Shown: positions 1 through 64,000 of the stretch, one piece after another
Layout: each line of letters starts with the position of its first letter
Numbering within the stretch: the stretch's first letter is position 1
Source: Anderseniella sp. Alg231-50
GTDB taxonomy: Bacteria; Pseudomonadota; Alphaproteobacteria; Rhizobiales; Aestuariivirgaceae
DNA: 64,000 nt
Direction of reading: 5' to 3'
NCBI RefSeq assembly: GCF_900149695.1
Contig: NZ_LT703003.1
Span: forward strand, 930,001 to 994,000
The notes under the pieces: generated by a model
Seen by the model: only the letters and a program-made list of their open reading frames with translations
Told to the model about the DNA's origin: nothing
Databases searched by the model: none
Position numbers and translations under genes: made by a program

Positions 1-82
1 CCTTGCGTCCCGACTCTGCAATGGCGCGCAAAATATTGCGCCCAATGCGACCAAATCCGTTGATTGCAACGCGTACCGCCAT
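1..82 (-). CDS. gap: Glyceraldehyde-3-phosphate dehydrogenase, 5' end only
   Basis: Partial gene that runs off the left edge of the window; only about 27 codons are present. The translated start carries the Rossmann-fold motif [10 protein letters not shown] typical of the NAD-binding N terminus of type I GAPDH, followed by a helix ([11 protein letters not shown]). GAPDH oxidises and phosphorylates glyceraldehyde 3-phosphate in glycolysis, and runs in reverse in gluconeogenesis. The ATG at 82 is the natural start because the first beta-strand follows at once. The catalytic cysteine region lies outside the window, so completeness cannot be judged. It lies in the same direction as the BetI-like gene that ends 83 bases upstream of it. 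Confidence 0.9.
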
Positions 83-164
83 GGTGATCTCCGATAATTT
101 TGGGCTTTGCCCGAATGAGGAAAGAAACGAGTTCCCGCGTCTTATAAACCAATGTGGGTCAGGG

Positions 165-812
165 TCAATTGACAGGCCCGTTTGCGTCAAAATGCGCAGG
201 GTAAAACGCGGCCAGGCAATTGTGCAGCGTGCTCAGGGCCTGTGACCGGGTAATGCCCGGCGGCGTGTGGGCAAGCGCAACCCACAATCCGTCGGTGAGC
301 GCGTTGATCACCCGTGCATCGAGCTTGCCGGATTGCGGCCTGTTGTAATTTCCGGCGCTGGAAATGTCGGCGCACATGGTTTCCAGCGTTTGCAGGTATT
401 CTGCTTCTTCGTCGCCATAGACTTCATCATAGGCGGGCCTTGACTGGGCCTCCGCCCAGAAGCTCACCCATGCCTGCAGTGTCCGCGGCGTGCAGACATC
501 TTCACCGAAATCAGCACTGGTCATGGCATAGAGCCGCGCGGCGGGATCGCCGCCGGCTTCGCTGACCGCTGCCATCCAGTTGTCACGGTACTGCACGGCC
601 AGGTGCTTCAGGGTATCGGCCAGCAGCGCTGCCTTGGACTCAAAATGAAAGTTCACAATGCCCATCGACAGGCCGGCCCGGCGCGACACATCACTGATCG
701 TCAGGCTGGAATAGCCGCGTGTCGCCAGCACATCGATGGTTGCCTCGATAAGCTGCCTGCGGCGCACATCGCGCGCCGCCTTTCTTGGTCTTGGCCGTTC
801 AGACGTGGTCAT
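165..812 (-). CDS. BetI-like TetR-family repressor
   Basis: A 215-residue TetR-family regulator. The N-terminal helix-turn-helix (about residues 15-65) contains [19 protein letters not shown], then [15 protein letters not shown] as recognition helix region. The rest is the alpha-helical ligand domain, whose pattern with several Trp and Tyr residues ([11 protein letters not shown]) resembles the C-terminal domain of BetI, the choline-responsive repressor of glycine betaine synthesis. Its ATG overlaps the stop of the upstream methyltransferase by four bases (ATGA), so the two are probably co-transcribed and translationally coupled. Choline or betaine as ligand is an inference from family resemblance; another quaternary amine is possible. 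No betA or betB gene lies in the window. Confidence 0.8.
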
Positions 813-1588
813 GGCTTTCGCCCGCGCACATGATGCGGGCAGTGCTCACCGGTCTCCAGCACTTTGATCATCAAGCCCCATGTCTGGATATTGTGGTCGA
901 CAATTTCATAACCCAGCTCCGCAATCGCGGCATCGTGCAGCTCCCCCTGGAGGAGAGCCAGTTCGCGCCTGGCCTGGTCACGGTACCAGGCATTGCGATT
1001 GGTCAATGCCACATCGACAAAGCCCGCCTGTTCAAGGGCGTCTGCGTAAAGACGCGGCGACGCCATCCCGAAATCAAGGTCCTCCGATGCCAGATAGGCC
1101 TGCATGTCGGGCGACGGTTCGCCGTCATGCGACATCAGCCAGTCGGACGCCACGAACCGGCCACCGGGTTTCAAAACACGAAACACGTCCCTGCCCAGTT
1201 CATGCTTGCCCGGAATGTGAACGATGGCATCCTTGGAAAAAACCACGTCGAATTCATCGGCGGCAAACGGCAGCGGACCCGGTTCGACCTGCATCAGCTC
1301 CACGTGCTCGGAAATGCCGGCTTCACGAATGCGCGTGCGGGCTGCCTCCAGCACGGATGCTTCCACGTCAATGCCGGTGATTCTCGCCGCGCCGTACTCG
1401 CTGACCAGCAGGCAATCGATACCCCCGGCACCACAGCCGATATCGAGAACGTGCTTGCCGCGCAAATCCTCGCCTTCGAGCAGGCGTGCAAGTTCATCCG
1501 GGCCGCCGGGAGACAGCCAACCGCGTCCCCACAGCATTTCCAGAAATCCGATAACAGGCTCCGGATAAAGCTCTTCTGGCTGCGTCAT
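809..1588 (-). CDS. Class I SAM-dependent methyltransferase, phosphoethanolamine/glycine N-methyltransferase-like
   Basis: Seven-beta-strand SAM methyltransferase of about 259 residues. SAM-binding motif I is VLDIGCGAGG, the acidic ribose-binding residue lies in ITGIDVE, and the post-motif segment DVVFSKDAIVHI followed by [14 protein letters not shown] resembles phosphoethanolamine N-methyltransferases and the sarcosine/dimethylglycine type. A role in making choline or betaine would suit the coupled BetI-like repressor, but the substrate is inferred. The ATG at 1588 is preferred because GAGAGG lies four bases upstream; in-frame starts at 1600 (behind AAGGAG) and 1651 are possible. A 7-bp inverted repeat at 1619-1640 would be an operator if the start is at 1588 or 1600. 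Confidence 0.75.
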   Translation of the reverse strand: MTQPEELYPEPVIGFLEMLWGRGWLSPGGPDELARLLEGEDLRGKHVLDIGCGAGGIDCLLVSEYGAARITGIDVEASVLEAARTRIREAGISEHVELMQVEPGPLPFAADEFDVVFSKDAIVHIPGKHELGRDVFRVLKPGGRFVASDWLMSHDGEPSPDMQAYLASEDLDFGMASPRLYADALEQAGFVDVALTNRNAWYRDQARRELALLQGELHDAAIAELGYEIVDHNIQTWGLMIKVLETGEHCPHHVRGRKP

Positions 1589-1618
1589 CTCACCTCTCAT
1601 CCGCTCCTTCATCAATCC

Positions 1619-1640
1619 GGGCATTCTCAGATCAATGCCC
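1619..1640. promoter_or_regulatory. Inverted repeat upstream of the methyltransferase, candidate operator
   Basis: GGGCATT, an 8-base spacer, then AATGCCC: a perfect 7-bp inverted repeat about 30 bases upstream of the preferred methyltransferase start. It is a plausible site for the adjacent BetI-like repressor. It does not resemble the known E. coli BetI site closely, and if translation begins at 1651 it lies inside the gene. Confidence 0.3.
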
Positions 1641-1758
1641 GCCTGTGCCAAGAAACTTCAGCTCATGTCTTGCAAGTCTCTGCCCGGACTGATCATATTG
1701 CACTCGCGATGCTTGGCGAAAGACCAATTCGCATGTGGGATAACAGGGTGGGCATTTC

Positions 1759-2526
1759 GTGTTAAGCGTAGAAAAGCTGAGCAAAAGCTTTGGCGGGCTG
1801 CAGGCTGTACGTGACTGCAGTTTCAGAATTGAGGAAGGATCAATCACCGGATTGATCGGCCCGAACGGCGCGGGCAAAACAACTACCTTCAACATGATCG
1901 CCGGTGAAATGGAACCGACCGCCGGCAAGATCATTTTCCAGGGCGAGAACATTGCCGGGCTGCCGACCCACAAGATGTTTCACCTCGGCATCGTGCGCAC
2001 ATTCCAGATTCCACACGAATTTGCCAAGATGACGGTGCTGGAAAACCTGATGGTCGTACCGTCAGCGCAACCGGGCGAACACATCTTCAATAACTGGCTG
2101 AGCCCGGGCGCGGTCAAGGCGCGCGAGGACGAGGTTCGCCACATGGCGGAAGACGCGCTCGAGTTCCTGTCGATATCCCATCTCCGGGACGAACGCGCCG
2201 GAAACCTGTCCGGCGGCCAGAAGAAGCTTCTGGAACTGGGTCGCACCATGATGACCGACGCCAAGCTGGTGCTGCTCGACGAACCGGGCGCCGGGGTCAA
2301 TCCCACCCTGCTGCTGAAAATCCGCGAAATGATCACCAGGCTGCGCGAAGAGCGCGGCTATACCTTCTGCGTCATCGAGCATGACATGGACCTGATTGCC
2401 GCCCTGTGCGATCCGATCATCGTGCTCGCCGAGGGAACCGTGCTGATGCAGGGCACCATGGAGGAAGTGCGCTCCAATTCGGATGTGCTGGATGCCTATC
2501 TCGGCGGTGGCGAGGAAGCAGCCTGA
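1759..2526 (+). CDS. livG: Branched-chain amino acid ABC transporter ATPase LivG
   Basis: A 255-residue ATPase of the HAAT family. Walker A GPNGAGKT lies at residues 34-41, the Q-loop glutamine near 83, the signature LSGGQ at 150-154, Walker B LVLLDEP at 170-176 and the switch histidine in IEHDMD near 208. The segment after the Q-loop (FQIPHEFAKMTVLENLMV) and the C-terminal VLDAYLGGG are typical of LivG. It starts at GTG, with a purine-rich AGGGTGGG a few bases upstream. It opens a five-gene operon and is followed at once by livF (TGATG overlap). With LivF it powers uptake of Leu/Ile/Val or related amino acids through LivH and LivM. The true substrate may differ, as HAAT systems are diverse. 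Confidence 0.92.
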   Translation: MLSVEKLSKSFGGLQAVRDCSFRIEEGSITGLIGPNGAGKTTTFNMIAGEMEPTAGKIIFQGENIAGLPTHKMFHLGIVRTFQIPHEFAKMTVLENLMVVPSAQPGEHIFNNWLSPGAVKAREDEVRHMAEDALEFLSISHLRDERAGNLSGGQKKLLELGRTMMTDAKLVLLDEPGAGVNPTLLLKIREMITRLREERGYTFCVIEHDMDLIAALCDPIIVLAEGTVLMQGTMEEVRSNSDVLDAYLGGGEEAA

Positions 2527-3308
2527 TGCGTGTGCTTGAACTCGACAACGTCGTGGGCGGGTATGGCGATACGCAGATCCTGCACGGTGTTTCAATGCAT
2601 GTCGATACAGGTGAGATCGTCGTCATAATCGGTCCTAACGGCGCCGGCAAGTCAACCGCCATGAAGGCCGTGTTCGGCCTGCTCAAACTGAGCGACGGTG
2701 CCGTACTGCTGGACGGCAATGCCATCACCAATACGCCACCGGAACAAGTGGTGCGCCAGGGTGTGTGCTACGTGCCGCAGACCGGCAACATATTTCCCAG
2801 CCTGACGGTCGAGGAAAACCTTGAAATGGGAGCGTTTGTGCGCAGCGACGATTTCAGGCCGCGGCTGAACGAAATCTACGACATGTTTCCGCCGCTGCTG
2901 GAAAAGCGCCAGCAGCCTGCCGGCACACTGTCCGGCGGCCAGCGCCAGATGGTCGCCATGGGCAAGGCCCTGATGCTGGAACCGAAAATCCTGCTGCTGG
3001 ATGAGCCCACCGCCGGCCTGTCGCCGAAATACCGCGGCGAGATCTTTGAAACCGTCAAGATGATCAACAGTGCCGGTACGCCCATCCTGATGGTGGAACA
3101 GAATGCCAAGCAGGCGCTGGGCATCGCCAACCGAGGCTACGTACTGGTGGACGGCAAGAACCGGTTTGAAGGTACCGGCCAGGACCTGCTCGACGACCCG
3201 GAAGTGGCCGAAATGTTCCTTGGCGGCGGCAAGCAGCCGGAGCAACCACCTGCAAAGGCAGCAAAACCTGCCGCAAAAAAGCAGCCGCGCAAGAGCGGGA
3301 AGACTTGA
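2526..3308 (+). CDS. livF: Branched-chain amino acid ABC transporter ATPase LivF
   Basis: A 260-residue ATPase, the second nucleotide-binding subunit of the transporter. Walker A GPNGAGKS lies at 36-43, the Q-loop in VPQTGNIFPSLTV near 85, LSGGQ at 135-139 and Walker B ILLLDEP at 155-161. The switch position reads VEQNAKQAL, with Gln in place of the usual His, which is characteristic of LivF. The ATG at 2526 shares a base with the livG stop (TGATG), which fixes the start even though the frame is open upstream. Odd: the C terminus carries an extra Pro/Ala/Lys-rich tail of about 22 residues (from about 239), absent from E. coli LivF and probably disordered. Confidence 0.92.
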   Translation: MRVLELDNVVGGYGDTQILHGVSMHVDTGEIVVIIGPNGAGKSTAMKAVFGLLKLSDGAVLLDGNAITNTPPEQVVRQGVCYVPQTGNIFPSLTVEENLEMGAFVRSDDFRPRLNEIYDMFPPLLEKRQQPAGTLSGGQRQMVAMGKALMLEPKILLLDEPTAGLSPKYRGEIFETVKMINSAGTPILMVEQNAKQALGIANRGYVLVDGKNRFEGTGQDLLDDPEVAEMFLGGGKQPEQPPAKAAKPAAKKQPRKSGKT

Positions 3309-3311
3309 CCG

Positions 3312-4217
3312 ATGGCTGAATTTATCAATTTCTACCTGTTCCCAGGCTTGGTGCTCGGTTCGATCTATGCGCTCGGCGCCATCGGCATCACCATGACCTT
3401 CGGCATCCTGCGGTTTGCGAATTTCGCACACGGTGAAACCATGACACTGGGCGTCTACATCGCCTGGACGCTGGTACAGTTGACCGGTTTCAAGTCAATG
3501 GCGGCGATCCTGCTGGTGCTGATGCCGGTTTCAATGATGCTGACCATCATGGTCGTACTGCTGATCGACAAGGCATTCTACAAACCGCTGCGGGCATCGC
3601 CGGTCATCATCCTGGTGATCGCCTCGTTCGGGCTGATGCTGATGATCAGGTCGGTGACCCAGTTCTCCTGGGGTGTGCAGCTGAAGACCATCCTGCCCGG
3701 CATTCAGCCACGCATGCAGTTCCTTGATTTCTTCAGTTTCCCGCTCAAGCATGTTTTCATTGTCGGCGGCGCGTTGCTGCTGATGTACGCGGTCCATCAT
3801 GTGCTCACCTACACAAAAATCGGCAAGGCGATGCGGGCCATGTCGGACTCGCCGGAACTGGCCCGCCTGACCGGCATCAACACTGAAAAGGTGGTCATGG
3901 CGACCTGGATAATGGGGGCCGGCCTGGCTTGTGCGGCCGGTGTGTTTCTGGCCGTGGATACGCAGGTCGACACCATGATGGGTTTCAAGATCCTGCTGCC
4001 GATGTTCGCGGCCGCCATTCTGGGCGGTGTCGGCAAGCCTTATGGTGCAATGGCCGGCGGACTGGTCATCGGGATCGCTGAGGAACTGTCGTCATATCCC
4101 TGGCTCGGCGACGGACCGCTGCTCGATCCCGGCTACAAGCAGGGCATCGCGTTCGCCATCATGATTGCCATACTGGTATGGCGCCCGACAGGCCTGTTCA
4201 AAGGAAAGAGTTTCTGA
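3312..4217 (+). CDS. livH: Branched-chain amino acid ABC transporter permease LivH
   Basis: A 301-residue polytopic inner-membrane permease of the LivH type. The first segment (FYLFPGLVLGSIYALGAIGITMTFGILRFANFAHG, read in pieces from residue 6) is the family hallmark. Several further hydrophobic spans follow, and the cytoplasmic coupling region TKIGKAMRAMSDSPELARLTGIN lies near 170-195. It sits three bases after livF and its stop overlaps the livM start (TGATG). It forms the translocation pore with LivM. All expected segments are present and the length is typical. Confidence 0.92.
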   Translation: MAEFINFYLFPGLVLGSIYALGAIGITMTFGILRFANFAHGETMTLGVYIAWTLVQLTGFKSMAAILLVLMPVSMMLTIMVVLLIDKAFYKPLRASPVIILVIASFGLMLMIRSVTQFSWGVQLKTILPGIQPRMQFLDFFSFPLKHVFIVGGALLLMYAVHHVLTYTKIGKAMRAMSDSPELARLTGINTEKVVMATWIMGAGLACAAGVFLAVDTQVDTMMGFKILLPMFAAAILGGVGKPYGAMAGGLVIGIAEELSSYPWLGDGPLLDPGYKQGIAFAIMIAILVWRPTGLFKGKSF

Positions 4218-5188
4218 TGGACCCGGTACTTTACGGATACATGCTCTATGGCATCTCGCTGCTCACGGTCGGCGGCATGTATGCCATTCTCACCTTGGGC
4301 CTCAACGTGCAGTGGGGCTTTACCGGCCTGTTCAATGCCGGCATTGCCGGTTTCTTCGGCATCGGCGCCTACACCGCAGCAATCCTGACGACCAATCCGC
4401 ATACAAGTCACGTAGGCGGGTTCCAGATGCCTTACGTCGTAGCCGCCATTGCCGCCATGCTGGTGGCCGGTGTCATCGCCTTCCTGGTCGGCAAGGTGTG
4501 CCTGAAACTGAGAAGCGACTATCTTGCCATCGCCACCATCGGCATTGCGGAAATCTTCCGCCTGATCGTCAACAACGAGACCTGGGCCACCAATGGCCCG
4601 CGCGGCATCTCGCAGATACCGCGGCCGTTCGAAGGCCTGCCCGAACCGATTAACCAGTTCGCCTTTCTTGGCGTTGTCCTGGTAACACTGGCAGGGGTTT
4701 ACTGGCTGATGGAAATCGCGCGCAAGTCTCCGTGGGGCCGGGTCATGACTGCCATTCGTGACAATGAGACATCAGCCAAGGCAGCCGGCAAGAACGTCGA
4801 GACATTCCGCATGGAAGGTTTTGTCATCGGCTGCATGATCATGGCCCTGGCCGGTGCGCTGATGGCTCACTACCTGAAGTTCGTGAACCCGCAGACCACG
4901 GACCCGCTATTGGCCACCTTCATCGTCTTCGTGATGCTTGTCATCGGCGGCAGCGCCAATAACAAGGGCGCCATACTCGGGGCGTTTCTTGTCTGGACGC
5001 TATGGTCGGCCTCGGAAATCGTGGCGCCGAGACTGCTGGATGCGATCGGCATGGCTGACGCCGGAATCCGCTCGGCCTATGTGCGCATCTTCCTGATTGG
5101 CCTGCTGTTGCAGATTTTCCTGCAGAAAAACCCGCAAGGCCTGCTGCCTGAAACACGCCCTTCATCGCCGGGCAAAAATGAGCCATGA
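4217..5188 (+). CDS. livM: Branched-chain amino acid ABC transporter permease LivM
   Basis: A 323-residue permease, partner of LivH. The N terminus (LTVGGMYAILTLGLNVQWG, then GLFNAGIAGFFGIGAYTAA) and the coupling helix region SPWGRVMTAIRDNETSAKAAGKN near residue 180 are typical of LivM. About ten hydrophobic stretches are visible. The ATG at 4217 overlaps the livH stop by one base, so the longer in-frame reading from 4178 is rejected. It is followed after about 60 bases by the binding protein, so the whole uptake system is in one cluster. Confidence 0.92.
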   Translation: MDPVLYGYMLYGISLLTVGGMYAILTLGLNVQWGFTGLFNAGIAGFFGIGAYTAAILTTNPHTSHVGGFQMPYVVAAIAAMLVAGVIAFLVGKVCLKLRSDYLAIATIGIAEIFRLIVNNETWATNGPRGISQIPRPFEGLPEPINQFAFLGVVLVTLAGVYWLMEIARKSPWGRVMTAIRDNETSAKAAGKNVETFRMEGFVIGCMIMALAGALMAHYLKFVNPQTTDPLLATFIVFVMLVIGGSANNKGAILGAFLVWTLWSASEIVAPRLLDAIGMADAGIRSAYVRIFLIGLLLQIFLQKNPQGLLPETRPSSPGKNEP

Positions 5189-5250
5189 TGTATACGTCTT
5201 TTTTGGAACAGCCCCGACAGGCTGTTTGTTCAGTGGAGGAGTGAGTGAAA

Positions 5251-6459
5251 ATGAAACTTGTCAAACAACTGGCTGTGACAGCCTGTGCGGCAGCAATGTT
5301 TGCAACGGCTGCGCATGCTGACAGCATCAAGGTCGGCTCGGCCGGCGGGGTAACCGGACCGATTGCCGAGCTGGTTGCCACCATCGTCAAGGGCCGCGAC
5401 CTGGCGCGTGACCAGATCAATGCCGAAGGCGGCCTTTTGAAGGGCGACAAGCTGGAAATGGTTATCGGCGACAGCGCCTGTGACCCGAAGGCCGCGGTTG
5501 ACGCCGTTGGCAAGCTTGTCAATGTCGAGCAGGTTGTCGGTATTGTCGGTCCAAGCTGCTCCGGCGCCACCAACGCATCCGTGCAGGCCGTCACCATTCC
5601 GGCAGGTGTTGCCGTGTTGTCCGATTCAGCAACCGCGCCATCGGTGACTGAACTGAAAGACAATGACACCGTGTTCCGTGTCGCCCCGTCCGATGCCTAT
5701 CAGGGCCTGGCGATCGCGCAACTGGTCAACAAGGCCGGTATCAAGAAGGTCGCCATGACCTATTCGAACGACGACTACAATGCCGGCATTGCCAAGGTGT
5801 TCGAAGAAGAGTTCAAGAAGATGGGTGGCGAGGTCACCGCCAACCAGGCCCATGAGCCCAACAAGGCGTCATACCGTTCCGAACTGCAGACACTGACCCA
5901 GGGCGGACCGGAAGCCATTGCGATCTTCGCCTATTACGGCTCAAGCGGCATCACCATCATCAAGAACAGCCTGGAAAACGGCCTGTTCGGCAAGTTCTTT
6001 GCTGCCGACGGCATGTTCGACCAGTCGGTGATTGACCAGATCGGCGCCGACAACCTGAAAGGCAATATCCAGATCACCCAGGCATCGTCCGATACCGCGG
6101 ATGCGTCCTACCAGGCGTTTGCTGAAGCCTTCAAGGCAACCGGCGCAGACCCGGCAGCTCCGTATGCCGCACACGGCTACGACGCCACATTCATGATGGC
6201 GCTGGCCATCGAGAAAGCCGGTGCTGCCGATCGCGCCAAGATCAAGGATGCGCTCCGGGCCATTTCAGACGGCAAGGGCGAAGTGGTTCGCCCCGGTGAC
6301 TGGGCAAAAGCCAAGAAGCTGATCGCCGACGGAAAGGACATCAACTATGAAGGCGCCTCCGGCAGTGCCGACTTTGATGAAAACGGCGATGTCAGCGGCG
6401 TGTTTGCTGTCAATGTCGTCGGTGATGACGGCAAATGGGCCAAGGAACTGCTGAAATAG
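5251..6459 (+). CDS. Branched-chain amino acid ABC transporter substrate-binding protein
   Basis: A 402-residue periplasmic binding protein of the type I (Leu/Ile/Val) fold. A clear Sec signal peptide is present: MKMKLVKQ, a hydrophobic core (LAVTACAAAMFATA), then cleavage after AHA near residue 24. The mature start DSIKVGSAGGVTGPIAE and the ligand-loop pattern VGPSCSGATNASV match this family. Translation from ATG 5251 is preferred because GGAGGAG lies nine bases upstream; an in-frame GTG at 5245 is too close to it. It is the last gene of the liv operon and precedes a strong terminator. It determines the substrate; whether that is a branched-chain amino acid or another amide or amino acid cannot be read from sequence. 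Confidence 0.92.
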   Translation: MKLVKQLAVTACAAAMFATAAHADSIKVGSAGGVTGPIAELVATIVKGRDLARDQINAEGGLLKGDKLEMVIGDSACDPKAAVDAVGKLVNVEQVVGIVGPSCSGATNASVQAVTIPAGVAVLSDSATAPSVTELKDNDTVFRVAPSDAYQGLAIAQLVNKAGIKKVAMTYSNDDYNAGIAKVFEEEFKKMGGEVTANQAHEPNKASYRSELQTLTQGGPEAIAIFAYYGSSGITIIKNSLENGLFGKFFAADGMFDQSVIDQIGADNLKGNIQITQASSDTADASYQAFAEAFKATGADPAAPYAAHGYDATFMMALAIEKAGAADRAKIKDALRAISDGKGEVVRPGDWAKAKKLIADGKDINYEGASGSADFDENGDVSGVFAVNVVGDDGKWAKELLK

Positions 6460-6485
6460 GCCAAGTTCTACCCAACAATCTTCTG

Positions 6486-6523
6486 AACCTGCGCAAAGCT
6501 GCTGTTTTGCGCAGGTTTTTTTG
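6486..6523 (+). terminator. Rho-independent terminator of the liv operon
   Basis: A stem AACCTGCGCAAA, a 7-base loop, then TTTTGCGCAGGTT running into a T-run. It lies 27 bases after the binding-protein stop and before pyrC, so pyrC is probably transcribed on its own. Confidence 0.9.
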
Positions 6524-6561
6524 TTATCTGAAGATGAGCCAATAACCGGAAACAGCATGCC

Positions 6562-7608
6562 ATGACCGACACCCTCACCATTCCTCGCCCCGATGACTGG
6601 CACCTGCACCTGCGTGACGGAGACATGCTTAAGGGCGTCGTGGCCCACACGGCAGAGCACTTCGCCCGGGCCATCATCATGCCCAACCTGGTGCCGCCAG
6701 TGGTAACCGGTGCTGATGCAGCAGCTTACAGGGACCGGATCCTGGCTGCCTTACCGGCCTCGATGACTTTTGAACCGCTGATGACGCTGTATCTCACCGA
6801 GGCGACCGAGGCGGATGACGTGGCCCAGGCGCATGCTTCGGGACTGGTCAAGGCGGTCAAGCTCTACCCCGCAGGCGCCACCACAAATTCACAATCGGGC
6901 GTCAGCAATTTCGATAATGTACAAGGCGTGCTTGAGCGCATGGCCGAGATCGGCCTGCCGTTGTGCGTGCATGGCGAGGTGACCGATGCGGACATCGACA
7001 TTTTCGACCGGGAGGCGGTATTCATAGACCGTGTGCTCGACCCGCTGCGCAAGCGGGTTCCGGGTCTGCGGGTCGTCATGGAACATGTAACCACCGCAGA
7101 CGCCGTGGCCTATGTTCAGACCGACACAAGCGGCAACCTGGCCGCGACCATTACCACCCACCACCTGATCATCAACCGCAACCACATTCTGGCCGGCGGC
7201 ATCCGGCCGCACTATTACTGCCTGCCGGTGGCCAAGCGCGAGAAACATCGCCTCGCCTTGCGCGCTGCGGCGTGTGCCGGTGATGAACGGTTTTTCCTTG
7301 GTACTGATTCAGCGCCGCACACGGATGCTGCAAAACTGCTGCCGTGCGGCTGTGCCGGCATTTTCACCGCGCCAAACACCATGAGCTGCCTGGCGCATGT
7401 ATTCGAGGAAGATGGCGCACTGGCCCGGCTGGAGGGCTTTGCCTCACGCAATGGTCCGGCCTTCTACAGGCTGCCGGTCAACTCCGAAGAAATGAGGCTG
7501 ACCAGGCAATCCGAACCCGTCCGCTATCCTGAACTTGTCGAGACCGGCGCCGGCAATGTCACCGTGTTCGACCCCGGTTTTGACCTGTTCTGGCGCGTCG
7601 GGCCCTGA
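6562..7608 (+). CDS. pyrC: Dihydroorotase, class II
   Basis: A 348-residue amidohydrolase that interconverts N-carbamoyl-aspartate and dihydroorotate in pyrimidine synthesis. The metal-binding HLHLRDG lies at about residues 13-19, the lysine that becomes carboxylated is in KAVKLYPAG near 105, and ligand histidines follow in CVHGEV, TTHHLI and FLGTDSAPH. The length and motif order match PyrC of the E. coli type rather than the longer PyrC/allantoinase-like form. It stands alone between the liv terminator and the convergent pobA gene, with only four bases between the two stops. Confidence 0.95.
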
Positions 7609-7612
7609 GTGC

Positions 7613-8839
<1,227 letters not shown>

Positions 8840-9005
8840 TCACACGCAAACCGCTTAGCCGGCATCTGCATTTTCAACCATGCCCCAGCCTGTTGCACCG
8901 GCGCCCGAAAGCCTATAGCACGAACCTGTTAACGCGAGAGTACAGATCTGTTTCTATCAAGCCTCGCATTTCCAACCTGTTCGCAAATAGCCTCGGATAC
9001 CCCAA

Positions 9006-10181
9006 TTGCGTCTGTTGTTCATTTCACATTGCTTTCCTCTAAAAGATGCCCCGATGAGCAAGATCGGCGGCATGCAGCGTGTCGGAATCGATCTGTTGAA
9101 ACAGCTCGAGGCACACCCGGAGGTGGATGTCGAAACCGTCATACTGCGATCTGAACGTGAAAATGACTATTTCGGATTTGTGCCGTTCCTGTTTCGCGCC
9201 TTCACGACCGCTCGTTCGATGATGAAGCGTGGCGAAGTCGATGCGGTGCTGTTCTCGGCAATGCCGTCCGCTGTTCTTGCCTCGATACTGGCGGGCACGT
9301 CACGAAACGCCCGCGTACCGCTTGCCGCCATCTCGCACGGGCATGACGTGATTGCAGATTCCGGCGCATATCAATGGCTTGTCGCAAAGGTTTTTGCCCG
9401 GCTTGACGCCATGTTGCCGGTAAGCCGGGCAACAGGACAGCAGTGCGTCCAGCGCGGTCTGCCTGCCGACCGGCTGTTCGTGACACCCAACGGCATTGAG
9501 CCGGACAGGTTTGGCGACAGCTTCCCGGGCCTCTCCACCAATCGGCAGGACCGTCGCAAAGTACTGGCGGATGCGTTTCCCGGACTTGCCGCGAAATTCG
9601 GGCCCGACGACCTGCTGCTGTGTTCCGTCGGTCGCCAGGTGAAGCGCAAGGGAAACGAATGGTTCGTTCGCAATGTGATGCCGCTGTTGAATTCCAACGT
9701 TCACCTGGTGATGGGCGGCAAGGGACCGGAGAGCGATGCCATCGGGCAGGCCATCACGGATACCGGGCTGGGCGCCCGAATCCATTCGCTCGGGCTGGTG
9801 GCGGAAGAAAAGCTGGCTAGCCTGTATTCAGGCGGTGATCTTTTCGTCATGCCCAATATTCCGGTCGACGGTGACATGGAGGGCTTTGGCGTGGTCATGC
9901 TGGAAGCCGGATTGTGCGGCATGCCGTCCATCGCCTCACGGATTGAGGGTATCGAGGATGTGATCACGGACAGCGTCAATGGCCATTGTGCAGAAGCACT
10001 TGATGCAAAGGGATTTGCCGACATCATCAATCTCTACGCAGAAGCGCCCGGATCACTGGACAAGATGTCAAAAACGGCCCGGTCCCACACCATTGCAACG
10101 TTTGCGTGGTCAACTGTGTGCGCGCAGATTGTTACGACCCTGAAGACGGTGATCCACCGTAAGAGGGAAACCGGCGAATGA
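9006..10181 (+). CDS. Glycosyltransferase family 4 (GT-B fold)
   Basis: A 391-residue GT-B enzyme. The N terminus RLLFISHCFPL, then a Gly-rich GGMQR loop, is the first beta-strand and acceptor loop of GT4 enzymes; this supports the TTG start at 9006 although no Shine-Dalgarno is visible. An ATG at 9054 would remove the first strand. The donor domain shows VTPNGIEPDRF near 160, SVGRQVKRKG near 205 and the nucleotide-sugar EX7E motif EGFGVVMLE near 298. It would transfer a sugar to a lipid, glycan or other acceptor. Its 3' end faces the CrtQ-like gene across a repeat element, so a shared pathway is only suggested by proximity. Confidence 0.85.
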   Translation: MRLLFISHCFPLKDAPMSKIGGMQRVGIDLLKQLEAHPEVDVETVILRSERENDYFGFVPFLFRAFTTARSMMKRGEVDAVLFSAMPSAVLASILAGTSRNARVPLAAISHGHDVIADSGAYQWLVAKVFARLDAMLPVSRATGQQCVQRGLPADRLFVTPNGIEPDRFGDSFPGLSTNRQDRRKVLADAFPGLAAKFGPDDLLLCSVGRQVKRKGNEWFVRNVMPLLNSNVHLVMGGKGPESDAIGQAITDTGLGARIHSLGLVAEEKLASLYSGGDLFVMPNIPVDGDMEGFGVVMLEAGLCGMPSIASRIEGIEDVITDSVNGHCAEALDAKGFADIINLYAEAPGSLDKMSKTARSHTIATFAWSTVCAQIVTTLKTVIHRKRETGE

Positions 10182-10184
10182 GGG

Positions 10185-10246
10185 TCTAGAGCAAGATGGG
10201 TTCAAGTGAACCCATGAAGTTGCTCTGTCACTTTGAAAGCGATCAG
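10185..10246 (-). repeat. Dispersed two-hairpin element, copy A (second hairpin only)
   Basis: Read on the minus strand: CTGATCGCTTTCAAAG, then AGAGCAA, ATGGGTTCA, a 2-base loop, TGAACCCAT and TTGCTCT. The outer and inner arms pair without mismatch. It matches the second half of copies B and D. It fills the gap between two convergent genes and supplies the TGA stop of the CrtQ-like gene (10243-10245). It may act as a bidirectional terminator or mRNA-stabilising hairpin. Confidence 0.8.
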
Positions 10247-11370
10247 CCGATCTCGCGGCCCCGCCAGCTTACTTTCTTGCCGGATCGCCAGCGGAAGAAC
10301 GCGACCCACTGCAGCCCTACAAGTACCGCGACGCCAAACGGATGGATGACGGCACCGAACCAGGACTGGCGAAATATGCCCGTCATCAGGAATCGCATCA
10401 CCCACGGCAGGGCTGCGGCAATGATTGCCAGCCGCATCGTGTCGCCGGTTGCACCCGCCAGCCAGGCAATGACAGCCATGACGGGCGGCAGGACATGACC
10501 GCCGAGAAGCAACGTGGTCCACACCGGCAGACCAACGGGTGTGGCCATGCCTTCATGGGCGTTCTTCATCAGGCCCGAGAAAACCTCCGGGCCGGTTTCG
10601 TACATGCGGGTGGCGGAGATATCGGTGATATCCATCAGGTCTGTGCGATGGCCGCCGGCGCGAAAATGCCGGGGCAACATGACCCCGTCATGAATGCAGT
10701 CGCGAATACGTTCGTGACCACCCACGTCACGATAGGCATCCATCTGCACCGCAATGAGCTGGCCGCACGCGGTCGCGAACATCGCGGAATTGGTAAACTT
10801 CACACCGGGAAACGGCAGATAGCCGAGCAATACGGTATGGATCAGGGGAATAAGCGTCTTTTCCCAGAAGCTGCCGGTGATCTGGCGCGGGAACCCGGAC
10901 AGAAGCTTGAGTTGCGGCCTGCGAGTGAACTCCGATGCGATCCGAAACAACGCATCGGGCTCGAGGGTCACGTCGGCATCGAGAAACACGGCGTAGGGAT
11001 TGCCGGCTTCGGTCGACAGGAAATGACAGGCATTGTTCTTGCCGAGCCAGCCTTCCGGCAAGGCACGCGTCGTAGCCAGCTTCAGGCGCGGGTCGGACTT
11101 GGCCATGTCCTTCACGATCTGTGCCGTGCGGTCGGTGGAACTGTCATCTGCAACAATGACCTCGAACTCCACACCGGTGCAGGCAAGCACCGATTGCAGC
11201 ACCGGTGTTATGCGGGCTTCTTCATTACGAGCCGGGATCAGAACAGAGAGTTTCGGCAAATCCGCTTCGGCCTGTTTTTTGATCGGCCGGTACAGCAACA
11301 GATTTATGCTGCCCAGGACCGCCGGGATCAACGCCAGCACGAAGACAACCTGCACAATGAGTTCCAGCAT
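10243..11370 (-). CDS. CrtQ-like glycosyltransferase family 2, membrane anchored
   Basis: A 375-residue GT-A enzyme. A hydrophobic N-terminal span (about 3-27) is followed by the family 2 start LSVLIPARNEEARI, the nucleotide-binding VIVADDSSTDRT and the metal-binding AVFLDADVTL. The product side has the GGHERIRDCIHDGVMLPRHF region, and three hydrophobic spans close the protein. The C terminus (VAFFRWRSGKKVSWRGREIG) resembles 4,4'-diaponeurosporenoate glycosyltransferase CrtQ, which also ends in a W-K/R-G-R motif after membrane segments. It starts six bases after the acyltransferase stop, so they share an operon with the desaturase. It probably attaches a sugar to a carotenoid or terpenoid acid; the acceptor is inferred from the neighbours. 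Confidence 0.75.
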   Translation of the reverse strand: MLELIVQVVFVLALIPAVLGSINLLLYRPIKKQAEADLPKLSVLIPARNEEARITPVLQSVLACTGVEFEVIVADDSSTDRTAQIVKDMAKSDPRLKLATTRALPEGWLGKNNACHFLSTEAGNPYAVFLDADVTLEPDALFRIASEFTRRPQLKLLSGFPRQITGSFWEKTLIPLIHTVLLGYLPFPGVKFTNSAMFATACGQLIAVQMDAYRDVGGHERIRDCIHDGVMLPRHFRAGGHRTDLMDITDISATRMYETGPEVFSGLMKNAHEGMATPVGLPVWTTLLLGGHVLPPVMAVIAWLAGATGDTMRLAIIAAALPWVMRFLMTGIFRQSWFGAVIHPFGVAVLVGLQWVAFFRWRSGKKVSWRGREIG

Positions 11371-11376
11371 AAAGCC

Positions 11377-12183
11377 TCAATCTTTCCTGACATCCGTGTG
11401 GGCGGCGGAAAATTTCTCGCCGCGCACCAATGCCTTCAGATAACGCCAGCGATCGTAGATGGGGTTTACCCCGCGCTTGCCGTCAATGAATGTAACGAAG
11501 GGTTCGGGGTCGCGCGCCATGACCGCGCGCGAAAGTTCGTCCTGCGCATCGCCAAGCTCCTGTTCGAGCCGGGCCTTCCAGGCATCCGGGGCCAGCGTTT
11601 CAGCGCTGGTGTCTATCTGATTACCGAAATTCACCAGTATCTCCGGGCGCGGTTCGTCCCAGAAGACAAACTCCATGGCAAGCGGCTGTACAATCACACC
11701 GCAATCCGCCGCCAATCGTGCAAGACCGGGCTTGAACTCGACCGGGCGTGAGCGTGGATCGGTAAACTCACCCTGGGGCGTAATCAACAAGGCCTTGCCG
11801 GGTGTCGCCAACATGCCGCGGGAGACCTGCAGGAAACGGGCTGCACCACGCGCTGAATCCTTTTCGACACCAAAGATGCCGATCTTCTTCATGAAATTGT
11901 ACTTCTTCAGCGCATCGGCATCCATCGGCCCGAATGCCAGATGTTCAGGCAGGAAGCTTTCCGCCATCAGCACCAGGACCAGCGGATCGTACCAGCCCGG
12001 ATGATTTGAGAAATAAATCACCGATCGATCGGCTGCGACCGGTGCCGGCGTTTCATTGAGGATGCGGAAACCGTTGAACTTCTTCGCCAGCATGCGCCGG
12101 ATATAGACATTGAAAAAACGGGTGACACGCGGCGAGTGCCGCTGGATCACCTCGTCTGCTGCCTTCTGGTTTCGGCTGGTCAT
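11377..12183 (-). CDS. PlsC-type 1-acyl-glycerol-phosphate (lyso) acyltransferase family protein
   Basis: A 268-residue acyltransferase of the LPLAT/PlsC superfamily. The catalytic HX4D motif is NHPGWYD near residues 58-64, with the preceding strand SVIYFSN. Other blocks are FGVEKDSARGAARFL near 108 (substrate pocket), LLITPQGEFTDPRSRP near 140 (matching the EGTRS-type block) and FKPGLARLA. Family members esterify lysophosphatidate, but in this setting, between a CrtI/CrtN-type desaturase and a CrtQ-like glycosyltransferase, acylation of a glycosyl-carotenoid is a reasonable alternative. The gene carries a long C-terminal segment with LVRGEKFSAAHTDVRKD. It is about 90 bases downstream of the desaturase. 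Confidence 0.75.
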   Translation of the reverse strand: MTSRNQKAADEVIQRHSPRVTRFFNVYIRRMLAKKFNGFRILNETPAPVAADRSVIYFSNHPGWYDPLVLVLMAESFLPEHLAFGPMDADALKKYNFMKKIGIFGVEKDSARGAARFLQVSRGMLATPGKALLITPQGEFTDPRSRPVEFKPGLARLAADCGVIVQPLAMEFVFWDEPRPEILVNFGNQIDTSAETLAPDAWKARLEQELGDAQDELSRAVMARDPEPFVTFIDGKRGVNPIYDRWRYLKALVRGEKFSAAHTDVRKD

Positions 12184-12276
12184 ACCTGCTTTATAGGATC
12201 ACGACGCCATGATGTCATCCGTCCAGGCGCCGGGACCGGTTGCTTTTGGCAAGGCGGATGGTCGCAGGAAACCGAC

Positions 12277-13767
12277 TCACACCGCAATATCCTGCGCCAG
12301 CAGGTCACTGGAAATCCGTGCCGATTCAAAGATCACCGGCAGGCCTGATCCGGGATGAGTGCCGCCACCGACCAGATACACCCGTTCGAGATCCTCATAG
12401 CGATTATGCGGCCTGAAACACAGCATCTGCGTCAGATTGTGGCTGAGATTGAAGGTGGCACCCTTGTAGATGTGCATATCCGCCTCCCAGTCATCCGGCG
12501 TCACCACTTTTTCATAGCGGATGCGATCGCGAATATCCGGGTAACCGGCCAGTTCGAGCCGGTCGAGGGTCTTTTCGCGGAATTCGGCTGCTTCCTTCTG
12601 CCAGTCGATATTGTCGGTGCGATGCGGCACCGGTACCAGCACATAGACGGTTGAATGTCCTTCAGGCGCCAGCGTGTCGTCGGTAATGGATGCATTCTGC
12701 ACGTAGAACGACGGGTCCTTGGGTATCACCTTTTTCACCTGGATCTCGTCAATGTTGCCTTCGAAATCCTCCGCCAGGACAATGGTGTGATGCGGCACAT
12801 GATCCAGCCGGCCTTCAATACCGAGATAAAGCATGAAGGTTGAACAGGAGAACTCCTGCGTCTCGATCTTGCGGTCATTCCATTTCTTGCGCATGTCATT
12901 GGGTACAAGTTTCGGCATGACGTGAGCGAAATCCGCATTGACCACCAGACCATCCAGTTCGATTGTCTCTTTGTTGGTGGTCACGGAAATTGCCTTTTTG
13001 CCGTCAAAGCCGATACTGGTGACTTCTTCTTCCAGGCGCAGTTCCACACCCATTTCCACCGCAATATCCGCCATGCGCTGCATGACGGCGTTGCAGCCGC
13101 CGACAGGGTGCCAGATGCCGTACTCATGCTCGAGGAAAGCAAGGATTGTGAACAGGGACGGACATTTGAAAGGTGACATGCCCAGGTACTTCGCCTGGAA
13201 TGAGAACGCCCTGCGTACCCGAGGGTCCTTGAAATAGCGCTCAAGATCCTTTTCGAGCGACATGTGCGGATTCAGTTTGGACAGCGCCTTTACAACATTC
13301 GGGCGCATGAAGTCGGAAAAACTCAGGAACGGGTTTTCCAGCACGCCGCGGAACACATCCAGTTTCTTGCGATTGTCTCGCATATAGCGATCCAGATTGG
13401 CCGCGTCAGACGGCGACAGTTTCGCAATCTCGGCCTTCATGGCCTCCTCACCGGACACCACGTCGAGATGGCCGCCTGCCTCATGAACCACCCGGTACAT
13501 GGGATCAACCCGCTTGATGGGTATTTCGCGCCACAGGTCATACCCGCAGTAGGTGAAGATTTCCGACAATATGCGCGGATACAGGAAGAAGGTCGGACCG
13601 ATATCAAATGTATATCCGTCCTCCTTGATGGCCCCGGTGCGCCCACCGACGCTCGCCTGACGTTCAATCAGGGTAACCTCATAGCCCTTGCGCTTGAGGA
13701 TCATGGCTGTCGCCAGGCCACCCGGCCCGGCACCGACAATAACAATTCGACGATTTGAAGCTGGCAT
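12277..13767 (-). CDS. Phytoene/diapophytoene desaturase family FAD oxidoreductase (CrtI/CrtN-type)
   Basis: A 496-residue FAD-dependent amine-oxidase/CrtI-fold protein. The dinucleotide motif VIVGAGPGGLATAMIL lies at 8-23, then EVTLIERQASVGGRTG around 30-45 and the CrtI-like TFDIGPTFFLYP. The C-terminal FAD block reads LVGGGTHPGSGLPVIFESA, the bacterial carotenoid desaturase signature. It would desaturate, saturate or oxidise a C30 or C40 polyene. It heads the operon desaturase-acyltransferase-CrtQ-like. No phytoene or squalene synthase gene is in the window, so the carbon backbone made cannot be fixed. It differs from typical CrtI in several central blocks; a retinol-saturase-like or CrtD-like role is possible. 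Confidence 0.8.
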   Translation of the reverse strand: MPASNRRIVIVGAGPGGLATAMILKRKGYEVTLIERQASVGGRTGAIKEDGYTFDIGPTFFLYPRILSEIFTYCGYDLWREIPIKRVDPMYRVVHEAGGHLDVVSGEEAMKAEIAKLSPSDAANLDRYMRDNRKKLDVFRGVLENPFLSFSDFMRPNVVKALSKLNPHMSLEKDLERYFKDPRVRRAFSFQAKYLGMSPFKCPSLFTILAFLEHEYGIWHPVGGCNAVMQRMADIAVEMGVELRLEEEVTSIGFDGKKAISVTTNKETIELDGLVVNADFAHVMPKLVPNDMRKKWNDRKIETQEFSCSTFMLYLGIEGRLDHVPHHTIVLAEDFEGNIDEIQVKKVIPKDPSFYVQNASITDDTLAPEGHSTVYVLVPVPHRTDNIDWQKEAAEFREKTLDRLELAGYPDIRDRIRYEKVVTPDDWEADMHIYKGATFNLSHNLTQMLCFRPHNRYEDLERVYLVGGGTHPGSGLPVIFESARISSDLLAQDIAV

Positions 13768-14070
13768 AGGAGAACTCTGTACCTGTGCTGTTTAAGCAAT
13801 AAATGAATTCCCGGATCACGCCCACCCCTGAACAATCCGGTTATAGAGAACGGCTGGAGCTTATTAACGCCATGCACGCAAGAATAGAACCCCCAAATCT
13901 CTACGACGAATTGCCGCTTGCAGATTATCCCCAGACTAAAGTCTTTTCGGGCCGGTTCGATCAGGTTCGGGTTTTCTTTTCACGGCAAACCGTTTACCTG
14001 TCTATTCGATATTGCGGCGGCCAGACGCGCCGTGCAAACATCGTGATCCAGCAAGGGTATCGCCAGCGCC
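13768..14070. other. Gene-free divergent intergenic region
   Basis: About 300 bases between the divergent desaturase and ABC exporter genes; promoters for both must lie here. An open frame from 13803 on the plus strand runs through it but has no ribosome binding site, unlike codon usage and overlaps the exporter start, so I do not call it. A perfect AGACT-AA-AGTCT inverted repeat lies in the middle, near 13933-13944, and could be a regulator site. Confidence 0.5.
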
Positions 14071-14997
14071 ATGTCGGCCATTTCCGTCAGTCAGCTCTGC
14101 AAGTCCTATGACGGCCGCCAGGCTGTGAATGAACTGTCATTCGAAGTTCAGAAAGGCGAGACATTTGCGCTGCTCGGCCCGAATGGAGCAGGCAAGACCA
14201 CAACCATTGAAATTCTGGAAGGCTACCGAAAGGCCGACAGCGGCAGTGTCTCCGTTCTTGGTCTGAACCCGGAAACGGAAGGCGCAGAACTGAAGCGCAG
14301 AACCGGGCTGGTGCTGCAGACAACAGCGCTGGAACCTGAACTCACCATCAAGGAAACCGTCACCGCTTTTGCCCGGCTGTACAAGGATCCGCGCGACATC
14401 GGCGCGGTGCTTGTTGATGTCAACCTGGCGCATCTGCAGGGCAACCGGGTCGGCAATCTTTCGGGTGGCCAGAAGCGGCGGCTGGAAATTGCGCTGGGTA
14501 TAGTCGGCGACCCGGAACTGGTGTTCCTGGATGAACCGACAACCGGCCTCGACCCGGAAGCACGGCGCAAGATCTGGGCACTGATCCAACGCCTCAACTC
14601 TAACGGATGCACGATCGTGCTGTCGTCACACTACATGGACGAGGTGCAGGCCCTGGCCAGCCACATGGCGATCATGGTCGATGGACAGATCGCGGCAGAA
14701 GGCCGGCCACTTGATCTGCAGAGGCAGCACTGCACGCACGCCACGATCCGGTTTGATGCAGACAACAAACTGCCGGCCGGCTTCCCGGCCAAGCTGGCCC
14801 CTGATACCGCAGTGTACAACGGCCATGCCGAACTCGTGGTGGAAGATCCCACACCTGCGCTAAGCACTCTGATGTCCTGGGCCCAGACCAGCGGATACGA
14901 TCTCAGTTCGATTTCGGTCACCAGGCAGAGTCTGGAAGATATTTACCTGCAACTGGTGTCACAGCGCCAGGCCCAGCCGCAAGGTGACACGCCATGA
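14071..14997 (+). CDS. ABC-2 type exporter, ATP-binding subunit
   Basis: A 308-residue ATPase of the CcmA/DrrA/NodI class. Walker A GPNGAGKT is at 36-43, the Q-loop in VLQTTALEPELTI near 83, LSGGQ at 130-134, Walker B LVFLDEP at 150-156 and the switch His in LSSHYMDE near 187. A C-terminal extension of about 90 residues follows, as in drug and polysaccharide exporters. Its stop overlaps the permease start by four bases (ATGA). It lies divergent from the carotenoid-type operon; whether it exports that product, a drug or a polymer is not shown by sequence. Confidence 0.88.
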   Translation: MSAISVSQLCKSYDGRQAVNELSFEVQKGETFALLGPNGAGKTTTIEILEGYRKADSGSVSVLGLNPETEGAELKRRTGLVLQTTALEPELTIKETVTAFARLYKDPRDIGAVLVDVNLAHLQGNRVGNLSGGQKRRLEIALGIVGDPELVFLDEPTTGLDPEARRKIWALIQRLNSNGCTIVLSSHYMDEVQALASHMAIMVDGQIAAEGRPLDLQRQHCTHATIRFDADNKLPAGFPAKLAPDTAVYNGHAELVVEDPTPALSTLMSWAQTSGYDLSSISVTRQSLEDIYLQLVSQRQAQPQGDTP

Positions 14998-15788
14998 TGC
15001 TGGTCCAGGAAGCGATACATCAATTGCGCCTGTTTACCAGACGCCCGGCCGCGGTGTTCTTCGTGGTCGCCATGCCCCTGGTGTTGCTGATTGTCCTGAC
15101 ACAGTTGTTCGGCAATGAGAAAATCCAGGGCCTGGGGCTTAATACGGCACAGTTTTATACGCCGGCCCTGGCGGTCTTCGGTGTTGTGATGGCCTGTTTC
15201 ACCTATCTGGCGGTATCGACGGCAACGGCGCGCGACCTCGGTATTCTGAAACGTGTACGTGGTACGCCGATGCCGCCGTGGGTATATATCTGTGCCCGGA
15301 TCATGGCAGTTTCGGTGATCGCTTTCATGTCCCTGCTACTGGTGATTGCAACCGGGGCGCTGGCCTTCGGTGTGGAAATCATCTGGGAACGGGCACCGGC
15401 GGCGGCAGTTGTGGCGGTAACCGGTGCGTTGTGCTTTGCATCGCTCGGCATGATGGTCACCGCATTGTTCCGGTCCAGCGAAACGGTTCAGGCGGCCAGC
15501 AGCGCGGCAATCATGCCGCTGGCTTTTGTATCGGACATATTCGTGCGTCCAAGCACCGAGACATCCGAATGGGTACCGCTGATCGGCAACCTGTTTCCAC
15601 TGCGGCATTTTTCCATCGCCTTCCAGCGCGCCTTTGACTACGCCTATGAGGGCAACGGGTTTGCCCTGCCGGATGCAGACGGCGTCGTCTACACAATCCT
15701 GCCGCACATGGGCGTCATGGCGTTGTGGGGCATTGGCGCGGCGATCATCGCAGCGCGGTTTTTCCGCTGGGAAGCGCGCGCGATATAG
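14994..15788 (+). CDS. ABC-2 type exporter, permease subunit
   Basis: A 264-residue membrane protein with about six hydrophobic spans (near 20-42, 57-80, 103-126, 133-157, 165-183 and 232-256). The arrangement, with a cytoplasmic N terminus and the block SSAAIMPLAFVSDIFVRPSTETSEW read in pieces near 165-190, fits the ABC-2 family that includes DrrB and NodJ. Start and stop pair tightly with the ATPase gene (ATGA overlap), so one ATPase dimer and one permease dimer probably form the transporter. The substrate is unknown. Confidence 0.88.
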   Translation: MMLVQEAIHQLRLFTRRPAAVFFVVAMPLVLLIVLTQLFGNEKIQGLGLNTAQFYTPALAVFGVVMACFTYLAVSTATARDLGILKRVRGTPMPPWVYICARIMAVSVIAFMSLLLVIATGALAFGVEIIWERAPAAAVVAVTGALCFASLGMMVTALFRSSETVQAASSAAIMPLAFVSDIFVRPSTETSEWVPLIGNLFPLRHFSIAFQRAFDYAYEGNGFALPDADGVVYTILPHMGVMALWGIGAAIIAARFFRWEARAI

Positions 15789-15816
15789 GCTTTAGACGCA
15801 TATCAGCGAGGCTGAA

Positions 15817-16299
15817 CTGAGCGAAGCACCGGACATATCCGATCCTGTTGTCAACCCGGATGGCCGCCAGTCTGCCACAGCGGCGGCTGTGCAGCGTGGC
15901 ACCGGCAGGATGCTGCTCAGCGCGGGATTTGCCAGCATTTCCGAGGTGTCCCTGGCTAATGGTCGCCGTGCCGACCTGATCGCCGTCAACGCGAAGGGGG
16001 AAATCTGGATTGTCGAAATAAAATCCTCGCCGGCGGACTATCTCTCCGACCATAAATGGCATGACTACATGGCGTATTGCGACCGGTTCTACTTCGCCAT
16101 TCCGCCGGACATGGACCGGGGGCTGGTCGACGAAGCAGCCGGGCTGATGATCGCGGACGCATGGGGCGCGGAAATCGTTCGCGAAGCGTCCGAAGCCAGA
16201 CTTTCCGGCGCCCGGCGCAAGGCAGTTACGCTGTTGCTGGCGCGCTCGGCATCCATGCGGCTGCAGTCAACAATAGATCCCAACGCCAACGGACTTTAG
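15817..16299 (+). CDS. mmcB: MmcB-family DNA repair protein, probable CTG start
   Basis: A small PD-(D/E)XK-like protein of the MmcB family, found in alphaproteobacteria and linked to mutagenic DNA damage repair. The core reads SLANGRRADLIAVNAKGEIWIVEIKSS, with D and E-x-K as probable nuclease-type residues, then DHKWHDYMAYCDRFYFAIP. The first ATG/GTG/TTG in frame is GTG 15889, but family-like sequence (RQSATAAAVQRG) continues upstream of it. The only start that would include it is CTG 15817, with GCGAGG six bases before; the frame closes at a TAG at 15793. I give the CTG start; if it is wrong the gene begins at 15889. It is convergent with regA, 30 bases away. Confidence 0.75.
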   Translation: MSEAPDISDPVVNPDGRQSATAAAVQRGTGRMLLSAGFASISEVSLANGRRADLIAVNAKGEIWIVEIKSSPADYLSDHKWHDYMAYCDRFYFAIPPDMDRGLVDEAAGLMIADAWGAEIVREASEARLSGARRKAVTLLLARSASMRLQSTIDPNANGL

Positions 16300-16329
16300 A
16301 CAATGTCCGGGCTTGCCTGACCGGCAGGT

Positions 16330-16875
16330 CTAGCGCGGGGCGCGCTTTGCGAGAATACGCTGCAGGGTCCGGCGATGCATGTTCAGGCGCCGCGCGGTCT
16401 CGGAAACATTGCGGTTACACAATTCATAAACCCGCTGGATATGCTCCCAACGCACCCGGTCGGCCGACATCGGGTTTTCCGGTAGGGCAGCACGTGCATC
16501 CGCCTGGGCCATCAGTGCACCATATACCGCATCGGCATCGGCTGGCTTGGACAGGTAGTCGGCAGCGCCGATTTTCACCGCAGACACCGCGGTTGCAATA
16601 TTGCCGTAGCCTGTGAGAACCACGGCACGAGCCTCAGGGCGGACAGTATGAAGGGCTTCAACCACATCAAGGCCGTTGCCGTCTTCAAGCCGCAAGTCGA
16701 CAACTGCGTAGGCAGGGGGATCGCGTTTCACTTCACCCATGGCTTCCGCGACAGACTGTGCCATGCGCACGTCAAAGCCGCGTGATTCCATTGCCCGGCC
16801 AAGCCGCTGCAGAAACGGACGATCATCATCCACCAGCAAAAGTGTCTTCGGTCCGTCGATTTCGTTTTCACTCAT
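16330..16875 (-). CDS. regA: Redox response regulator RegA/PrrA/ActR
   Basis: A 181-residue two-component regulator. The receiver domain has the acidic pocket VDDD at 15-18, the phosphoacceptor Asp near 60 (AVVDLRLEDGNG), Thr near 88 and Lys near 110 (YLSKPAD). The Fis-type helix-turn-helix at about 144-175 reads VSETARRLNMHRRTLQRILAKRAPR, which is nearly invariant in RegA/ActR proteins. It controls photosynthesis, respiration, CO2 and N2 fixation genes in relatives. The ATG at 16875 is chosen over the TTG just upstream. It follows regB in the same direction after 95 bases, in which a small hairpin is visible. Confidence 0.93.
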   Translation of the reverse strand: MSENEIDGPKTLLLVDDDRPFLQRLGRAMESRGFDVRMAQSVAEAMGEVKRDPPAYAVVDLRLEDGNGLDVVEALHTVRPEARAVVLTGYGNIATAVSAVKIGAADYLSKPADADAVYGALMAQADARAALPENPMSADRVRWEHIQRVYELCNRNVSETARRLNMHRRTLQRILAKRAPR

Positions 16876-16893
16876 CAATTCAATTCCCTGATA

Positions 16894-16912
16894 CTGTGAG
16901 CAACCCTCACAG
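16894..16912. promoter_or_regulatory. Hairpin just upstream of regA
   Basis: CTGTGAG, a 5-base loop, CTCACAG: a perfect 7-bp inverted repeat 18 bases before the regA start in the regB-regA gap. No T-run follows. It could be an operator, an mRNA processing site or part of an attenuating leader. Confidence 0.35.
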
Positions 16913-16970
16913 CAATATTGTGCCTATTGCGATGTGGTTCTTACAGCAATTTGGCCCAGCGTGGTAAAAA

Positions 16971-18365
16971 TCACAAGTCAGCCTGCCCGGTTTGCTCCAT
17001 CTCCACGATCTCGCGCGGCCACACAATGCGAACCACCGCTCCGGTTTCAGGCAGGGCCCGGTTTGCCAGATTGACCTGGGCTCCGGAGCGTTCCAGCAGT
17101 GTTTTGGCGATAAAGAAACCAAGTCCCATGCCGCCATGGCCTTCCCGCCTGATCCGTTCATCCTCGCCAAACCGGCTGCGGGTCGTAACATAAGGATCAC
17201 CGAGGCGATCCATGACCGCCTGGGAAAACCCTGTTCCGTCGTCCGAGATGGTCAGGCTGATCTGCTCGAGCGACCAGGAAATGCGAACCGTCACCCTGGT
17301 CTTTGCGAAATCAACAGCGTTCTCCATCAAGTTCACCAGGGCGTATTTTATGGCTGTGTTGCGCATCAGGACCGGCTCGGTCAGCGGGTTGCCGTTCCGG
17401 TCCGACTTGGGCTGCACGTCAAACAGAACGGCGACGTCAGGCGAGTTGAGCGGTTCGGCGATCTCTTCCGCAAGTGCGGTCATGCGCACGGTCTGCATCA
17501 TGGCGTCGGACTGGTTGTCACGTTGTGACAGCCGCGACAGGATTTCACGGCAGCGTTCGGACTGCGACACGAGCAGGTCAAGATCCTCGCCATGATGGCC
17601 ATCCAGCTTGAGTTCGCGTTTGAGTTCCTTGGCAACAAGGACAATGGTGGCCAGCGGCGTGCCCAGTTCATGGGCAGCGGCAGCCGCCAGTCCATCCAGT
17701 GCCGACAATTGCTGCTCATGGGCGAGGGCAACCTCGGTGGCCGCCAGCGCGTTGGCCATGTCACGGGCTTCGCTGGCGACCCGGTTTACATACAGGGTTG
17801 AAAAAATGATGCCGCAGACCAGCGCGGCCCACAGGCCGGTCTTGTACAGGCTGGGCAGCGCAAACGGCTGGTCGGGATGCCATGGCAGCGGCAGGTGAAA
17901 AACCGCGAGGAAAGTCGTAACCGCGACGGCCAGTCCGGCCAGCAGGACAGTGCGCGGCAGCGGCAAGGTAGCCGCGGAAACCGTAACCGGCACAATGAAC
18001 AGGAACGCAAACGGATTGGACAGTCCGCCTGTCAGGTACAGCAATGCGGCCAGTTGGAAAATGTCATAGGCCAGCAATAGCGACGAGTAGCGTTCGTGCA
18101 GACGCGCCGTCACAGCCCAGCTGAGTGACAAGGAGATGTTTACCCATGCCGACACGGCGATGAAGATGATGCAAAGCCAGACCGGCAAGGCAAAACCCAT
18201 GCCCAGATACACCCACAATACTGCAAATGTCTGTCCGGCAACCGCAAGCCAGCGCAGGCGGATCGAGGTGCGCAGCCGCAAGCCCTCATGGGTAAAGAAA
18301 GTGCCGACGACACGCGAGGTGGGGCCGATTGCGCCGGCCAGGACATCAGAGACCGTACTGGACAT
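16971..18365 (-). CDS. regB: Redox sensor histidine kinase RegB/PrrB/ActS
   Basis: A 464-residue membrane kinase with about six N-terminal transmembrane spans. The ubiquinone-binding heptad GGLSNPF is at 113-119. The H-box AHELGTPL places the phosphorylated His at about 232, and the redox-active Cys lies 40 residues later (SERCREIL, about 272), the same spacing as His225/Cys265 in Rhodobacter RegB. The catalytic domain has an N-box (NLMENAVDFAK) and G-boxes (DDGTGFS, GMGLGFFI). It senses quinone redox state and phosphorylates RegA. The ATG at 18365 is preferred to a TTG at 18389. It is divergent from a SCO1/SenC gene, the classical regB-senC-regA association. Confidence 0.93.
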   Translation of the reverse strand: MSSTVSDVLAGAIGPTSRVVGTFFTHEGLRLRTSIRLRWLAVAGQTFAVLWVYLGMGFALPVWLCIIFIAVSAWVNISLSLSWAVTARLHERYSSLLLAYDIFQLAALLYLTGGLSNPFAFLFIVPVTVSAATLPLPRTVLLAGLAVAVTTFLAVFHLPLPWHPDQPFALPSLYKTGLWAALVCGIIFSTLYVNRVASEARDMANALAATEVALAHEQQLSALDGLAAAAAHELGTPLATIVLVAKELKRELKLDGHHGEDLDLLVSQSERCREILSRLSQRDNQSDAMMQTVRMTALAEEIAEPLNSPDVAVLFDVQPKSDRNGNPLTEPVLMRNTAIKYALVNLMENAVDFAKTRVTVRISWSLEQISLTISDDGTGFSQAVMDRLGDPYVTTRSRFGEDERIRREGHGGMGLGFFIAKTLLERSGAQVNLANRALPETGAVVRIVWPREIVEMEQTGQADL

Positions 18366-18605
18366 GGTTTTTCGTTGCTTTCCGTTCAAGTTTGCTGCCG
18401 TCCCGGCAGGGACTGCCGGTCAGATTAGAGTATTTTCTGAAGAAACGGGCATCAGAATTGCCGGAAACGGCAGCGAAAGCAAAACGCGGGGCGCGCAAAT
18501 GCCATGATCGAAACCGCTCCCGGGCTTGAACAGCCGTGGCACACCCACAACATTGTGACCTGTTGCCGCTTTGCCATGCCGGCCTGCACGGGTATGAATG
18601 CCACC

Positions 18606-19217
18606 ATGAAAAAATCGACCGCCATCCTTGCCATTTCCTGCCTGCTTCTGGCCACGGGCATTGGCGCAAGCGCCCTCTTGTTCGCACCGGACACATCGAA
18701 GACCGGTGTGGTCAGTTCCGGAACCGCGCTGGTCGGCGGGCCGTTTGAAGCGACCAACCAGGACGGCAAGCGGGTCAGCGACAAGGACTTTCTCGGCAAG
18801 CACACGCTGTATTATTTCGGATTCACGTTCTGCCCTGATATCTGCCCGGCTGAATTGCAGGTCATCTCTGCCGCCTTAAGCGAGATCGACGGGGCCCAGG
18901 ACAAATTCAATCTGGCGTTTGTGACAATTGATCCCGCCCGGGACACGCCGGAAATCATGAAGCAGTATGTGGCCCACTTCTGGCCGGGTACCATTGGTCT
19001 GACCGGTTCAAACGAAGACATCCGGAAAATGGCTGCCGCATACCGGGTTTACTATACCAAGGCCGGCGGCGAGAACGCCGACAAGGACAGCTATCTGATG
19101 GACCATTCCAGTATCACCTACCTGATGGGCCCGGATGGCAAGTTTGTTCGCCACTTCCCGTTCGGCACCTCTGCAGGTGACATAAAGAAAGCCCTTGTAG
19201 ACATTACAAGCGGTTGA
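18606..19217 (+). CDS. SCO1/SenC/PrrC-family copper chaperone
   Basis: About 203 residues with an N-terminal membrane anchor (roughly 5-27) and a periplasmic thioredoxin-like domain. The copper-binding motif is FCPDICP (Cys 76 and 80) and the third ligand is His near 167 in LMDHSSITYLM. These proteins deliver copper to the CuA site of cytochrome c oxidase. Placement divergent from regB matches prrC/senC in Rhodobacter, where it influences RegB signalling. The start at 18606 puts the hydrophobic anchor immediately after MKKST; an ATG at 18594 and an open frame to 18504 are possible but would add a non-anchor extension. Confidence 0.9.
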   Translation: MKKSTAILAISCLLLATGIGASALLFAPDTSKTGVVSSGTALVGGPFEATNQDGKRVSDKDFLGKHTLYYFGFTFCPDICPAELQVISAALSEIDGAQDKFNLAFVTIDPARDTPEIMKQYVAHFWPGTIGLTGSNEDIRKMAAAYRVYYTKAGGENADKDSYLMDHSSITYLMGPDGKFVRHFPFGTSAGDIKKALVDITSG

Positions 19218-19298
19218 AAAGTCTCAAAATTTGATCCGGTATACTTTCGGTGTACAGCGCGGCTGAGCGTTTGCTCTCGGATACATTATAGTGCTATG

Positions 19299-19312
19299 TT
19301 GCAGCGCAGCAA
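19299..19312. promoter_or_regulatory. TGC-rich imperfect palindrome upstream of PHA depolymerase
   Basis: TTGCAGCGCAGCAA lies about 40 bases before the phaZ start. It is a palindrome apart from two bases and resembles the TGC-rich sites bound by PhaR, the PHA-responsive repressor in alphaproteobacteria. Identification is by resemblance and position only. Confidence 0.4.
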
Positions 19313-19350
19313 TATAGTTCAGGCCTGCACAGGCGCATGGTGATCCCTCG

Positions 19351-20595
19351 ATGCTTTACATGATGTATGAAATGAACCACGCCGCGATTGCCCCGCTGCG
19401 AATGGCCGCAAAATACGGCCACCATTTCTGGACCAATTCGACCAATCCGGTCGCCGACACGGAACTTGGCCGTTCATATGCGGCATCGCTTGGCATGTTC
19501 GAGCGTCTGACAAGGCGCTATGGCAAGCCGGAATTCGCCATTACATCGACGGAAGTCGAGGGCAAAAGCTGCGCGGTGCAGGAAAACTGTGTGTGGGAAA
19601 AACCGTTCTGCCGGCTGCTGCGCTTTGATCGTCAGTTTGAAACTGCCCCGTCCGACGCCAAGCAACATCAGAAAATACTGATTGTTGCGCCGATGTCCGG
19701 ACACTACGCGACCCTGCTGCGCGGCACTGTCGAGTCCATGCTGCCGCACGGCGACGTGTACATTACCGACTGGACCGATGCACGCGATGTTCCTGCCTCG
19801 CAAGGCAGTTTCGACCTGGATGATTACATCGACTATGTCATCGATATCATCCAGCACCTCGGTGAAAATGTGCATGTCATGGCGGTGTGCCAACCCACCG
19901 TCCCGGTGCTGGCAGCGATATCCCTCATGCACCAGCGCAAGGAAAAGCTGCTGCCGGCATCGATGATGCTGATGGGCGGTCCGATCGATACCCGCCGCAA
20001 TCCAACCGAGGTCAACAAGCTGGCAACCGAGCGCGGCACGGACTGGTTCAAACGGCATGTCATCGTAAGAGTGCCGTTTCCAAATGCCGGATTCATGCGC
20101 CGGGTCTATCCCGGCTTCCTGCAGTTGTCGGGTTTCATGACCATGAATATGGACCGCCATGTCGACGCCCATCGCGAGCTGTTCCGACATCTTGTTGAAG
20201 GCGATGAGGATTCGGCTGAAAAGCAGGAAGAGTTCTATGACGAGTATTTGTCCGTGATGGACCTGACGGCTGAGTTCTATCTGCAGACGGTGGACAGGGT
20301 GTTTGTAAAGCAGGCGCTGCCCAAGGGCGAGTTTACCTATCGCGATACCCTCATAGAGCCTGCCTCGATTACCGAAACCGCCCTGATGACGATTGAGGGG
20401 GAAAAAGACGATATCTCCGGTATCGGGCAATCGGAAGCAGCACACGAGCTGTGCACCGGCCTGCCGAAGAAAATGCGCGATCATCACCTGCAGGAAAAGG
20501 TCGGCCATTACGGCGTGTTCAATGGATCCCGGTTCCGGGCTCACATCGTGCCGCGTATCGTAGCGTTCATGCACAAGCACAATCACAAAGGCTGA
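19351..20595 (+). CDS. phaZ: Intracellular polyhydroxyalkanoate depolymerase
   Basis: A 414-residue alpha/beta-hydrolase of the intracellular (native granule) PHA depolymerase family. The N terminus MLYMMYEMNHAAIAPLR is the family hallmark and fixes the start. The nucleophile is a cysteine rather than serine: MAVCQPTVP with Cys at about 180, matching the Cys183 type of Cupriavidus PhaZ1. Asp and His partners lie toward the C terminus, the latter in KVGHYGVFNGSRF. It mobilises stored poly-3-hydroxybutyrate for carbon and reducing power. It is monocistronic, with a TGC-rich palindrome upstream and an 18-bp perfect palindrome downstream. Confidence 0.93.
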   Translation: MLYMMYEMNHAAIAPLRMAAKYGHHFWTNSTNPVADTELGRSYAASLGMFERLTRRYGKPEFAITSTEVEGKSCAVQENCVWEKPFCRLLRFDRQFETAPSDAKQHQKILIVAPMSGHYATLLRGTVESMLPHGDVYITDWTDARDVPASQGSFDLDDYIDYVIDIIQHLGENVHVMAVCQPTVPVLAAISLMHQRKEKLLPASMMLMGGPIDTRRNPTEVNKLATERGTDWFKRHVIVRVPFPNAGFMRRVYPGFLQLSGFMTMNMDRHVDAHRELFRHLVEGDEDSAEKQEEFYDEYLSVMDLTAEFYLQTVDRVFVKQALPKGEFTYRDTLIEPASITETALMTIEGEKDDISGIGQSEAAHELCTGLPKKMRDHHLQEKVGHYGVFNGSRFRAHIVPRIVAFMHKHNHKG

Positions 20596-20609
20596 TACCC
20601 GGCAGCGCG

Positions 20610-20627
20610 CCGATCTGATCAGATCGG
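20610..20627. promoter_or_regulatory. 18-bp perfect palindrome between phaZ and the metallopeptidase gene
   Basis: CCGATCTGATCAGATCGG is an exact palindrome 15 bases after the phaZ stop and about 60 bases before the next gene. As DNA it could be a repressor site; as RNA it has no loop and no T-run, so it is not a good terminator. Confidence 0.4.
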
Positions 20628-20689
20628 ATCTTGCAGCGTGCATACATTCGCTGGCCACGCGACAGGAGCGAATCAGTTATTATCCTGAC

Positions 20690-21451
20690 ATGCCACTTTC
20701 ACCCCTGAAACGCCTGCTCACTTCCGATCCCGGCCAGCCGGACGGTCCGGACAGCCTGCTGATCGACGGTCGTGAAGTGCCGGTGCGCTATCGCGGGAAT
20801 GCACAGGCCAGGCGCATTATCATGCGAATGGAAAAGGACGGACAAGGCATTGTGCTGACCGTGCCGCCGGGAACCGGCGCGCAGGCGGCCCATGAATTTG
20901 CCCGCAGTCAGGCTGCCTGGATATGGCAACGGCTCGCTTCCGAGGAGCAGATACAACAGGCCGAGATTCTGGTCGGGCGCAGTATTACCATTCGCGACAC
21001 CGAGCATGTGATTGAAACCGCAAGCGGGCGCGGCGTGCCGGTTCATATCCGCGACCTGCCATCGCCACGGCTCATGGTCCGCGGTGATGCGGAACACATG
21101 CGGCGCCGGATTACCGACTTTCTGAAACGCGAGGCCCGCAGCGACCTGCAGAAGGCATCACGCGGGTATGCCGACGCCATGCAGGTTGACTTCGCACGGC
21201 TCAGCGTACGTGACACCACTTCCCGCTGGGGATCGTGTTCAAGTAGCGGAACATTGTCTTACTCGTGGCGCCTGATCATGGCGCCGCCAAATGTGCTGGA
21301 TTATGTGTGTGCCCACGAGGTCGCCCACATTGAGCAAATGAACCACGGTCCTGAATTCTGGGAACTGGTTTACCGGCACTGCCCGCACACGGATTTTGCC
21401 CGAAACTGGCTGAAGCGTGAGGGGCACACCCTGCACAAACTGCCGATATGA
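20690..21451 (+). CDS. YgjP-type zinc metallopeptidase (DUF45, SprT-like)
   Basis: A 253-residue protein of the YgjP/DUF45 family. The gluzincin motif is HEVAH at 209-213, with a third probable zinc ligand His near 219 (NHGPEFW), and WGSCSSSGTLSYSWRLIMAP at about 180-199 is the family hallmark. There is no signal peptide or membrane segment, so it is cytosolic. Family members are predicted proteases of unknown substrate, often near restriction or housekeeping genes. It follows phaZ by about 95 bases and may or may not share its promoter. Its stop lies 31 bases from the convergent PBP1A stop. Confidence 0.87.
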   Translation: MPLSPLKRLLTSDPGQPDGPDSLLIDGREVPVRYRGNAQARRIIMRMEKDGQGIVLTVPPGTGAQAAHEFARSQAAWIWQRLASEEQIQQAEILVGRSITIRDTEHVIETASGRGVPVHIRDLPSPRLMVRGDAEHMRRRITDFLKREARSDLQKASRGYADAMQVDFARLSVRDTTSRWGSCSSSGTLSYSWRLIMAPPNVLDYVCAHEVAHIEQMNHGPEFWELVYRHCPHTDFARNWLKREGHTLHKLPI

Positions 21452-21482
21452 CCAGATGGCATTGGTCGCTGGATTGCACCGG

Positions 21483-23693
21483 TCACCTGGTTTGCAGCAA
21501 CTGTTCCAATCGGCGCTGATTCCTGGATTTTTCAACCTGGCGCCGTTGTGAACGCGTTTGTTCCGGCGCCGGCTCAGGCTCCGGATCAGGGGACAGGAAA
21601 ATACTGCGCAGACTGTCCACAAACCCGCCGCGATTGTACAATGTGTCCTCGTCGGCATAGGCAATCGCGGGACCATCAGGTTCATAAAAGCCGGGCAGCG
21701 GCACCGCATCGAGCTGCAGGTGGGCCGGGTTCATTACATTGGCAAAAATGCGCGCCGGCATGGAGCCGCCCGTCACCCGTTTGGTGGACGAATTGTCATC
21801 ATTGCCGACCCACACACCGGCAATCAGGTGCGAGGTGTAACCGATGAACCAGGCATCGCGATAATCCTGCGTCGTGCCGGTCTTGCCACCGGTTTCGTGA
21901 CCCGGAATCCGGGCCGCCTTCCCGGTCCCTTCCTCCACCACGGAACGCATCATGTGGTTCATGGCGCCAAGCGACTCAAAGGAAATGACTGATCCCGGAC
22001 CGCCGCCTGAACGTTCATACAACACCTTGCCGTCACGCGTGGTAATGCGGTTAATCGTATGCGGTATGACTCCGCTGCCCCCATTGGCGAACGGCACGTA
22101 GGCGGACGTCAGTTGCAGCAATGAGACTTCCGAAGTGCCCAGGGCGATGGAGGCGTTGGCAACCAGAGGATAGGAGATGCCGAGCCGGCGCGCCGTTGCC
22201 GCCACATTGTCGGGACCGACTTCGACTGCAAGCTTTGCCGCCACGGTATTGATCGACGATGACAGCGCCCTGGTCAGGGAAACCGGGCCCTGGTACTGGC
22301 GCTTGTAATTGTCCGGTGACCAGTTGCCGAATGTCACAGGCTCATCAATCTTGCGGGTCCTGGGCGTCATGCCGGCATCAATGGCAGTGAGATACACAAA
22401 CGGTTTGAAGGCGGAGCCCGGCTGGCGCTGCGCCTTTACGGCCCGATTGAACTGGCTCTTGATATAGGAGCGTCCGCCAACCATGGCCCGAACCGCGCCG
22501 GTGGTGTCCAGAACAACCATGGATGCTTCAGACGCACGAGACTTGCGGCCGTTTCTTGAAAGCTCGGAGCGCAGTGCCCTTTCAGCAGACTTCTGGAGCA
22601 CGGGATCAATGGTGGTTTCCACGACCACGCTGTCGCGCAATTCGCCGATGAGTTCCGGCAGCGTCTCGCTCACCCAATCCACCACATAGCGCTTGGCCGG
22701 AATGTAAGTTGATCCGGGCGCCCGGGCGCTTACGCCACGTGTTGCATCTGCTTCCGCCTTGGTAATGAACCCGGCACGCACCATGTCCGACAGCACTTCG
22801 CGGGCACGGGCGTTGGCCCGTTTGGTACTGGCAATCGGGTTGTAGCGGCTGGGCGCTTTCAACACGGCTGCAAGCACGGCTGCTTCCGACAGGTTCACGT
22901 CTCGGGCCGATTTTCCAAAAAACTTCTGCGCCGCCTTGTCGATACCGGTGGCACCGGCGCCGTAGTAGACCCGGTTCATGTACAGCTGCAAAATCTCGTC
23001 CTTGGAGAATTTGCTTTCAAGCCAGACTGCCAGAATGGCTTCCTGCACTTTTCTCTCAAGCGTGCGCTCAGGCTTCAGAAACAGGTTCTTGGCCAATTGC
23101 TGGGTCAGCGTCGAACCGCCCTGAATCGTACTTCCGGCGCGATAGTTGACCCACAGCGCGCGTGCAATACCAAACGGGTCAATGCCGAAATGCGAACGGA
23201 AGCGCCGGTCTTCAATTGCGATAATGGCCTGCGGCACATAGGGCGGCAGTTCATCTATGCGCACAGCGTCTCCGAAAAAGGCGCCGCGCTCGGCCAGCAC
23301 CGAACCATCTGACGCCAGCAGCATGATGCCGGGTTCACGTTCGGGAATATTGAACAGGCCCTGCTTGTTCAGGTTGAAAAACAGGTAGCCGGTGGTGGCA
23401 AACACGGCAACCATCGCCCACAGACCGACCATCATGCTCCAGGCCGCGAGCTTGAAAACCACAGAGCGCTTGCGCGGAGTCTTCCGGCTGCGGCCGCTGG
23501 TGTTTGGCCGTACATCCGATTTTCTGCGGGGACCGGGGCCGGCAAACACAGGTTCCCGCCGGCGGGGCCCACGTCGCTTCTGCTTTTTTCTGCCTAGTCC
23601 AAACACGCCAAACAAGTCCCCAAGATGTTTACGGGCGACGGCCAATTGCGAAATCCGGGCATAAACCGCCGGTTTTCGATCATCCCGCTCCAA
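21483..23693 (-). CDS. Bifunctional penicillin-binding protein 1A
   Basis: A class A PBP of up to 736 residues. A long basic cytoplasmic tail (rich in Arg, Lys and Pro, about 1-80) precedes one transmembrane span (VVFKLAAWSMMVGLWAMVAVF in part). The family 51 glycosyltransferase domain shows IAIEDRRFRSHFGID and STLTQQLAKNLFL. The transpeptidase domain has the SxxK serine in PGSAFKPF, SxN in SSSIN and the KTGTT box. It polymerises and crosslinks peptidoglycan. The frame begins at TTG 23693 with no ATG before the membrane span; a CtrA box ends only 27 bases upstream, which hints at a start further inside the frame. Convergent with the metallopeptidase gene. Confidence 0.92.
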   Translation of the reverse strand: MERDDRKPAVYARISQLAVARKHLGDLFGVFGLGRKKQKRRGPRRREPVFAGPGPRRKSDVRPNTSGRSRKTPRKRSVVFKLAAWSMMVGLWAMVAVFATTGYLFFNLNKQGLFNIPEREPGIMLLASDGSVLAERGAFFGDAVRIDELPPYVPQAIIAIEDRRFRSHFGIDPFGIARALWVNYRAGSTIQGGSTLTQQLAKNLFLKPERTLERKVQEAILAVWLESKFSKDEILQLYMNRVYYGAGATGIDKAAQKFFGKSARDVNLSEAAVLAAVLKAPSRYNPIASTKRANARAREVLSDMVRAGFITKAEADATRGVSARAPGSTYIPAKRYVVDWVSETLPELIGELRDSVVVETTIDPVLQKSAERALRSELSRNGRKSRASEASMVVLDTTGAVRAMVGGRSYIKSQFNRAVKAQRQPGSAFKPFVYLTAIDAGMTPRTRKIDEPVTFGNWSPDNYKRQYQGPVSLTRALSSSINTVAAKLAVEVGPDNVAATARRLGISYPLVANASIALGTSEVSLLQLTSAYVPFANGGSGVIPHTINRITTRDGKVLYERSGGGPGSVISFESLGAMNHMMRSVVEEGTGKAARIPGHETGGKTGTTQDYRDAWFIGYTSHLIAGVWVGNDDNSSTKRVTGGSMPARIFANVMNPAHLQLDAVPLPGFYEPDGPAIAYADEDTLYNRGGFVDSLRSIFLSPDPEPEPAPEQTRSQRRQVEKSRNQRRLEQLLQTR

Positions 23694-23719
23694 GCCGAAA
23701 GGACACTAGCGTTTCCGCG

Positions 23720-23735
23720 TTAACCAGCTGTTAAC
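23720..23735 (-). promoter_or_regulatory. Full-consensus CtrA binding box upstream of PBP1A
   Basis: TTAA-CCAGCTG-TTAAC: both half-sites of the CtrA consensus TTAA-N7-TTAAC are exact, and the box is near-symmetric so it reads on both strands. It lies in the gyrB/PBP1A gap, 27 bases upstream of the annotated PBP1A start. CtrA is the cell-cycle master regulator of alphaproteobacteria. Confidence 0.65.
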
Positions 23736-23829
23736 ACTGCCCGGCGACGCGGCGCAGTTGACCTTATGTATCCGGGTTGCGACTCAATCATGTCAGCACA
23801 ATGGCAGACGGACATATGCAGTATCGGGA

Positions 23830-26362
<2,533 letters not shown>

Positions 26363-26385
<23 letters not shown>

Positions 26386-27595
26386 GCGAGATATGTCCGT
26401 CGCTGACCTCATAAATCTCTGTACAGCTCGACGCTGCTTCAAACAATTGCCTGTCGGTTCCCGTCATCCAGGCCTGGCTCCCCAGCTCCAGCAACTCTTC
26501 CATCAATGCAGCCCGGCGAACATCATCCAGATGCGCTGCAACCTCATCCAGCAGCAACAGTGGCGCGACACCGTTAAACGTCTCACGAACCGCCCGCGCC
26601 TGCGCCAGAACCAACCCGATCAGCAGCGCTTTCTGTTCTCCTGTCGAGCACAGCCGGGCTTCCATTTGCCGCGGACCGTGGCTGACCAGCAGGTCGGCGC
26701 GATGCGGTCCGCGCAAGGTTCTTCCGGCCGCCCGGTCAAGACCACGCGAATCAGCCAAAAGTGTACGATATTCGTCCTCAATTTGCACGGCTGGACGGTC
26801 AATTAGTTGTTGCTCCAGTTCACCGTCCACAATCACCTCCGCCCAGGGAAACGGGCGCTCGGACCCGCGCTGCCTGGTATCGGTGATGAAGCTGCGCACC
26901 GCCGCTATGGCATCATTGCGGGCCGCGGCGACCGCCACTGCCGTCTGGGCCAGTTGTGCCTCGACACTGTCGAGCCAGCGGGCCTGCTGAAATTCCTCGC
27001 TGTTGAGCCGATTGCGTTCGCGCAGCAAGCGTTCAAGCGCGTTAACCCGGGTCCCGTGTGACGGATCGAAAGTCGCCGTGAGCCGGTCCAGGAACCGGCG
27101 GCGATCAGAAGCAGGCCCGGCAAACAGGCGGTCCATTGCAGGTGTCAGCCACAAGGCACGTACATATTCCGCCAGCGCTCCGGCGCTGCGCTGGACCTGG
27201 CCGTCAATACGCACCTCACGGGAATTGCCCGATGCAGGTTCGCCGTTTTCTCCGGAGCCCGGCTGCCATGCCGTTCCCAGTCTTACTTCACCGACCGGGC
27301 TGTCCAGCACAGCCGACACAGCCCAGCCCGTGTCGCGGCCCGACCTGACAAGATCGTCGAACGCGGCCCCGCGCAGGCCACGACCCGGTGTCAGCAATGA
27401 AATAGCCTCAAGCAGGTTGGTCTTGCCGGCCCCGTTGTGACCGCACAGGGCGATCAGCCCGGCAGACGGTTCAATGCGCGCGCTGTCATAATTGCGAAAC
27501 GACGATAAGGTCAGACTGACAATGGTCAGGGATGGCTTGAGCGGCAAAGCGGCGTCTCCGGGCCTCAGGGTCAGGACCATGACAGCGTTGAACAT
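26363..27595 (-). CDS. recF: DNA replication and repair protein RecF
   Basis: About 410 residues of an SMC-like ATPase. The start of the core, SLTLSSFRNYDSARI, and Walker A GHNGAGKTNLLEAIS are near residues 25-60. The signature region is RLCSTGEQKALLIGLVLAQA and Walker B LLLLDEVAAHLDDVRR. RecF with RecO and RecR loads RecA at gapped DNA. Start: ATG 27595 is favoured over GTG 27613; an ATG at 27580 and the lack of a clear ribosome binding site leave this open. The extra 25 N-terminal residues are unusual. Odd: the stop codon and the last residues (HGFK) come from inside repeat copy B. It lies between dnaN and gyrB, the standard order. Confidence 0.93.
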
Positions 27596-27652
27596 GCACA
27601 GCCCGCGCACCACATGCGCGGCCAGGCATCATACCGCATCTTAACCGGGATC

Positions 27653-28762
27653 CTAAACACGCATCGGCATCAATACGTACAACACCCGGTCGTCAGCAGC
27701 ATCGCGCAGGATGGTTGGCGAGCCTGAGTCCGACAACATGAAGGTCGCCGTATCACCCTTGAACTGGCCTGCAATATCGAGCAGGTAGCGCGAGTTGAAA
27801 CCGACATCAATCGGATCTGCCGCATAATCTGCCGCAATCTCTTCTTCCGCCGAACCGGAATCGGGATTGTTCACCGTCAGGGTCAGCCGGTCCGGTGCAA
27901 TGTTGAGTTTGACCGCGCGGCCCTTCTCGCTGGAAATCGTCGAGACACGATCAACAGCCTGGGCGAACACCCGGGTATCAACTTCCAGAGCCTTGTCATT
28001 GCCGGTTGGAATGACCCGCTCATAGTCGGGGAAGGTTCCGTCAATCAGTTTGGACGTCAGCACCAGGCCGTTCAGGTCGAAACGGATTTTCGAGGCCGAC
28101 AGAGAGATGGCGACCTCGCCTTCCTCATCCTCGATCAGCTTGGCAAGCTCCAGCACCGTCTTGCGCGGCACAATGACACCGGGCATGCCGGAAGACCCCT
28201 CTGGCGCCGGCAGTTCAACCCGGGCCAGCCGGTGACCGTCGGTTGCAACGGCGCGCATGGTGCCGGTGTCCAGCGTGTGCAGGTAAATACCGTTCAGATA
28301 GTACCGGGTTTCCTCGGTGGATATGGCAAAGCGCGTCTTCTCGATCATCAGCTTGAGATCAGCCGACGCCATGGTGAAGGAGTGTGTCGCCTCGCCGCTG
28401 GCAAGGTCAGGAAAATCCTGCGGCGGCAGGGCCTGCAGGGAAAACCTGGAGCGCCCGGCGATGATGGCGAGACGGCCCTCATCAGGACCTTGTTCGAGCT
28501 GCAGCTGTGCCCCGTCCGGCAGCTTGCGCACAATGTCATACAACATGTGGGCCGGTACCGTTGTGGAGCCTGCCTGTGCGACATCCGCGCCGGTCTGTTC
28601 CACTATTTCAATGTCCAGGTCGGTTGCGTTCAGCTTCAATCCGCCGTCGGCAGCCTGCAACAGCACGTTGGACAGAATTGGTATTGTGTTGCGACGTTCC
28701 ACAACCGACTGAACGTGGTTCAGCGACTTCAAAAACGTACCGCGTTCAATGGTAACCCGCAT
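27653..28762 (-). CDS. dnaN: DNA polymerase III beta sliding clamp
   Basis: A 369-residue clamp with three topologically similar domains. Domain 1 begins MRVTIERGTFLKSLNHVQSV, followed by RRNTIPILSNVLLQA; the central DGHRLARVELP and the C-terminal VLMPMRV (the latter part of the partner-binding pocket) are typical. The ring tethers the replicative polymerase, MutS, ligase and others to DNA. The ATG at 28762 matches the usual N terminus; the open frame upstream to 28825 is not used. It is downstream of dnaA (165-base gap) and upstream of recF. Confidence 0.96.
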   Translation of the reverse strand: MRVTIERGTFLKSLNHVQSVVERRNTIPILSNVLLQAADGGLKLNATDLDIEIVEQTGADVAQAGSTTVPAHMLYDIVRKLPDGAQLQLEQGPDEGRLAIIAGRSRFSLQALPPQDFPDLASGEATHSFTMASADLKLMIEKTRFAISTEETRYYLNGIYLHTLDTGTMRAVATDGHRLARVELPAPEGSSGMPGVIVPRKTVLELAKLIEDEEGEVAISLSASKIRFDLNGLVLTSKLIDGTFPDYERVIPTGNDKALEVDTRVFAQAVDRVSTISSEKGRAVKLNIAPDRLTLTVNNPDSGSAEEEIAADYAADPIDVGFNSRYLLDIAGQFKGDTATFMLSDSGSPTILRDAADDRVLYVLMPMRV

Positions 28763-28927
28763 GGCCTGAGCGTCCTCGAAAACTGTCAAACAAGCTGTAC
28801 GATCTACACCATACGCACAGCCCAACGAGACTTAAGCTGTTGCGCTCAGGTACGCAAGGCAAACTCCCGCCCCGAAGCCCCGGACGGACCCCGAAGTGTG
28901 GAAAACCACGTCAAAATCGCTGAAAAA

Positions 28928-30451
28928 TCAACCCTGCTCGATCAATCTCGACAACAGCGTGACCTCGCGCGCCAGCTTTTCATCAGCCTGCATGAGCTCC
29001 TCCACCTTACGGACAGCATGCAACACGGTACTATGGTCGCGATTGCCGAACCTGCGGCCGATTTCAGGCAGCGAGCGAGAGGTCAGTTTCTTGGCCAGAT
29101 ACATGCCGATCTGGCGCGGGCGCACCACGGCGCGGGCGCGGCGCGGGCTGAGCAGGTCGGCGCGCGTCACATTGAAATGCCGGCCGACAATTCGCAGAAT
29201 GTCGTCCACGCGAACCCGGATGAGCTCGGATGTATGCGACAGATCGCGAAGCGCAAAGGCGGCCATGTCCACCGTCATGGGCTGCCTGGTCAGGTGCTGG
29301 CTGGCGATGATGCGGTTCAATGCACCTTCCAGTTCACGCCCGGCACCGGTGATGCGGTTGGCGACGAATTCCAGCACGTCCTCGGCCACGATGAGGCTTG
29401 GATCCTTGCGCTGGGCCGCGGCAAGTTTTGACTGCAGGATTGACCGCCTGAGGCCGATATCCGGGGCCTCGATGTCTACGACAAGGCCACCGGCAAGGCG
29501 CGAGCGCATGCGCTGGTCAATGCTCTCCAGCTGTGGAGGCGGTACGTCTGCGGCAATAACCACCTGGCGTTTTGCATCGACCAGGGAATTGAAGGTATGG
29601 CAGAACTCCTGCTGCATCGCCTTGCCCTGCAGGAATTGCAGATCGTCGATCAGCAACACGTCGATGGACTGGAAATAGTCCTTGAACGACAGTGTATCGC
29701 GGACTTTCAGGGCAGCCATGAAATGGTACATGAAGCGTTCCGCGGTGATGTAGAGAACCTTGCGGTCCGGATTAAGGTCGCGAATACGCCATGCAATGGA
29801 ATTGATCAGGTGGGTTTTACCCAGCCCGGCAGCCGAGTGAATGAACAGCGGGTTGAAGCTTACCGGTGCGCCGGGACGGGCTTCCGCCACGCGCATGGCG
29901 GCAGCGTGAGCCAATGCATTCGACTGGCCTTGCACATAGGTTTCGAACGTCAGGTTGTGATCCAGTTGCGAACCACGATCATTGCCCTGCCTGGAGCCTG
30001 CGCGCAGCGTCTTCGCGACCGGTTCTGCAGCTTCTTCAGACAACCCGTCAAGACTTGCGACAGGCGCGACGGCCTGAGCCGCCGTGGGCAGGCCGCGGGT
30101 GCGTACCTGCAGTTCGACCACGTTTACACCCTTGTACTCAGCGGCACAGCATGCCGTCAGCTGGTCGACATAGTGGGATTTGATCCAGCTGCGCAAAAAC
30201 CGTGTCGGCACCGACACGTTAAGGGTGCCGTCAGCCAGGCTTTCCGGCTCCATGCGGGCGAACCAGCTTGTATAGAGGTCTTCGCCAAGCTCGGCGCGCA
30301 ACCGGGCCGCAACCCGGGTCCAGACACCTCCAAGTGTCGTGCGAGTTGGTCCTGAATGAGCCCCTTCATCCATCTGACCCTGATACAGACCTTCGCCCCC
30401 AAGCGAATGATCTTCAACCGGTTTGCGTTCCCGACCTCTAGCCGCCACCAC
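28928..30451 (-). CDS. dnaA: Chromosomal replication initiator DnaA, GTG start
   Basis: A 507-residue initiator. Domain I includes VWTRVAARLRAELGEDLYTSWF; the AAA+ domain has Walker A SAAGLGKTHL, Walker B VLLIDDLQFLQGK and sensor segments (QRMRSRLAGGLVVDIEAPD in part). Domain IV carries the DNA-binding signature GNRDHSTVLHAVRKVEEL. The frame is open to 30676, but GTG 30451 has AGGAG six bases upstream and gives a normal length, with a 30-residue polar extension before domain I. DnaA-ATP opens the origin. It lies downstream of rpsT and upstream of dnaN, in the usual alphaproteobacterial order. Confidence 0.94.
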   Translation of the reverse strand: MVAARGRERKPVEDHSLGGEGLYQGQMDEGAHSGPTRTTLGGVWTRVAARLRAELGEDLYTSWFARMEPESLADGTLNVSVPTRFLRSWIKSHYVDQLTACCAAEYKGVNVVELQVRTRGLPTAAQAVAPVASLDGLSEEAAEPVAKTLRAGSRQGNDRGSQLDHNLTFETYVQGQSNALAHAAAMRVAEARPGAPVSFNPLFIHSAAGLGKTHLINSIAWRIRDLNPDRKVLYITAERFMYHFMAALKVRDTLSFKDYFQSIDVLLIDDLQFLQGKAMQQEFCHTFNSLVDAKRQVVIAADVPPPQLESIDQRMRSRLAGGLVVDIEAPDIGLRRSILQSKLAAAQRKDPSLIVAEDVLEFVANRITGAGRELEGALNRIIASQHLTRQPMTVDMAAFALRDLSHTSELIRVRVDDILRIVGRHFNVTRADLLSPRRARAVVRPRQIGMYLAKKLTSRSLPEIGRRFGNRDHSTVLHAVRKVEELMQADEKLAREVTLLSRLIEQG

Positions 30452-31152
30452 TTTATTCTCCTGCGTCCATAATGTTGACCCACCAAGCATCAACCCAAAA
30501 TCAAAAACTCTGGGAAACAGGCAGCAGAAAGGGTTTGGGGACCAGACATGGTCACCACAACATCCTATTCTACAAGACGAATTCCACCGCCCATGGCCAA
30601 CCCATAAGAGCCGACCACCCCTGTTACTCAACCCACTAACTACCGAGATTATCCCGGACGGCCCAGCCCCCGCCACAGGGCAACCCGTTTACACCACTGT
30701 TTTTACTTCTTATTGACTGCCACATGAGATGCGGCCAGTGACAAGACATTACAATCCGGCCCGCAGGCCATGCAAGGCCTGCTCAGAAAAAGTGCAGCAA
30801 GCCGGGCTTTTTCAGAGGTTGCAGGCGACCCAGCGTAATCAGGCAGAACCGCTCCAAACAGTTGACTCTGATAGGCATTTTTAAACGAATCCCGGATTTT
30901 CGGGCACGTCATGAAATGGTAAAAAAATTATTTACGGGCCCGCAAATTCGGGCCGAAAAACTTGCATTTCCTCGTCCAGAATAATTTGCGCACTGTATGC
31001 TATTGTTTTTAAATGGAAAAAAGTGTCAACTGCAATGTAGGAACAAAAAGAGTACAAACTTGCACGGTGTCAAAAAACGATACTCGAATCGAAAAAGGAG
31101 GCCGCTTGCGCAGACCTCCTTGAAGTCATTGAACAATCTGGTGACGTAAGGT
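30452..31152. other. 700-base non-coding region between dnaA and rpsT
   Basis: No gene is supportable here. It holds the dnaA leader and promoter and the rpsT terminator. The part 30890-31090 is strikingly AT-rich and contains a GGCCCG...CGGGCC hairpin at 30937-30954. I searched by eye for DnaA boxes and found only a poor match (GATTATCCCGG near 30647), so I do not call an origin. In Hyphomicrobiales the origin is usually elsewhere than next to dnaA. Confidence 0.5.
31092..31121 (-). terminator. Rho-independent terminator of rpsT
   Basis: Read on the minus strand, AAGGAGG and CCTCCTT form a stem with a 13-base G/C-rich loop, followed by a T-run. It starts 32 bases after the rpsT stop, separating rpsT from dnaA. 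Confidence 0.8.
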
Positions 31153-31419
31153 TCAGGCAGATATTGCCTTGACGCGCTTGGCCAGCCGGGAAACTTTCCG
31201 CGACGCCGTATTCTTGTGCATGATGCCCTTTTGAGCACCGCGCATGATTTCAGGCTGCGCGGCCTTGAGAGCGTCTGCTGCGGCCCCCTGATCGCCCTTG
31301 GCGATCGCCTCTTCCACCGTGCGGAGGAATGAACGGACCCTGGAGCGGCGGTTCATGTTGATTTCTGTGCGCCGGGCGATGTGCCGGACGGCTTTCTTTG
31401 CCGAACGAGTATTGGCCAT
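31153..31419 (-). CDS. rpsT: Small ribosomal subunit protein bS20
   Basis: An 88-residue basic protein, matching the family length. It begins [18 protein letters not shown] and contains [17 protein letters not shown] and the C-terminal [18 protein letters not shown], all characteristic of S20, which binds 16S rRNA in early 30S assembly. The ATG at 31419 is the family start; the longer open frame upstream is not coding. It lies upstream of dnaA in the same direction, as in many alphaproteobacteria, and is followed by its own terminator. Confidence 0.95.
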
Positions 31420-31629
31420 GTGTTGTCTATTCCTGACTATGCCGCCGTGCTGACAGCATCTTGAAACCGAAAGCTGCCCGTTCCGGTCACCTGACCGCCG
31501 CGCCCAAATACAGGTACAAGCCACGGTCAACAGAACAACGGGTGTGCTGAGATGAGCGGTTTCTTATAGTAAGTCTGATGCGGCGTCAACAAACACCTCT
31601 CGTATGCCGGCACCGCGCCTGCACATCAT

Positions 31630-32403
31630 TTACGAATTCGAGAATTTCGGCTTTCTCTTGTCCGCAAAGGCCGCCATGCCTTCCTTCTGGTCATCGGTGG
31701 CAAACATGGAGTGAAACACGCGGCGTTCGAAGCGCACGCCCTCGGCAAGGGTCGTTTCATATGCGCGGTTCACGGTTTCCTTGGTCATCATTGCGATGGG
31801 CATGGACTTGGCCGCGATAACCGCCGCCGTCCTGACGGCTTCGTCGATCAGATCAGCAGCGGGCACAATCCGCGAGACCAGGCCTGAACGCTCGGCTTCC
31901 TCGGCATCCATCATGCGTCCGGTGAGGCACATTTCCATGGCCTTGGACTTGCCGACAAACCGGGTCAGGCGCTGGGTGCCGCCAGCGCCGGGCATGGCGC
32001 CGAGATTGATTTCGGGCTGGCCGAACTTTGCCGTATCCGCGGCCAGGATGAAATCGCACATCATTGCCATTTCACACCCACCGCCCAGCGCATAGCCCGC
32101 CACTGCGGCGATGACCGGTTTGCGGCACCTGGACACTTTTTCCCACTTGCCGATGAAATCACCCAGATAGACGTCCATGTAGGACTGCGACTGCATCTCC
32201 TTGATATCCGCGCCGGCGGCAAACGCCTTTTCGGAGCCGGTGATCACAATGGCTCCGATGGCGCCGTCTGCCTCAAATGCATCCAGCGCCTCATTGAGCT
32301 CGTCAATCAATGCACTGTTCAGCGCATTGAGCGCATCCGGCCGGTTCAACGTAATCAGGCCGACGGCATCACGGGTTTCTACGGATATACTGGAGTAGGT
32401 CAT
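31630..32403 (-). CDS. Enoyl-CoA hydratase
   Basis: A 257-residue crotonase-fold enzyme. The oxyanion-hole blocks are [13 protein letters not shown] near residues 58-70 and [19 protein letters not shown] near 102-120. Catalytic glutamates lie in GCEMAM and in [17 protein letters not shown]. It hydrates trans-2-enoyl-CoA to (S)-3-hydroxyacyl-CoA in beta-oxidation, probably for short chains. It lies 61 bases downstream of mutM in the same direction. The same pairing is seen in many Hyphomicrobiales, which is conserved context rather than evidence for a shared function. No other beta-oxidation genes are in the window. Confidence 0.92.
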
Positions 32404-32464
32404 CGGGTACTCTCCCTGCAGGACGGGTCAACGAATTATTCTGGGGCAATAAACAGCAAACCGT

Positions 32465-33358
32465 TCAGCGCTGGCAAGTGGGGCAATAGAAACTGGACCG
32501 GCCCGACTGGACAATTCGCTTGATCCGTGACGTGCAGCCTTGTGTCCGGCATGCCTCGCCTTCGCGGTCATAAACGTCAAACCGTTGCTGAAATTCACCT
32601 GACCCGCCATCGGTGTGGGCGTAGTCACGCAGTGTCGATCCGCCAGCCTCGATCGCTTCGGCGATGATGGCGCGGACGCTATGCACCAGCGGCTCGACCA
32701 GAGGCGAAGCGCCGCGTTTGCGGACAATGGTTCCTGACAGGCGTTTTGGCGACAGCCGCGCCCGGTACAAGGCCTCGCATACATAAATATTGCCAAGCCC
32801 GGCAATGATCCGCTGGTCCAGCAGGGCCGCCTTCAACGGGGACCTGCGTCCGGCAAGGGCGCCGGCCAGGAAATCGGCGTGCAGCTCATTGCCGAGCGGT
32901 TCGACACCGAGACCGGCAAGAAACCGGTTGGTGTCGGCACCGCCTGGTTCGATCAGGTCAACGAACCCGAAGCGGCGCGGGTCCGTGTAGACGACCCGGG
33001 CGCCGTCATCGAGATCGACCACCACATGATCATGCGGTCCGTCACCGGCATGCCCTGCCTGCTCGAGATAGTAGAACTCTCCGAGGTTGCGGGCTGCGCC
33101 ATCCGGCGGCCACACGGTAAACCTGCCGGTCATACCCAGATGAACCAGTACTGTGTGCCCGCTTTCCAGCTCGATGAGGATGTATTTGGCGCGCCGCCTG
33201 AGCGCGATTACGCGCTTGCCAGACACAATTTCCGCCAGACCGGCGGGGAATGGAAACCTGAGATCTGGCCGGTTCAGCCTGACGGTTTTCACCCGCCTGT
33301 CCACCAGTGCAGGCTCAAGCCCTCGTCGTACGGTTTCCACTTCCGGCAGTTCAGGCAT
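32465..33358 (-). CDS. mutM: Formamidopyrimidine-DNA glycosylase
   Basis: A 297-residue DNA repair enzyme that removes 8-oxoguanine and ring-opened purines. The mature N terminus PELPEVETVRRGLE provides the catalytic Pro and Glu. The helix-two-turn-helix region is LDQRIIAGLGNIYVCEALYRA. The C-terminal zinc finger uses CRTQGC and CPTC, with the Arg of GRSSFYCPTCQR contacting DNA. Length and all key residues are intact. It faces ubiE divergently across about 100 bases. Confidence 0.96.
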   Translation of the reverse strand: MPELPEVETVRRGLEPALVDRRVKTVRLNRPDLRFPFPAGLAEIVSGKRVIALRRRAKYILIELESGHTVLVHLGMTGRFTVWPPDGAARNLGEFYYLEQAGHAGDGPHDHVVVDLDDGARVVYTDPRRFGFVDLIEPGGADTNRFLAGLGVEPLGNELHADFLAGALAGRRSPLKAALLDQRIIAGLGNIYVCEALYRARLSPKRLSGTIVRKRGASPLVEPLVHSVRAIIAEAIEAGGSTLRDYAHTDGGSGEFQQRFDVYDREGEACRTQGCTSRIKRIVQSGRSSFYCPTCQR

Positions 33359-33459
33359 TTTTGTCTTCCCGCAGCCGCAAATATCGATGCGGCATGTTCA
33401 CCTTGTTGGGGCACAACTGATAGCCATGATTGGCAAGCTGGTCTATGGTCGCGACCACA

Positions 33460-34236
33460 ATGAACGATACAGAAAAAACAAAACCTGCGGACGAAACTTC
33501 GTTCGGATTCCGAACCGTTGCAGAAGCAGACCGTCAGGGCCTGGTCAACGAGGTGTTTGGCAAGGTTGCAGCCCGCTATGACCAGATGAACGACCTGATG
33601 TCAGGCGGTTTGCACCGGCTGTGGAAAGACGACTTCATCGCGCTGCTGAACCCGCCGAAATCCGACCGCCCGTTCAAGGTTCTGGATGTCGCCGGCGGCA
33701 CCGGAGATATTGCATTTCGTATTGCCCGCGCGGGCGGCGGTGGCACGGAAGTCACCGTTGCCGACATATCTCCGGAGATGGTCGGCGAAGGTGCCCGGCG
33801 GGCGCCGGGCGAATTGCACGGCGGCAAGTGCCGGTTCAGTGTGGGCAATGCGGAAACCCTGGCATTTCCGGACAACACCTTTGACGCCTACACGATCGCC
33901 TTCGGCATTCGCAATGTCACCCATATCGACCGGGCTCTCGCGCAAGCCTACCGGGTCCTGAAGCCCGGCGGGCGTTTTCTGTGCCTGGAATTCTCGCATG
34001 TGGATGTTCCCGGCATGGAACAGGTTTATGAAGCCTATTCCATGACCGTCATTCCCGCCGTCGGCAAGGTAGTGACAGGTGATGGCGATCCGTACCGGTA
34101 CCTGGTCGAAAGCATCCAGAAGTTTCCCGCGCCGCAGGTGTTTGAACACATGATTGGCGAGGCCGGCTTCGTGCGCACCAGTCACCGGATGCTGACAGGC
34201 GGTATTGTTGCCATCCATTCCGGCTGGAAGGTCTAG
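33460..34236 (+). CDS. ubiE: Demethylmenaquinone/ubiquinone methyltransferase UbiE
   Basis: A 258-residue class I SAM methyltransferase for the C-methylation step of ubiquinone synthesis. Family blocks are [26 protein letters not shown] near 30-55, motif [41 protein letters not shown] and the C-terminal [12 protein letters not shown]. The ATG at 33460 gives the usual N-terminal tail; the open frame to 33430 is not needed. It opens the operon ubiE-ubiB-coaBC-dut, starting 11 bases before ubiB. Confidence 0.96.
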
Positions 34237-34247
34237 GCACACATCGC

Positions 34248-35825
34248 ATGTTCAATAAATTACGACACCTGTTCAAGCTTGCCCGCGCCGGCCGCACCAT
34301 TGCCCGCCATGGCGGGCTCGATGCCGCCCTGGATGACGACAATGTGCCATCGGCCGCGAAATCCGTTCTCAGGCTTTTAGGCGCCGGCAAGTCAAGCCGG
34401 GAACAACGCTCCGGCCTGGCCGAAGCCCTGAACGAACTGGGGCCAAGCTACATCAAGCTTGGGCAGTTCCTGGCCACCCGGCCGGATATGATCGGCAGCG
34501 AACGGGCAGGTGCACTGCGGCAACTGCAGGACCGCATGAAGCCGTTCGACATGAACGAGGCGCGTGAAGCCATTCAGGCCGGCCTGGGCAGACCGGCGGG
34601 TGAAATCTTCCAGCCGCTGTCCGATCCGGTTGCGGCCGCCTCGATTGCGCAGGTTCACAAGGCCCAGGTCATCGACGAGGCCGGAAACAGGCGGGACGTG
34701 GCGGTCAAGGTGCTGCGACCCGGTGTCGAGGCGAGGTTCCGGGACGACCTGGAGACATTCTTTACCGCAGCCAGGTTGGCCGAGCGGTTTTCCGCAGAAG
34801 CCCGCAGGCTGAACTTCGTAAAGGCCGTGGCAACGCTGGAACGCTCGGTCGAACTTGAAATGGACCTGCGCCTGGAGGCAGCGGCCATGTCCGAGATGGC
34901 CGAAAACACCCGCGATGATCCCGGCTTCCGGGTGCCTGAAATCTTCTGGCAGCAAACCTCGCGCAGGATACTGACAAGCGAATGGATTGACGGTATCGCA
35001 CTGACCGATGACAAGGCGCTGGCCGCGTCAGGGCTCGATCTGCCGGGGCTCGGGGACACGGTCATCCAGTCGTTTCTGCGCCACGCGATGCGTGACGGGT
35101 TCTTCCATGCCGACATGCATCAGGGCAATCTGTTCATCGACGCCCGGAACGACCTGGTGGCGGTCGATTTCGGCATTATGGGCCGCCTGAGCATGAAGGA
35201 CCGCCGGTTTCTTGCCGAAATTCTGTGGGGTTTCATCAAGCGCGACTACAAGCGCATCGCGACGGTTCATTTTGAGGCCGGTTATGTGCCTGCCGGTCAG
35301 GATGTAGACCTGTTCGCACAGGCCCTGCGCGCCATCGGCGAACCGATCATGGGCCGCAACTCAACCGACATTTCCATGGCCCGGCTGCTGACCCAGCTGT
35401 TCGAGGTCACCGGCCAGTTCAATATGGAAACCCAGCCGCAGCTCATTCTCCTGCAGAAAACCATGGTTGTGGTGGAAGGAGTTGCGCGCAGTTTCAACCC
35501 CAAGCTCAATATGTGGGTGACGGCGGAACCGGTGGTCGCGGAATGGATGGAGCAGAAACTCGGCGCGCAGGGCAGGCTTGAAGATGCCGCGGAAGGCGCT
35601 GCGACCCTGGGCAGGCTGGCGGCATCCTTCCCGGAAGTGCTCAGCGAGCTGGGACAGGCATCTGCACTGGTATCTTCAATGGCGCAGTCCGGCGGCATCC
35701 GGCTGGACAGTGACACGACGGAAGCAATCGCGGCAGCGCAGGCGCGTCATTCCGCCTCCAATCGGGGCGCGTTATGGGTAGGTGCCGTTGCGCTGGTGGT
35801 ACTCGCTGTATCGCTGGCCCTGTAG
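34248..35825 (+). CDS. ubiB: Ubiquinone biosynthesis kinase-like protein UbiB
   Basis: A 525-residue ABC1/ADCK family protein. The KxGQ signature is IKLGQFLATRPDM near residue 70, followed by the nucleotide loop ASIAQVHKAQV (the Ala-rich ADCK loop), DVAVKVLRPG and the catalytic FHADMHQGNLF and VAVDFGIMG. A C-terminal hydrophobic segment (GALWVGAVALVVLAVSLAL) anchors it to the membrane. It is an ATPase needed for ubiquinone synthesis, probably by helping extract lipid intermediates. Lies between ubiE and coaBC. Confidence 0.95.
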   Translation: MFNKLRHLFKLARAGRTIARHGGLDAALDDDNVPSAAKSVLRLLGAGKSSREQRSGLAEALNELGPSYIKLGQFLATRPDMIGSERAGALRQLQDRMKPFDMNEAREAIQAGLGRPAGEIFQPLSDPVAAASIAQVHKAQVIDEAGNRRDVAVKVLRPGVEARFRDDLETFFTAARLAERFSAEARRLNFVKAVATLERSVELEMDLRLEAAAMSEMAENTRDDPGFRVPEIFWQQTSRRILTSEWIDGIALTDDKALAASGLDLPGLGDTVIQSFLRHAMRDGFFHADMHQGNLFIDARNDLVAVDFGIMGRLSMKDRRFLAEILWGFIKRDYKRIATVHFEAGYVPAGQDVDLFAQALRAIGEPIMGRNSTDISMARLLTQLFEVTGQFNMETQPQLILLQKTMVVVEGVARSFNPKLNMWVTAEPVVAEWMEQKLGAQGRLEDAAEGAATLGRLAASFPEVLSELGQASALVSSMAQSGGIRLDSDTTEAIAAAQARHSASNRGALWVGAVALVVLAVSLAL

Positions 35826-35839
35826 TAAGGTTTGAGACC

Positions 35840-37087
35840 ATGAGTGAGCAAAAGCGCATATTGCTGATTATCGGGGGCGGCATCGCCGCCTACAAGACGC
35901 TTGAACTGATCCGGCTGTGCAAGAAGGCAGGCGTGGCGGTTACCCCGATTCTGACCCGTGGCGGCGAACAGTTCGTAACGCCGCTTTCGGTCGGCGGACT
36001 GGCCGGTGAGAAAGCCTACACGAACCTGTTCGACCTGACCGATGAAGCGGAAATGGGGCACATTCAATTGTCGCGGGTTGCCGACCTTGTGGTAGTGGCG
36101 CCGGCAACGGCTGACCTGATGGCAAAGATGGCCTCCGGCCAGGCCGATGATCTGGCAACCACAGCGCTGCTGGCAACCGACAAGCCGGTCCTGATGGCGC
36201 CCGCCATGAATGTGCGCATGTGGCAGCATCCCGCAACCCGGCGCAATCTGGAAACCCTGAAAAGCGACGGCGTGCTGGTGTGCGGGCCCGAAGAAGGCGA
36301 CATGGCATGCGGCGAGTATGGACCGGGCCGGATGAGCGAAGCCGCAGATATCTTTTCGGCCATCGAAAAATTTTACGGCGGCCAAGGTCTGCCGGCACAA
36401 ACCAGGCCCGATGTGTGCAAAACCGGTCCATTGGCCGGACGCAAGGTGCTGATCACCGCAGGGCCCACGCACGAACCGATCGATCCGGTGCGCTACATCG
36501 CCAACAGGTCGTCCGGAAAGCAGGGCTATGCGCTGGCCGAGGCGGCCATTGCGCTGGGCGCCGAGGTCGCACTGGTATCAGGTCCTGTCGGCCTGCCGAT
36601 TCCGCAAGGCGTTGAGCTGATCAACGTCGAAACCGCGCGCGACATGCTGAAAGCAGTGCAGGGCGAATTGCCTTGCGACATGGCCATTTTCTGTGCCGCG
36701 GTGGCTGACTGGCGAACCGAGGACAATGCACAGCAGAAGATGAAGAAGGACGGCAGCGGCAAGCCGCCCGCTTTGAAGCTGGCGGAAAACCCGGACATCC
36801 TGAAATCGGTCGGCCACCTGAAGAACCACCGCCCGGCACTGGTGGTCGGTTTTGCCGCGGAAACCGAAAACGTGGTTGACAATGCGCGCAAGAAACTCAC
36901 CGCCAAGAATGCGGATATCATTGTGGCCAACGACGTCAGCGACGAAGGCGGCGTCATGGGGGGACGCGACAACACCGTGCACCTGGTCGGACCGGACAAG
37001 GTCGAAGACTGGGATAAAATGTCCAAACGCGATGTGGCCGTGCGTCTCATGGACCACTTTACGGCCATGCTCGCAGAAAACACATGA
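35840..37087 (+). CDS. coaBC: Bifunctional phosphopantothenoylcysteine decarboxylase/synthetase
   Basis: A 415-residue fusion of two coenzyme A enzymes. The N-terminal CoaC flavoprotein domain (about 1-190) has [15 protein letters not shown], the substrate motif [13 protein letters not shown] and the catalytic Cys in [12 protein letters not shown]. The C-terminal CoaB domain begins at [27 protein letters not shown] in part and has the Lys-rich KMKKDGSG loop. Together they convert 4'-phosphopantothenate and Cys to 4'-phosphopantetheine. The ATG at 35840 fits the family N terminus. Its stop overlaps the dut start (ATGA). Confidence 0.96.
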
Positions 37088-37545
37088 CGCCGGCCCCGGA
37101 AGTACGGCTGAGCTGGCTGCCCCATGGCGAGGGACTGGAAGCGCCTGCCTATGAAACCGCACAGGCGGCTGGAATGGATATTCGTGCAGCTGTGCCGGCT
37201 GACGATCCGGTTGTGCTTGAAGCTGGCGCCCGGGCTCTGATCGAGACCGGTTTTGCAATGGCGTTGCCGCCTGGTTTCGAAGCACAGATACGACCCCGGT
37301 CCGGGCTTGCCATCAAGCAGGGCATTACCTGCCTCAACACTCCCGGCACCATCGATGCCGACTACCGTGGTGAGATCAAGGTGATCCTGATCAATCTCGG
37401 CGATGCCCCTTTCACCATCAATCGCGGTGAACGTATCGCCCAGATGGTGATTGCACCGGTGGTCCAGGCAACCATCACACAGGTCGATGTGCTGGATGCC
37501 ACCGGCAGGGGTTCAGGCGGCTTCGGTTCAACAGGGAAAAGCTGA
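37084..37545 (+). CDS. dut: Deoxyuridine 5'-triphosphate nucleotidohydrolase
   Basis: A 153-residue trimeric dUTPase. The five conserved motifs are visible: AAGMDIRAA (1), RSGLAIKQG (2), [14 protein letters not shown] (3), [10 protein letters not shown] (4) and the C-terminal [11 protein letters not shown] (5). It removes dUTP and supplies dUMP for thymidylate. The four-base overlap with coaBC means translational coupling, the usual arrangement in proteobacteria. Confidence 0.97.
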
Positions 37546-37547
37546 TC

Positions 37548-38357
37548 ATGGCGCTAAGCGATGATGAAATCGAAAGGTATGCCCGGCACATTGTGCTACG
37601 TGAACTGGGCGGGCCGGGCCAGCAAAAGCTGAAAGCGGCAAAAGTGCTGGTGGTCGGTGCCGGCGGCCTGGGCGCGCCGGTGCTGTTGTACCTGGCAGGC
37701 GCCGGTGTCGGCACCATCGGCGTGGTGGATGACGACATCGTCAGCCTGTCCAACCTGCAGCGGCAGATTATTCACACCACAAAAGCAGCGGCTGAGAAAA
37801 CCGCGAAGACCGACAGCGCGGCCGCCCGGATCAATGACCTCAATCCCAATGTGTCGGTCGTCACGCATCAGACGCGGCTTGATGCCTCCAATGCGCTCGA
37901 TATCATTTCAGACTATGACATTGTTGCCGACGGCTGTGATAATTTCGTCACCCGGTTTCTGGTGTCAGATGCCTGTTATCTGCTGGGCAAAACGCTGGTG
38001 TCCGCCGCCGTCGGCCAGTTTGATGCACAACTTTCCACGTTCAAGCCCCACCTTGAGCAGGCAGACGGCACCCCGTATCCCAGCTACCGGTGCCTGCACA
38101 CCGACATCCCGCCCGACGGCATGGTGCCGTCATGTGAGGAGGCAGGTATCATTGGGGCGCTGACCGGTGTCATCGGCTCCATGCAGGCCATGGAAGTGAT
38201 CAAGGAAATTTCGGAAATAGGTGACAGCCTGGCCGGGCGCATGGTGATGTACGATGCGCTGTCCGCGCGTTTCATGGTCACAAGACTGAGCTGGAACCCG
38301 GACAACCCGCTCAATGGCCGCCATCCGGCCATCACTGACCTGTCAGCTTACCAGTAG
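37548..38357 (+). CDS. ThiF/MoeB/HesA-family adenylyltransferase
   Basis: A 269-residue E1-like enzyme that adenylates the C terminus of a small sulfur-carrier protein (MoaD- or ThiS-type). Blocks: YARHIVLRELGGPGQQKL at the N terminus, ATP motif VGAGGLGAP, VVDDDIVSLSNLQRQI and DGCDNFVTRFLVSDAC. The conserved active Cys region reads VPSCEEAGIIG. Odd: the zinc-binding CxxC pairs of E. coli MoeB are missing; the first reads SYRC and the second region (WNPDNP) has no Cys, so this is probably a zinc-free subtype. It starts two bases after dut. It cannot be assigned firmly to molybdopterin or thiamine synthesis. Confidence 0.85.
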   Translation: MALSDDEIERYARHIVLRELGGPGQQKLKAAKVLVVGAGGLGAPVLLYLAGAGVGTIGVVDDDIVSLSNLQRQIIHTTKAAAEKTAKTDSAAARINDLNPNVSVVTHQTRLDASNALDIISDYDIVADGCDNFVTRFLVSDACYLLGKTLVSAAVGQFDAQLSTFKPHLEQADGTPYPSYRCLHTDIPPDGMVPSCEEAGIIGALTGVIGSMQAMEVIKEISEIGDSLAGRMVMYDALSARFMVTRLSWNPDNPLNGRHPAITDLSAYQ

Positions 38358-38391
38358 GGTGAACCGGGCCCGGTTGGCAGTGTAAACGTGC

Positions 38392-39207
38392 CTATTCCGA
38401 TCCCGCGGCCAGGTCTTCCGGACGGGGTGTGGAGATAATGTTGTAGCCTGAATCCACAAAATGCACTTCGCCGGTGACCCCGCCGGACAGGGGCGACAGC
38501 AGGTACAGGCCGGCACCGCCGACCTCCTCCAGGCTGACGGGACGGCGCAACGGCGAATGCTGGCGCTGGAAAGAGAACATGGCGCGCGCGTCTGCGATGC
38601 CGGCGCCGGCCAGGGTGCGCATGGGCCCTGCGGAAATGGCATTCACCCTTATGCCCCTTGGTCCATAGTCTGCCGCCAGGTACCGCACCGAAGCTTCCAG
38701 CGCCGCCTTGGCCACGCCCATGACATTGTAATTCGGCATCACCCGGGTGGCACCACCATAGGTCAATGTCAGCATGGAGCCGCCATCATTCATCATGGCG
38801 GCCGCTCGCCGGGCAATCTCGGTGAACGAGAAACACGAGATCACCATGGTGCGTGAAAAGTTCTCCCGGGTTGTATCGGCATAAAGCCCGCTCAGTTCGT
38901 TCTTGTCGGAATAGGCAATGGCGTGCACCACAAAATCCAGAGAGCCCCATTCTGCCTGGAGCGTATCGAAGACGGCAGCAACCGTTGCGGGGTCTTCGAC
39001 ATCACACGGCATCACCAGCGACGAACCTGCCTTTTCAGCCAGGGGCGCCACGCGCTTGCCGAAGGCATCGCCCTGATAGGTAAACGCCAGCTCTGCGCCG
39101 TGCTCGCGCAATGACCTGGCAATGCCCCATGCAATTGAGTGATCGTTCGCCACTCCCATGATCAGGCCGCGGCGGCCCTTCATCAGATCGCTTTTAACTT
39201 CAATCAT
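38392..39207 (-). CDS. fabI: Enoyl-[acyl-carrier-protein] reductase, NADH type
   Basis: A 271-residue short-chain dehydrogenase fold enzyme. The nucleotide motif is GLIMGVANDHSIAWGIA near residues 15-31. The catalytic pair is Tyr and Lys in YNVMGVAK, with YSDKNE upstream. It carries out the last reduction of each fatty acid elongation cycle. The ATG at 39207 is preceded by AGGAA at a good distance, so the in-frame starts up to 39234 are rejected. It is the third gene after fabA and fabB and is convergent with the ThiF/MoeB-like gene. Confidence 0.93.
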   Translation of the reverse strand: MIEVKSDLMKGRRGLIMGVANDHSIAWGIARSLREHGAELAFTYQGDAFGKRVAPLAEKAGSSLVMPCDVEDPATVAAVFDTLQAEWGSLDFVVHAIAYSDKNELSGLYADTTRENFSRTMVISCFSFTEIARRAAAMMNDGGSMLTLTYGGATRVMPNYNVMGVAKAALEASVRYLAADYGPRGIRVNAISAGPMRTLAGAGIADARAMFSFQRQHSPLRRPVSLEEVGGAGLYLLSPLSGGVTGEVHFVDSGYNIISTPRPEDLAAGSE

Positions 39208-39293
39208 TGTCGTTCCTGAAATCATCCCTGCCACGGCACCGCAGCCCGGTTTGGGTCCGGACTGGCCGCACGTAATTACAACTGGGAAAGTGC

Positions 39294-40511
39294 TTAACCG
39301 TTATAGCGCTGGAAAACCAGAGTGCCGTTGGTGCCGCCGAAGCCGAAGCTGTTGGACAGCACGACATCCAGGTTCGCATTGTCGCGGCGTTCGCGAACAA
39401 CCGGAATGTCGGCAAACTCCGGATCCAGTTCCTCGATGTTGGCGCTTTCGCAAATGAACCCGTTCTGCATCATCAGGATCGAGTAGATCGCTTCCTGTAC
39501 GCCGGCAGCGCCGAGTGAGTGCCCGGTGAGGGATTTTGTCGCTGAAATCGGCGGAATATCATTGCCGAACACTTCGCGTATGGCTTCTATTTCCCGCAAG
39601 TCGCCAATCGGTGTCGATGTGGCATGGGGATTGATGTAGTCGATTTTCTCATTGACCGTGGACATGGCCAGCTTCATGCAGCGTGCCGCGCCTTCACCGG
39701 ATGGCTGCACCATGTCGATACCATCGGACGTGGCACCATAGCCGACAAGCTCGCAGTAAATTTTCGCACCGCGCGCCTTGGCGTGTTCCAGTTCTTCCAG
39801 GACTACCGTGCCTCCGCCACCGGCGATGATGAAACCGTCACGGTCCTTGTCATAGGCGCGTGAGGCCTTTGCAGGTGTGTCGTTGAAGTGGGAGGACATG
39901 GCGCCCATGGCGTCGAACAGCACGGACAAGGTCCAGTCAAGTTCCTCGCCGCCGCCGGCAAACATCACGTCCTGCTTGCCCCATTGAATGAGTTCAGCGG
40001 CATTGCCGATGCAGTGTGTGGACGTCGCACAGGCTGACGAGATCGAGTAGTTGACACCCCTGATGCCGAACGGAACGGCAAGCGTCGCGGAATTGGTCGA
40101 CGACATGGCGGCAGGCACCGCAAACGGGCCGACGCGCTTGGGGCTTTTTTCGCGCGTGGTATCTGCCGATGCAACGATTGTACGGGTCGACGGCCCGCCT
40201 GAGCCCATGATCAGGCCGGTGCGCTCGTTCTTCACGTCACTTTCTTCAAGCCCTGCATCGGTGATTGCCTGCTGCATGGCGATCCAGTTCCAGGCGGCAC
40301 CATCGCCCATGAAACGACGCACCCGGCGGTCAATGGAACTGTCAAGGTCGATGGTGGGCGCACCGTGCACCTGACACCGAAAGCCCAGCTTCGTGTAATC
40401 TTCCGCGCTGACAATTCCCGGCTTTGCCTCGCGCAGGGATGCATTAACTTCCTGAGCATTGCTGCCGATACTCGATACGATACCGATACCGGTGACTACC
40501 ACACGTCTCAT
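39294..40511 (-). CDS. fabB: 3-Oxoacyl-[acyl-carrier-protein] synthase I
   Basis: A 405-residue condensing enzyme. The catalytic Cys lies in [16 protein letters not shown], and the two His residues in [15 protein letters not shown] and [15 protein letters not shown]. It elongates cis-3-decenoyl-ACP and so is essential for unsaturated fatty acids when FabA is present. It lies 43 bases downstream of fabA and 86 upstream of fabI, in one transcription unit typical of Hyphomicrobiales. Confidence 0.96.
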
Positions 40512-40554
40512 GCTGCCCTATTCGCCTTTCATCGTCCGCCTTGTCACAAAAGGA

Positions 40555-41073
40555 CTAAGCTGGTTTCTCATCCACAAAAGTCCCGACCCGCATACCGGTC
40601 GTGGTGTAGATAACCTCTCCATCAGCCTTCAACACACCGTTTGCAATGGCCATGTTCAGCTTGCGCAATATGAGCCGCTGCACATCCACAACATATTCGA
40701 CCTTCTTGACTTCCGGCGTCACCATTGCGGTGAACTTGACCTCGCCGACACCCAGTGCCCGGCCACGTCCCGGCGCACCCATCCAGCCCAGGAAAAATCC
40801 AGTCAACTGCCACAAGGCATCCAGCCCCAGACATCCCGGCATCACGGGATCCCCCTGAAAATGGCACGGGAAAAACCACAGGTCCGGCCTGACATCAAGT
40901 TCAGCCACGATCTGGCCCTTGCCGGCAGACCCGCCATCCTCGGAAATGGACGTAATTCGGTCGAACATCAGCATTGGCGGCAGCGGCAATTGTGCGTTGC
41001 CAGGACCGAAAAGCTCGCCTCTGCCACAAGCCAGCAATTCCTCGTAGCCAAAATGCCCTTTACGTTCGCTCAT
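40555..41073 (-). CDS. fabA: 3-Hydroxydecanoyl-ACP dehydratase/isomerase
   Basis: A 172-residue hot-dog fold enzyme. The catalytic His is in [24 protein letters not shown] in part, with the Asp about 14 residues later. It dehydrates 3-hydroxydecanoyl-ACP and isomerises the double bond, opening the anaerobic unsaturated fatty acid route. ATG 41073 gives the family start [14 protein letters not shown] and has GAGG just upstream. It is divergent from irr; a 6-bp inverted repeat lies about 50 bases upstream and may regulate it. Confidence 0.95.
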
Positions 41074-41123
41074 CGCCCTCAAACCCTGATTTTGTCATGC
41101 AGGCAAACAAGCTGCACTGCCCC

Positions 41124-41145
41124 TGTTACTGTTGTTTTCGTAACA
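41124..41145. promoter_or_regulatory. Inverted repeat in the fabA-irr intergenic region
   Basis: TGTTAC, a 10-base spacer, GTAACA: a perfect 6-bp inverted repeat 51 bases upstream of fabA and 166 upstream of irr. Position suits a fatty-acid regulator or an Irr-related operator of fabA, but it does not match a known consensus that I can recall. Confidence 0.35.
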
Positions 41146-41310
41146 TATCGAAACATTCTGTGAAAGCACTAACCAAACATGTTGCCTGCCCAGCGACCTT
41201 GCGTCACTGCCTGCACCGGCATGATTGCAAGCAGGACTGGTTAAGGCTATATAGGGGCTTGATCCTGTTTTTTCATGGCCGGTGGCCATTTGGTTATGTG
41301 AAGTAGTGTG

Positions 41311-41724
41311 ATGATGAATTCCCAGAGCATGGAACAGAAACTGCGCGACGCCGGAATGCGGCCGACGCGCCAGCGCATGTCGCTTGGAAGTCTTCTGTTC
41401 GGCAGCGGAGACCGGCATATCACGGCTGAGCAGCTTCATGTCGAAACCGTGCAGGCCGGTATCGCGGTGTCACTCGCCACGATCTACAACACGCTCAATC
41501 AGTTCACCGAAGCCGGGTTGCTGCGTGAAGTGGCGGTTGAGGGTCACAAGTCCTATTTTGATACCAACACGTCCAACCACTGCCATTATTACCTGGAAGA
41601 CGAGGGTCGCCTGATAGACATTGACGACGACCAGCTCACAGTCGACGGACTGCCGCAGCCGCCTGAAGGCATGCGGATCGGCCGGATCGATATCATTGTG
41701 CGTCTTGAAAAGGACAAGGGCTGA
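41311..41724 (+). CDS. irr: Iron response regulator Irr (Fur family)
   Basis: A 137-residue Fur-superfamily repressor. The winged helix holds GMRPTRQRMSLGSLLFGSGDRHITAEQL, then SLATIYNTLNQFTEAGLLREV. The dimerisation domain has the His-rich SNHCHYYLEDEG, the HxH-type haem/metal site of Irr. There is no GCPWHD haem motif at the N terminus, as is usual outside Bradyrhizobium. Irr accumulates when haem is scarce and represses haem and iron-using genes. Irr next to fabA-fabB-fabI is a classic Hyphomicrobiales arrangement. Three tandem start codons exist (GTG 41308, ATG 41311 and 41314). Confidence 0.93.
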   Translation: MMNSQSMEQKLRDAGMRPTRQRMSLGSLLFGSGDRHITAEQLHVETVQAGIAVSLATIYNTLNQFTEAGLLREVAVEGHKSYFDTNTSNHCHYYLEDEGRLIDIDDDQLTVDGLPQPPEGMRIGRIDIIVRLEKDKG

Positions 41725-41751
41725 GCAACAGCTCCGCCGCCCGCTTACCGG

Positions 41752-42354
41752 TCACTTGCTGTAGACTTCACCTGGATAGACGCCGAAAAGCGTTTCCTGT
41801 GAAACGTAGCCTTCGTAACCGCCGAATGCAGTGTAGCACCACTTGCCGTCACAGGTTTTCAATTCACCCAGCGCGCCGGAACCGATCCGTGCCACCAGGT
41901 CACCGGATGCAGAAGCGCTGGCCAGAAGCCGCATGACCTTGTCCTTGGACCACGGTGCTGCAATCACGGTGCGCCTGCCGACCAGCAGGGAATGATAGAC
42001 CCAGCCTTCGGCACCTTCACTGTCGCGGATGCGGCGCCAGTGATCAAACTCGGCAATGATTTCCACCGGCAGGCTTTTTCGGGTGAATACCCAGGCTACA
42101 CCATGCTCGTTGGAAGGTCCCCGGCGCACATTCACCCGTTCCGACTTGAGGCTGACAAACCTGGGCAGCGGCAGTCCCGTCTGGGTTTTCACCAACGGTC
42201 CGGCAGCACCCTTGTTGTCCTGGGCAGCCTTGGCAGCCTTGGCGGAACTCAGTGTCGCCGGATTCTGACTTTCGGTAAATGCATAAACAATGCCGCCGGC
42301 AACGGCAAAAGCCAGTGCAGCGAACAATAGCCGTCCTATGCTCAAACGTCCCAA
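41752..42354 (-). CDS. SH3-domain protein, membrane anchored or secreted
   Basis: A 200-residue protein. Residues about 7-26 form a signal/anchor segment (LLFAALAFAVAGGIVYAF). A low-complexity Ala/Lys stretch follows. Then come two SH3-like repeats: SERVNVRRGPSNEHGVAWVF ... EGWVYHSLLVG (about 70-128) and a second, DKVMRLLASASASGDLVARI ... YEGYVSQETLFGVYPGE (about 137-197), with a Cys pair (TCDGKWC) in between. Periplasmic bacterial SH3 domains commonly bind peptidoglycan. The gene is convergent with irr, as found in relatives, and repeat copy C lies upstream. Confidence 0.87.
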   Translation of the reverse strand: MGRLSIGRLLFAALAFAVAGGIVYAFTESQNPATLSSAKAAKAAQDNKGAAGPLVKTQTGLPLPRFVSLKSERVNVRRGPSNEHGVAWVFTRKSLPVEIIAEFDHWRRIRDSEGAEGWVYHSLLVGRRTVIAAPWSKDKVMRLLASASASGDLVARIGSGALGELKTCDGKWCYTAFGGYEGYVSQETLFGVYPGEVYSK

Positions 42355-42397
42355 AGTCTTTACCCAACCCTGGCAGAAAGCCTGCTCAAAACCACAG

Positions 42398-42497
42398 GAT
42401 CAGGATGATTTCCGGCTGTCATAACCAAAAAGCAAAAACCTGATCGCATCTAACCCGTCAGAGCAACTTTACAGATTCTCGTGAACCCATGGTGCCC
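42398..42497 (+). repeat. Dispersed two-hairpin element, copy C (decayed)
   Basis: GATCAGG and CCTGATC are intact at the ends of hairpin 1 and the linker and AGAGCAACTTTAC block are conserved, but the inner arms of both hairpins have mismatches. It lies between the divergent SH3-protein and hydroxyacid dehydrogenase genes. Confidence 0.75.
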
Positions 42498-42644
42498 TAA
42501 TATGCGCCGAAACGCCGATTGCATCAACCAGCACAGTTTACATGGGGGCTCACGCACCATAAACAAGAATGGATTAATGATTTGCAAGGGCCGGCAAACC
42601 GACCGTTAAAGCCCAGCATTACGATTTCGCCAGGAGTTGCCCCC

Positions 42645-43634
42645 ATGCCAACGCGCAAACCAACCGTAATTGTCACCCGCAGACTGCCGGATGTCGTTGA
42701 AACACGCATGCGCGAACTGTTCGCAACGACACTGAATGAAACCGATGCGCCGATGAGCCAGAGCGATTTGGTGGAAGCAGTGAAGACTGCTGAAGTGCTG
42801 GTGCCCACGGTAACCGACAGGATAGACAAGTCGGTCATCATGCAGGCCGGAGACCAGTTGAAGCTGATCGCAAACTTCGGCACCGGCGTTGACAATATCG
42901 ACGTGGAGACGGCAACCAATCGCGGTATCACCGTCACCAACACACCGGGTGTCCTGACCGAGGATACCGCAGACATGACACTTGCATTGATTCTGGCGGT
43001 TTCCCGGCGGGTCATCGAGGGTGCCGATGCAATCGGCAATGAAGAGGTTTGGCAGGGCTGGTCACCGACCTGGATGCTGGGTCGGCGGATTTACGGAAAA
43101 CGTCTTGGCATCATCGGCATGGGCCGCATCGGACAGGCCGTAGCACGGCGCGCCAAGGCATTCGGGCTACAGATACATTACCATAACCGCAAACCGGTTC
43201 ACGCTTCCATTGAAGAGGAACTGGAAGCTACCTACTGGGAAAGCCTCGACCAGATGCTGGCCCGCATGGATATCATTTCGGTGAACTGCCCGCACACGCC
43301 GGGCACCTATCACCTGCTGTCGGCACGGCGCATGCAGCTGCTCAAGCCGACGGCCATCATCGTCAATACCGCACGCGGTGAAGTGATTGACGAAAACGCC
43401 ATGGCCCGGATGCTGGAAAAGGATGAACTCGCCGGCGTCGGCCTTGATGTGTTTGAGCACGAACCGGCTGTAAATCCGCGCCTGCTGAAGAACCCGAAGG
43501 CGGTTTTGATGCCTCACATGGGGTCTGCGACCATAGAAGGCCGTGTTGACATGGGCGAAAAGGTCATCATCAACATCAAGACATTTGTTGACGGTCACAA
43601 ACCGCCGGACCGGGTCGTGCCGGCCATGCTCTGA
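42645..43634 (+). CDS. D-2-hydroxyacid dehydrogenase (glyoxylate/hydroxypyruvate reductase type)
   Basis: A 329-residue NAD(P)-dependent reductase. The N-terminal catalytic half includes LKLIANFGTGVDNIDV, TPGVLTEDTADMTLALILA; the NAD fold has GIIGMGRIGQAVARRA near 157. The catalytic set is Arg in NTARGEVID, Glu in LDVFEHEP and His in LMPHMGSAT. It probably reduces glyoxylate or hydroxypyruvate. The ATG at 42645 has AGGAG upstream and gives the family N terminus; the open frame to 42519 is rejected. Odd: the stop codon falls within the first unit of a 56-bp tandem repeat. Confidence 0.9.
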   Translation: MPTRKPTVIVTRRLPDVVETRMRELFATTLNETDAPMSQSDLVEAVKTAEVLVPTVTDRIDKSVIMQAGDQLKLIANFGTGVDNIDVETATNRGITVTNTPGVLTEDTADMTLALILAVSRRVIEGADAIGNEEVWQGWSPTWMLGRRIYGKRLGIIGMGRIGQAVARRAKAFGLQIHYHNRKPVHASIEEELEATYWESLDQMLARMDIISVNCPHTPGTYHLLSARRMQLLKPTAIIVNTARGEVIDENAMARMLEKDELAGVGLDVFEHEPAVNPRLLKNPKAVLMPHMGSATIEGRVDMGEKVIINIKTFVDGHKPPDRVVPAML

Positions 43635-43797
43635 CCTGCGCATGCCCGTATCGCGCGAAACCGCACACGCGTTTGCGCGACATGCTCTGACCTGCGCATG
43701 CCCGTATCGCGCGAAACCGCACACGCGTTTGCGCGACATGCTCTAATCTGCGCATGCCCTTGCTCGCAAAACCGCACACACTTTTGCGGGGCATGCT
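43625..43797 (+). repeat. Three tandem copies of a 56-bp hairpin unit
   Basis: Two units are identical (43625-43680, 43681-43736, starting CATGCTCTGACCTGCGCATG); the third (from 43737) diverges and ends with an extra GCATGCT. Each unit contains nested inverted repeats: GCATG near the start against CATGC at the end, and a GCGAAAC/GTTTGCGC core that in unit 3 becomes GCAAAA/TTTTGC, so pairing is preserved. The array lies between the hydroxyacid dehydrogenase and pnp 3' ends. Confidence 0.85.
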
Positions 43798-43801
43798 GAA
43801 A

Positions 43802-43831
43802 CAAAAAAGAGCGCCGTTTAACCGGCGCTCT
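43802..43831 (-). terminator. Rho-independent terminator of pnp
   Basis: On the minus strand GAGCGCCG, a 6-base loop, CGGCGCTC, then TTTTTTG. It begins 30 bases after the pnp stop. Confidence 0.9.
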
Positions 43832-43860
43832 TTCAGTTTCTGCAATCAGCTTGCGTGGTT

Positions 43861-45984
43861 TCAGTCGTCCTTGGCCTGCGAGATGTCTTCGCCGGTTTCC
43901 TGGTCGACCTGCTTCATCGACAGGCGGACCTTGCCGCGCTGGTCGAAGCCAAGCAGCTTGACCTTCACATCCTGGCCTTCGGAGACAATGTCGGAGACTT
44001 TCTCGACACGCTTGGGTGCCAGTTCGGAGATATGAACCAGGCCGTCCTTGGCACCGAAGAAGTTCACGAAAGCACCGAAGTCGACAACCTTGACGACCTT
44101 GCCGTCATAAATCACACCTTCTTCAGGCTCAGCGACAATGGAGTGAATCCAGTCTTTCGCCGCCTTGATCGATGCACCGTCGGCAGACGCGATGTTGATC
44201 ACGCCGTCATCGTTGATGTTTACCTTGGCGCCGGTCTTTTCGACGATTTCGCGGATCACCTTGCCACCGGTGCCGATAACTTCACGGATCTTGTCAGCCG
44301 GAATGGTCATGACCTCGATGCGCGGCGCATGTTCGCCGAGTTCTTCACGACCCTGGGTGATGGCCTCAGACATCTTGCCCAGAATGTGCATGCGGCCGTC
44401 CTTGGCCTGGTACAGGGCCGTTGACATGATCTCCTGGGTAATGCCGGTGATCTTGATGTCCATCTGAAGCGATGTAACGCCTTCTTCGGTACCGGCTACC
44501 TTGAAGTCCATATCGCCGAGATGATCTTCGTCACCGAGGATATCTGACAACACGGCAAACTTTTCGCCTTCAAGGATGAGGCCCATGGCAATGCCTGCGA
44601 TCGGGCGGGTGAGCGGAACGCCTGCATCCATCATGGCAAGCGATGCACCGCACACACTGGCCATCGAAGATGAACCGTTGGACTCGGTGATTTCCGACAC
44701 GACGCGAATTGTGTACGGGAACTCTTCCTTCTTCGGCAGCATCGGGTGCACGGCGCGCCAGGCCAGCTTGCCGTGTCCGATTTCGCGGCGGCTGGTGAAA
44801 CCAGAGCGGCCGGTTTCGCCAACCGAGTATGGCGGGAAGTTGTAATGCAGCAGGAAGTTTTCCTTGTAGGTGCCTTCCAGTGCATCGATGAACTGCTCGT
44901 CGTCACCGGTGCCGAGCGTGGTTACAACCAGCGCCTGGGTTTCGCCGCGGGTGAACAGGGCGGAACCATGGGTGCGCGGCAGAACGCCGACTTCACACTT
45001 GATCTGGCGGACATCTGACAGTCCCCGGCCATCAATACGTGAACCGGTATCAATGATCTGGCCGCGAACAATGCCTGCTTCCAGTGACTTGAATACTTCG
45101 CCAACCTTGTTGGGTGCCGGTGCGTCGTCATCTTCGGGATCGCAGAGTTCTTCAACGACCTTCGCCTTGGCGGCAGAAATGGCGTCGCGACGCTCTTCCT
45201 TGCCGGCAATTGAATAGGCCGACTGCAGATCTTTTTCAGCCAGCTTCTTCGCGGCAGCAAGCAGGTCTGACGTGTCTTCCGGATTGTGGTCGCGAGGCTC
45301 GCGCGCGCCACGTTCGGCCAGGCGGATAATCGCCTCGATAACCGGCTGGAAGTCTTCATGGCCCTTCATCACCGCACCGAGCATGATTTCCTCGGACAGT
45401 TCCTGGGCTTCAGATTCAACCATCAGCACTGCGTCCGTGGTACCTGCAACAACCAGGTCAAGAACTGAATCCGGCATCTGGTCGAGGGTCGGGTTCACCA
45501 CATACTCGCCGTCGATGTAACCGACACGTGCTGCACCGATCGGTCCGAGGAACGGGGCGCCGGACAGGCACAGGGCTGCAGATGCACCGACCATGGCAAC
45601 GATATCGGGATCGTTCTCAAGATCGTGGCTGAGCACGGTGAGGATAACCTGCGTTTCGCACTTGAAGCCTTTGGCAAACAGTGGGCGGATAGGACGGTCA
45701 ATCAGCCGGGAAACCAGGGTTTCCTTTTCTGACGGTCTTGCTTCGCGCTTGAAAAACCCGCCGGGGATCTTGCCCGCGGCATAGGTTTTTTCCTGGTAGT
45801 TCACGGTCAGCGGAAAGAAGTCCAGGCCGGGCTTGGGTTGACGGTCGGCAACCACGGTTGCCAGCACTGTTGTCTCGCCATAGGTCGCCAGAACGGCGCC
45901 ATCAGCCTGGCGGGCAACGCGGCCGGTTTCCAGCCGCAGCGTGCGTCCGGCCCATTCAATTTCTTCGACATGAATGTCAAACAT
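43861..45984 (-). CDS. pnp: Polyribonucleotide nucleotidyltransferase
   Basis: A 707-residue exoribonuclease. Two RNase PH domains are present ([10 protein letters not shown] and [13 protein letters not shown] mark them; the active Asp lies in DIKITGIT of the second). A KH domain follows ([25 protein letters not shown] in part, near 560) and an S1 domain near 620-690 ([20 protein letters not shown]). It degrades mRNA 3' to 5' and takes part in sRNA regulation. It is downstream of rpsO with a 219-base gap holding a long hairpin (leader) and is closed by a strong terminator. Confidence 0.96.
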
Positions 45985-46010
45985 AAAATTATTTCCTTAC
46001 ATGTATGGTA

Positions 46011-46060
46011 GAGCTGAATTTGGACGGGAAACCCTGTTTCCGCATCTCCTGGCTCAGCTC
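46011..46060 (-). promoter_or_regulatory. Nested hairpin in the pnp leader
   Basis: Outer arms GAGCTGA and TCAGCTC enclose an inner perfect hairpin GGAAAC-AGG-GTTTCC. It ends 27 bases before the pnp start. In enterobacteria the pnp leader forms an RNase III-cut stem through which PNPase represses itself; this structure is in the right place for the same role. Confidence 0.5.
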
Positions 46061-46145
46061 CGGCCCTTGCCGCCATCTATTTTCTACTTTTGCGGCTTTC
46101 CCCGATCGGGCCATCAGCACCCGGCCCCATTGCCGTACGTGCCAT

Positions 46146-46190
46146 AAAAGGGGAAACGAGCGGCTTTCCGGTCCAGAAAACCACCCGCTC
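46146..46190 (-). terminator. Probable terminator or attenuator after rpsO
   Basis: On the minus strand GAGCGG and CCGCTC pair around an inner TTTTC/GGAAA stem, then GTTTCCCCTTTT. Starts 14 bases after the rpsO stop. The stem is interrupted, so read-through to pnp is likely. Confidence 0.45.
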
Positions 46191-46203
46191 ATTGTTATCG
46201 AAA

Positions 46204-46473
46204 TTACCGCCGGATACCGAGGCGTTGAATAATGCTCTTGTAGCGGGGCTCATCACGTACCTTGACATAGTCAAGCAGTTTGCGGCGCTGGCTAACCAGC
46301 TTGAGCAGACCACGGCGTGAATGGTTGTCTTTCTTGTGGGTCTGGAAGTGACCCGTCAGGTTCTTGATCCGCTCGGTCAGGATTGCGACCTGCACTTCGG
46401 GAGAACCGGTATCGCCTTCAACAGTGGCGTATTCCTTCACAAGCTCCAGCTTGCGCTCAGGCGTAATCGACAT
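46204..46473 (-). CDS. rpsO: Small ribosomal subunit protein uS15
   Basis: An 89-residue protein, exactly the family length. It begins [23 protein letters not shown] and contains [26 protein letters not shown], which binds 16S rRNA helices in the central domain. It is located between truB and pnp, the almost universal arrangement in proteobacteria. Confidence 0.97.
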
Positions 46474-46538
46474 CGGGAAATCCTTTCAAAATGAGGAACA
46501 GGACGCCTAAAGCCGGGATGTCGTCCAGCGAAGGCCAT

Positions 46539-46566
46539 GAAAAAACACCGGGTCAACCCGGTGTTG
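46539..46566 (-). terminator. Rho-independent terminator after truB
   Basis: On the minus strand ACACCGGGT, a 2-base loop, ACCCGGTGT, then a T-run. It lies 60 bases after the truB stop and before rpsO, so rpsO has its own promoter or relies on read-through. Confidence 0.85.
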
Positions 46567-46625
46567 GGGCAGCGTATAGCGGAAACAGAGCCTGAATACC
46601 AGACCAAAAGGCAACGACACCAATG

Positions 46626-47549
46626 TCAGTCATCGAGCTGAAAAACCCGCACCGGTTGCAGCGCGCCATCCATATACCTGGCAATGGCCATTGGCGTACC
46701 GGACCGGGTCAGCAGCAATTCGGCCCCATTGCAAAACTGATCTCCGGCAATGGTGTGCTTCGCCACTTGCACCGGGTTGCCATGAGCCACCTTGCTGGCC
46801 GCTACTTCCTCCAGCTCGATCACCGGCAAATGACCCAGCACCGCCTCCAGAGGATGTAACAGACCGGAAAGATCGTCCGCATCGGCATCGTCAAAGGCGC
46901 CGGCGGCAACGCACTGGTCAATCGACACACCGCCGGTGGCGATGCGGCGAAGAGCGGTGACATGGCCTTGGGTGCCAAGTGCAACAGCCATGTCGCGGGC
47001 CAGCGAGCGGACATAGGTGCCCTTGCCACAGCACACTTCAAAGCCGGCATGATCTTCGTCCGGGCAACCGGTCAGTTTCAGGCTTTCCACCTGCACCGGC
47101 CGTTTTGCCATCTCGACCTGTTCACCGGCCCGGGCCAGGTCGTAGGCGCGCTGACCGTCAATCTTTATGGCAGAGTAGGCAGGCGGGGCCTGCTCGATCT
47201 GTCCGGTAAGATCCGGCAATACATCGGTAATTTCGCGGCGTATCGGCCGCCTCGGACTGGTGGCGCAGACCTCGCCTTCCGCATCACAGGTCTCGGTCGC
47301 CTCGCCCCAGCGAACGGTGAAGGTGTAAGTCTTCTGTGCATCGGTCATATAGGGGACCGTCTTGGTGGCTTCTCCCAGCGCGATGGCCAGCAGGCCGGTT
47401 GCAAGGGGATCGAGGGTTCCGGCGTGGCCGGCCTTTTGCGCATTGAATGCGCGCCGCACCATGGACACGGCCTGTGTGGATCCCATGCCTAAGGGCTTGT
47501 CGAGAAACACCCAACCGTGAACACGGTTTCCCTTTTTACGACGAGCCAA
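46626..47549 (-). CDS. truB: tRNA pseudouridine(55) synthase
   Basis: A 307-residue pseudouridine synthase acting on the T-loop of tRNAs. Motifs: GWVFLDKPLGMGSTQAV at the N terminus, the catalytic Asp in HAGTLDPLATGLL near residues 38-50, and PPAYSAIKIDGQRAYDLARAG. The C-terminal part contains a PUA-like segment. Lies 15 bases downstream of rbfA in the nusA-infB operon. Confidence 0.95.
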   Translation of the reverse strand: MARRKKGNRVHGWVFLDKPLGMGSTQAVSMVRRAFNAQKAGHAGTLDPLATGLLAIALGEATKTVPYMTDAQKTYTFTVRWGEATETCDAEGEVCATSPRRPIRREITDVLPDLTGQIEQAPPAYSAIKIDGQRAYDLARAGEQVEMAKRPVQVESLKLTGCPDEDHAGFEVCCGKGTYVRSLARDMAVALGTQGHVTALRRIATGGVSIDQCVAAGAFDDADADDLSGLLHPLEAVLGHLPVIELEEVAASKVAHGNPVQVAKHTIAGDQFCNGAELLLTRSGTPMAIARYMDGALQPVRVFQLDD

Positions 47550-47564
47550 TCAGGACCTGCGCTT

Positions 47565-47978
47565 TCAGTCTTCGCGGTCCGGCCCGAGATCGCCCCTGAC
47601 CTTCGGGTCGGCAAGCAGGGCATCAATACTGGAGGCGTAGTCGATCGAGTTATCGATGCGGAACTTGATCTCCGGCATGAATTTCAACTGCAGCTTCGGC
47701 GCCAGTTCGCCCTTGATGAACCTGCGGTGGCGCATCAGGGCTTCGACCAGCACTTCGCCGTCGCCTGACGGCTGGAACGGACGGACATAAGCAGTGGCCG
47801 TCCTGAGGTCGGGTGTGGCTGCCACTTCCAGTACCGTAACCCCGGTCTTTTCGACAATCGGATCCATCACGTCGCCGCGCATGAACAGCGCCGACAGTTC
47901 GTGCCGGATCAGCTCGCCCACGCGCAACTGGCGCTGCGACGGGCCCTTGGCAGCTTTTGTTCTTGGTTTCATCGTCAA
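47565..47978 (-). CDS. rbfA: Ribosome-binding factor A
   Basis: A 137-residue KH-like protein for late 30S maturation. It starts with a basic tail, then SQRQLRVGELIRHELSALF, the central DLRTATAYVRPF and MPEIKFRIDNSIDYASSIDALL, the family C-terminal motif. It lies between infB and truB as expected. Confidence 0.95.
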   Translation of the reverse strand: MTMKPRTKAAKGPSQRQLRVGELIRHELSALFMRGDVMDPIVEKTGVTVLEVAATPDLRTATAYVRPFQPSGDGEVLVEALMRHRRFIKGELAPKLQLKFMPEIKFRIDNSIDYASSIDALLADPKVRGDLGPDRED

Positions 47979-48050
47979 GTCACTCCATCGGGCGGACGCG
48001 ACGGGCGAGCCGTTGCCGGCCCGCTCCTCATTCCTTATCGGGCCCGCGCC

Positions 48051-50705
48051 TTAAAGCGAGCGCTGAATGCTCTCCACGGTAAAGCACTCGATCACATCAC
48101 CTGCACGCATGTCCTGGTAGTTCTCAAAGGCCATGCCGCATTCCTGGCCGACCTGAACTTCCTTGACCTCGTCCTTGAAGCGCTTGAGCGTCGACAGAGT
48201 GCCTTCATGGACCACAACACTGTCGCGCACCAGGCGCACCTTGGCACCACGCTGGACATTGCCTTCCACGACACGGCAACCGGCAACCTTGCCGACCTTG
48301 GTGATGTTGAAGACTTCCAGGATTTCGGCATTGCCGAGGAAAGTCTCGCGCAGATCCGGCGACAACAGGCCGGACATGGCCGCCTTCACGTCGTCGACCA
48401 AGTCATAGATGATGTTGTAGTAGCGGATTTCAATGCCGCTGGCCTCGGCTGCATCGCGTGCCTGCTTGTTGGCGCGGACATTGAAGCCGATGACAATGGC
48501 ATTGGAGGCTTGCGCCAACTGCACGTCGGATTCCGAAATACCACCGACCGCGTAATGCACGACACGGGCCGCAACTTCATCGGTGCCGAGCTTGTCGAGC
48601 GCCTGCACGATGGCTTCCGCCGAGCCCTGCACATCAGCCTTGATGAGGATCGGGAACTCCTGCATGCCGCTTTCCTTGAGCTGGCTCATCATCTGTTCCA
48701 GAGATGACCTGGCACTCGGGGCTCCGCGCGTATCGCGCAATTTACGTTCACGATACTCGGTGACTTCGCGGGCACGGCCTTCGTTCTCGACCACCACGAT
48801 CTGGTCTCCGGCATCCGGCGCCGAACTCATGCCCAGAACCTCGACGGGAACCGAAGGGCCCGCTTCGGAGATGTTGGCGCCCTTGTCATTGATCAGCGCG
48901 CGTACCTTGCCCCAGGCAACGCCGGCCACGACAATATCGCCGACCCGCAAAGTGCCGCGGCGCACCAGGACTGTGGCCACGGGACCACGACCCTTGTCGA
49001 GCTGTGCCTCGACCACGATACCGTCAGCGGCACGATCCGGGTTGGCCTGAAGGTTGAGCAGTTCAGCCTGCAGCAGGATTGCCTCGAGCAGTTTGTCGAG
49101 ATTGGTGCCCTTGAGCGCGGATATCTCCACTTCGAGCACGTCACCGCTCATGCTTTCGACAATCACTTCATGGTTCAGAAGGTCCGTCCGGACACGGCTT
49201 GGATCTGCGTCCGGCTTGTCCATCTTGTTGATGGCGACAATCAGCGGAACACCTGCTTCGCGGGCGTGGCTGATGGCCTCGATCGTTTGCGGCATGACGC
49301 CATCGTCCGCCGCCACGACCAGCACCACGATATCCGTCGCCTTGGCGCCGCGTGCCCGCATGGCGGTAAAGGCAGCATGGCCCGGTGTATCGATGAAGGT
49401 TGCCAGGCCATTGTCCGTTTCAACCTGGTAGGCGCCGATGTGCTGGGTGATACCGCCGGCCTCGCCGGACACCACAGATGCGTTGCGAAGCGCGTCCAGC
49501 AGTGATGTCTTGCCGTGATCGACATGGCCCATGACGGTGACAATCGGCGCACGTGGCTTCATTTTATCCGCCGGGTCGTCATCACCTGCCAGGCCTTCTT
49601 CAACATCAGATTCAGATACCCGCTTGACGGTATGGCCGAAGTCTTCCGCGATCAGCTGGGCGGTATCGGTATCGACGATATCGTTGATGGTGTGCATCTC
49701 GCCCTGCTTCATCAGGAACTTGATGACGTCGACGGCGCGTTCACTCATGCGGTTGGCCAGTTCCTGAATGGTGATCACTTCAGGAATGGTCACTTCACGG
49801 GCAACCTTCTCCTTGGTCACCGAACCGCCCATGGCCTGCTTCTTCTGGCGTTCCTGGCGGCGCCGGAATGCAGCCAGTGAACGAGCCCGCCCACCATCGT
49901 CATTAAGCGCGTTGGAAATGGTCAGCTTGCCACGGCGCCGGTCAGCATCATTGCGCGGCTTGGGCGGCGTCGCAGGCTTGTCCGCACCACCGGCAGGACG
50001 GCGGGATTTCGAGCGCCCGGCATCGGTTTCGGTTTCGGCTGCAGCTGCTGCCTTGCTGGCCTTGGCTTCTGCTGCGGCCTGCTTGGCTTCCGCGTCCGCA
50101 GCGCGCTTTGCGGCGCGGCGGGCTTCTTCGGCTTCCTTCTCGACCCGCTCGGCGGCTTCACGCGCTTCACGTTCAACACGCTCAACCGCTTCAATTTCGG
50201 CGCGCTTCTTGTCCTCGATGTCACGCTGGCGTGCTTCAACCAGCGCACGCTCACGTGCTTCGGCTTCCTCGGCTGTCAGGGTGCGCAATACCTTGGGCGC
50301 TCCAACCGTCTTGATCGGTGGCCGCTTTGGAGCGGCGGGCGCTGCAGGTGCCGGTGCCGCCGCGGCGGCAGGTGCAGCCGCAGCCGGCGCAGGCGCGGCA
50401 GGCTTGGGCGCGGCAGGAGCAGCCGGTGCCGGAGCCGAAGCTTCCGGTGTCGCGACTGCCGGCTTGGGATCCGGTGCCGCAGCAGGCGCCGGCGCGGGCG
50501 CCTCTGCAGAGGCGGGGGCCGCGGGAGCGGCAGGTTTGGCACCCGGTGCTCCAATAATGCGTTTGCGCTTGGTTTCCACCACAACGGTTTTTGACCGCCC
50601 GTGTGAAAAATTCTGGCGCACCCTGCTCTGGCCACCACCGCGCAAGCCGAGTGTGCGTCCGCCAGGACGTTCGTTACCATTATCGTTGTCGTTCGTATCA
50701 CTCAT
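48051..50705 (-). CDS. infB: Translation initiation factor IF-2
   Basis: An 884-residue GTPase. A long disordered Ala/Pro-rich N-terminal region (roughly 50-130) is followed by a charged helical stretch of Ala, Glu, Arg and Lys (about 140-250). The G domain has [12 protein letters not shown] (G1), DTPGHAAF (G3) and NKMDKP (G4) near 390-500. C-terminal domains follow, ending [16 protein letters not shown]. It places fMet-tRNA on the 30S subunit. It is six bases downstream of ylxR in the nusA operon. Confidence 0.96.
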
Positions 50706-50711
50706 TGCGTA

Positions 50712-51344
50712 TCAGCTTTCCGCTTGTGCGGCTCCGTTTAACTCAAAAAATTCATATCGTCTTGCGCAGGCCAGGAATTTCTGCGCCAGACCGCCGGGGT
50801 TGATGGCAGCATGTATCACATTTGTACGCCCCAATGCCAAATCCAAATCAGCAGAAGCAAAACATTCGACCAGCCGGTCGGCCTGATCGGCGGCCCGCAG
50901 TTTTCCGGACAATTTCCGGCGACCGTCTTCGGCACCGTCCGAGGCTGCGATGAGAACCGCGGCCCGGCCATGTGCAAGCATGGCTTCGGTCTTCTCAAAC
51001 CCGGCAACAAGCTGGCCTGCCTTCGATGCCAGAGACAGACACGACATGGCGTCTTTAAGCAACAGGCGTGCGATCAGATCGGCGAGATTCTCCGGCAGCC
51101 TGACCGGAGCTTTCAGCGCCCGTGCAAACACCTTGCGCCTGACGGCCTCGCCAACACCTGCACGCGACAGGCTCAACCACACACCGCGGCCCGGCAAATT
51201 TTCCTTCAGGTCCGGCACCAGGTCTCCGTCCGGTGAAGCAACGAAGCGCAACAGTTCTCCGCGCGGCCGCTGTGTACGCGTTAGCGCACACATGCGGACA
51301 TTCGGGTCATCCTCGAGGATGGTTTGTTGTGCCAGACCTGTCAT
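50712..51344 (-). CDS. YlxR (DUF448)-L7Ae fusion RNA-binding protein
   Basis: A 210-residue protein. The N-terminal YlxR domain (about 15-95) has RMCALTRTQRPRGELLRFV and GRGVWLSLSRAGV. The C-terminal half resembles an L7Ae/L30e-type RNA-binding domain, with SLASKAGQLVAGFEKTEAML and AALIAASD-like AAVLIAASDGAED. The fusion of the two is common in alphaproteobacteria; elsewhere they are separate genes (ylxR, ylxQ). It lies between nusA (17-base gap) and infB, the standard place. Role: probable RNA or ribosome binding, not established. Confidence 0.9.
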   Translation of the reverse strand: MTGLAQQTILEDDPNVRMCALTRTQRPRGELLRFVASPDGDLVPDLKENLPGRGVWLSLSRAGVGEAVRRKVFARALKAPVRLPENLADLIARLLLKDAMSCLSLASKAGQLVAGFEKTEAMLAHGRAAVLIAASDGAEDGRRKLSGKLRAADQADRLVECFASADLDLALGRTNVIHAAINPGGLAQKFLACARRYEFFELNGAAQAES

Positions 51345-51361
51345 GTTGCCGGGTGTTCACC

Positions 51362-52996
51362 TTACTCTTCGTTACTGGTTGTGGCGGCAGCTTCCTCGCT
51401 GCCTTCTGCTTCTGCGTCTGCTTCCGGATCCGGCTCGGGCTCCGGCTCAATCCAGCCCAGTTGCAAACGAGCCGTCATGATCAGGGTTTCGGCTTCGGCC
51501 GCGGTCATGTCGGTTGCGGACAGCGCACCTTCATGGCGGATGGTCTCGCCTTCGCCACGCTCGCTCCAGCCAACCAGATCATCCGGCACACAGCCGGCAA
51601 AATCTTCAAGGGTGAACACGCCGTCTTCTCCAAGCATCACCAGCATGGCCGGTGACAGCCCGGCAAAGCCGGCCAGGTCATCAGCCACTCCAAGTTCCTT
51701 GCGCTTGGCCTCCAGTTCCGACGCCTGACGATCTAGGAACTCGGTCGCACGGGCCTGGATTTCAGATGCCGTTTCATCATCCAGTCCCTCAATGGACGCA
51801 ATTTCCTCAGGAGCCACGTAAGCAACTTCCTCAATGGAATCGAAACCTTCCGATGCAAGCAGCTGAGCCAGCATTTCATCCACATCAAGCGCCTCGGTGA
51901 AGCGCTGGGTACGATCTGCAAATTCTTTCTGGCGGCGTTCGGATTCCTCGGCCTCCGTCATGATGTCGATATCCCAGCCGGACAGCTGCGAGGCAAGACG
52001 AACGTTCTGCCCGCGACGGCCGATTGCCAGCGAAAGCTGTTCGTCGGGCACAACGACCTCGATGCGCTGGGCATCCTCATCAAGCACCACCTTGGCAACC
52101 TCGGCAGGCGCCAGCGCGTTGACGATGAAACTGGCCGCATCGGGTGTCCAGGGAATGATGTCGATCTTTTCGCCCTGCAGCTCATTGACCACGGCCTGGA
52201 CACGACTGCCGCGCATGCCGACACAAGCGCCAACCGGATCGATTGAACTGTCCTTGGAGCGCACGGAAATCTTCGCGCGTGACCCGGCATCACGAGCCAC
52301 GGCCACGACTTCAACGATACCGTCGTAGATTTCCGGTACTTCCTGCTGGAACAGCTTGGCCATGAACTCCGGACGCGAGCGCGACAGGAATATCTGCGGA
52401 CCGCGCAGTTCGCGACGCACGTCGAAAATATAGGCCCGCACCCGGTCGCCGTTGCGGAATGCTTCGCGCGGCAAACCCTCGTCGCGGCGCACTATGCCTT
52501 CACCACGGCCAAGGTCGACGATGATATTGCCGTACTCAACACGCTTGACGACACCGGAAACGATCTCGCCGATGCGATCCTTGTATTCTTCGAACTGACG
52601 CTCGCGTTCGGCATCGCGGACCTTCTGCACGATCACCTGCTTGGCGTTCTGGGCAGCAATGCGGCCGAAGTCGACCGGTGGGAGCGGCTCGGACAGGAAG
52701 TCACCCATGCGTGCGCCAGGATTACGGTCCAGTGCTTCCTTCATGGTGATCTGGGTCGAATCGTTTTCGACTTCCTCGACCACTTCCAGCAGGCGGTACA
52801 GTTTGGTTTCGCCGGTTTGCGGGTCGATTTCCGCACGGATATCGTTTTCGGCGCCATAGCGTGAACGGGCGGCACGCTGGATCGCGTCCTCCATCGCATC
52901 GATCACGACAGCCTTGTCGATGGATTTTTCACGTGCAACCGCATCTGCGATCTGCAGCAATTCCAGCCTGTTTGCACTTACGGCGACATCAGCCAT
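51362..52996 (-). CDS. nusA: Transcription termination/antitermination factor NusA
   Basis: A 544-residue protein. The N-terminal RNA-polymerase-binding domain begins [19 protein letters not shown]. An S1 domain near 135-200 ([21 protein letters not shown]) and two KH domains follow ([40 protein letters not shown]). The C terminus has two helix-hairpin-helix repeats (about 365-415 and 440-490) and an acidic Glu/Ala-rich tail. The ATG at 52996 has GGAG nine bases upstream. It is five bases after rimP. Confidence 0.95.
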
Positions 52997-53001
52997 TTCG
53001 T

Positions 53002-53607
53002 TCACTCCGCTTTAATGTCGTTAGATTCAATTTCATTGTCCTGCGTCCAGTCGGCACCATCGCCGACCTCACCTGCCTTGGCGCGCACGCCGGCAGCTTT
53101 CAGCAATTCGTCAGTCATCACCAGGCGGGCATCACCTATTGCGGTAATATCCAGTCCGATCAGGATATCTTCACCGCCCTTTTCAGGCGGCGCGATGAAC
53201 AGGCGCACTTCGCCGTCATCAAAACCTTCCAGCCTGCCGCGAAACCGTTTGCGGCCTGCCAGCGGCGTCACCAGCTCAATCTTCGCTTCAAAACCGGCCC
53301 AGCGCTCAAAATCTTCAGGGCGCATCAGGGGCCGGTCCACACCGGGCGACGACACTTCGAGACTGTACTTGCCGGATATGGGGTCATTCACATCCAGCAA
53401 CGGCGAAATGGTGCGAGAAATATCCTGGCAACCGCCAACCGTCATTGTGCCGTCGGGACGCTCTGCCATGATCTGCAGCGTGGTGCCGGACAGGCGCACG
53501 CGCACCAGCCGGAAACCCAGCTCGTCGATGGCAGGTTCGACCAGCCGGGCCACCTTGGCGGCCACGCCGGTTTCGACCTGCATCCTCTTGGCCATGTCGG
53601 CCACCAT
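53002..53607 (-). CDS. rimP: Ribosome maturation factor RimP
   Basis: A 201-residue protein for 30S maturation. It has PAIDELGFRLVRVRLSG, then VGGCQDISRTISPLLDVNDPISGKYSLEVSSPGVDRPL (read in parts; the SSPGxDRPL block is the hallmark). The C-terminal SH3-like domain is followed by an acidic tail. ATG 53607 has GGAG eight bases upstream. It heads the rimP-nusA-ylxR-infB-rbfA-truB operon. Confidence 0.94.
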   Translation of the reverse strand: MVADMAKRMQVETGVAAKVARLVEPAIDELGFRLVRVRLSGTTLQIMAERPDGTMTVGGCQDISRTISPLLDVNDPISGKYSLEVSSPGVDRPLMRPEDFERWAGFEAKIELVTPLAGRKRFRGRLEGFDDGEVRLFIAPPEKGGEDILIGLDITAIGDARLVMTDELLKAAGVRAKAGEVGDGADWTQDNEIESNDIKAE

Positions 53608-53683
53608 CAGTTATCTCCCTGTCCGCACCAGCCGGGCGCAAGAGATCCGGCTGACCAAAGCAAACATCATCCCCGTTCAGGCA

Positions 53684-53712
53684 ACAAAAAAAGCGGGTCC
53701 CGCAGGACCCAC
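53684..53712 (-). terminator. Rho-independent terminator between trmB and rimP
   Basis: On the minus strand GGGTCC, a short loop, GGACCC, GC and a T-run of seven. It lies 130 bases after the trmB stop. A second hairpin (GGTTTTCA/TGAAAACC) lies just before it. It separates trmB from the rimP operon. Confidence 0.85.
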
Positions 53713-53844
53713 CCTCATGAACCGTGGTTTTCAGTCGTCCTTGAAAACCTATGAGAATGAACTTGATGAGCTACATATACGCCGAGAATGCGCGGACTTC
53801 AAGCAAAACGCTTATGCCAGGGGAACTAATTGGCTGCTTTGCTA

Positions 53845-54546
53845 CTATACGCGAATAATTCGCAGATATTCGGAGGTCCTGCCTTCGCGCACGGCCTTTG
53901 CCTCATACCTGGTCTGCGGCCAGTCGGCCGGACGCCGGCGCCGGTCGGCCGGGTTGTCCGACAGCAGCCGGAACCCGCCATGCGCGGCAACCTCGTGCAG
54001 GCTCCATTGAATGTAATGATCGATATCGCTGGCCACGCGAAATTCCGCACCGGGCTTCATGATGCGATGCAACCTGTCCAGGTTGGTCCGGTTTACAAAC
54101 CGGCGCTTGTGATGGCGCAGCTTTGGCCACGGATCGGGAAACAGCAGGAAGGCGCGTGATATTGTCTGATCGCCAAGCTGGTCCATACGCGGGCGAATGT
54201 CATTGTCGATAATGCGAACGTTTGCAAGCGCGCCGCTTTCCACCAGGCTGAGCAGCTTGGCAACACCGTTTATGAACGGTTCGCCGCCGATGAAACCGAC
54301 ATGCGGATTGGCGGCTGCCTGCCAGGCCAGGTGTTCACCACCGCCGAAACCGATTTCCAGCCAGATCTCGGATACCGGGCTTTCGAACAATGAACCGGGA
54401 TCACGCAGACTGTCGGCCCGGTCAGGTACCCGCAGTTTCGGCAGCAGGTTTTCCACGAGCCGGACTTGATTGTCACGCAAGGCCTGCCCTGAGCGACGTC
54501 CGAAAAATTTTTCTGCAAACCGGGGCCGGTCCGGCGGCTGTGACAT
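53845..54546 (-). CDS. trmB: tRNA (guanine(46)-N7)-methyltransferase
   Basis: A 233-residue SAM methyltransferase. The N terminus has FFGRRSGQALRDNQ, motif I is WLEIGFGGGEHL near residue 65, and the family blocks FLLFPDPWPKLRHHKRRF and KPGAEFRVASDIDHYIQW follow. It modifies G46 in tRNA variable loops. In relatives it lies directly next to metK; here a three-gene accessory module separates them. Confidence 0.95.
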   Translation of the reverse strand: MSQPPDRPRFAEKFFGRRSGQALRDNQVRLVENLLPKLRVPDRADSLRDPGSLFESPVSEIWLEIGFGGGEHLAWQAAANPHVGFIGGEPFINGVAKLLSLVESGALANVRIIDNDIRPRMDQLGDQTISRAFLLFPDPWPKLRHHKRRFVNRTNLDRLHRIMKPGAEFRVASDIDHYIQWSLHEVAAHGGFRLLSDNPADRRRRPADWPQTRYEAKAVREGRTSEYLRIIRV

Positions 54547-54649
54547 GATTGGAAATGCCCTGATCGGTTACCAAGATGATGATCTTACAGTGTCAGTTAT
54601 GTACGGTTTCTTGACAAGCGTTCCCTGGCTCGTTCAGCCCGCCCGGTGC

Positions 54650-55231
54650 CTAGCTTATGAGTTTCATTGCACCGGCTTTAAGCACCCGCAGCGCCTCGGC
54701 ATCATAGGTTCCGCGCGCAAGTACGCGAAGACCGACAACCAGAGCCAGCATTGACCTCGCCGCCGCGTCCGCGTCGACGTCAGCCGGAATGCCTCCCTGT
54801 TTCTGTCCCTGAACAATCATGCGCTTGAAAAATGCCTCGAACTCATGAAGCGCGCTCGTCACCAGGTTTTGCACATCAGCGCTTTGATTGGGAAATTCCA
54901 GTGCCGTGTTGACCAGCAGGCAGCCCCTGTTCCCGACATCAGTCTTTGCTTCCGCAATCAGGCCGTCGAACAGCGCAGCGATGGCCAGAGCCGGGTCTGC
55001 CATTGCCTCAAGTTCGCGCAATGACTTCTGTCGGTTCTTCTGGTCGTATCGCAGCAAGGCGCGGTCAAACAGGGCCTTCTTGCTGCCGAAGGCATTGTAG
55101 AGGCTGCCCTTGTTGATCTCCATGCCCTCGACCAGATCGGAAATCGACGTTGCCTCATAGCCCTTCTGCCAGAACACCGAGATCGCCTTGTCGGTAGCCT
55201 CGTCCAGATCAAATGTTTTTTCCCAGGGCAT
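54650..55231 (-). CDS. TetR-family repressor of the redox module
   Basis: A 193-residue TetR regulator. The helix-turn-helix occupies about 8-55: ATDKAISVFWQKGYEATSISDLVEGMEINKGSLYNAFGSKKALFDRAL read in parts. The C-terminal ligand domain contains NRGCLLVNTALEF, with a cysteine that might respond to electrophiles or oxidants (as in NemR-like regulators); this is inference. The ATG at 55231 is preceded by GGAG; the frame upstream lies in the operator region and is not coding. It is divergent from the AhpD-like gene, and three similar boxes lie between them. Confidence 0.88.
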   Translation of the reverse strand: MPWEKTFDLDEATDKAISVFWQKGYEATSISDLVEGMEINKGSLYNAFGSKKALFDRALLRYDQKNRQKSLRELEAMADPALAIAALFDGLIAEAKTDVGNRGCLLVNTALEFPNQSADVQNLVTSALHEFEAFFKRMIVQGQKQGGIPADVDADAAARSMLALVVGLRVLARGTYDAEALRVLKAGAMKLIS

Positions 55232-55277
55232 GTTCTTGCTCCAATTCGGTACTGCCGCTGGTTTCAATATAGAGAGT

Positions 55278-55365
55278 TTGTACCGATCGTTCAATAAAAT
55301 CGCATGAAGGTCTTGACCGATTGGTTTAAACAACCTATCTGAACCTATACCGATCGTTATAAACA
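55278..55365. promoter_or_regulatory. Three phased TetR-type operator boxes with a promoter
   Basis: Boxes TACCGATCGT (55281), GACCGATTGG (55315) and TACCGATCGT (55348) are spaced 34 and 33 bases, close to three helical turns, each followed by T and A-rich sequence. A promoter TTGACC-N17-TATCTG (55313-55341) points toward the AhpD-like gene; box 2 overlaps its -35 element and box 3 lies just after its -10. Confidence 0.7.
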
Positions 55366-55402
55366 ATTTCGATCACCAACCAAACCCAAGAGGAAATGAC
55401 CG

Positions 55403-55969
55403 ATGACCGACTTCAGCACTCATACTATTGAAACTGCGCCACAAGCCTCCAAGCCACTGCTTGAAGGTGCCAAGACCGCCTACGGCTTCGTACCCAACCT
55501 TCTCGGCACCATGGCCGAGGCGCCCTCCCTGCTCGAAGGCTACATGACGCTGGCCGGCATCTTCGACAAGACGGACCTGTCGGAAACCGAACGCCAGATC
55601 ATTCTGATGACGAACAACCGGCTGAATGGCTGTGTTTACTGCATGGCCGCACACACGACCATTTCGCAAATGGCCGGGGTCGACGCCGGTGTCATCGAGG
55701 CCCTGCGCAACAACACCCCGATTGCAGACGCCAAGCTGGAAGCCCTGCGCCAGTTCGCTGTCGTTATCAACGAAACCCGCGGCTGGCCGTCCCAGACAGC
55801 CGTCGAGGCACTAATCGCGGCCGGCTACAGCCGCCAGACAGTCCTGGAAGTCGTTCTCGGCACCAGCCTGAAGGTGATGTCCAACTACACCAACCACATT
55901 GCCGAAACCGACGTTGACAGTGCCTTCGCTCCTAACACATGGAGCGCCGAGCAGGTGGCTGCGGCCTGA
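55403..55969 (+). CDS. Carboxymuconolactone decarboxylase/AhpD-like peroxidase-family protein
   Basis: A 188-residue all-helical protein of the AhpD/CMD fold. The redox motif is GCVYCMAAHTT (CxxC at about 77-80 with the following His), the same as in AhpD-type alkylhydroperoxidases. The N-terminal block PNLLGTMAEAPSLLEGYMTL is typical of YurZ/AhpD proteins. It probably uses thiol chemistry to remove peroxides or to respond to electrophiles. Ribosome site GAGGAA precedes the ATG. It is divergent from the TetR gene and 132 bases upstream of the redoxin. Confidence 0.88.
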   Translation: MTDFSTHTIETAPQASKPLLEGAKTAYGFVPNLLGTMAEAPSLLEGYMTLAGIFDKTDLSETERQIILMTNNRLNGCVYCMAAHTTISQMAGVDAGVIEALRNNTPIADAKLEALRQFAVVINETRGWPSQTAVEALIAAGYSRQTVLEVVLGTSLKVMSNYTNHIAETDVDSAFAPNTWSAEQVAAA

Positions 55970-55984
55970 AAAACAGAACAATCG

Positions 55985-56016
55985 CTGCAGGTCCGGCAAA
56001 AGCGTCGGGCCTGCAG
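55985..56016 (+). promoter_or_regulatory. Intergenic hairpin between the AhpD-like and redoxin genes
   Basis: CTGCAGG-T-CCG and CGG-G-CCTGCAG pair around a 10-base loop with one mismatch. No T-run follows, so it may be an mRNA-stabilising or processing hairpin within an operon. Confidence 0.45.
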
Positions 56017-56101
56017 GGTAGTCCCACTATGCAATAAAGTTACCTTAACAAAGTCAGAAGTGCTTTTCTGGCGATCACCAGAACCAAAGGAAAGCAATGC
56101 C

Positions 56102-56647
56102 ATGTTACTCGACACTCCCATTTGCGATTTCGGTTGGACAGCAACCGAATTCACATTGAAGGACCCTGACGGCAACAGTTTCACCCTGTCTGAACAGCTG
56201 GGAGAAAAGGGACTTCTGATCGCCTTCATCTGCAACCACTGCCCCTACGTCCAGGCCATCGCCGACCGGTTCGCAAAGGACACAACGGACCTGATGGACG
56301 ACGGCATCAACATATTGGCGGTGATGTCAAACGACTATCACAATGTTCAGGCCGACAGCCCGGCAAACATGAAACGGTTTGCCGAACGCCACGGCTTTCC
56401 ATTCCCTTACCTTATCGACGAAGACCAATCGGTCGGTAAAGCCTACGGTGCTGTTTGCACGCCTGACTTCTTTGGGTTCAACAAGGATGGAGAGTTGCAA
56501 TATCGCGGCCGGCTCGACGATGCCAAAATGGGCGACCCGGCAAACCGGACGCGCGAACTCGTCAACGCCATGCGCCAGATCGCAGAGACCTGCGAGGGCC
56601 CGCGCCAGCAAACACCGAGCATGGGCTGCTCGATCAAGTGGCGCTAG
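56102..56647 (+). CDS. Thioredoxin-fold (redoxin/AhpC-TSA-type) protein
   Basis: A 181-residue thioredoxin-superfamily protein. The redox motif is IAFICNHCPYVQAIADRF (CNHC at about 46-49). It then has NILAVMSNDYHNVQADSP and FPYLIDEDQSVGKAYGAVCTPDFFGFN, typical of the AhpC/TSA-like family with a CNHCPYV active site. It may reduce the AhpD-like partner or a peroxide; this is inference from pairing. The ATG at 56102 has AGGAAA upstream. It is convergent with metK (58-base gap). Confidence 0.85.
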   Translation: MLLDTPICDFGWTATEFTLKDPDGNSFTLSEQLGEKGLLIAFICNHCPYVQAIADRFAKDTTDLMDDGINILAVMSNDYHNVQADSPANMKRFAERHGFPFPYLIDEDQSVGKAYGAVCTPDFFGFNKDGELQYRGRLDDAKMGDPANRTRELVNAMRQIAETCEGPRQQTPSMGCSIKWR

Positions 56648-56705
56648 CCGCATACTCGATTTGACAGTCGTCCGGTATCGCGCGCTGCGGAGCGGCAGGC
56701 CGCCA

Positions 56706-58007
56706 TTACGACGCCCGTGAGAGCTCCTGCGGTTCCTGCGACGCCGCCTTCACGGCTTGCTTGAGTGCCGTGGTCATATCGGTTTTTTCCCAGGAGAACG
56801 ACCCGTCACGGCGCGGCTTGCGGCCAAAGTGGCCGTAGGCAGCGGTGCGGGCGTAAATCGGCTTGTTAAGGTCAAGATGACGACGAATACCCGAAGGTGA
56901 CAGATCCATGCACTTGCGCAGGGCCTGCTCAAGCACACTTTCATGCACCATTCCGGTGCCATGGGTGTCGACATAAACAGACAGGGGCTGTGCGACACCG
57001 ATGGCGTAGGACAGCTGGATCGTGCAGCGGTCGGCGAGTTTTGCAGCCACAACATTCTTAGCCATGTAGCGCGCGGCGTAGGCAGCCGACCGGTCAACCT
57101 TGGTTGTGTCCTTGCCGGAGAATGCGCCGCCGCCATGCGGCGCAGCACCGCCGTAGGTGTCGACGATGATCTTGCGGCCAGTCAGGCCGGCATCACCGTC
57201 GGGACCACCGATGACAAACTTGCCGGTGGGATTGATGTACCATTTGCAATCAGCAGCAGTCGGCAAATCGCCCAGTGCTTCACGCACATAGGGCTCAATG
57301 ACCGAGCGTACTTTTGCCGAATCCCAGCTTTCATCGAGATGCTGGGTCGAAACAACAATCGATGTGACTTCCGATGGTTTGCCGTCGACATAGCGGATGG
57401 TGACCTGGCTCTTGGCATCAGGCCCAAGCCTGGCGGCATCGCCTTCACCCTTGTGACGTGCTGTCGCCATCAGTTCGAGAATCTTGTGGGAGTAGTAGAT
57501 CGGTGCCGGCATGAAGTCCGGTGTTTCGCGGCAGGCATAGCCGAACATGATGCCCTGATCACCGGCGCCTTCTTCACCCTGGCGGTCGGCAGCATTGTCC
57601 ACGCCCTGGGCGATGTCCGTCGACTGGGCATGCAGCAGGACATCGACTTTCGCGGTTTTCCAATGGAAACCTGCCTGCTCGTAACCGATGGCGCGGATGG
57701 CACGGCGGGCCGCGGAACGGAACCTGCCCGGTGCGATCACCGGCTTGCCCGCAGCATCGTGAACCACGTTGCCTGCCTTGTCCTTCTTGAACAGCGTATC
57801 GGGAACCCGAACTTCGCCGGCAATAACCACACGATTGGTTGTGGTCAGCGTTTCACAGGCAACGCGAACAGTCCAAGGATCGGTACCTGTCTTGCGGGCT
57901 TCCTTGTACACAAGGTCAACGATCTCGTCGGAGATTCGGTCACACACCTTGTCCGGGTGACCCTCGGAAACTGATTCACTAGTGAAAAGATAATTCTGGC
58001 GTGCCAT
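56706..58007 (-). CDS. metK: S-adenosylmethionine synthetase
   Basis: A 433-residue enzyme that makes SAM from Met and ATP. Motifs: [20 protein letters not shown] at the N terminus, [12 protein letters not shown] and [23 protein letters not shown]. It is longer than the E. coli enzyme (about 384) because of insertions that are usual in alphaproteobacteria. The ATG at 58007 is chosen; the frame upstream to 58046 lacks family sequence. The XRE regulator upstream is the normal neighbour. No terminator is obvious after it. Confidence 0.95.
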
Positions 58008-58169
58008 GGCTTGCAAACTCCGCGCGTAGGACAGGATGATCGCCATATGCAGATTTCTTTATATGCAATGGCAGCCGTGTGGACGCCCTTTTGTCAGGCT
58101 GCGCGCATCACGTCAAGCCAACTTTGCCCAACGCAAACAATTAACTGCAACTCTGGCGGCGTAAAATCC

Positions 58170-58595
58170 TCAGGTCTGGTCAGACGCAACGGCGCCGATG
58201 CCAGATACCGACTTGACGAGATCGAGAATATTGCGACGGACTTCAGAGCTTTCGATTTCGGAAAATGTCCGGACAAGCTGGGCACCGTCGGGACTGGACA
58301 GGAATTCGATCATCTCAAAGGAACCGGATGCCTTGCCAGCCTTTTCCCGGTTGGCAACGTCGCTGCAGGCCATGTCATCGAAGAAAAACTGCACCGGCAC
58401 GTCAAGAATACGCGACATGTCATACAGCCTGCTGGCACTGATACGATTGGAGCCCTTTTCATACTTCTGTATCTGCTGAAAAGTCAGGTCGAGGCTCTCG
58501 CCCAGTTTTTCCTGGCTCATGCCGACCAGCATCCTGCGCATCCGCAGCCTGCTGCCAACATGTACATCAATCGGATTTGGCATTTTCATTGTCAT
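58170..58595 (-). CDS. XRE-family transcriptional regulator
   Basis: A 141-residue regulator with a Cro/CI-type helix-turn-helix at about 12-65: GSRLRMRRMLVGMSQEKLGESLDLTFQQIQKYEKGSNRIS in parts. The C-terminal part is a short variable segment ending GAVASDQT. It is conserved between lnt and metK in Hyphomicrobiales, so it may regulate metK or methionine metabolism; this is inferred from conservation of position. ATG 58595 has AGGTG upstream; in-frame ATGs at 58589 and 58583 are alternatives. Confidence 0.9.
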   Translation of the reverse strand: MTMKMPNPIDVHVGSRLRMRRMLVGMSQEKLGESLDLTFQQIQKYEKGSNRISASRLYDMSRILDVPVQFFFDDMACSDVANREKAGKASGSFEMIEFLSSPDGAQLVRTFSEIESSEVRRNILDLVKSVSGIGAVASDQT

Positions 58596-58749
58596 CAGTC
58601 ACCTGTCCCGCACGAGGTCGCGAAACGGCAAAAACCTGCCTGCTCGCAACAATTCCAATTGGCTGATCAGTTGCCGCGCCGGCACACCGTTGTGAAGTTG
58701 TTTTAAGGGGCCATAGACGGAAATATGTGTTGCCGATTCACGCCTACAA

Positions 58750-60369
58750 TCAGTTCTCATGCACATCTGGTACACAAAACTTCTTCATCCGTCTACAAAT
58801 TAAATAACCGAACGAGATTGAAACCAGCAGTCCCAGGAAGCCAAAATCTCCAATGGCCGCGTACGGCGTTGCGGCCATAACCGCAGGCATGGCAACATCC
58901 AGGTGACCGGCAGTGCCCAGCGGCAGCTTCGCCGTCACACGGCCTGCCGAATCAATCATTGCCGAAATCCCGGTATTGGCAGCGCGTATCATGGGCACGC
59001 CCTGCTCGATTGCGCGGAAGCGCGCATGGCCCAGATGCTGATGCGGACCGCCCGATGTACCGAACCAGGCGTCGTTGGTCGCATTTACGAGCATTTCAGG
59101 CCGTGATGCATACGGCACCGATCGCGGGAACACCGCCTCGTAACAAATGAAACCGGCAAAGGCCGGCACCCCGTCAAACCGGATAACCCGGTCTTTGCTG
59201 CCGGCTGAGAACCCCGGCGGCAGGTTTACGATCTGCCGCAAGCCAATTGGCTCCAGCAGCCACTGGAACGGCAAGAATTCTCCGAAGGGAACCAGCCGCA
59301 CCTTGTCATGCCGGGCTGCGATCTGACCGTGTGCAGGGATGGCCAGCAGTGAGTTGAAAATCGAGACCGTGCCCGTCTCATCCCTAACGCGATGCAGACC
59401 GCCGGTCAGCAACGGAGAGCCTGACGGCAGGCTGGCCATTATTGTCGCGCGCAACGCATCTTCCTCACCGATCAGCCGCGGTAAAGCGCTTTCAGGCCAA
59501 ACGATAATCGGCGGCGCCTTCGGAGAACTGGCAAAAGGCATCCCGCTCAGTTTCAGGTAAGTATCGATGATGCGGCTGGCATGGGCCGGGTCCCACTTGT
59601 CCTTCTGGGAAATGTTCGGCTGAACGATGCGAACCAGGGTTGCGTTGCCCGTGCTTTTGGCAAGAAGAGCATCGTAGGCTGCGACACGGTTATTGCCCCA
59701 AACGTGCAGAGCCACCGCTCCGGCCACGACAATGGCCGGGAACACCAAACGCACCGGGAAACTCGGTGCGGATCTTCGCAGATCCCAAACTACAGCCGGT
59801 GCCGCAGCCACGATGACAACCACAACGGTCAGGCCGTATATGCCTATCAGGCTGGCGGTCTGTGAAAATCCATCCAGTGAACCGGCTCCATAACCGGGCA
59901 GATTCCAGGGAAACCCGGTCAACAGATGGCCTCTGAGCCATTCTCCCGCACCAACCAGCCCTGCCAGCAGCAGGACCCGCGGCCAACCTTTAATCCACAA
60001 TACGGCCGCGACACCGAGCGCAAGCCCCCAGTAAAGCGACAGATATGCCGGCAAACCGGCAACCGCGAACGGAATCAGGGCTGCGAACTTTTCCGGCTCC
60101 AGCCAGAAGGCTTCCGAAATCCACCACAGTGAGGGCACAAAATACCCAAAAGCAAAACACCATCCGATGGCGAAGCCGGCTCCGAAGCGGTGCCGTTTAT
60201 GCGCCCGCCCGTGGCAAGCGCCATCCAGCAGCCAGACCAGTACCGTGTAGCTGACAAACAGGACTGGCCAGACGTCAAATGGCGGCAGGGACAAACAGGC
60301 CAGCCCGCCCGCCAGCACGGCCACAAGGCAGCCGCGCCAAAGCGGCCCGGTCGCCAGTGTTGCCAGCAT
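58750..60369 (-). CDS. lnt: Apolipoprotein N-acyltransferase
   Basis: A 539-residue inner-membrane enzyme. Six or more transmembrane segments occupy about 12-220; then the periplasmic nitrilase-like domain has the Glu in VWPESALPRL, the Lys in RHDKVRLVPFGEFLPF and the Cys in GFICYEAVFP. A final transmembrane span ends the protein. It adds the third acyl chain to lipoproteins. It starts five bases after corC and lies upstream of the XRE gene. Confidence 0.95.
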   Translation of the reverse strand: MLATLATGPLWRGCLVAVLAGGLACLSLPPFDVWPVLFVSYTVLVWLLDGACHGRAHKRHRFGAGFAIGWCFAFGYFVPSLWWISEAFWLEPEKFAALIPFAVAGLPAYLSLYWGLALGVAAVLWIKGWPRVLLLAGLVGAGEWLRGHLLTGFPWNLPGYGAGSLDGFSQTASLIGIYGLTVVVVIVAAAPAVVWDLRRSAPSFPVRLVFPAIVVAGAVALHVWGNNRVAAYDALLAKSTGNATLVRIVQPNISQKDKWDPAHASRIIDTYLKLSGMPFASSPKAPPIIVWPESALPRLIGEEDALRATIMASLPSGSPLLTGGLHRVRDETGTVSIFNSLLAIPAHGQIAARHDKVRLVPFGEFLPFQWLLEPIGLRQIVNLPPGFSAGSKDRVIRFDGVPAFAGFICYEAVFPRSVPYASRPEMLVNATNDAWFGTSGGPHQHLGHARFRAIEQGVPMIRAANTGISAMIDSAGRVTAKLPLGTAGHLDVAMPAVMAATPYAAIGDFGFLGLLVSISFGYLICRRMKKFCVPDVHEN

Positions 60370-60374
60370 GCCGG

Positions 60375-61430
60375 TCAGTTCTGCACCTGCGGAGATGGCT
60401 CTTCGGAGGTTTTCGCTGCGGGCTTGGCCGTGCTGGAAGGCTGGCGCGCCTTGCGCGGCTTGGTGTGGATGGCAAGACGCCGGACCCGGCGCGGATCGGC
60501 CGCCACAATCTCGAACTCGATTCCGGAGTCATGCTTGATCAGTTCACCGCGAACCGGCACCCGGCCAAGCATGTGGAATATCAGACCGCCAAGCGTATCG
60601 GCTTCTTCTTCCTCATCCGCCGGCAGCAGCTTGAGGCCGAGCACACTCTCGGCATCCTCGATTTCCAGCCGTGCCTCGGCCAGCCAACTGGTATCGGATG
60701 CACGGGTGATCAGTTCATCCTTCTCATCATGTTCATCGGCAATGTCGCCAACGATTTCCTCGACAAGGTCCTCGATGGTAGCCAGGCCGTCGGTGCCGCC
60801 ATATTCATCCACCACAACCGCCATGTGAACATGGGTCGACTGCATTTTCACCAGCAGGTCCGCAGCTGGCATGGAGGGTGGCACGTAGAGCAGTTCACGC
60901 ATGATGCCAAGTTCACTCACCGGGGTTTTAAGGTCGGTTGCCGACAGGGAGAGGATCGGCACAGCCTTCTTTGCGCGCGGCTTTTCCTGAACCCGCTTGT
61001 CATTGGAGTTCAGCCATTCCAGAAAGTCCTTAATGTGGATCATGCCAAGCGGCTCATCCAGCGTGTCGTGATAGATCGGCAGCCGGGAATGGCCCGCCTT
61101 GAGAAAACAGTCGAGCAGTTCCGAGACGGAGCTTGCGGCATCGATCGCGATAATCTCGGCACGCGGCACCATGACATCATCCAGACGCAAATCGGAAAAC
61201 TCGATCAGGTTGAGCATCATCGATTTGGCATCTGCGCGAAATGCAGCCGTACCTTCTTCTTCGGCATGCCGGTCAAGCACGCCTTCCAGGCTTTCGCGCA
61301 GGGTCTCGTCCGTCCTGCCGCCGCCCAGGGCCCGCTTGATCCGGGACCACAGGCCGGTATTGTCGTTTCGTGAGTTTTCAGAAGTGGGGCTGGTCCCGTC
61401 GAGGGACCTGCTAGATTGGTCTTCGTCCAT
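60375..61430 (-). CDS. CorC/HlyC-family CBS-domain protein
   Basis: A 351-residue cytosolic protein with no membrane segment. Two CBS domains at about 80-210 (MVPRAEIIAIDAASSVSELLDCF and ... LLYVPPSMPAADLLVKMQSTHVHMAVVVDEYGGTDGLATIEDLVEEIVG in parts) are followed by a CorC_HlyC domain at about 240-320. The lack of a DUF21 membrane domain resembles E. coli CorC (magnesium/cobalt efflux) and YbeX. It lies between ybeY and lnt, as in E. coli. Confidence 0.92.
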   Translation of the reverse strand: MDEDQSSRSLDGTSPTSENSRNDNTGLWSRIKRALGGGRTDETLRESLEGVLDRHAEEEGTAAFRADAKSMMLNLIEFSDLRLDDVMVPRAEIIAIDAASSVSELLDCFLKAGHSRLPIYHDTLDEPLGMIHIKDFLEWLNSNDKRVQEKPRAKKAVPILSLSATDLKTPVSELGIMRELLYVPPSMPAADLLVKMQSTHVHMAVVVDEYGGTDGLATIEDLVEEIVGDIADEHDEKDELITRASDTSWLAEARLEIEDAESVLGLKLLPADEEEEADTLGGLIFHMLGRVPVRGELIKHDSGIEFEIVAADPRRVRRLAIHTKPRKARQPSSTAKPAAKTSEEPSPQVQN

Positions 61431-61490
61431 TTGACCGGCCGGCTTTCACCGGCGTCCTCTGTCCTGTCTCTACAATGATCCTAATACGTT

Positions 61491-61958
61491 TCATGTATAC
61501 GGATTGGCAATGCCGAGCACGTTCAGTATGTCTACCTCAAGGCTTTCCATTTCGGTCGCCTCGGCTTCATTTATGTGATCATAATCCATTATGTGCAAGA
61601 TGCCATGCACAGCAAGGTGAACCAAATGATGCTCAAGTGATTTACCTTGCTCGGCTGCTTCGCGTTTTACCACACCTGCCGCCAGCATGATATCACCCAG
61701 CGGACGCGGCTCACCGGGCGGCAACGGCATGTCCCGGGCGGCAGGAAACGACAGTACATTGGTCGGCCCCGCCTTGTTGCGCCATTGCTGATTGAGCCCT
61801 GCCACTTCGTCATCGGTTGCCAGCGAAACAGTCAGCACCGTCTGCGACAAATCCGTGTCGAGAGCAGCTTCGGTCGCCTGTGCAGCCTGGCGTAACAGGA
61901 TTTCGGGATCGGACAGTTCCTGCCAGGCGGTCCTGTCGACTTCAATTTCGAGTATCAC
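61491..61958 (-). CDS. ybeY: Endoribonuclease YbeY
   Basis: A 155-residue zinc-dependent RNase that trims 16S rRNA. The metal-binding H3 motif is HLAVHGILHIMDYDH, near 115-130, and an upstream LNQQWRNKAGPTNVLSFP. It begins at GTG 61958, which overlaps the phoH stop (GTGA), so the two are coupled. Confidence 0.95.
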   Translation of the reverse strand: MILEIEVDRTAWQELSDPEILLRQAAQATEAALDTDLSQTVLTVSLATDDEVAGLNQQWRNKAGPTNVLSFPAARDMPLPPGEPRPLGDIMLAAGVVKREAAEQGKSLEHHLVHLAVHGILHIMDYDHINEAEATEMESLEVDILNVLGIANPYT

Positions 61959-62992
61959 GGCGTTCGCGGCTTCGTTGCCGGCTCCCAGCCGGCGCGCTCA
62001 TAGGCATCAACAATGCGCGACACAAGCTGATGGCGGACAATATCGGATTTGTCGAACTTCACCTGCGAGATGCCCTTTACACCTTTCAGATAATCCAGCG
62101 CCTGGGTCAGACCGGACGTCGTTCCCGGTGGCAAATCGACCTGCGTCGGATCACCGGTAATAACCATGCGCGAGCCTTCACCGAGCCTGGTCAGGAACAT
62201 TTTCATCTGTTGTGGCGTGGTGTTTTGCGCCTCATCCAGAATGATGAAGGCCGATGACAGGGTCCGGCCGCGCATGAAGGCCAGGGGCGCGATTTCAATG
62301 GTATTGTCGGCGAGACCCTTGATTACGGCTTCCGGCGGCATGACATCATAAAGCGCGTCGTAAAGCGGCCTGAGATAGGGATCTACCTTTTCTTTCATGT
62401 CACCGGGCAGGAATCCGAGACGCTCGCCTGCCTCCACAGCGGGACGCGACAGGATGATACGGTCGACCCGCCCGGCCATCAGTTCTGCAGCGGCGCATAC
62501 AACGGCCAGGTATGTCTTGCCGGTACCTGCCGGCCCGACACCGAACACAAGCTCGTTGGCGGCAATTTCTTCAAGATAGATTTTCTGGCCCGGCGACCTG
62601 GCCGTTACCGTCTTGCGCCGGGTGCGGATTGCGGCAACTTCCGATGCGCCCTTGGCAACGGCAACCGGGCTCATGGCCATGCGAATGGCGCCCTCGACAT
62701 CACCCCGGCCAAGGTCAAGCCCCTCCAGGGCACGCTCGTAGAGCTCCACCAGAACCTGCCTGGCCATTTCATGACCTGCTTCAGAACCGCGAATGGCAAC
62801 CTTGTTGCCGCGCGGCGTGATGTCCACGCCGAGCCGGTCTTCAATCAGCAGCAGATGCTCATCGTGTTCGCCGAACACCAGCATCAGCAAACGGTTGTCA
62901 TCGAAACCTAGGGTGATACTGCTTTGCGCTGTGTCTGCGGCGGCCTTTTTTTGCCGGGATGCGGGCCTTGGCTGGGCGGTGCGTGACGTCAA
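61955..62992 (-). CDS. PhoH-like ATPase
   Basis: A 345-residue P-loop ATPase of the PhoH family (YbeZ type). Walker A is GPAGTGKTYLA near 153-163, after a short N-terminal domain resembling a KH/R3H-type fold. Walker B is FIILDEAQNTTPQQMKMFLTR. It starts at TTG 62992, with AGGAG about ten bases upstream. It forms a conserved set with ybeY and corC. Repeat copy D lies upstream. Confidence 0.93.
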   Translation of the reverse strand: MTSRTAQPRPASRQKKAAADTAQSSITLGFDDNRLLMLVFGEHDEHLLLIEDRLGVDITPRGNKVAIRGSEAGHEMARQVLVELYERALEGLDLGRGDVEGAIRMAMSPVAVAKGASEVAAIRTRRKTVTARSPGQKIYLEEIAANELVFGVGPAGTGKTYLAVVCAAAELMAGRVDRIILSRPAVEAGERLGFLPGDMKEKVDPYLRPLYDALYDVMPPEAVIKGLADNTIEIAPLAFMRGRTLSSAFIILDEAQNTTPQQMKMFLTRLGEGSRMVITGDPTQVDLPPGTTSGLTQALDYLKGVKGISQVKFDKSDIVRHQLVSRIVDAYERAGWEPATKPRTP

Positions 62993-63016
62993 CGGGGCAG
63001 TTCTCCTGATTCGCTA

Positions 63017-63116
63017 GATCAGTATGTTTTGACTGAACCAATCAAAATCATAAAACTGATCGTTTTCAAAGTGCTAGAGCAGCTTTACGGGTCCAAGTAT
63101 GCCCATGTCTCTCTAG
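63017..63116 (+). repeat. Dispersed two-hairpin element, copy D
   Basis: Hairpin 1 arms read GATCAGT and ACTGATC, where copy B has GATCAGG and CCTGATC: a compensatory change. Inner arms TTTTGA and TCAAAA pair. Hairpin 2 retains AGAGC near its start but its inner arms (GGGTCCA against TATGCCC) are imperfect. It lies between phoH and miaB. Confidence 0.78.
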
Positions 63117-63146
63117 CATGATGGTGAAAGCACATCACATTCGGCC

Positions 63147-64000
63147 TTATGCTTCAACCATGTGACCGGTTAATGAATTCGGCCCGACAGTTTCTATGGC
63201 AACCTTCACGGTGTCACCGATAGCGTGGTCACCAGCATTGATGAATACCGACTGCAGGTAAGGCGAACGTCCGATCAGCTGGCCTTCCTGGCGGCCGGGC
63301 TTTTCCAGCAACACATCGAGCACGCGCCCCTTGCAGGCTTCATTGAACGATGCCTGCTGCTCGCCCAGCAGGGCCTGCAGTTCGGCAAGCCGCGCGGTCT
63401 TGACCTCTTCCGGCACCTGGCTGGCTTCCGTGGATGCCGGTGTGCCGGGACGCGGTGAGTACTTGAAGGAAAAGGCCTGTGCGTATGTCACCTGGCGCAC
63501 GAGATCCATGGTGGCTGCAAAATCGGCATCGGTCTCTCCCGGAAACCCGACGATGAAATCCGACGACATGGCGATGTCCGGCCGGGCATCGCGGATGCGG
63601 CCGACAAGCTCGATGTATTCGGCGGCGGTGTGCTTGCGGTTCATGGCCTTCAGAATACGATCGCTGCCGGACTGGACCGGCAAATGCAGATACGGCATCA
63701 GCTTCGGGTTTACCCCATGTGCCGTGATCAGTTCATTGTCCATGTCGCGCGGATGACTGGTTGTGTAGCGCAACCGTTCGAGGCCATCGATATCCGACAG
63801 CGCATTGAGCAGGTGACCCAGCGTCCAGTCATGACCGGCAAGTCCGTCACCATGCCAGGCGTTCACATTCTGGCCCAGCAGCGTGATTTCACGAACACCT
63901 GCATCCACCAGCTTGCGCGCTTCAGCCAGAATACGATCGGCGGGGCGGGAAAACTCGGCACCGCGAGTATAAGGCACCACGCAAAACGTGCAGAACTTGT
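63147..64000 (-). CDS. miaB: tRNA-2-methylthio-N6-isopentenyladenosine synthase MiaB, C-terminal two-thirds
   Basis: Partial: the start lies beyond the right edge. The visible part begins with [19 protein letters not shown], so two Cys of the radical-SAM CxxxCxxC motif are just inside. Then [43 protein letters not shown] and the C-terminal TRAM domain ([38 protein letters not shown]). It adds a methylthio group to i6A37 in tRNA. It is upstream of phoH, the standard order. Confidence 0.95.

Follow-up and report, generated by a model that had tools for sequence, protein, structure and literature searches.

A carotenoid-type desaturase, a glycosyltransferase, an acyltransferase and an ABC-2 exporter are encoded side by side in Anderseniella sp. 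Alg231-50, which raises the question of which lipid such a cassette makes and how the end of its chain would be oxidised in a genome where CrtP was not found. All six open reading frames of the locus (Table 1) were present in the list for the window, the whole stretch of 64,000 nucleotides that was analysed, and the arrangement reported in the initial annotation, with desaturase, PlsC-type and glycosyltransferase genes in one operon, a GT4 gene facing them and a divergent ABC-2 exporter, was confirmed for both reading frames and families. The gaps within the minus-strand trio are 6 and 93 bases, a spacing compatible with one operon. The open reading frames between 5000 and 20000 were read or scanned, part of them by family search, and agree with the earlier statement that no aldehyde dehydrogenase, oxidase or synthase lies nearby; the sole FAD oxygenase in this interval (7613-8794) is a 4-hydroxybenzoate 3-monooxygenase (627.2 bits, cut-off 538.7). 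Among Anderseniella genomes, dN/dS is 0.03-0.13 for the cassette genes versus 0.035-0.09 for the neighbouring pyrC, pobA and regB, and purifying selection acts on the PlsC-type, GT2 and exporter genes within this genus.

Table 1. Features of the cassette and its surroundings, in window coordinates
Feature	Position	Strand	Family match and remarks
GT4 glycosyltransferase	9006-10181	+	PF00534, 85.8 bits (cut-off 26.4); PF13439; converges on GT2
GT2 glycosyltransferase	10243-11370	-	PF00535, 77.9 bits (cut-off 23.3)
PlsC-type acyltransferase (lysophospholipid acyltransferase family)	11377-12183	-	PF01553, 41.0 bits (cut-off 23)
DES1, CrtN-type FAD-dependent C30 (squalene-route) carotenoid desaturase	12277-13767	-	TIGR02734 crtI_fam, 532.6 bits (cut-off 238.1)
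DES1-exporter intergenic region, conserved (probably non-coding, with a divergent regulatory role)	13768-14070	none	
Divergent exporter, ABC ATPase (DrrA-like)	14071-14997	+	PF00005, 101.8 bits (cut-off 25)
ABC-2 permease of the exporter	14994-15788	+	ABC2_membrane_3, 73.9 bits (cut-off 31.6); ABC2_membrane

The desaturase had been read as a carotenoid-type enzyme, which both its score against TIGR02734 and its phylogeny bear out: in the family tree the window protein clusters with the other DES1 sequences on the CrtN/CrtI side and DES2 lies on the CrtP side, so that a non-carotenoid identity for DES1 is rejected. The reference sequences of this tree were Staphylococcus xylosus genes, whose names we assigned on the assumption of the crtOPQMN gene order; nine rows were left out and one crtI row was re-cut, and the grouping into DES1, DES2 and CrtP-like sequences was unaffected. 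DES1 is 50-62% identical to the DES1 proteins of the aligned CrtP-bearing clusters, and its dN/dS within the genus is about 0.03. The initial annotation had made the carotenoid reading depend on a synthase elsewhere in the genome, and HpnC (267.4 bits, cut-off 250.45), HpnD (289.3 bits, cut-off 278.6) and HpnE (398.2 bits, cut-off 283.05) were each found above their NCBIfam cut-offs on a contig (C2) other than that of the window. A squalene-hopene cyclase is also encoded (727.9 bits, cut-off 431.1). Genome-wide, three SQS_PSY genes were detected, namely those for HpnC and HpnD and a third one, which adjoins a gene that reads as secF and itself scores below the cut-offs of all three models it matched. 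The substrate route is most likely squalene made by HpnCDE rather than one through CrtM.

By sequence comparison, the DES1-PlsC-GT2 trio is homologous to blocks experimentally shown to be carotenogenic, in line with the glycosylated and acylated C30 logic, similar to that of staphyloxanthin, that had been suggested for the locus. According to the excerpted account of Methylobacterium extorquens AM1 (PMC10448405), a glycosyltransferase (META1p3663), a lysophospholipid acyltransferase (3664), CrtP (3665), CrtN (3670) and HpnCDE (1815-1817) are encoded by the C30 carotenoid genes, deletion of the acyltransferase gene stops acylation and deletion of the glycosyltransferase gene stops glycosylation. 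Judged by position and family, the PlsC-type enzyme and GT2 of the window are the counterparts of META1p3664 and META1p3663. The two systems thus share squalene from HpnCDE, a CrtN-type desaturase and adjacent PlsC-type and glycosyltransferase genes, whereas M. extorquens has CrtP and, as far as the excerpted account goes, needs it for colour, the crtP mutant being colourless (PMC10448405); one desaturase might therefore not suffice for colour. The same excerpt states that its authors did not find a CrtO homologue, and it settles neither the stage at which the CrtP-type enzyme comes in nor the identity of the aldehyde dehydrogenase (PMC10448405). In five of the seven genomes taken for Methylobacterium (g91), a different ABC ATPase lies between DES1 and DES2. 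Blocks of the order DES1-DES2-PlsC-GT2 were found on five named plasmids, of Azospirillum, Microvirga, Palleronia, Gluconobacter and Limimaricola, with an aldehyde dehydrogenase in all five and squalene-synthesis genes in three of the five stretches. In Azospirillum brasilense Sp7, deletion of crtNPOQ abolishes carotenoids, according to the part of the report available (PMC13274349), and we take crtNPOQ from its names and order to be the block of locus L060. That crtNPOQ-aldH locus shares the order DES1-[DES2]-PlsC-GT2 with the window; unlike the window, it has CrtP and an aldehyde dehydrogenase, and no DrrA-like ATPase of at least 120 bits in the stretch. The staphyloxanthin-type crtOPQMN system (S. 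xylosus plasmid, L066) follows the same logic of a glycosylated, acylated C30 carotenoid and employs CrtM and CrtO, whereas the Anderseniella genome has HpnCDE, a PlsC-type enzyme and no CrtP.

The PlsC-type motifs NHxxWxD and T-x-x-G-x-F-x-D-x-R-x-R-P, as well as the GT2 motifs DDxS[TS]D and DAD[VM], are conserved in all 13 aligned cluster homologues, and dN/dS within the genus is 0.07-0.11 for the PlsC-type gene and 0.04-0.05 for GT2. The replacement of CrtO by a PlsC-type enzyme, put forward earlier as new, is already known from META1p3664, as the excerpted account describes (PMC10448405), and is discarded here as a novelty; what is unusual is, first, that the genome lacks CrtP, which related clusters usually have, and, second, a seemingly dedicated exporter. 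Nor did GT4 hold its place in the cassette. It adjoins the cassette in three (G001, G004, G005; not G002) of the four further Anderseniella genomes whose contigs reach that far, G003 being left out because its contig stops short, and no close GT4 relative was found in the cassette loci of other genera. With a dN/dS of 0.09-0.12, GT4 is by these comparisons a genus-specific neighbour, accessory at most, outside the conserved cassette.

Region 13768-14070 is 88-93% identical to that of three other Anderseniella genomes and has no codon periodicity, while the same genome pairs have dS values of 0.53-0.83 for DES1, the PlsC-type gene and the exporter genes; the counterpart in a fourth genome (G004) carries an insertion. 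An open reading frame at 13803-14111 was rejected as a gene, as it lacks codon periodicity and its frame is interrupted in relatives. A leader RNA was likewise ruled out, as no Rfam family reached the gathering score, a lax score gave three matches at chance level, and the fold z was 0.27. The region is probably a conserved non-coding regulatory region that serves both directions.

The annotation had proposed a genome search for crtP, and CrtP was not found anywhere in this 99.39% complete genome: only one crtI-family gene scored above the cut-off, and a DES2 query retrieved DES1 at 30% identity and two short, weak matches. Nor was a close relative of the cluster-type aldehyde dehydrogenase found elsewhere in the genome: among 18 matching stretches, identity to the enzyme of locus L075 reaches 32% at most, whereas the cluster enzymes of the clade are mutually 45-59% identical. 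It is possible that a functional substitute exists among the general aldehyde dehydrogenases. The absence of CrtP leaves the acid used by the M. extorquens glycosyltransferase without a known source here and, together with the lack of a close cluster-type aldehyde dehydrogenase, means that no gene for making the C30 carotenoic acid known as acceptor was recognised.

The same state recurs in one Rhizobiales clade. A single origin of the CrtP-less clusters was rejected (p-AU 0.0012), and CrtP appears to have been lost on three branches, although the changes could include gains. The tree included four outgroup clusters and omitted G150, whose PlsC sequence was cut badly, as well as G002, G003, G005 and g10. 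Four genera have the CrtP-less core cassette in common and keep the PlsC-type, GT2 and exporter genes; five of their genomes are at least 93% complete (G000, G001, G004, G094, G137) and five are drafts of 78-89% completeness (G002, G003, G005, G008, G170). In g76 the cluster aldehyde dehydrogenase is kept although CrtP is missing, a hint that aldehyde formation continues in g76.

The exporter looks dedicated to the cassette, judging from its distribution. Permease relatives (E up to 1e-30) were detected in eight of 397 genomes of the order; seven of these contain the cassette and the contig of the eighth ends where the cassette would lie. Within the genus, dN/dS of the permease is 0.03. DrrA-like ATPases were found in or next to the cluster in all ten loci of the Rhizobiales clade, in six of ten Methylobacterium/Microvirga-type loci (four without) and in nine of 79 other loci (70 without one in the stretch seen), a count of 99 loci in a reference set that leans to the subtype of the window. 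Duplicates and early-ending stretches (L044-L050, L053-L055, L075) were left out; these include G002, whose contig starts inside DES1 and hides the exporter side, and g10, where DES2 is cut by the contig end. Near clusters, 25 such ATPases occur in 922 kb, versus one in 803 kb far from them, and one (L170) of nine permease candidates beside DrrA-like ATPases matched no family. The exporter is supported as a pathway partner. Its ATPase has TIGR01188 drrA as best NCBIfam model (222.6 bits, cut-off 312.45) and its permease matches DrrB-family models, as in DrrAB-type ABC-2 drug exporters; unlike these, the pair scores below those cut-offs and adjoins a carotenoid cassette.

Gene content, homology to carotenogenic blocks, the absence of CrtP, which recurs within the clade, and an exporter that co-occurs with the cassette were observed directly, and from them we infer substrates, order of steps, oxidase and exporter cargo. 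With a probability of roughly 0.6, the cassette turns squalene into an acyclic C30 carotenoid that carries a sugar and an acyl group and is then exported. HpnCDE would supply squalene from a pool common with the hopanoid pathway, DES1 would convert it to a coloured C30 polyene, and the end group would be oxidised without CrtP, by DES1 or by an unrelated oxidase encoded away from the cassette. GT2 would then attach a sugar, the PlsC-type enzyme would acylate it, and the completed amphiphile would cross or leave the inner membrane through the ABC-2 exporter. Against this reading stand the missing CrtP and cluster-type aldehyde dehydrogenase, the colourless crtP mutant of M. extorquens, the lack of a clear shared DES1 substitution in CrtP-less lineages, and the many loci outside the two alphaproteobacterial groups that have no such exporter.

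Within this C30 glycolipid reading, there is somewhat less than an even chance that an unlinked, unrelated oxidase, such as a cytochrome P450, together with a generic aldehyde dehydrogenase has replaced CrtP. Three P450 genes and the many general aldehyde dehydrogenases noted above would be available, and Planococcus faecalis offers a parallel, its functional CrtP and AldH being encoded away from the cluster according to the excerpted report, although that replacement was found by its similarity to CrtP (PMC7764019), of which there is none here. All three P450 genes are unlinked to the cassette, and the five of their neighbours that were scanned include no isoprenoid genes (two matched no model), so that position gives no hint and a P450 as a linked replacement was rejected.

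It is rather unlikely that, within the same reading, DES1 is bifunctional, acting as desaturase and terminal-methyl oxidase, with CrtP dispensable and hence repeatedly lost. The single CrtI-family gene and the retention of the PlsC-type, GT2 and exporter genes in CrtP-less clusters on three branches would fit, but a column comparison revealed no clear shared substitution that marks a new activity in the CrtP-less lineages, and the unlinked P450s could oxidise instead. At seven DES1 columns the four CrtP-less lineages share a residue that fewer than one in four dual clusters have; in six of the seven, the residue also occurs in one or more CrtP-bearing clade members. Otherwise invariant columns are altered at three positions in the CrtP-less lineages versus two in the control set, so that no convincing sign of DES1 remodelling emerged.

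A composite operon, in which the DES1 product stays an unoxidised C30 carotene while GT2, the PlsC-type enzyme and the exporter serve another lipid, for instance a hydroxylated terpenoid or another membrane lipid, is improbable. The missing CrtP and cluster-type aldehyde dehydrogenase and the origin of the CrtP-less state on three branches speak for it, as does the resemblance of GT2 to two models whose names refer to other terpenoids, HpnB (114.8 bits) and CruG (97.8 bits), even though the curated cut-offs of 379.25 and 600 bits place GT2 in neither family. Against it, GT2 and the PlsC-type enzyme still resemble their counterparts in sister genera that have CrtP (identities of about 50-53% for GT2 and 42-50% for the PlsC-type enzyme), g76 keeps its aldehyde dehydrogenase, and the CruF hydratase (PF04240) is absent from the genome. 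Finally, the missing CrtP and aldehyde dehydrogenase might suggest that the cassette is what is left of a C30 pathway in decay, without a present product, which is scarcely credible given the dN/dS values next to those of pyrC, pobA and regB, the same core in four CrtP-less genera on three branches, and the conserved intergenic region.

Returning to the exported C30 glycolipid, we tentatively suggest, with the odds against the full combination, that one Rhizobiales clade makes an acylated glycosyl C30 carotenoid without CrtP: DES1 or an unrelated enzyme would oxidise the chain end, three losses of CrtP would thereby have become possible, and an ABC-2 exporter dedicated to the finished glycolipid would take it out of the inner membrane. 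If so, this would be, to our knowledge, the first exporter assigned to such a carotenoid pigment; we know of no mechanism for the placement of bulky carotenoid glycolipids in the Gram-negative envelope. As the exporter is tied to the cassette in the 397 genomes searched, it would offer a one-gene test of envelope placement, and the repeated loss of CrtP would serve as a natural experiment to identify the enzyme behind chain-end oxidation.

The cassette of DES1 (a CrtN-type desaturase), PlsC-type acyltransferase and GT2 glycosyltransferase is a pared-down form of the squalene-route C30 carotenoid cluster with an exporter linked to it. All six ORFs of the initial annotation are present as drawn, and curated models upheld their family assignments; its interpretation, a glycosylated and acylated C30 carotenoid pathway, was right in kind but wrong on what is new. 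Several plasmids (see table) carry DES1 followed by DES2, a CrtP-type desaturase/oxidase, then a lysophospholipid-acyltransferase-family gene and a glycosyltransferase gene, with aldehyde dehydrogenase in all five plasmid stretches and squalene-synthesis genes in three of the five. In Azospirillum brasilense Sp7, deletion of crtNPOQ abolished carotenoids (PMC13274349). In Methylobacterium extorquens AM1, a second paper (PMC10448405) describes, by deletion and complementation, a glycosyltransferase (META1p3663) and an acyltransferase (META1p3664) that complete 4-[2-O-11Z-octadecenoyl-glucopyranosyl]-4,4'-diapolycopenedioic acid. The PlsC-type enzyme is thus known biology.

Related gene blocks and other features, with coordinates in the window or the stretch named
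Feature	Source	Stretch	Coordinates	Remark
DES1-DES2-acyltransferase-glycosyltransferase block	Azospirillum brasilense	L060		
DES1-DES2-acyltransferase-glycosyltransferase block	Microvirga	L061		methyltransferase between DES1 and DES2
DES1-DES2-acyltransferase-glycosyltransferase block	Palleronia	L062		
DES1-DES2-acyltransferase-glycosyltransferase block	Gluconobacter	L063		
DES1-DES2-acyltransferase-glycosyltransferase block	Limimaricola	L064		
DES1/exporter divergent intergenic region	Anderseniella sp. Alg231-50	window	13768-14070	303 bases
Response regulator and sensor kinase	Anderseniella sp. Alg231-50	window	16330-18389	
crtI/crtD-type pair	G001, G005	L058; L059	8311-11258; 2148-5098	on another contig
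hpnC, dxs-like gene, hpnD		L056	8762-14091	
Squalene/phytoene-synthase-family protein	Microvirga ossetica plasmid	L061	15308-16966	~552 aa
Different ABC ATPase		L168	6260-8751	between DES1 and DES2; with a permease

HpnC, HpnD and HpnE all score above cut-off in the genome, next to a squalene-hopene cyclase, and therefore the main objection foreseen by the initial annotation, lack of a carotenoid or squalene synthase, fails. A third squalene/phytoene-synthase-like gene, beside one reading as secF, falls under the cut-offs of all three models matched. The gene between hpnC and hpnD, judged by eye, reads as dxs (1-deoxyxylulose-5-phosphate synthase), linking precursor supply with squalene synthesis. 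The Microvirga ossetica protein, double the normal length, is possibly a fused HpnC-HpnD; similar matches occur in stretches L147 and L172.

DES1 matches TIGR02734 with 532.6 bits (cut-off 238.1) but does not reach the cut-off of either the CrtID or the CrtD equivalog model. The 31 DES1 proteins in a tree of 58 rows, that of the window among them, form a single group (support 100/99), which lies on the same side as CrtN of Staphylococcus xylosus and a relative's crtI-type protein, as the carotenoid assignment had anticipated; DES2 of related clusters instead joins CrtP of S. xylosus and the CrtP-like rows (98/92). The staphylococcal and crtI/crtD rows are long branches whose exact joins are unsure. 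The S. xylosus rows owe their names to where the genes lie relative to crtO and the synthase, taking the order to be crtOPQMN.

Neither CrtP nor the cluster-type aldehyde dehydrogenase was found, so the cassette is not a full member of this cluster type. In the genome (4.61 Mb, 8 contigs, 99.39% completeness) a single crtI-family gene exceeds the cut-off, and a DES2 query from genome G015 returned DES1 at 30% and two short weak matches; the best aldehyde dehydrogenase reaches 32% to the cluster type, all being distant from it. No DES2 orthologue was detected in five further Anderseniella genomes, nor in G008 (genus g4), G094 and G170 (g45) or G137 (g76), though g76 retains the cluster aldehyde dehydrogenase; orthologues with 68-88% identity to that query are present in the searched genomes of g2, g10, g14, g43 and the Methylobacterium-like g91. 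Additional crtI/crtD-type genes occur at 31-34% in G001, G005 and G094; the pair in the Anderseniella relatives G001 and G005 is perhaps photosynthetic, and no counterpart above cut-off was seen in the window's genome. On a tree of DES1, PlsC and GT2 joined end to end, drawn from 15 clusters, CrtP must switch between absent and present three times, and forcing the CrtP-less clusters into a single group is rejected (p-AU 0.0012). Losses of CrtP are favoured over gains because DES2 of g2 and g14 cluster together (100/99 in the 58-row tree).

The most likely route from squalene to an exported carotenoid glycolipid would have five steps: desaturation by DES1, oxidation of the chain end by an enzyme other than known CrtP, which is the gap in the pathway, addition of a sugar by GT2, acylation by the PlsC-type enzyme and relocation by the exporter. 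The oxidation may be the work of an unlinked oxidase, for which the genome offers three P450s; Planococcus faecalis is a precedent for remote parts, with working CrtP2 and AldH located away from its cluster, but there the replacement was found through CrtP similarity (PMC7764019). A bifunctional DES1 ranks lower, since the CrtP-less lineages share no marker substitutions.

Pairwise comparisons within the genus (three or four per gene) gave these dN/dS values: DES1 and the permease ~0.03, GT2 0.04-0.05, PlsC 0.07-0.11, the ATPase 0.07-0.13 and GT4 0.09-0.12. The neighbours pyrC, pobA and regB ranged over 0.035-0.09. The intergenic region is 88-93% identical across four genomes of the genus, which revealed no codon periodicity there; a fifth carries an insertion. 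These values and this conservation suggest a cassette that is still functional, and the unusually high conservation makes the region a likely regulatory region common to DES1 and the exporter. The adjoining regulator-kinase pair, presumably RegA/RegB redox regulators, keeps its place in all four further Anderseniella genomes whose contig reaches there and might control the cassette.

All ten loci counted in the surrounding Rhizobiales clade have the DrrA-like ATPase and the permease; only two other places in the window's genome match this ATPase at 120 bits or more. In the order, 397 genomes were searched: eight have the permease (E up to 1e-30), 15 have DES1 (E up to 1e-110) and seven have both, namely G000 (the window's own), G063, G094, G114, G137, G150 and G170. 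In the eighth, G136, the genes for aldehyde dehydrogenase, ATPase and permease open a 6,935-base contig that stops where DES1 would be. The remaining eight DES1 genomes belong to g91 or g43, six with a different ABC ATPase in or beside the cluster. Outside these groups 9 of 79 loci have a DrrA-like ATPase in or beside the cluster, mainly in records named Planctomycetota; eight of the nine permease candidates scanned match ABC-2 models, that of L170 matching none. A mostly general literature search, hence a weak negative, pointed to no published exporter for such a pigment, and the word 'transporter' is absent from the M. extorquens paper (PMC10448405). Because the ATPase between DES1 and DES2 in g91 (five of seven genomes) is a different one, C30 clusters may have recruited exporters more than once.
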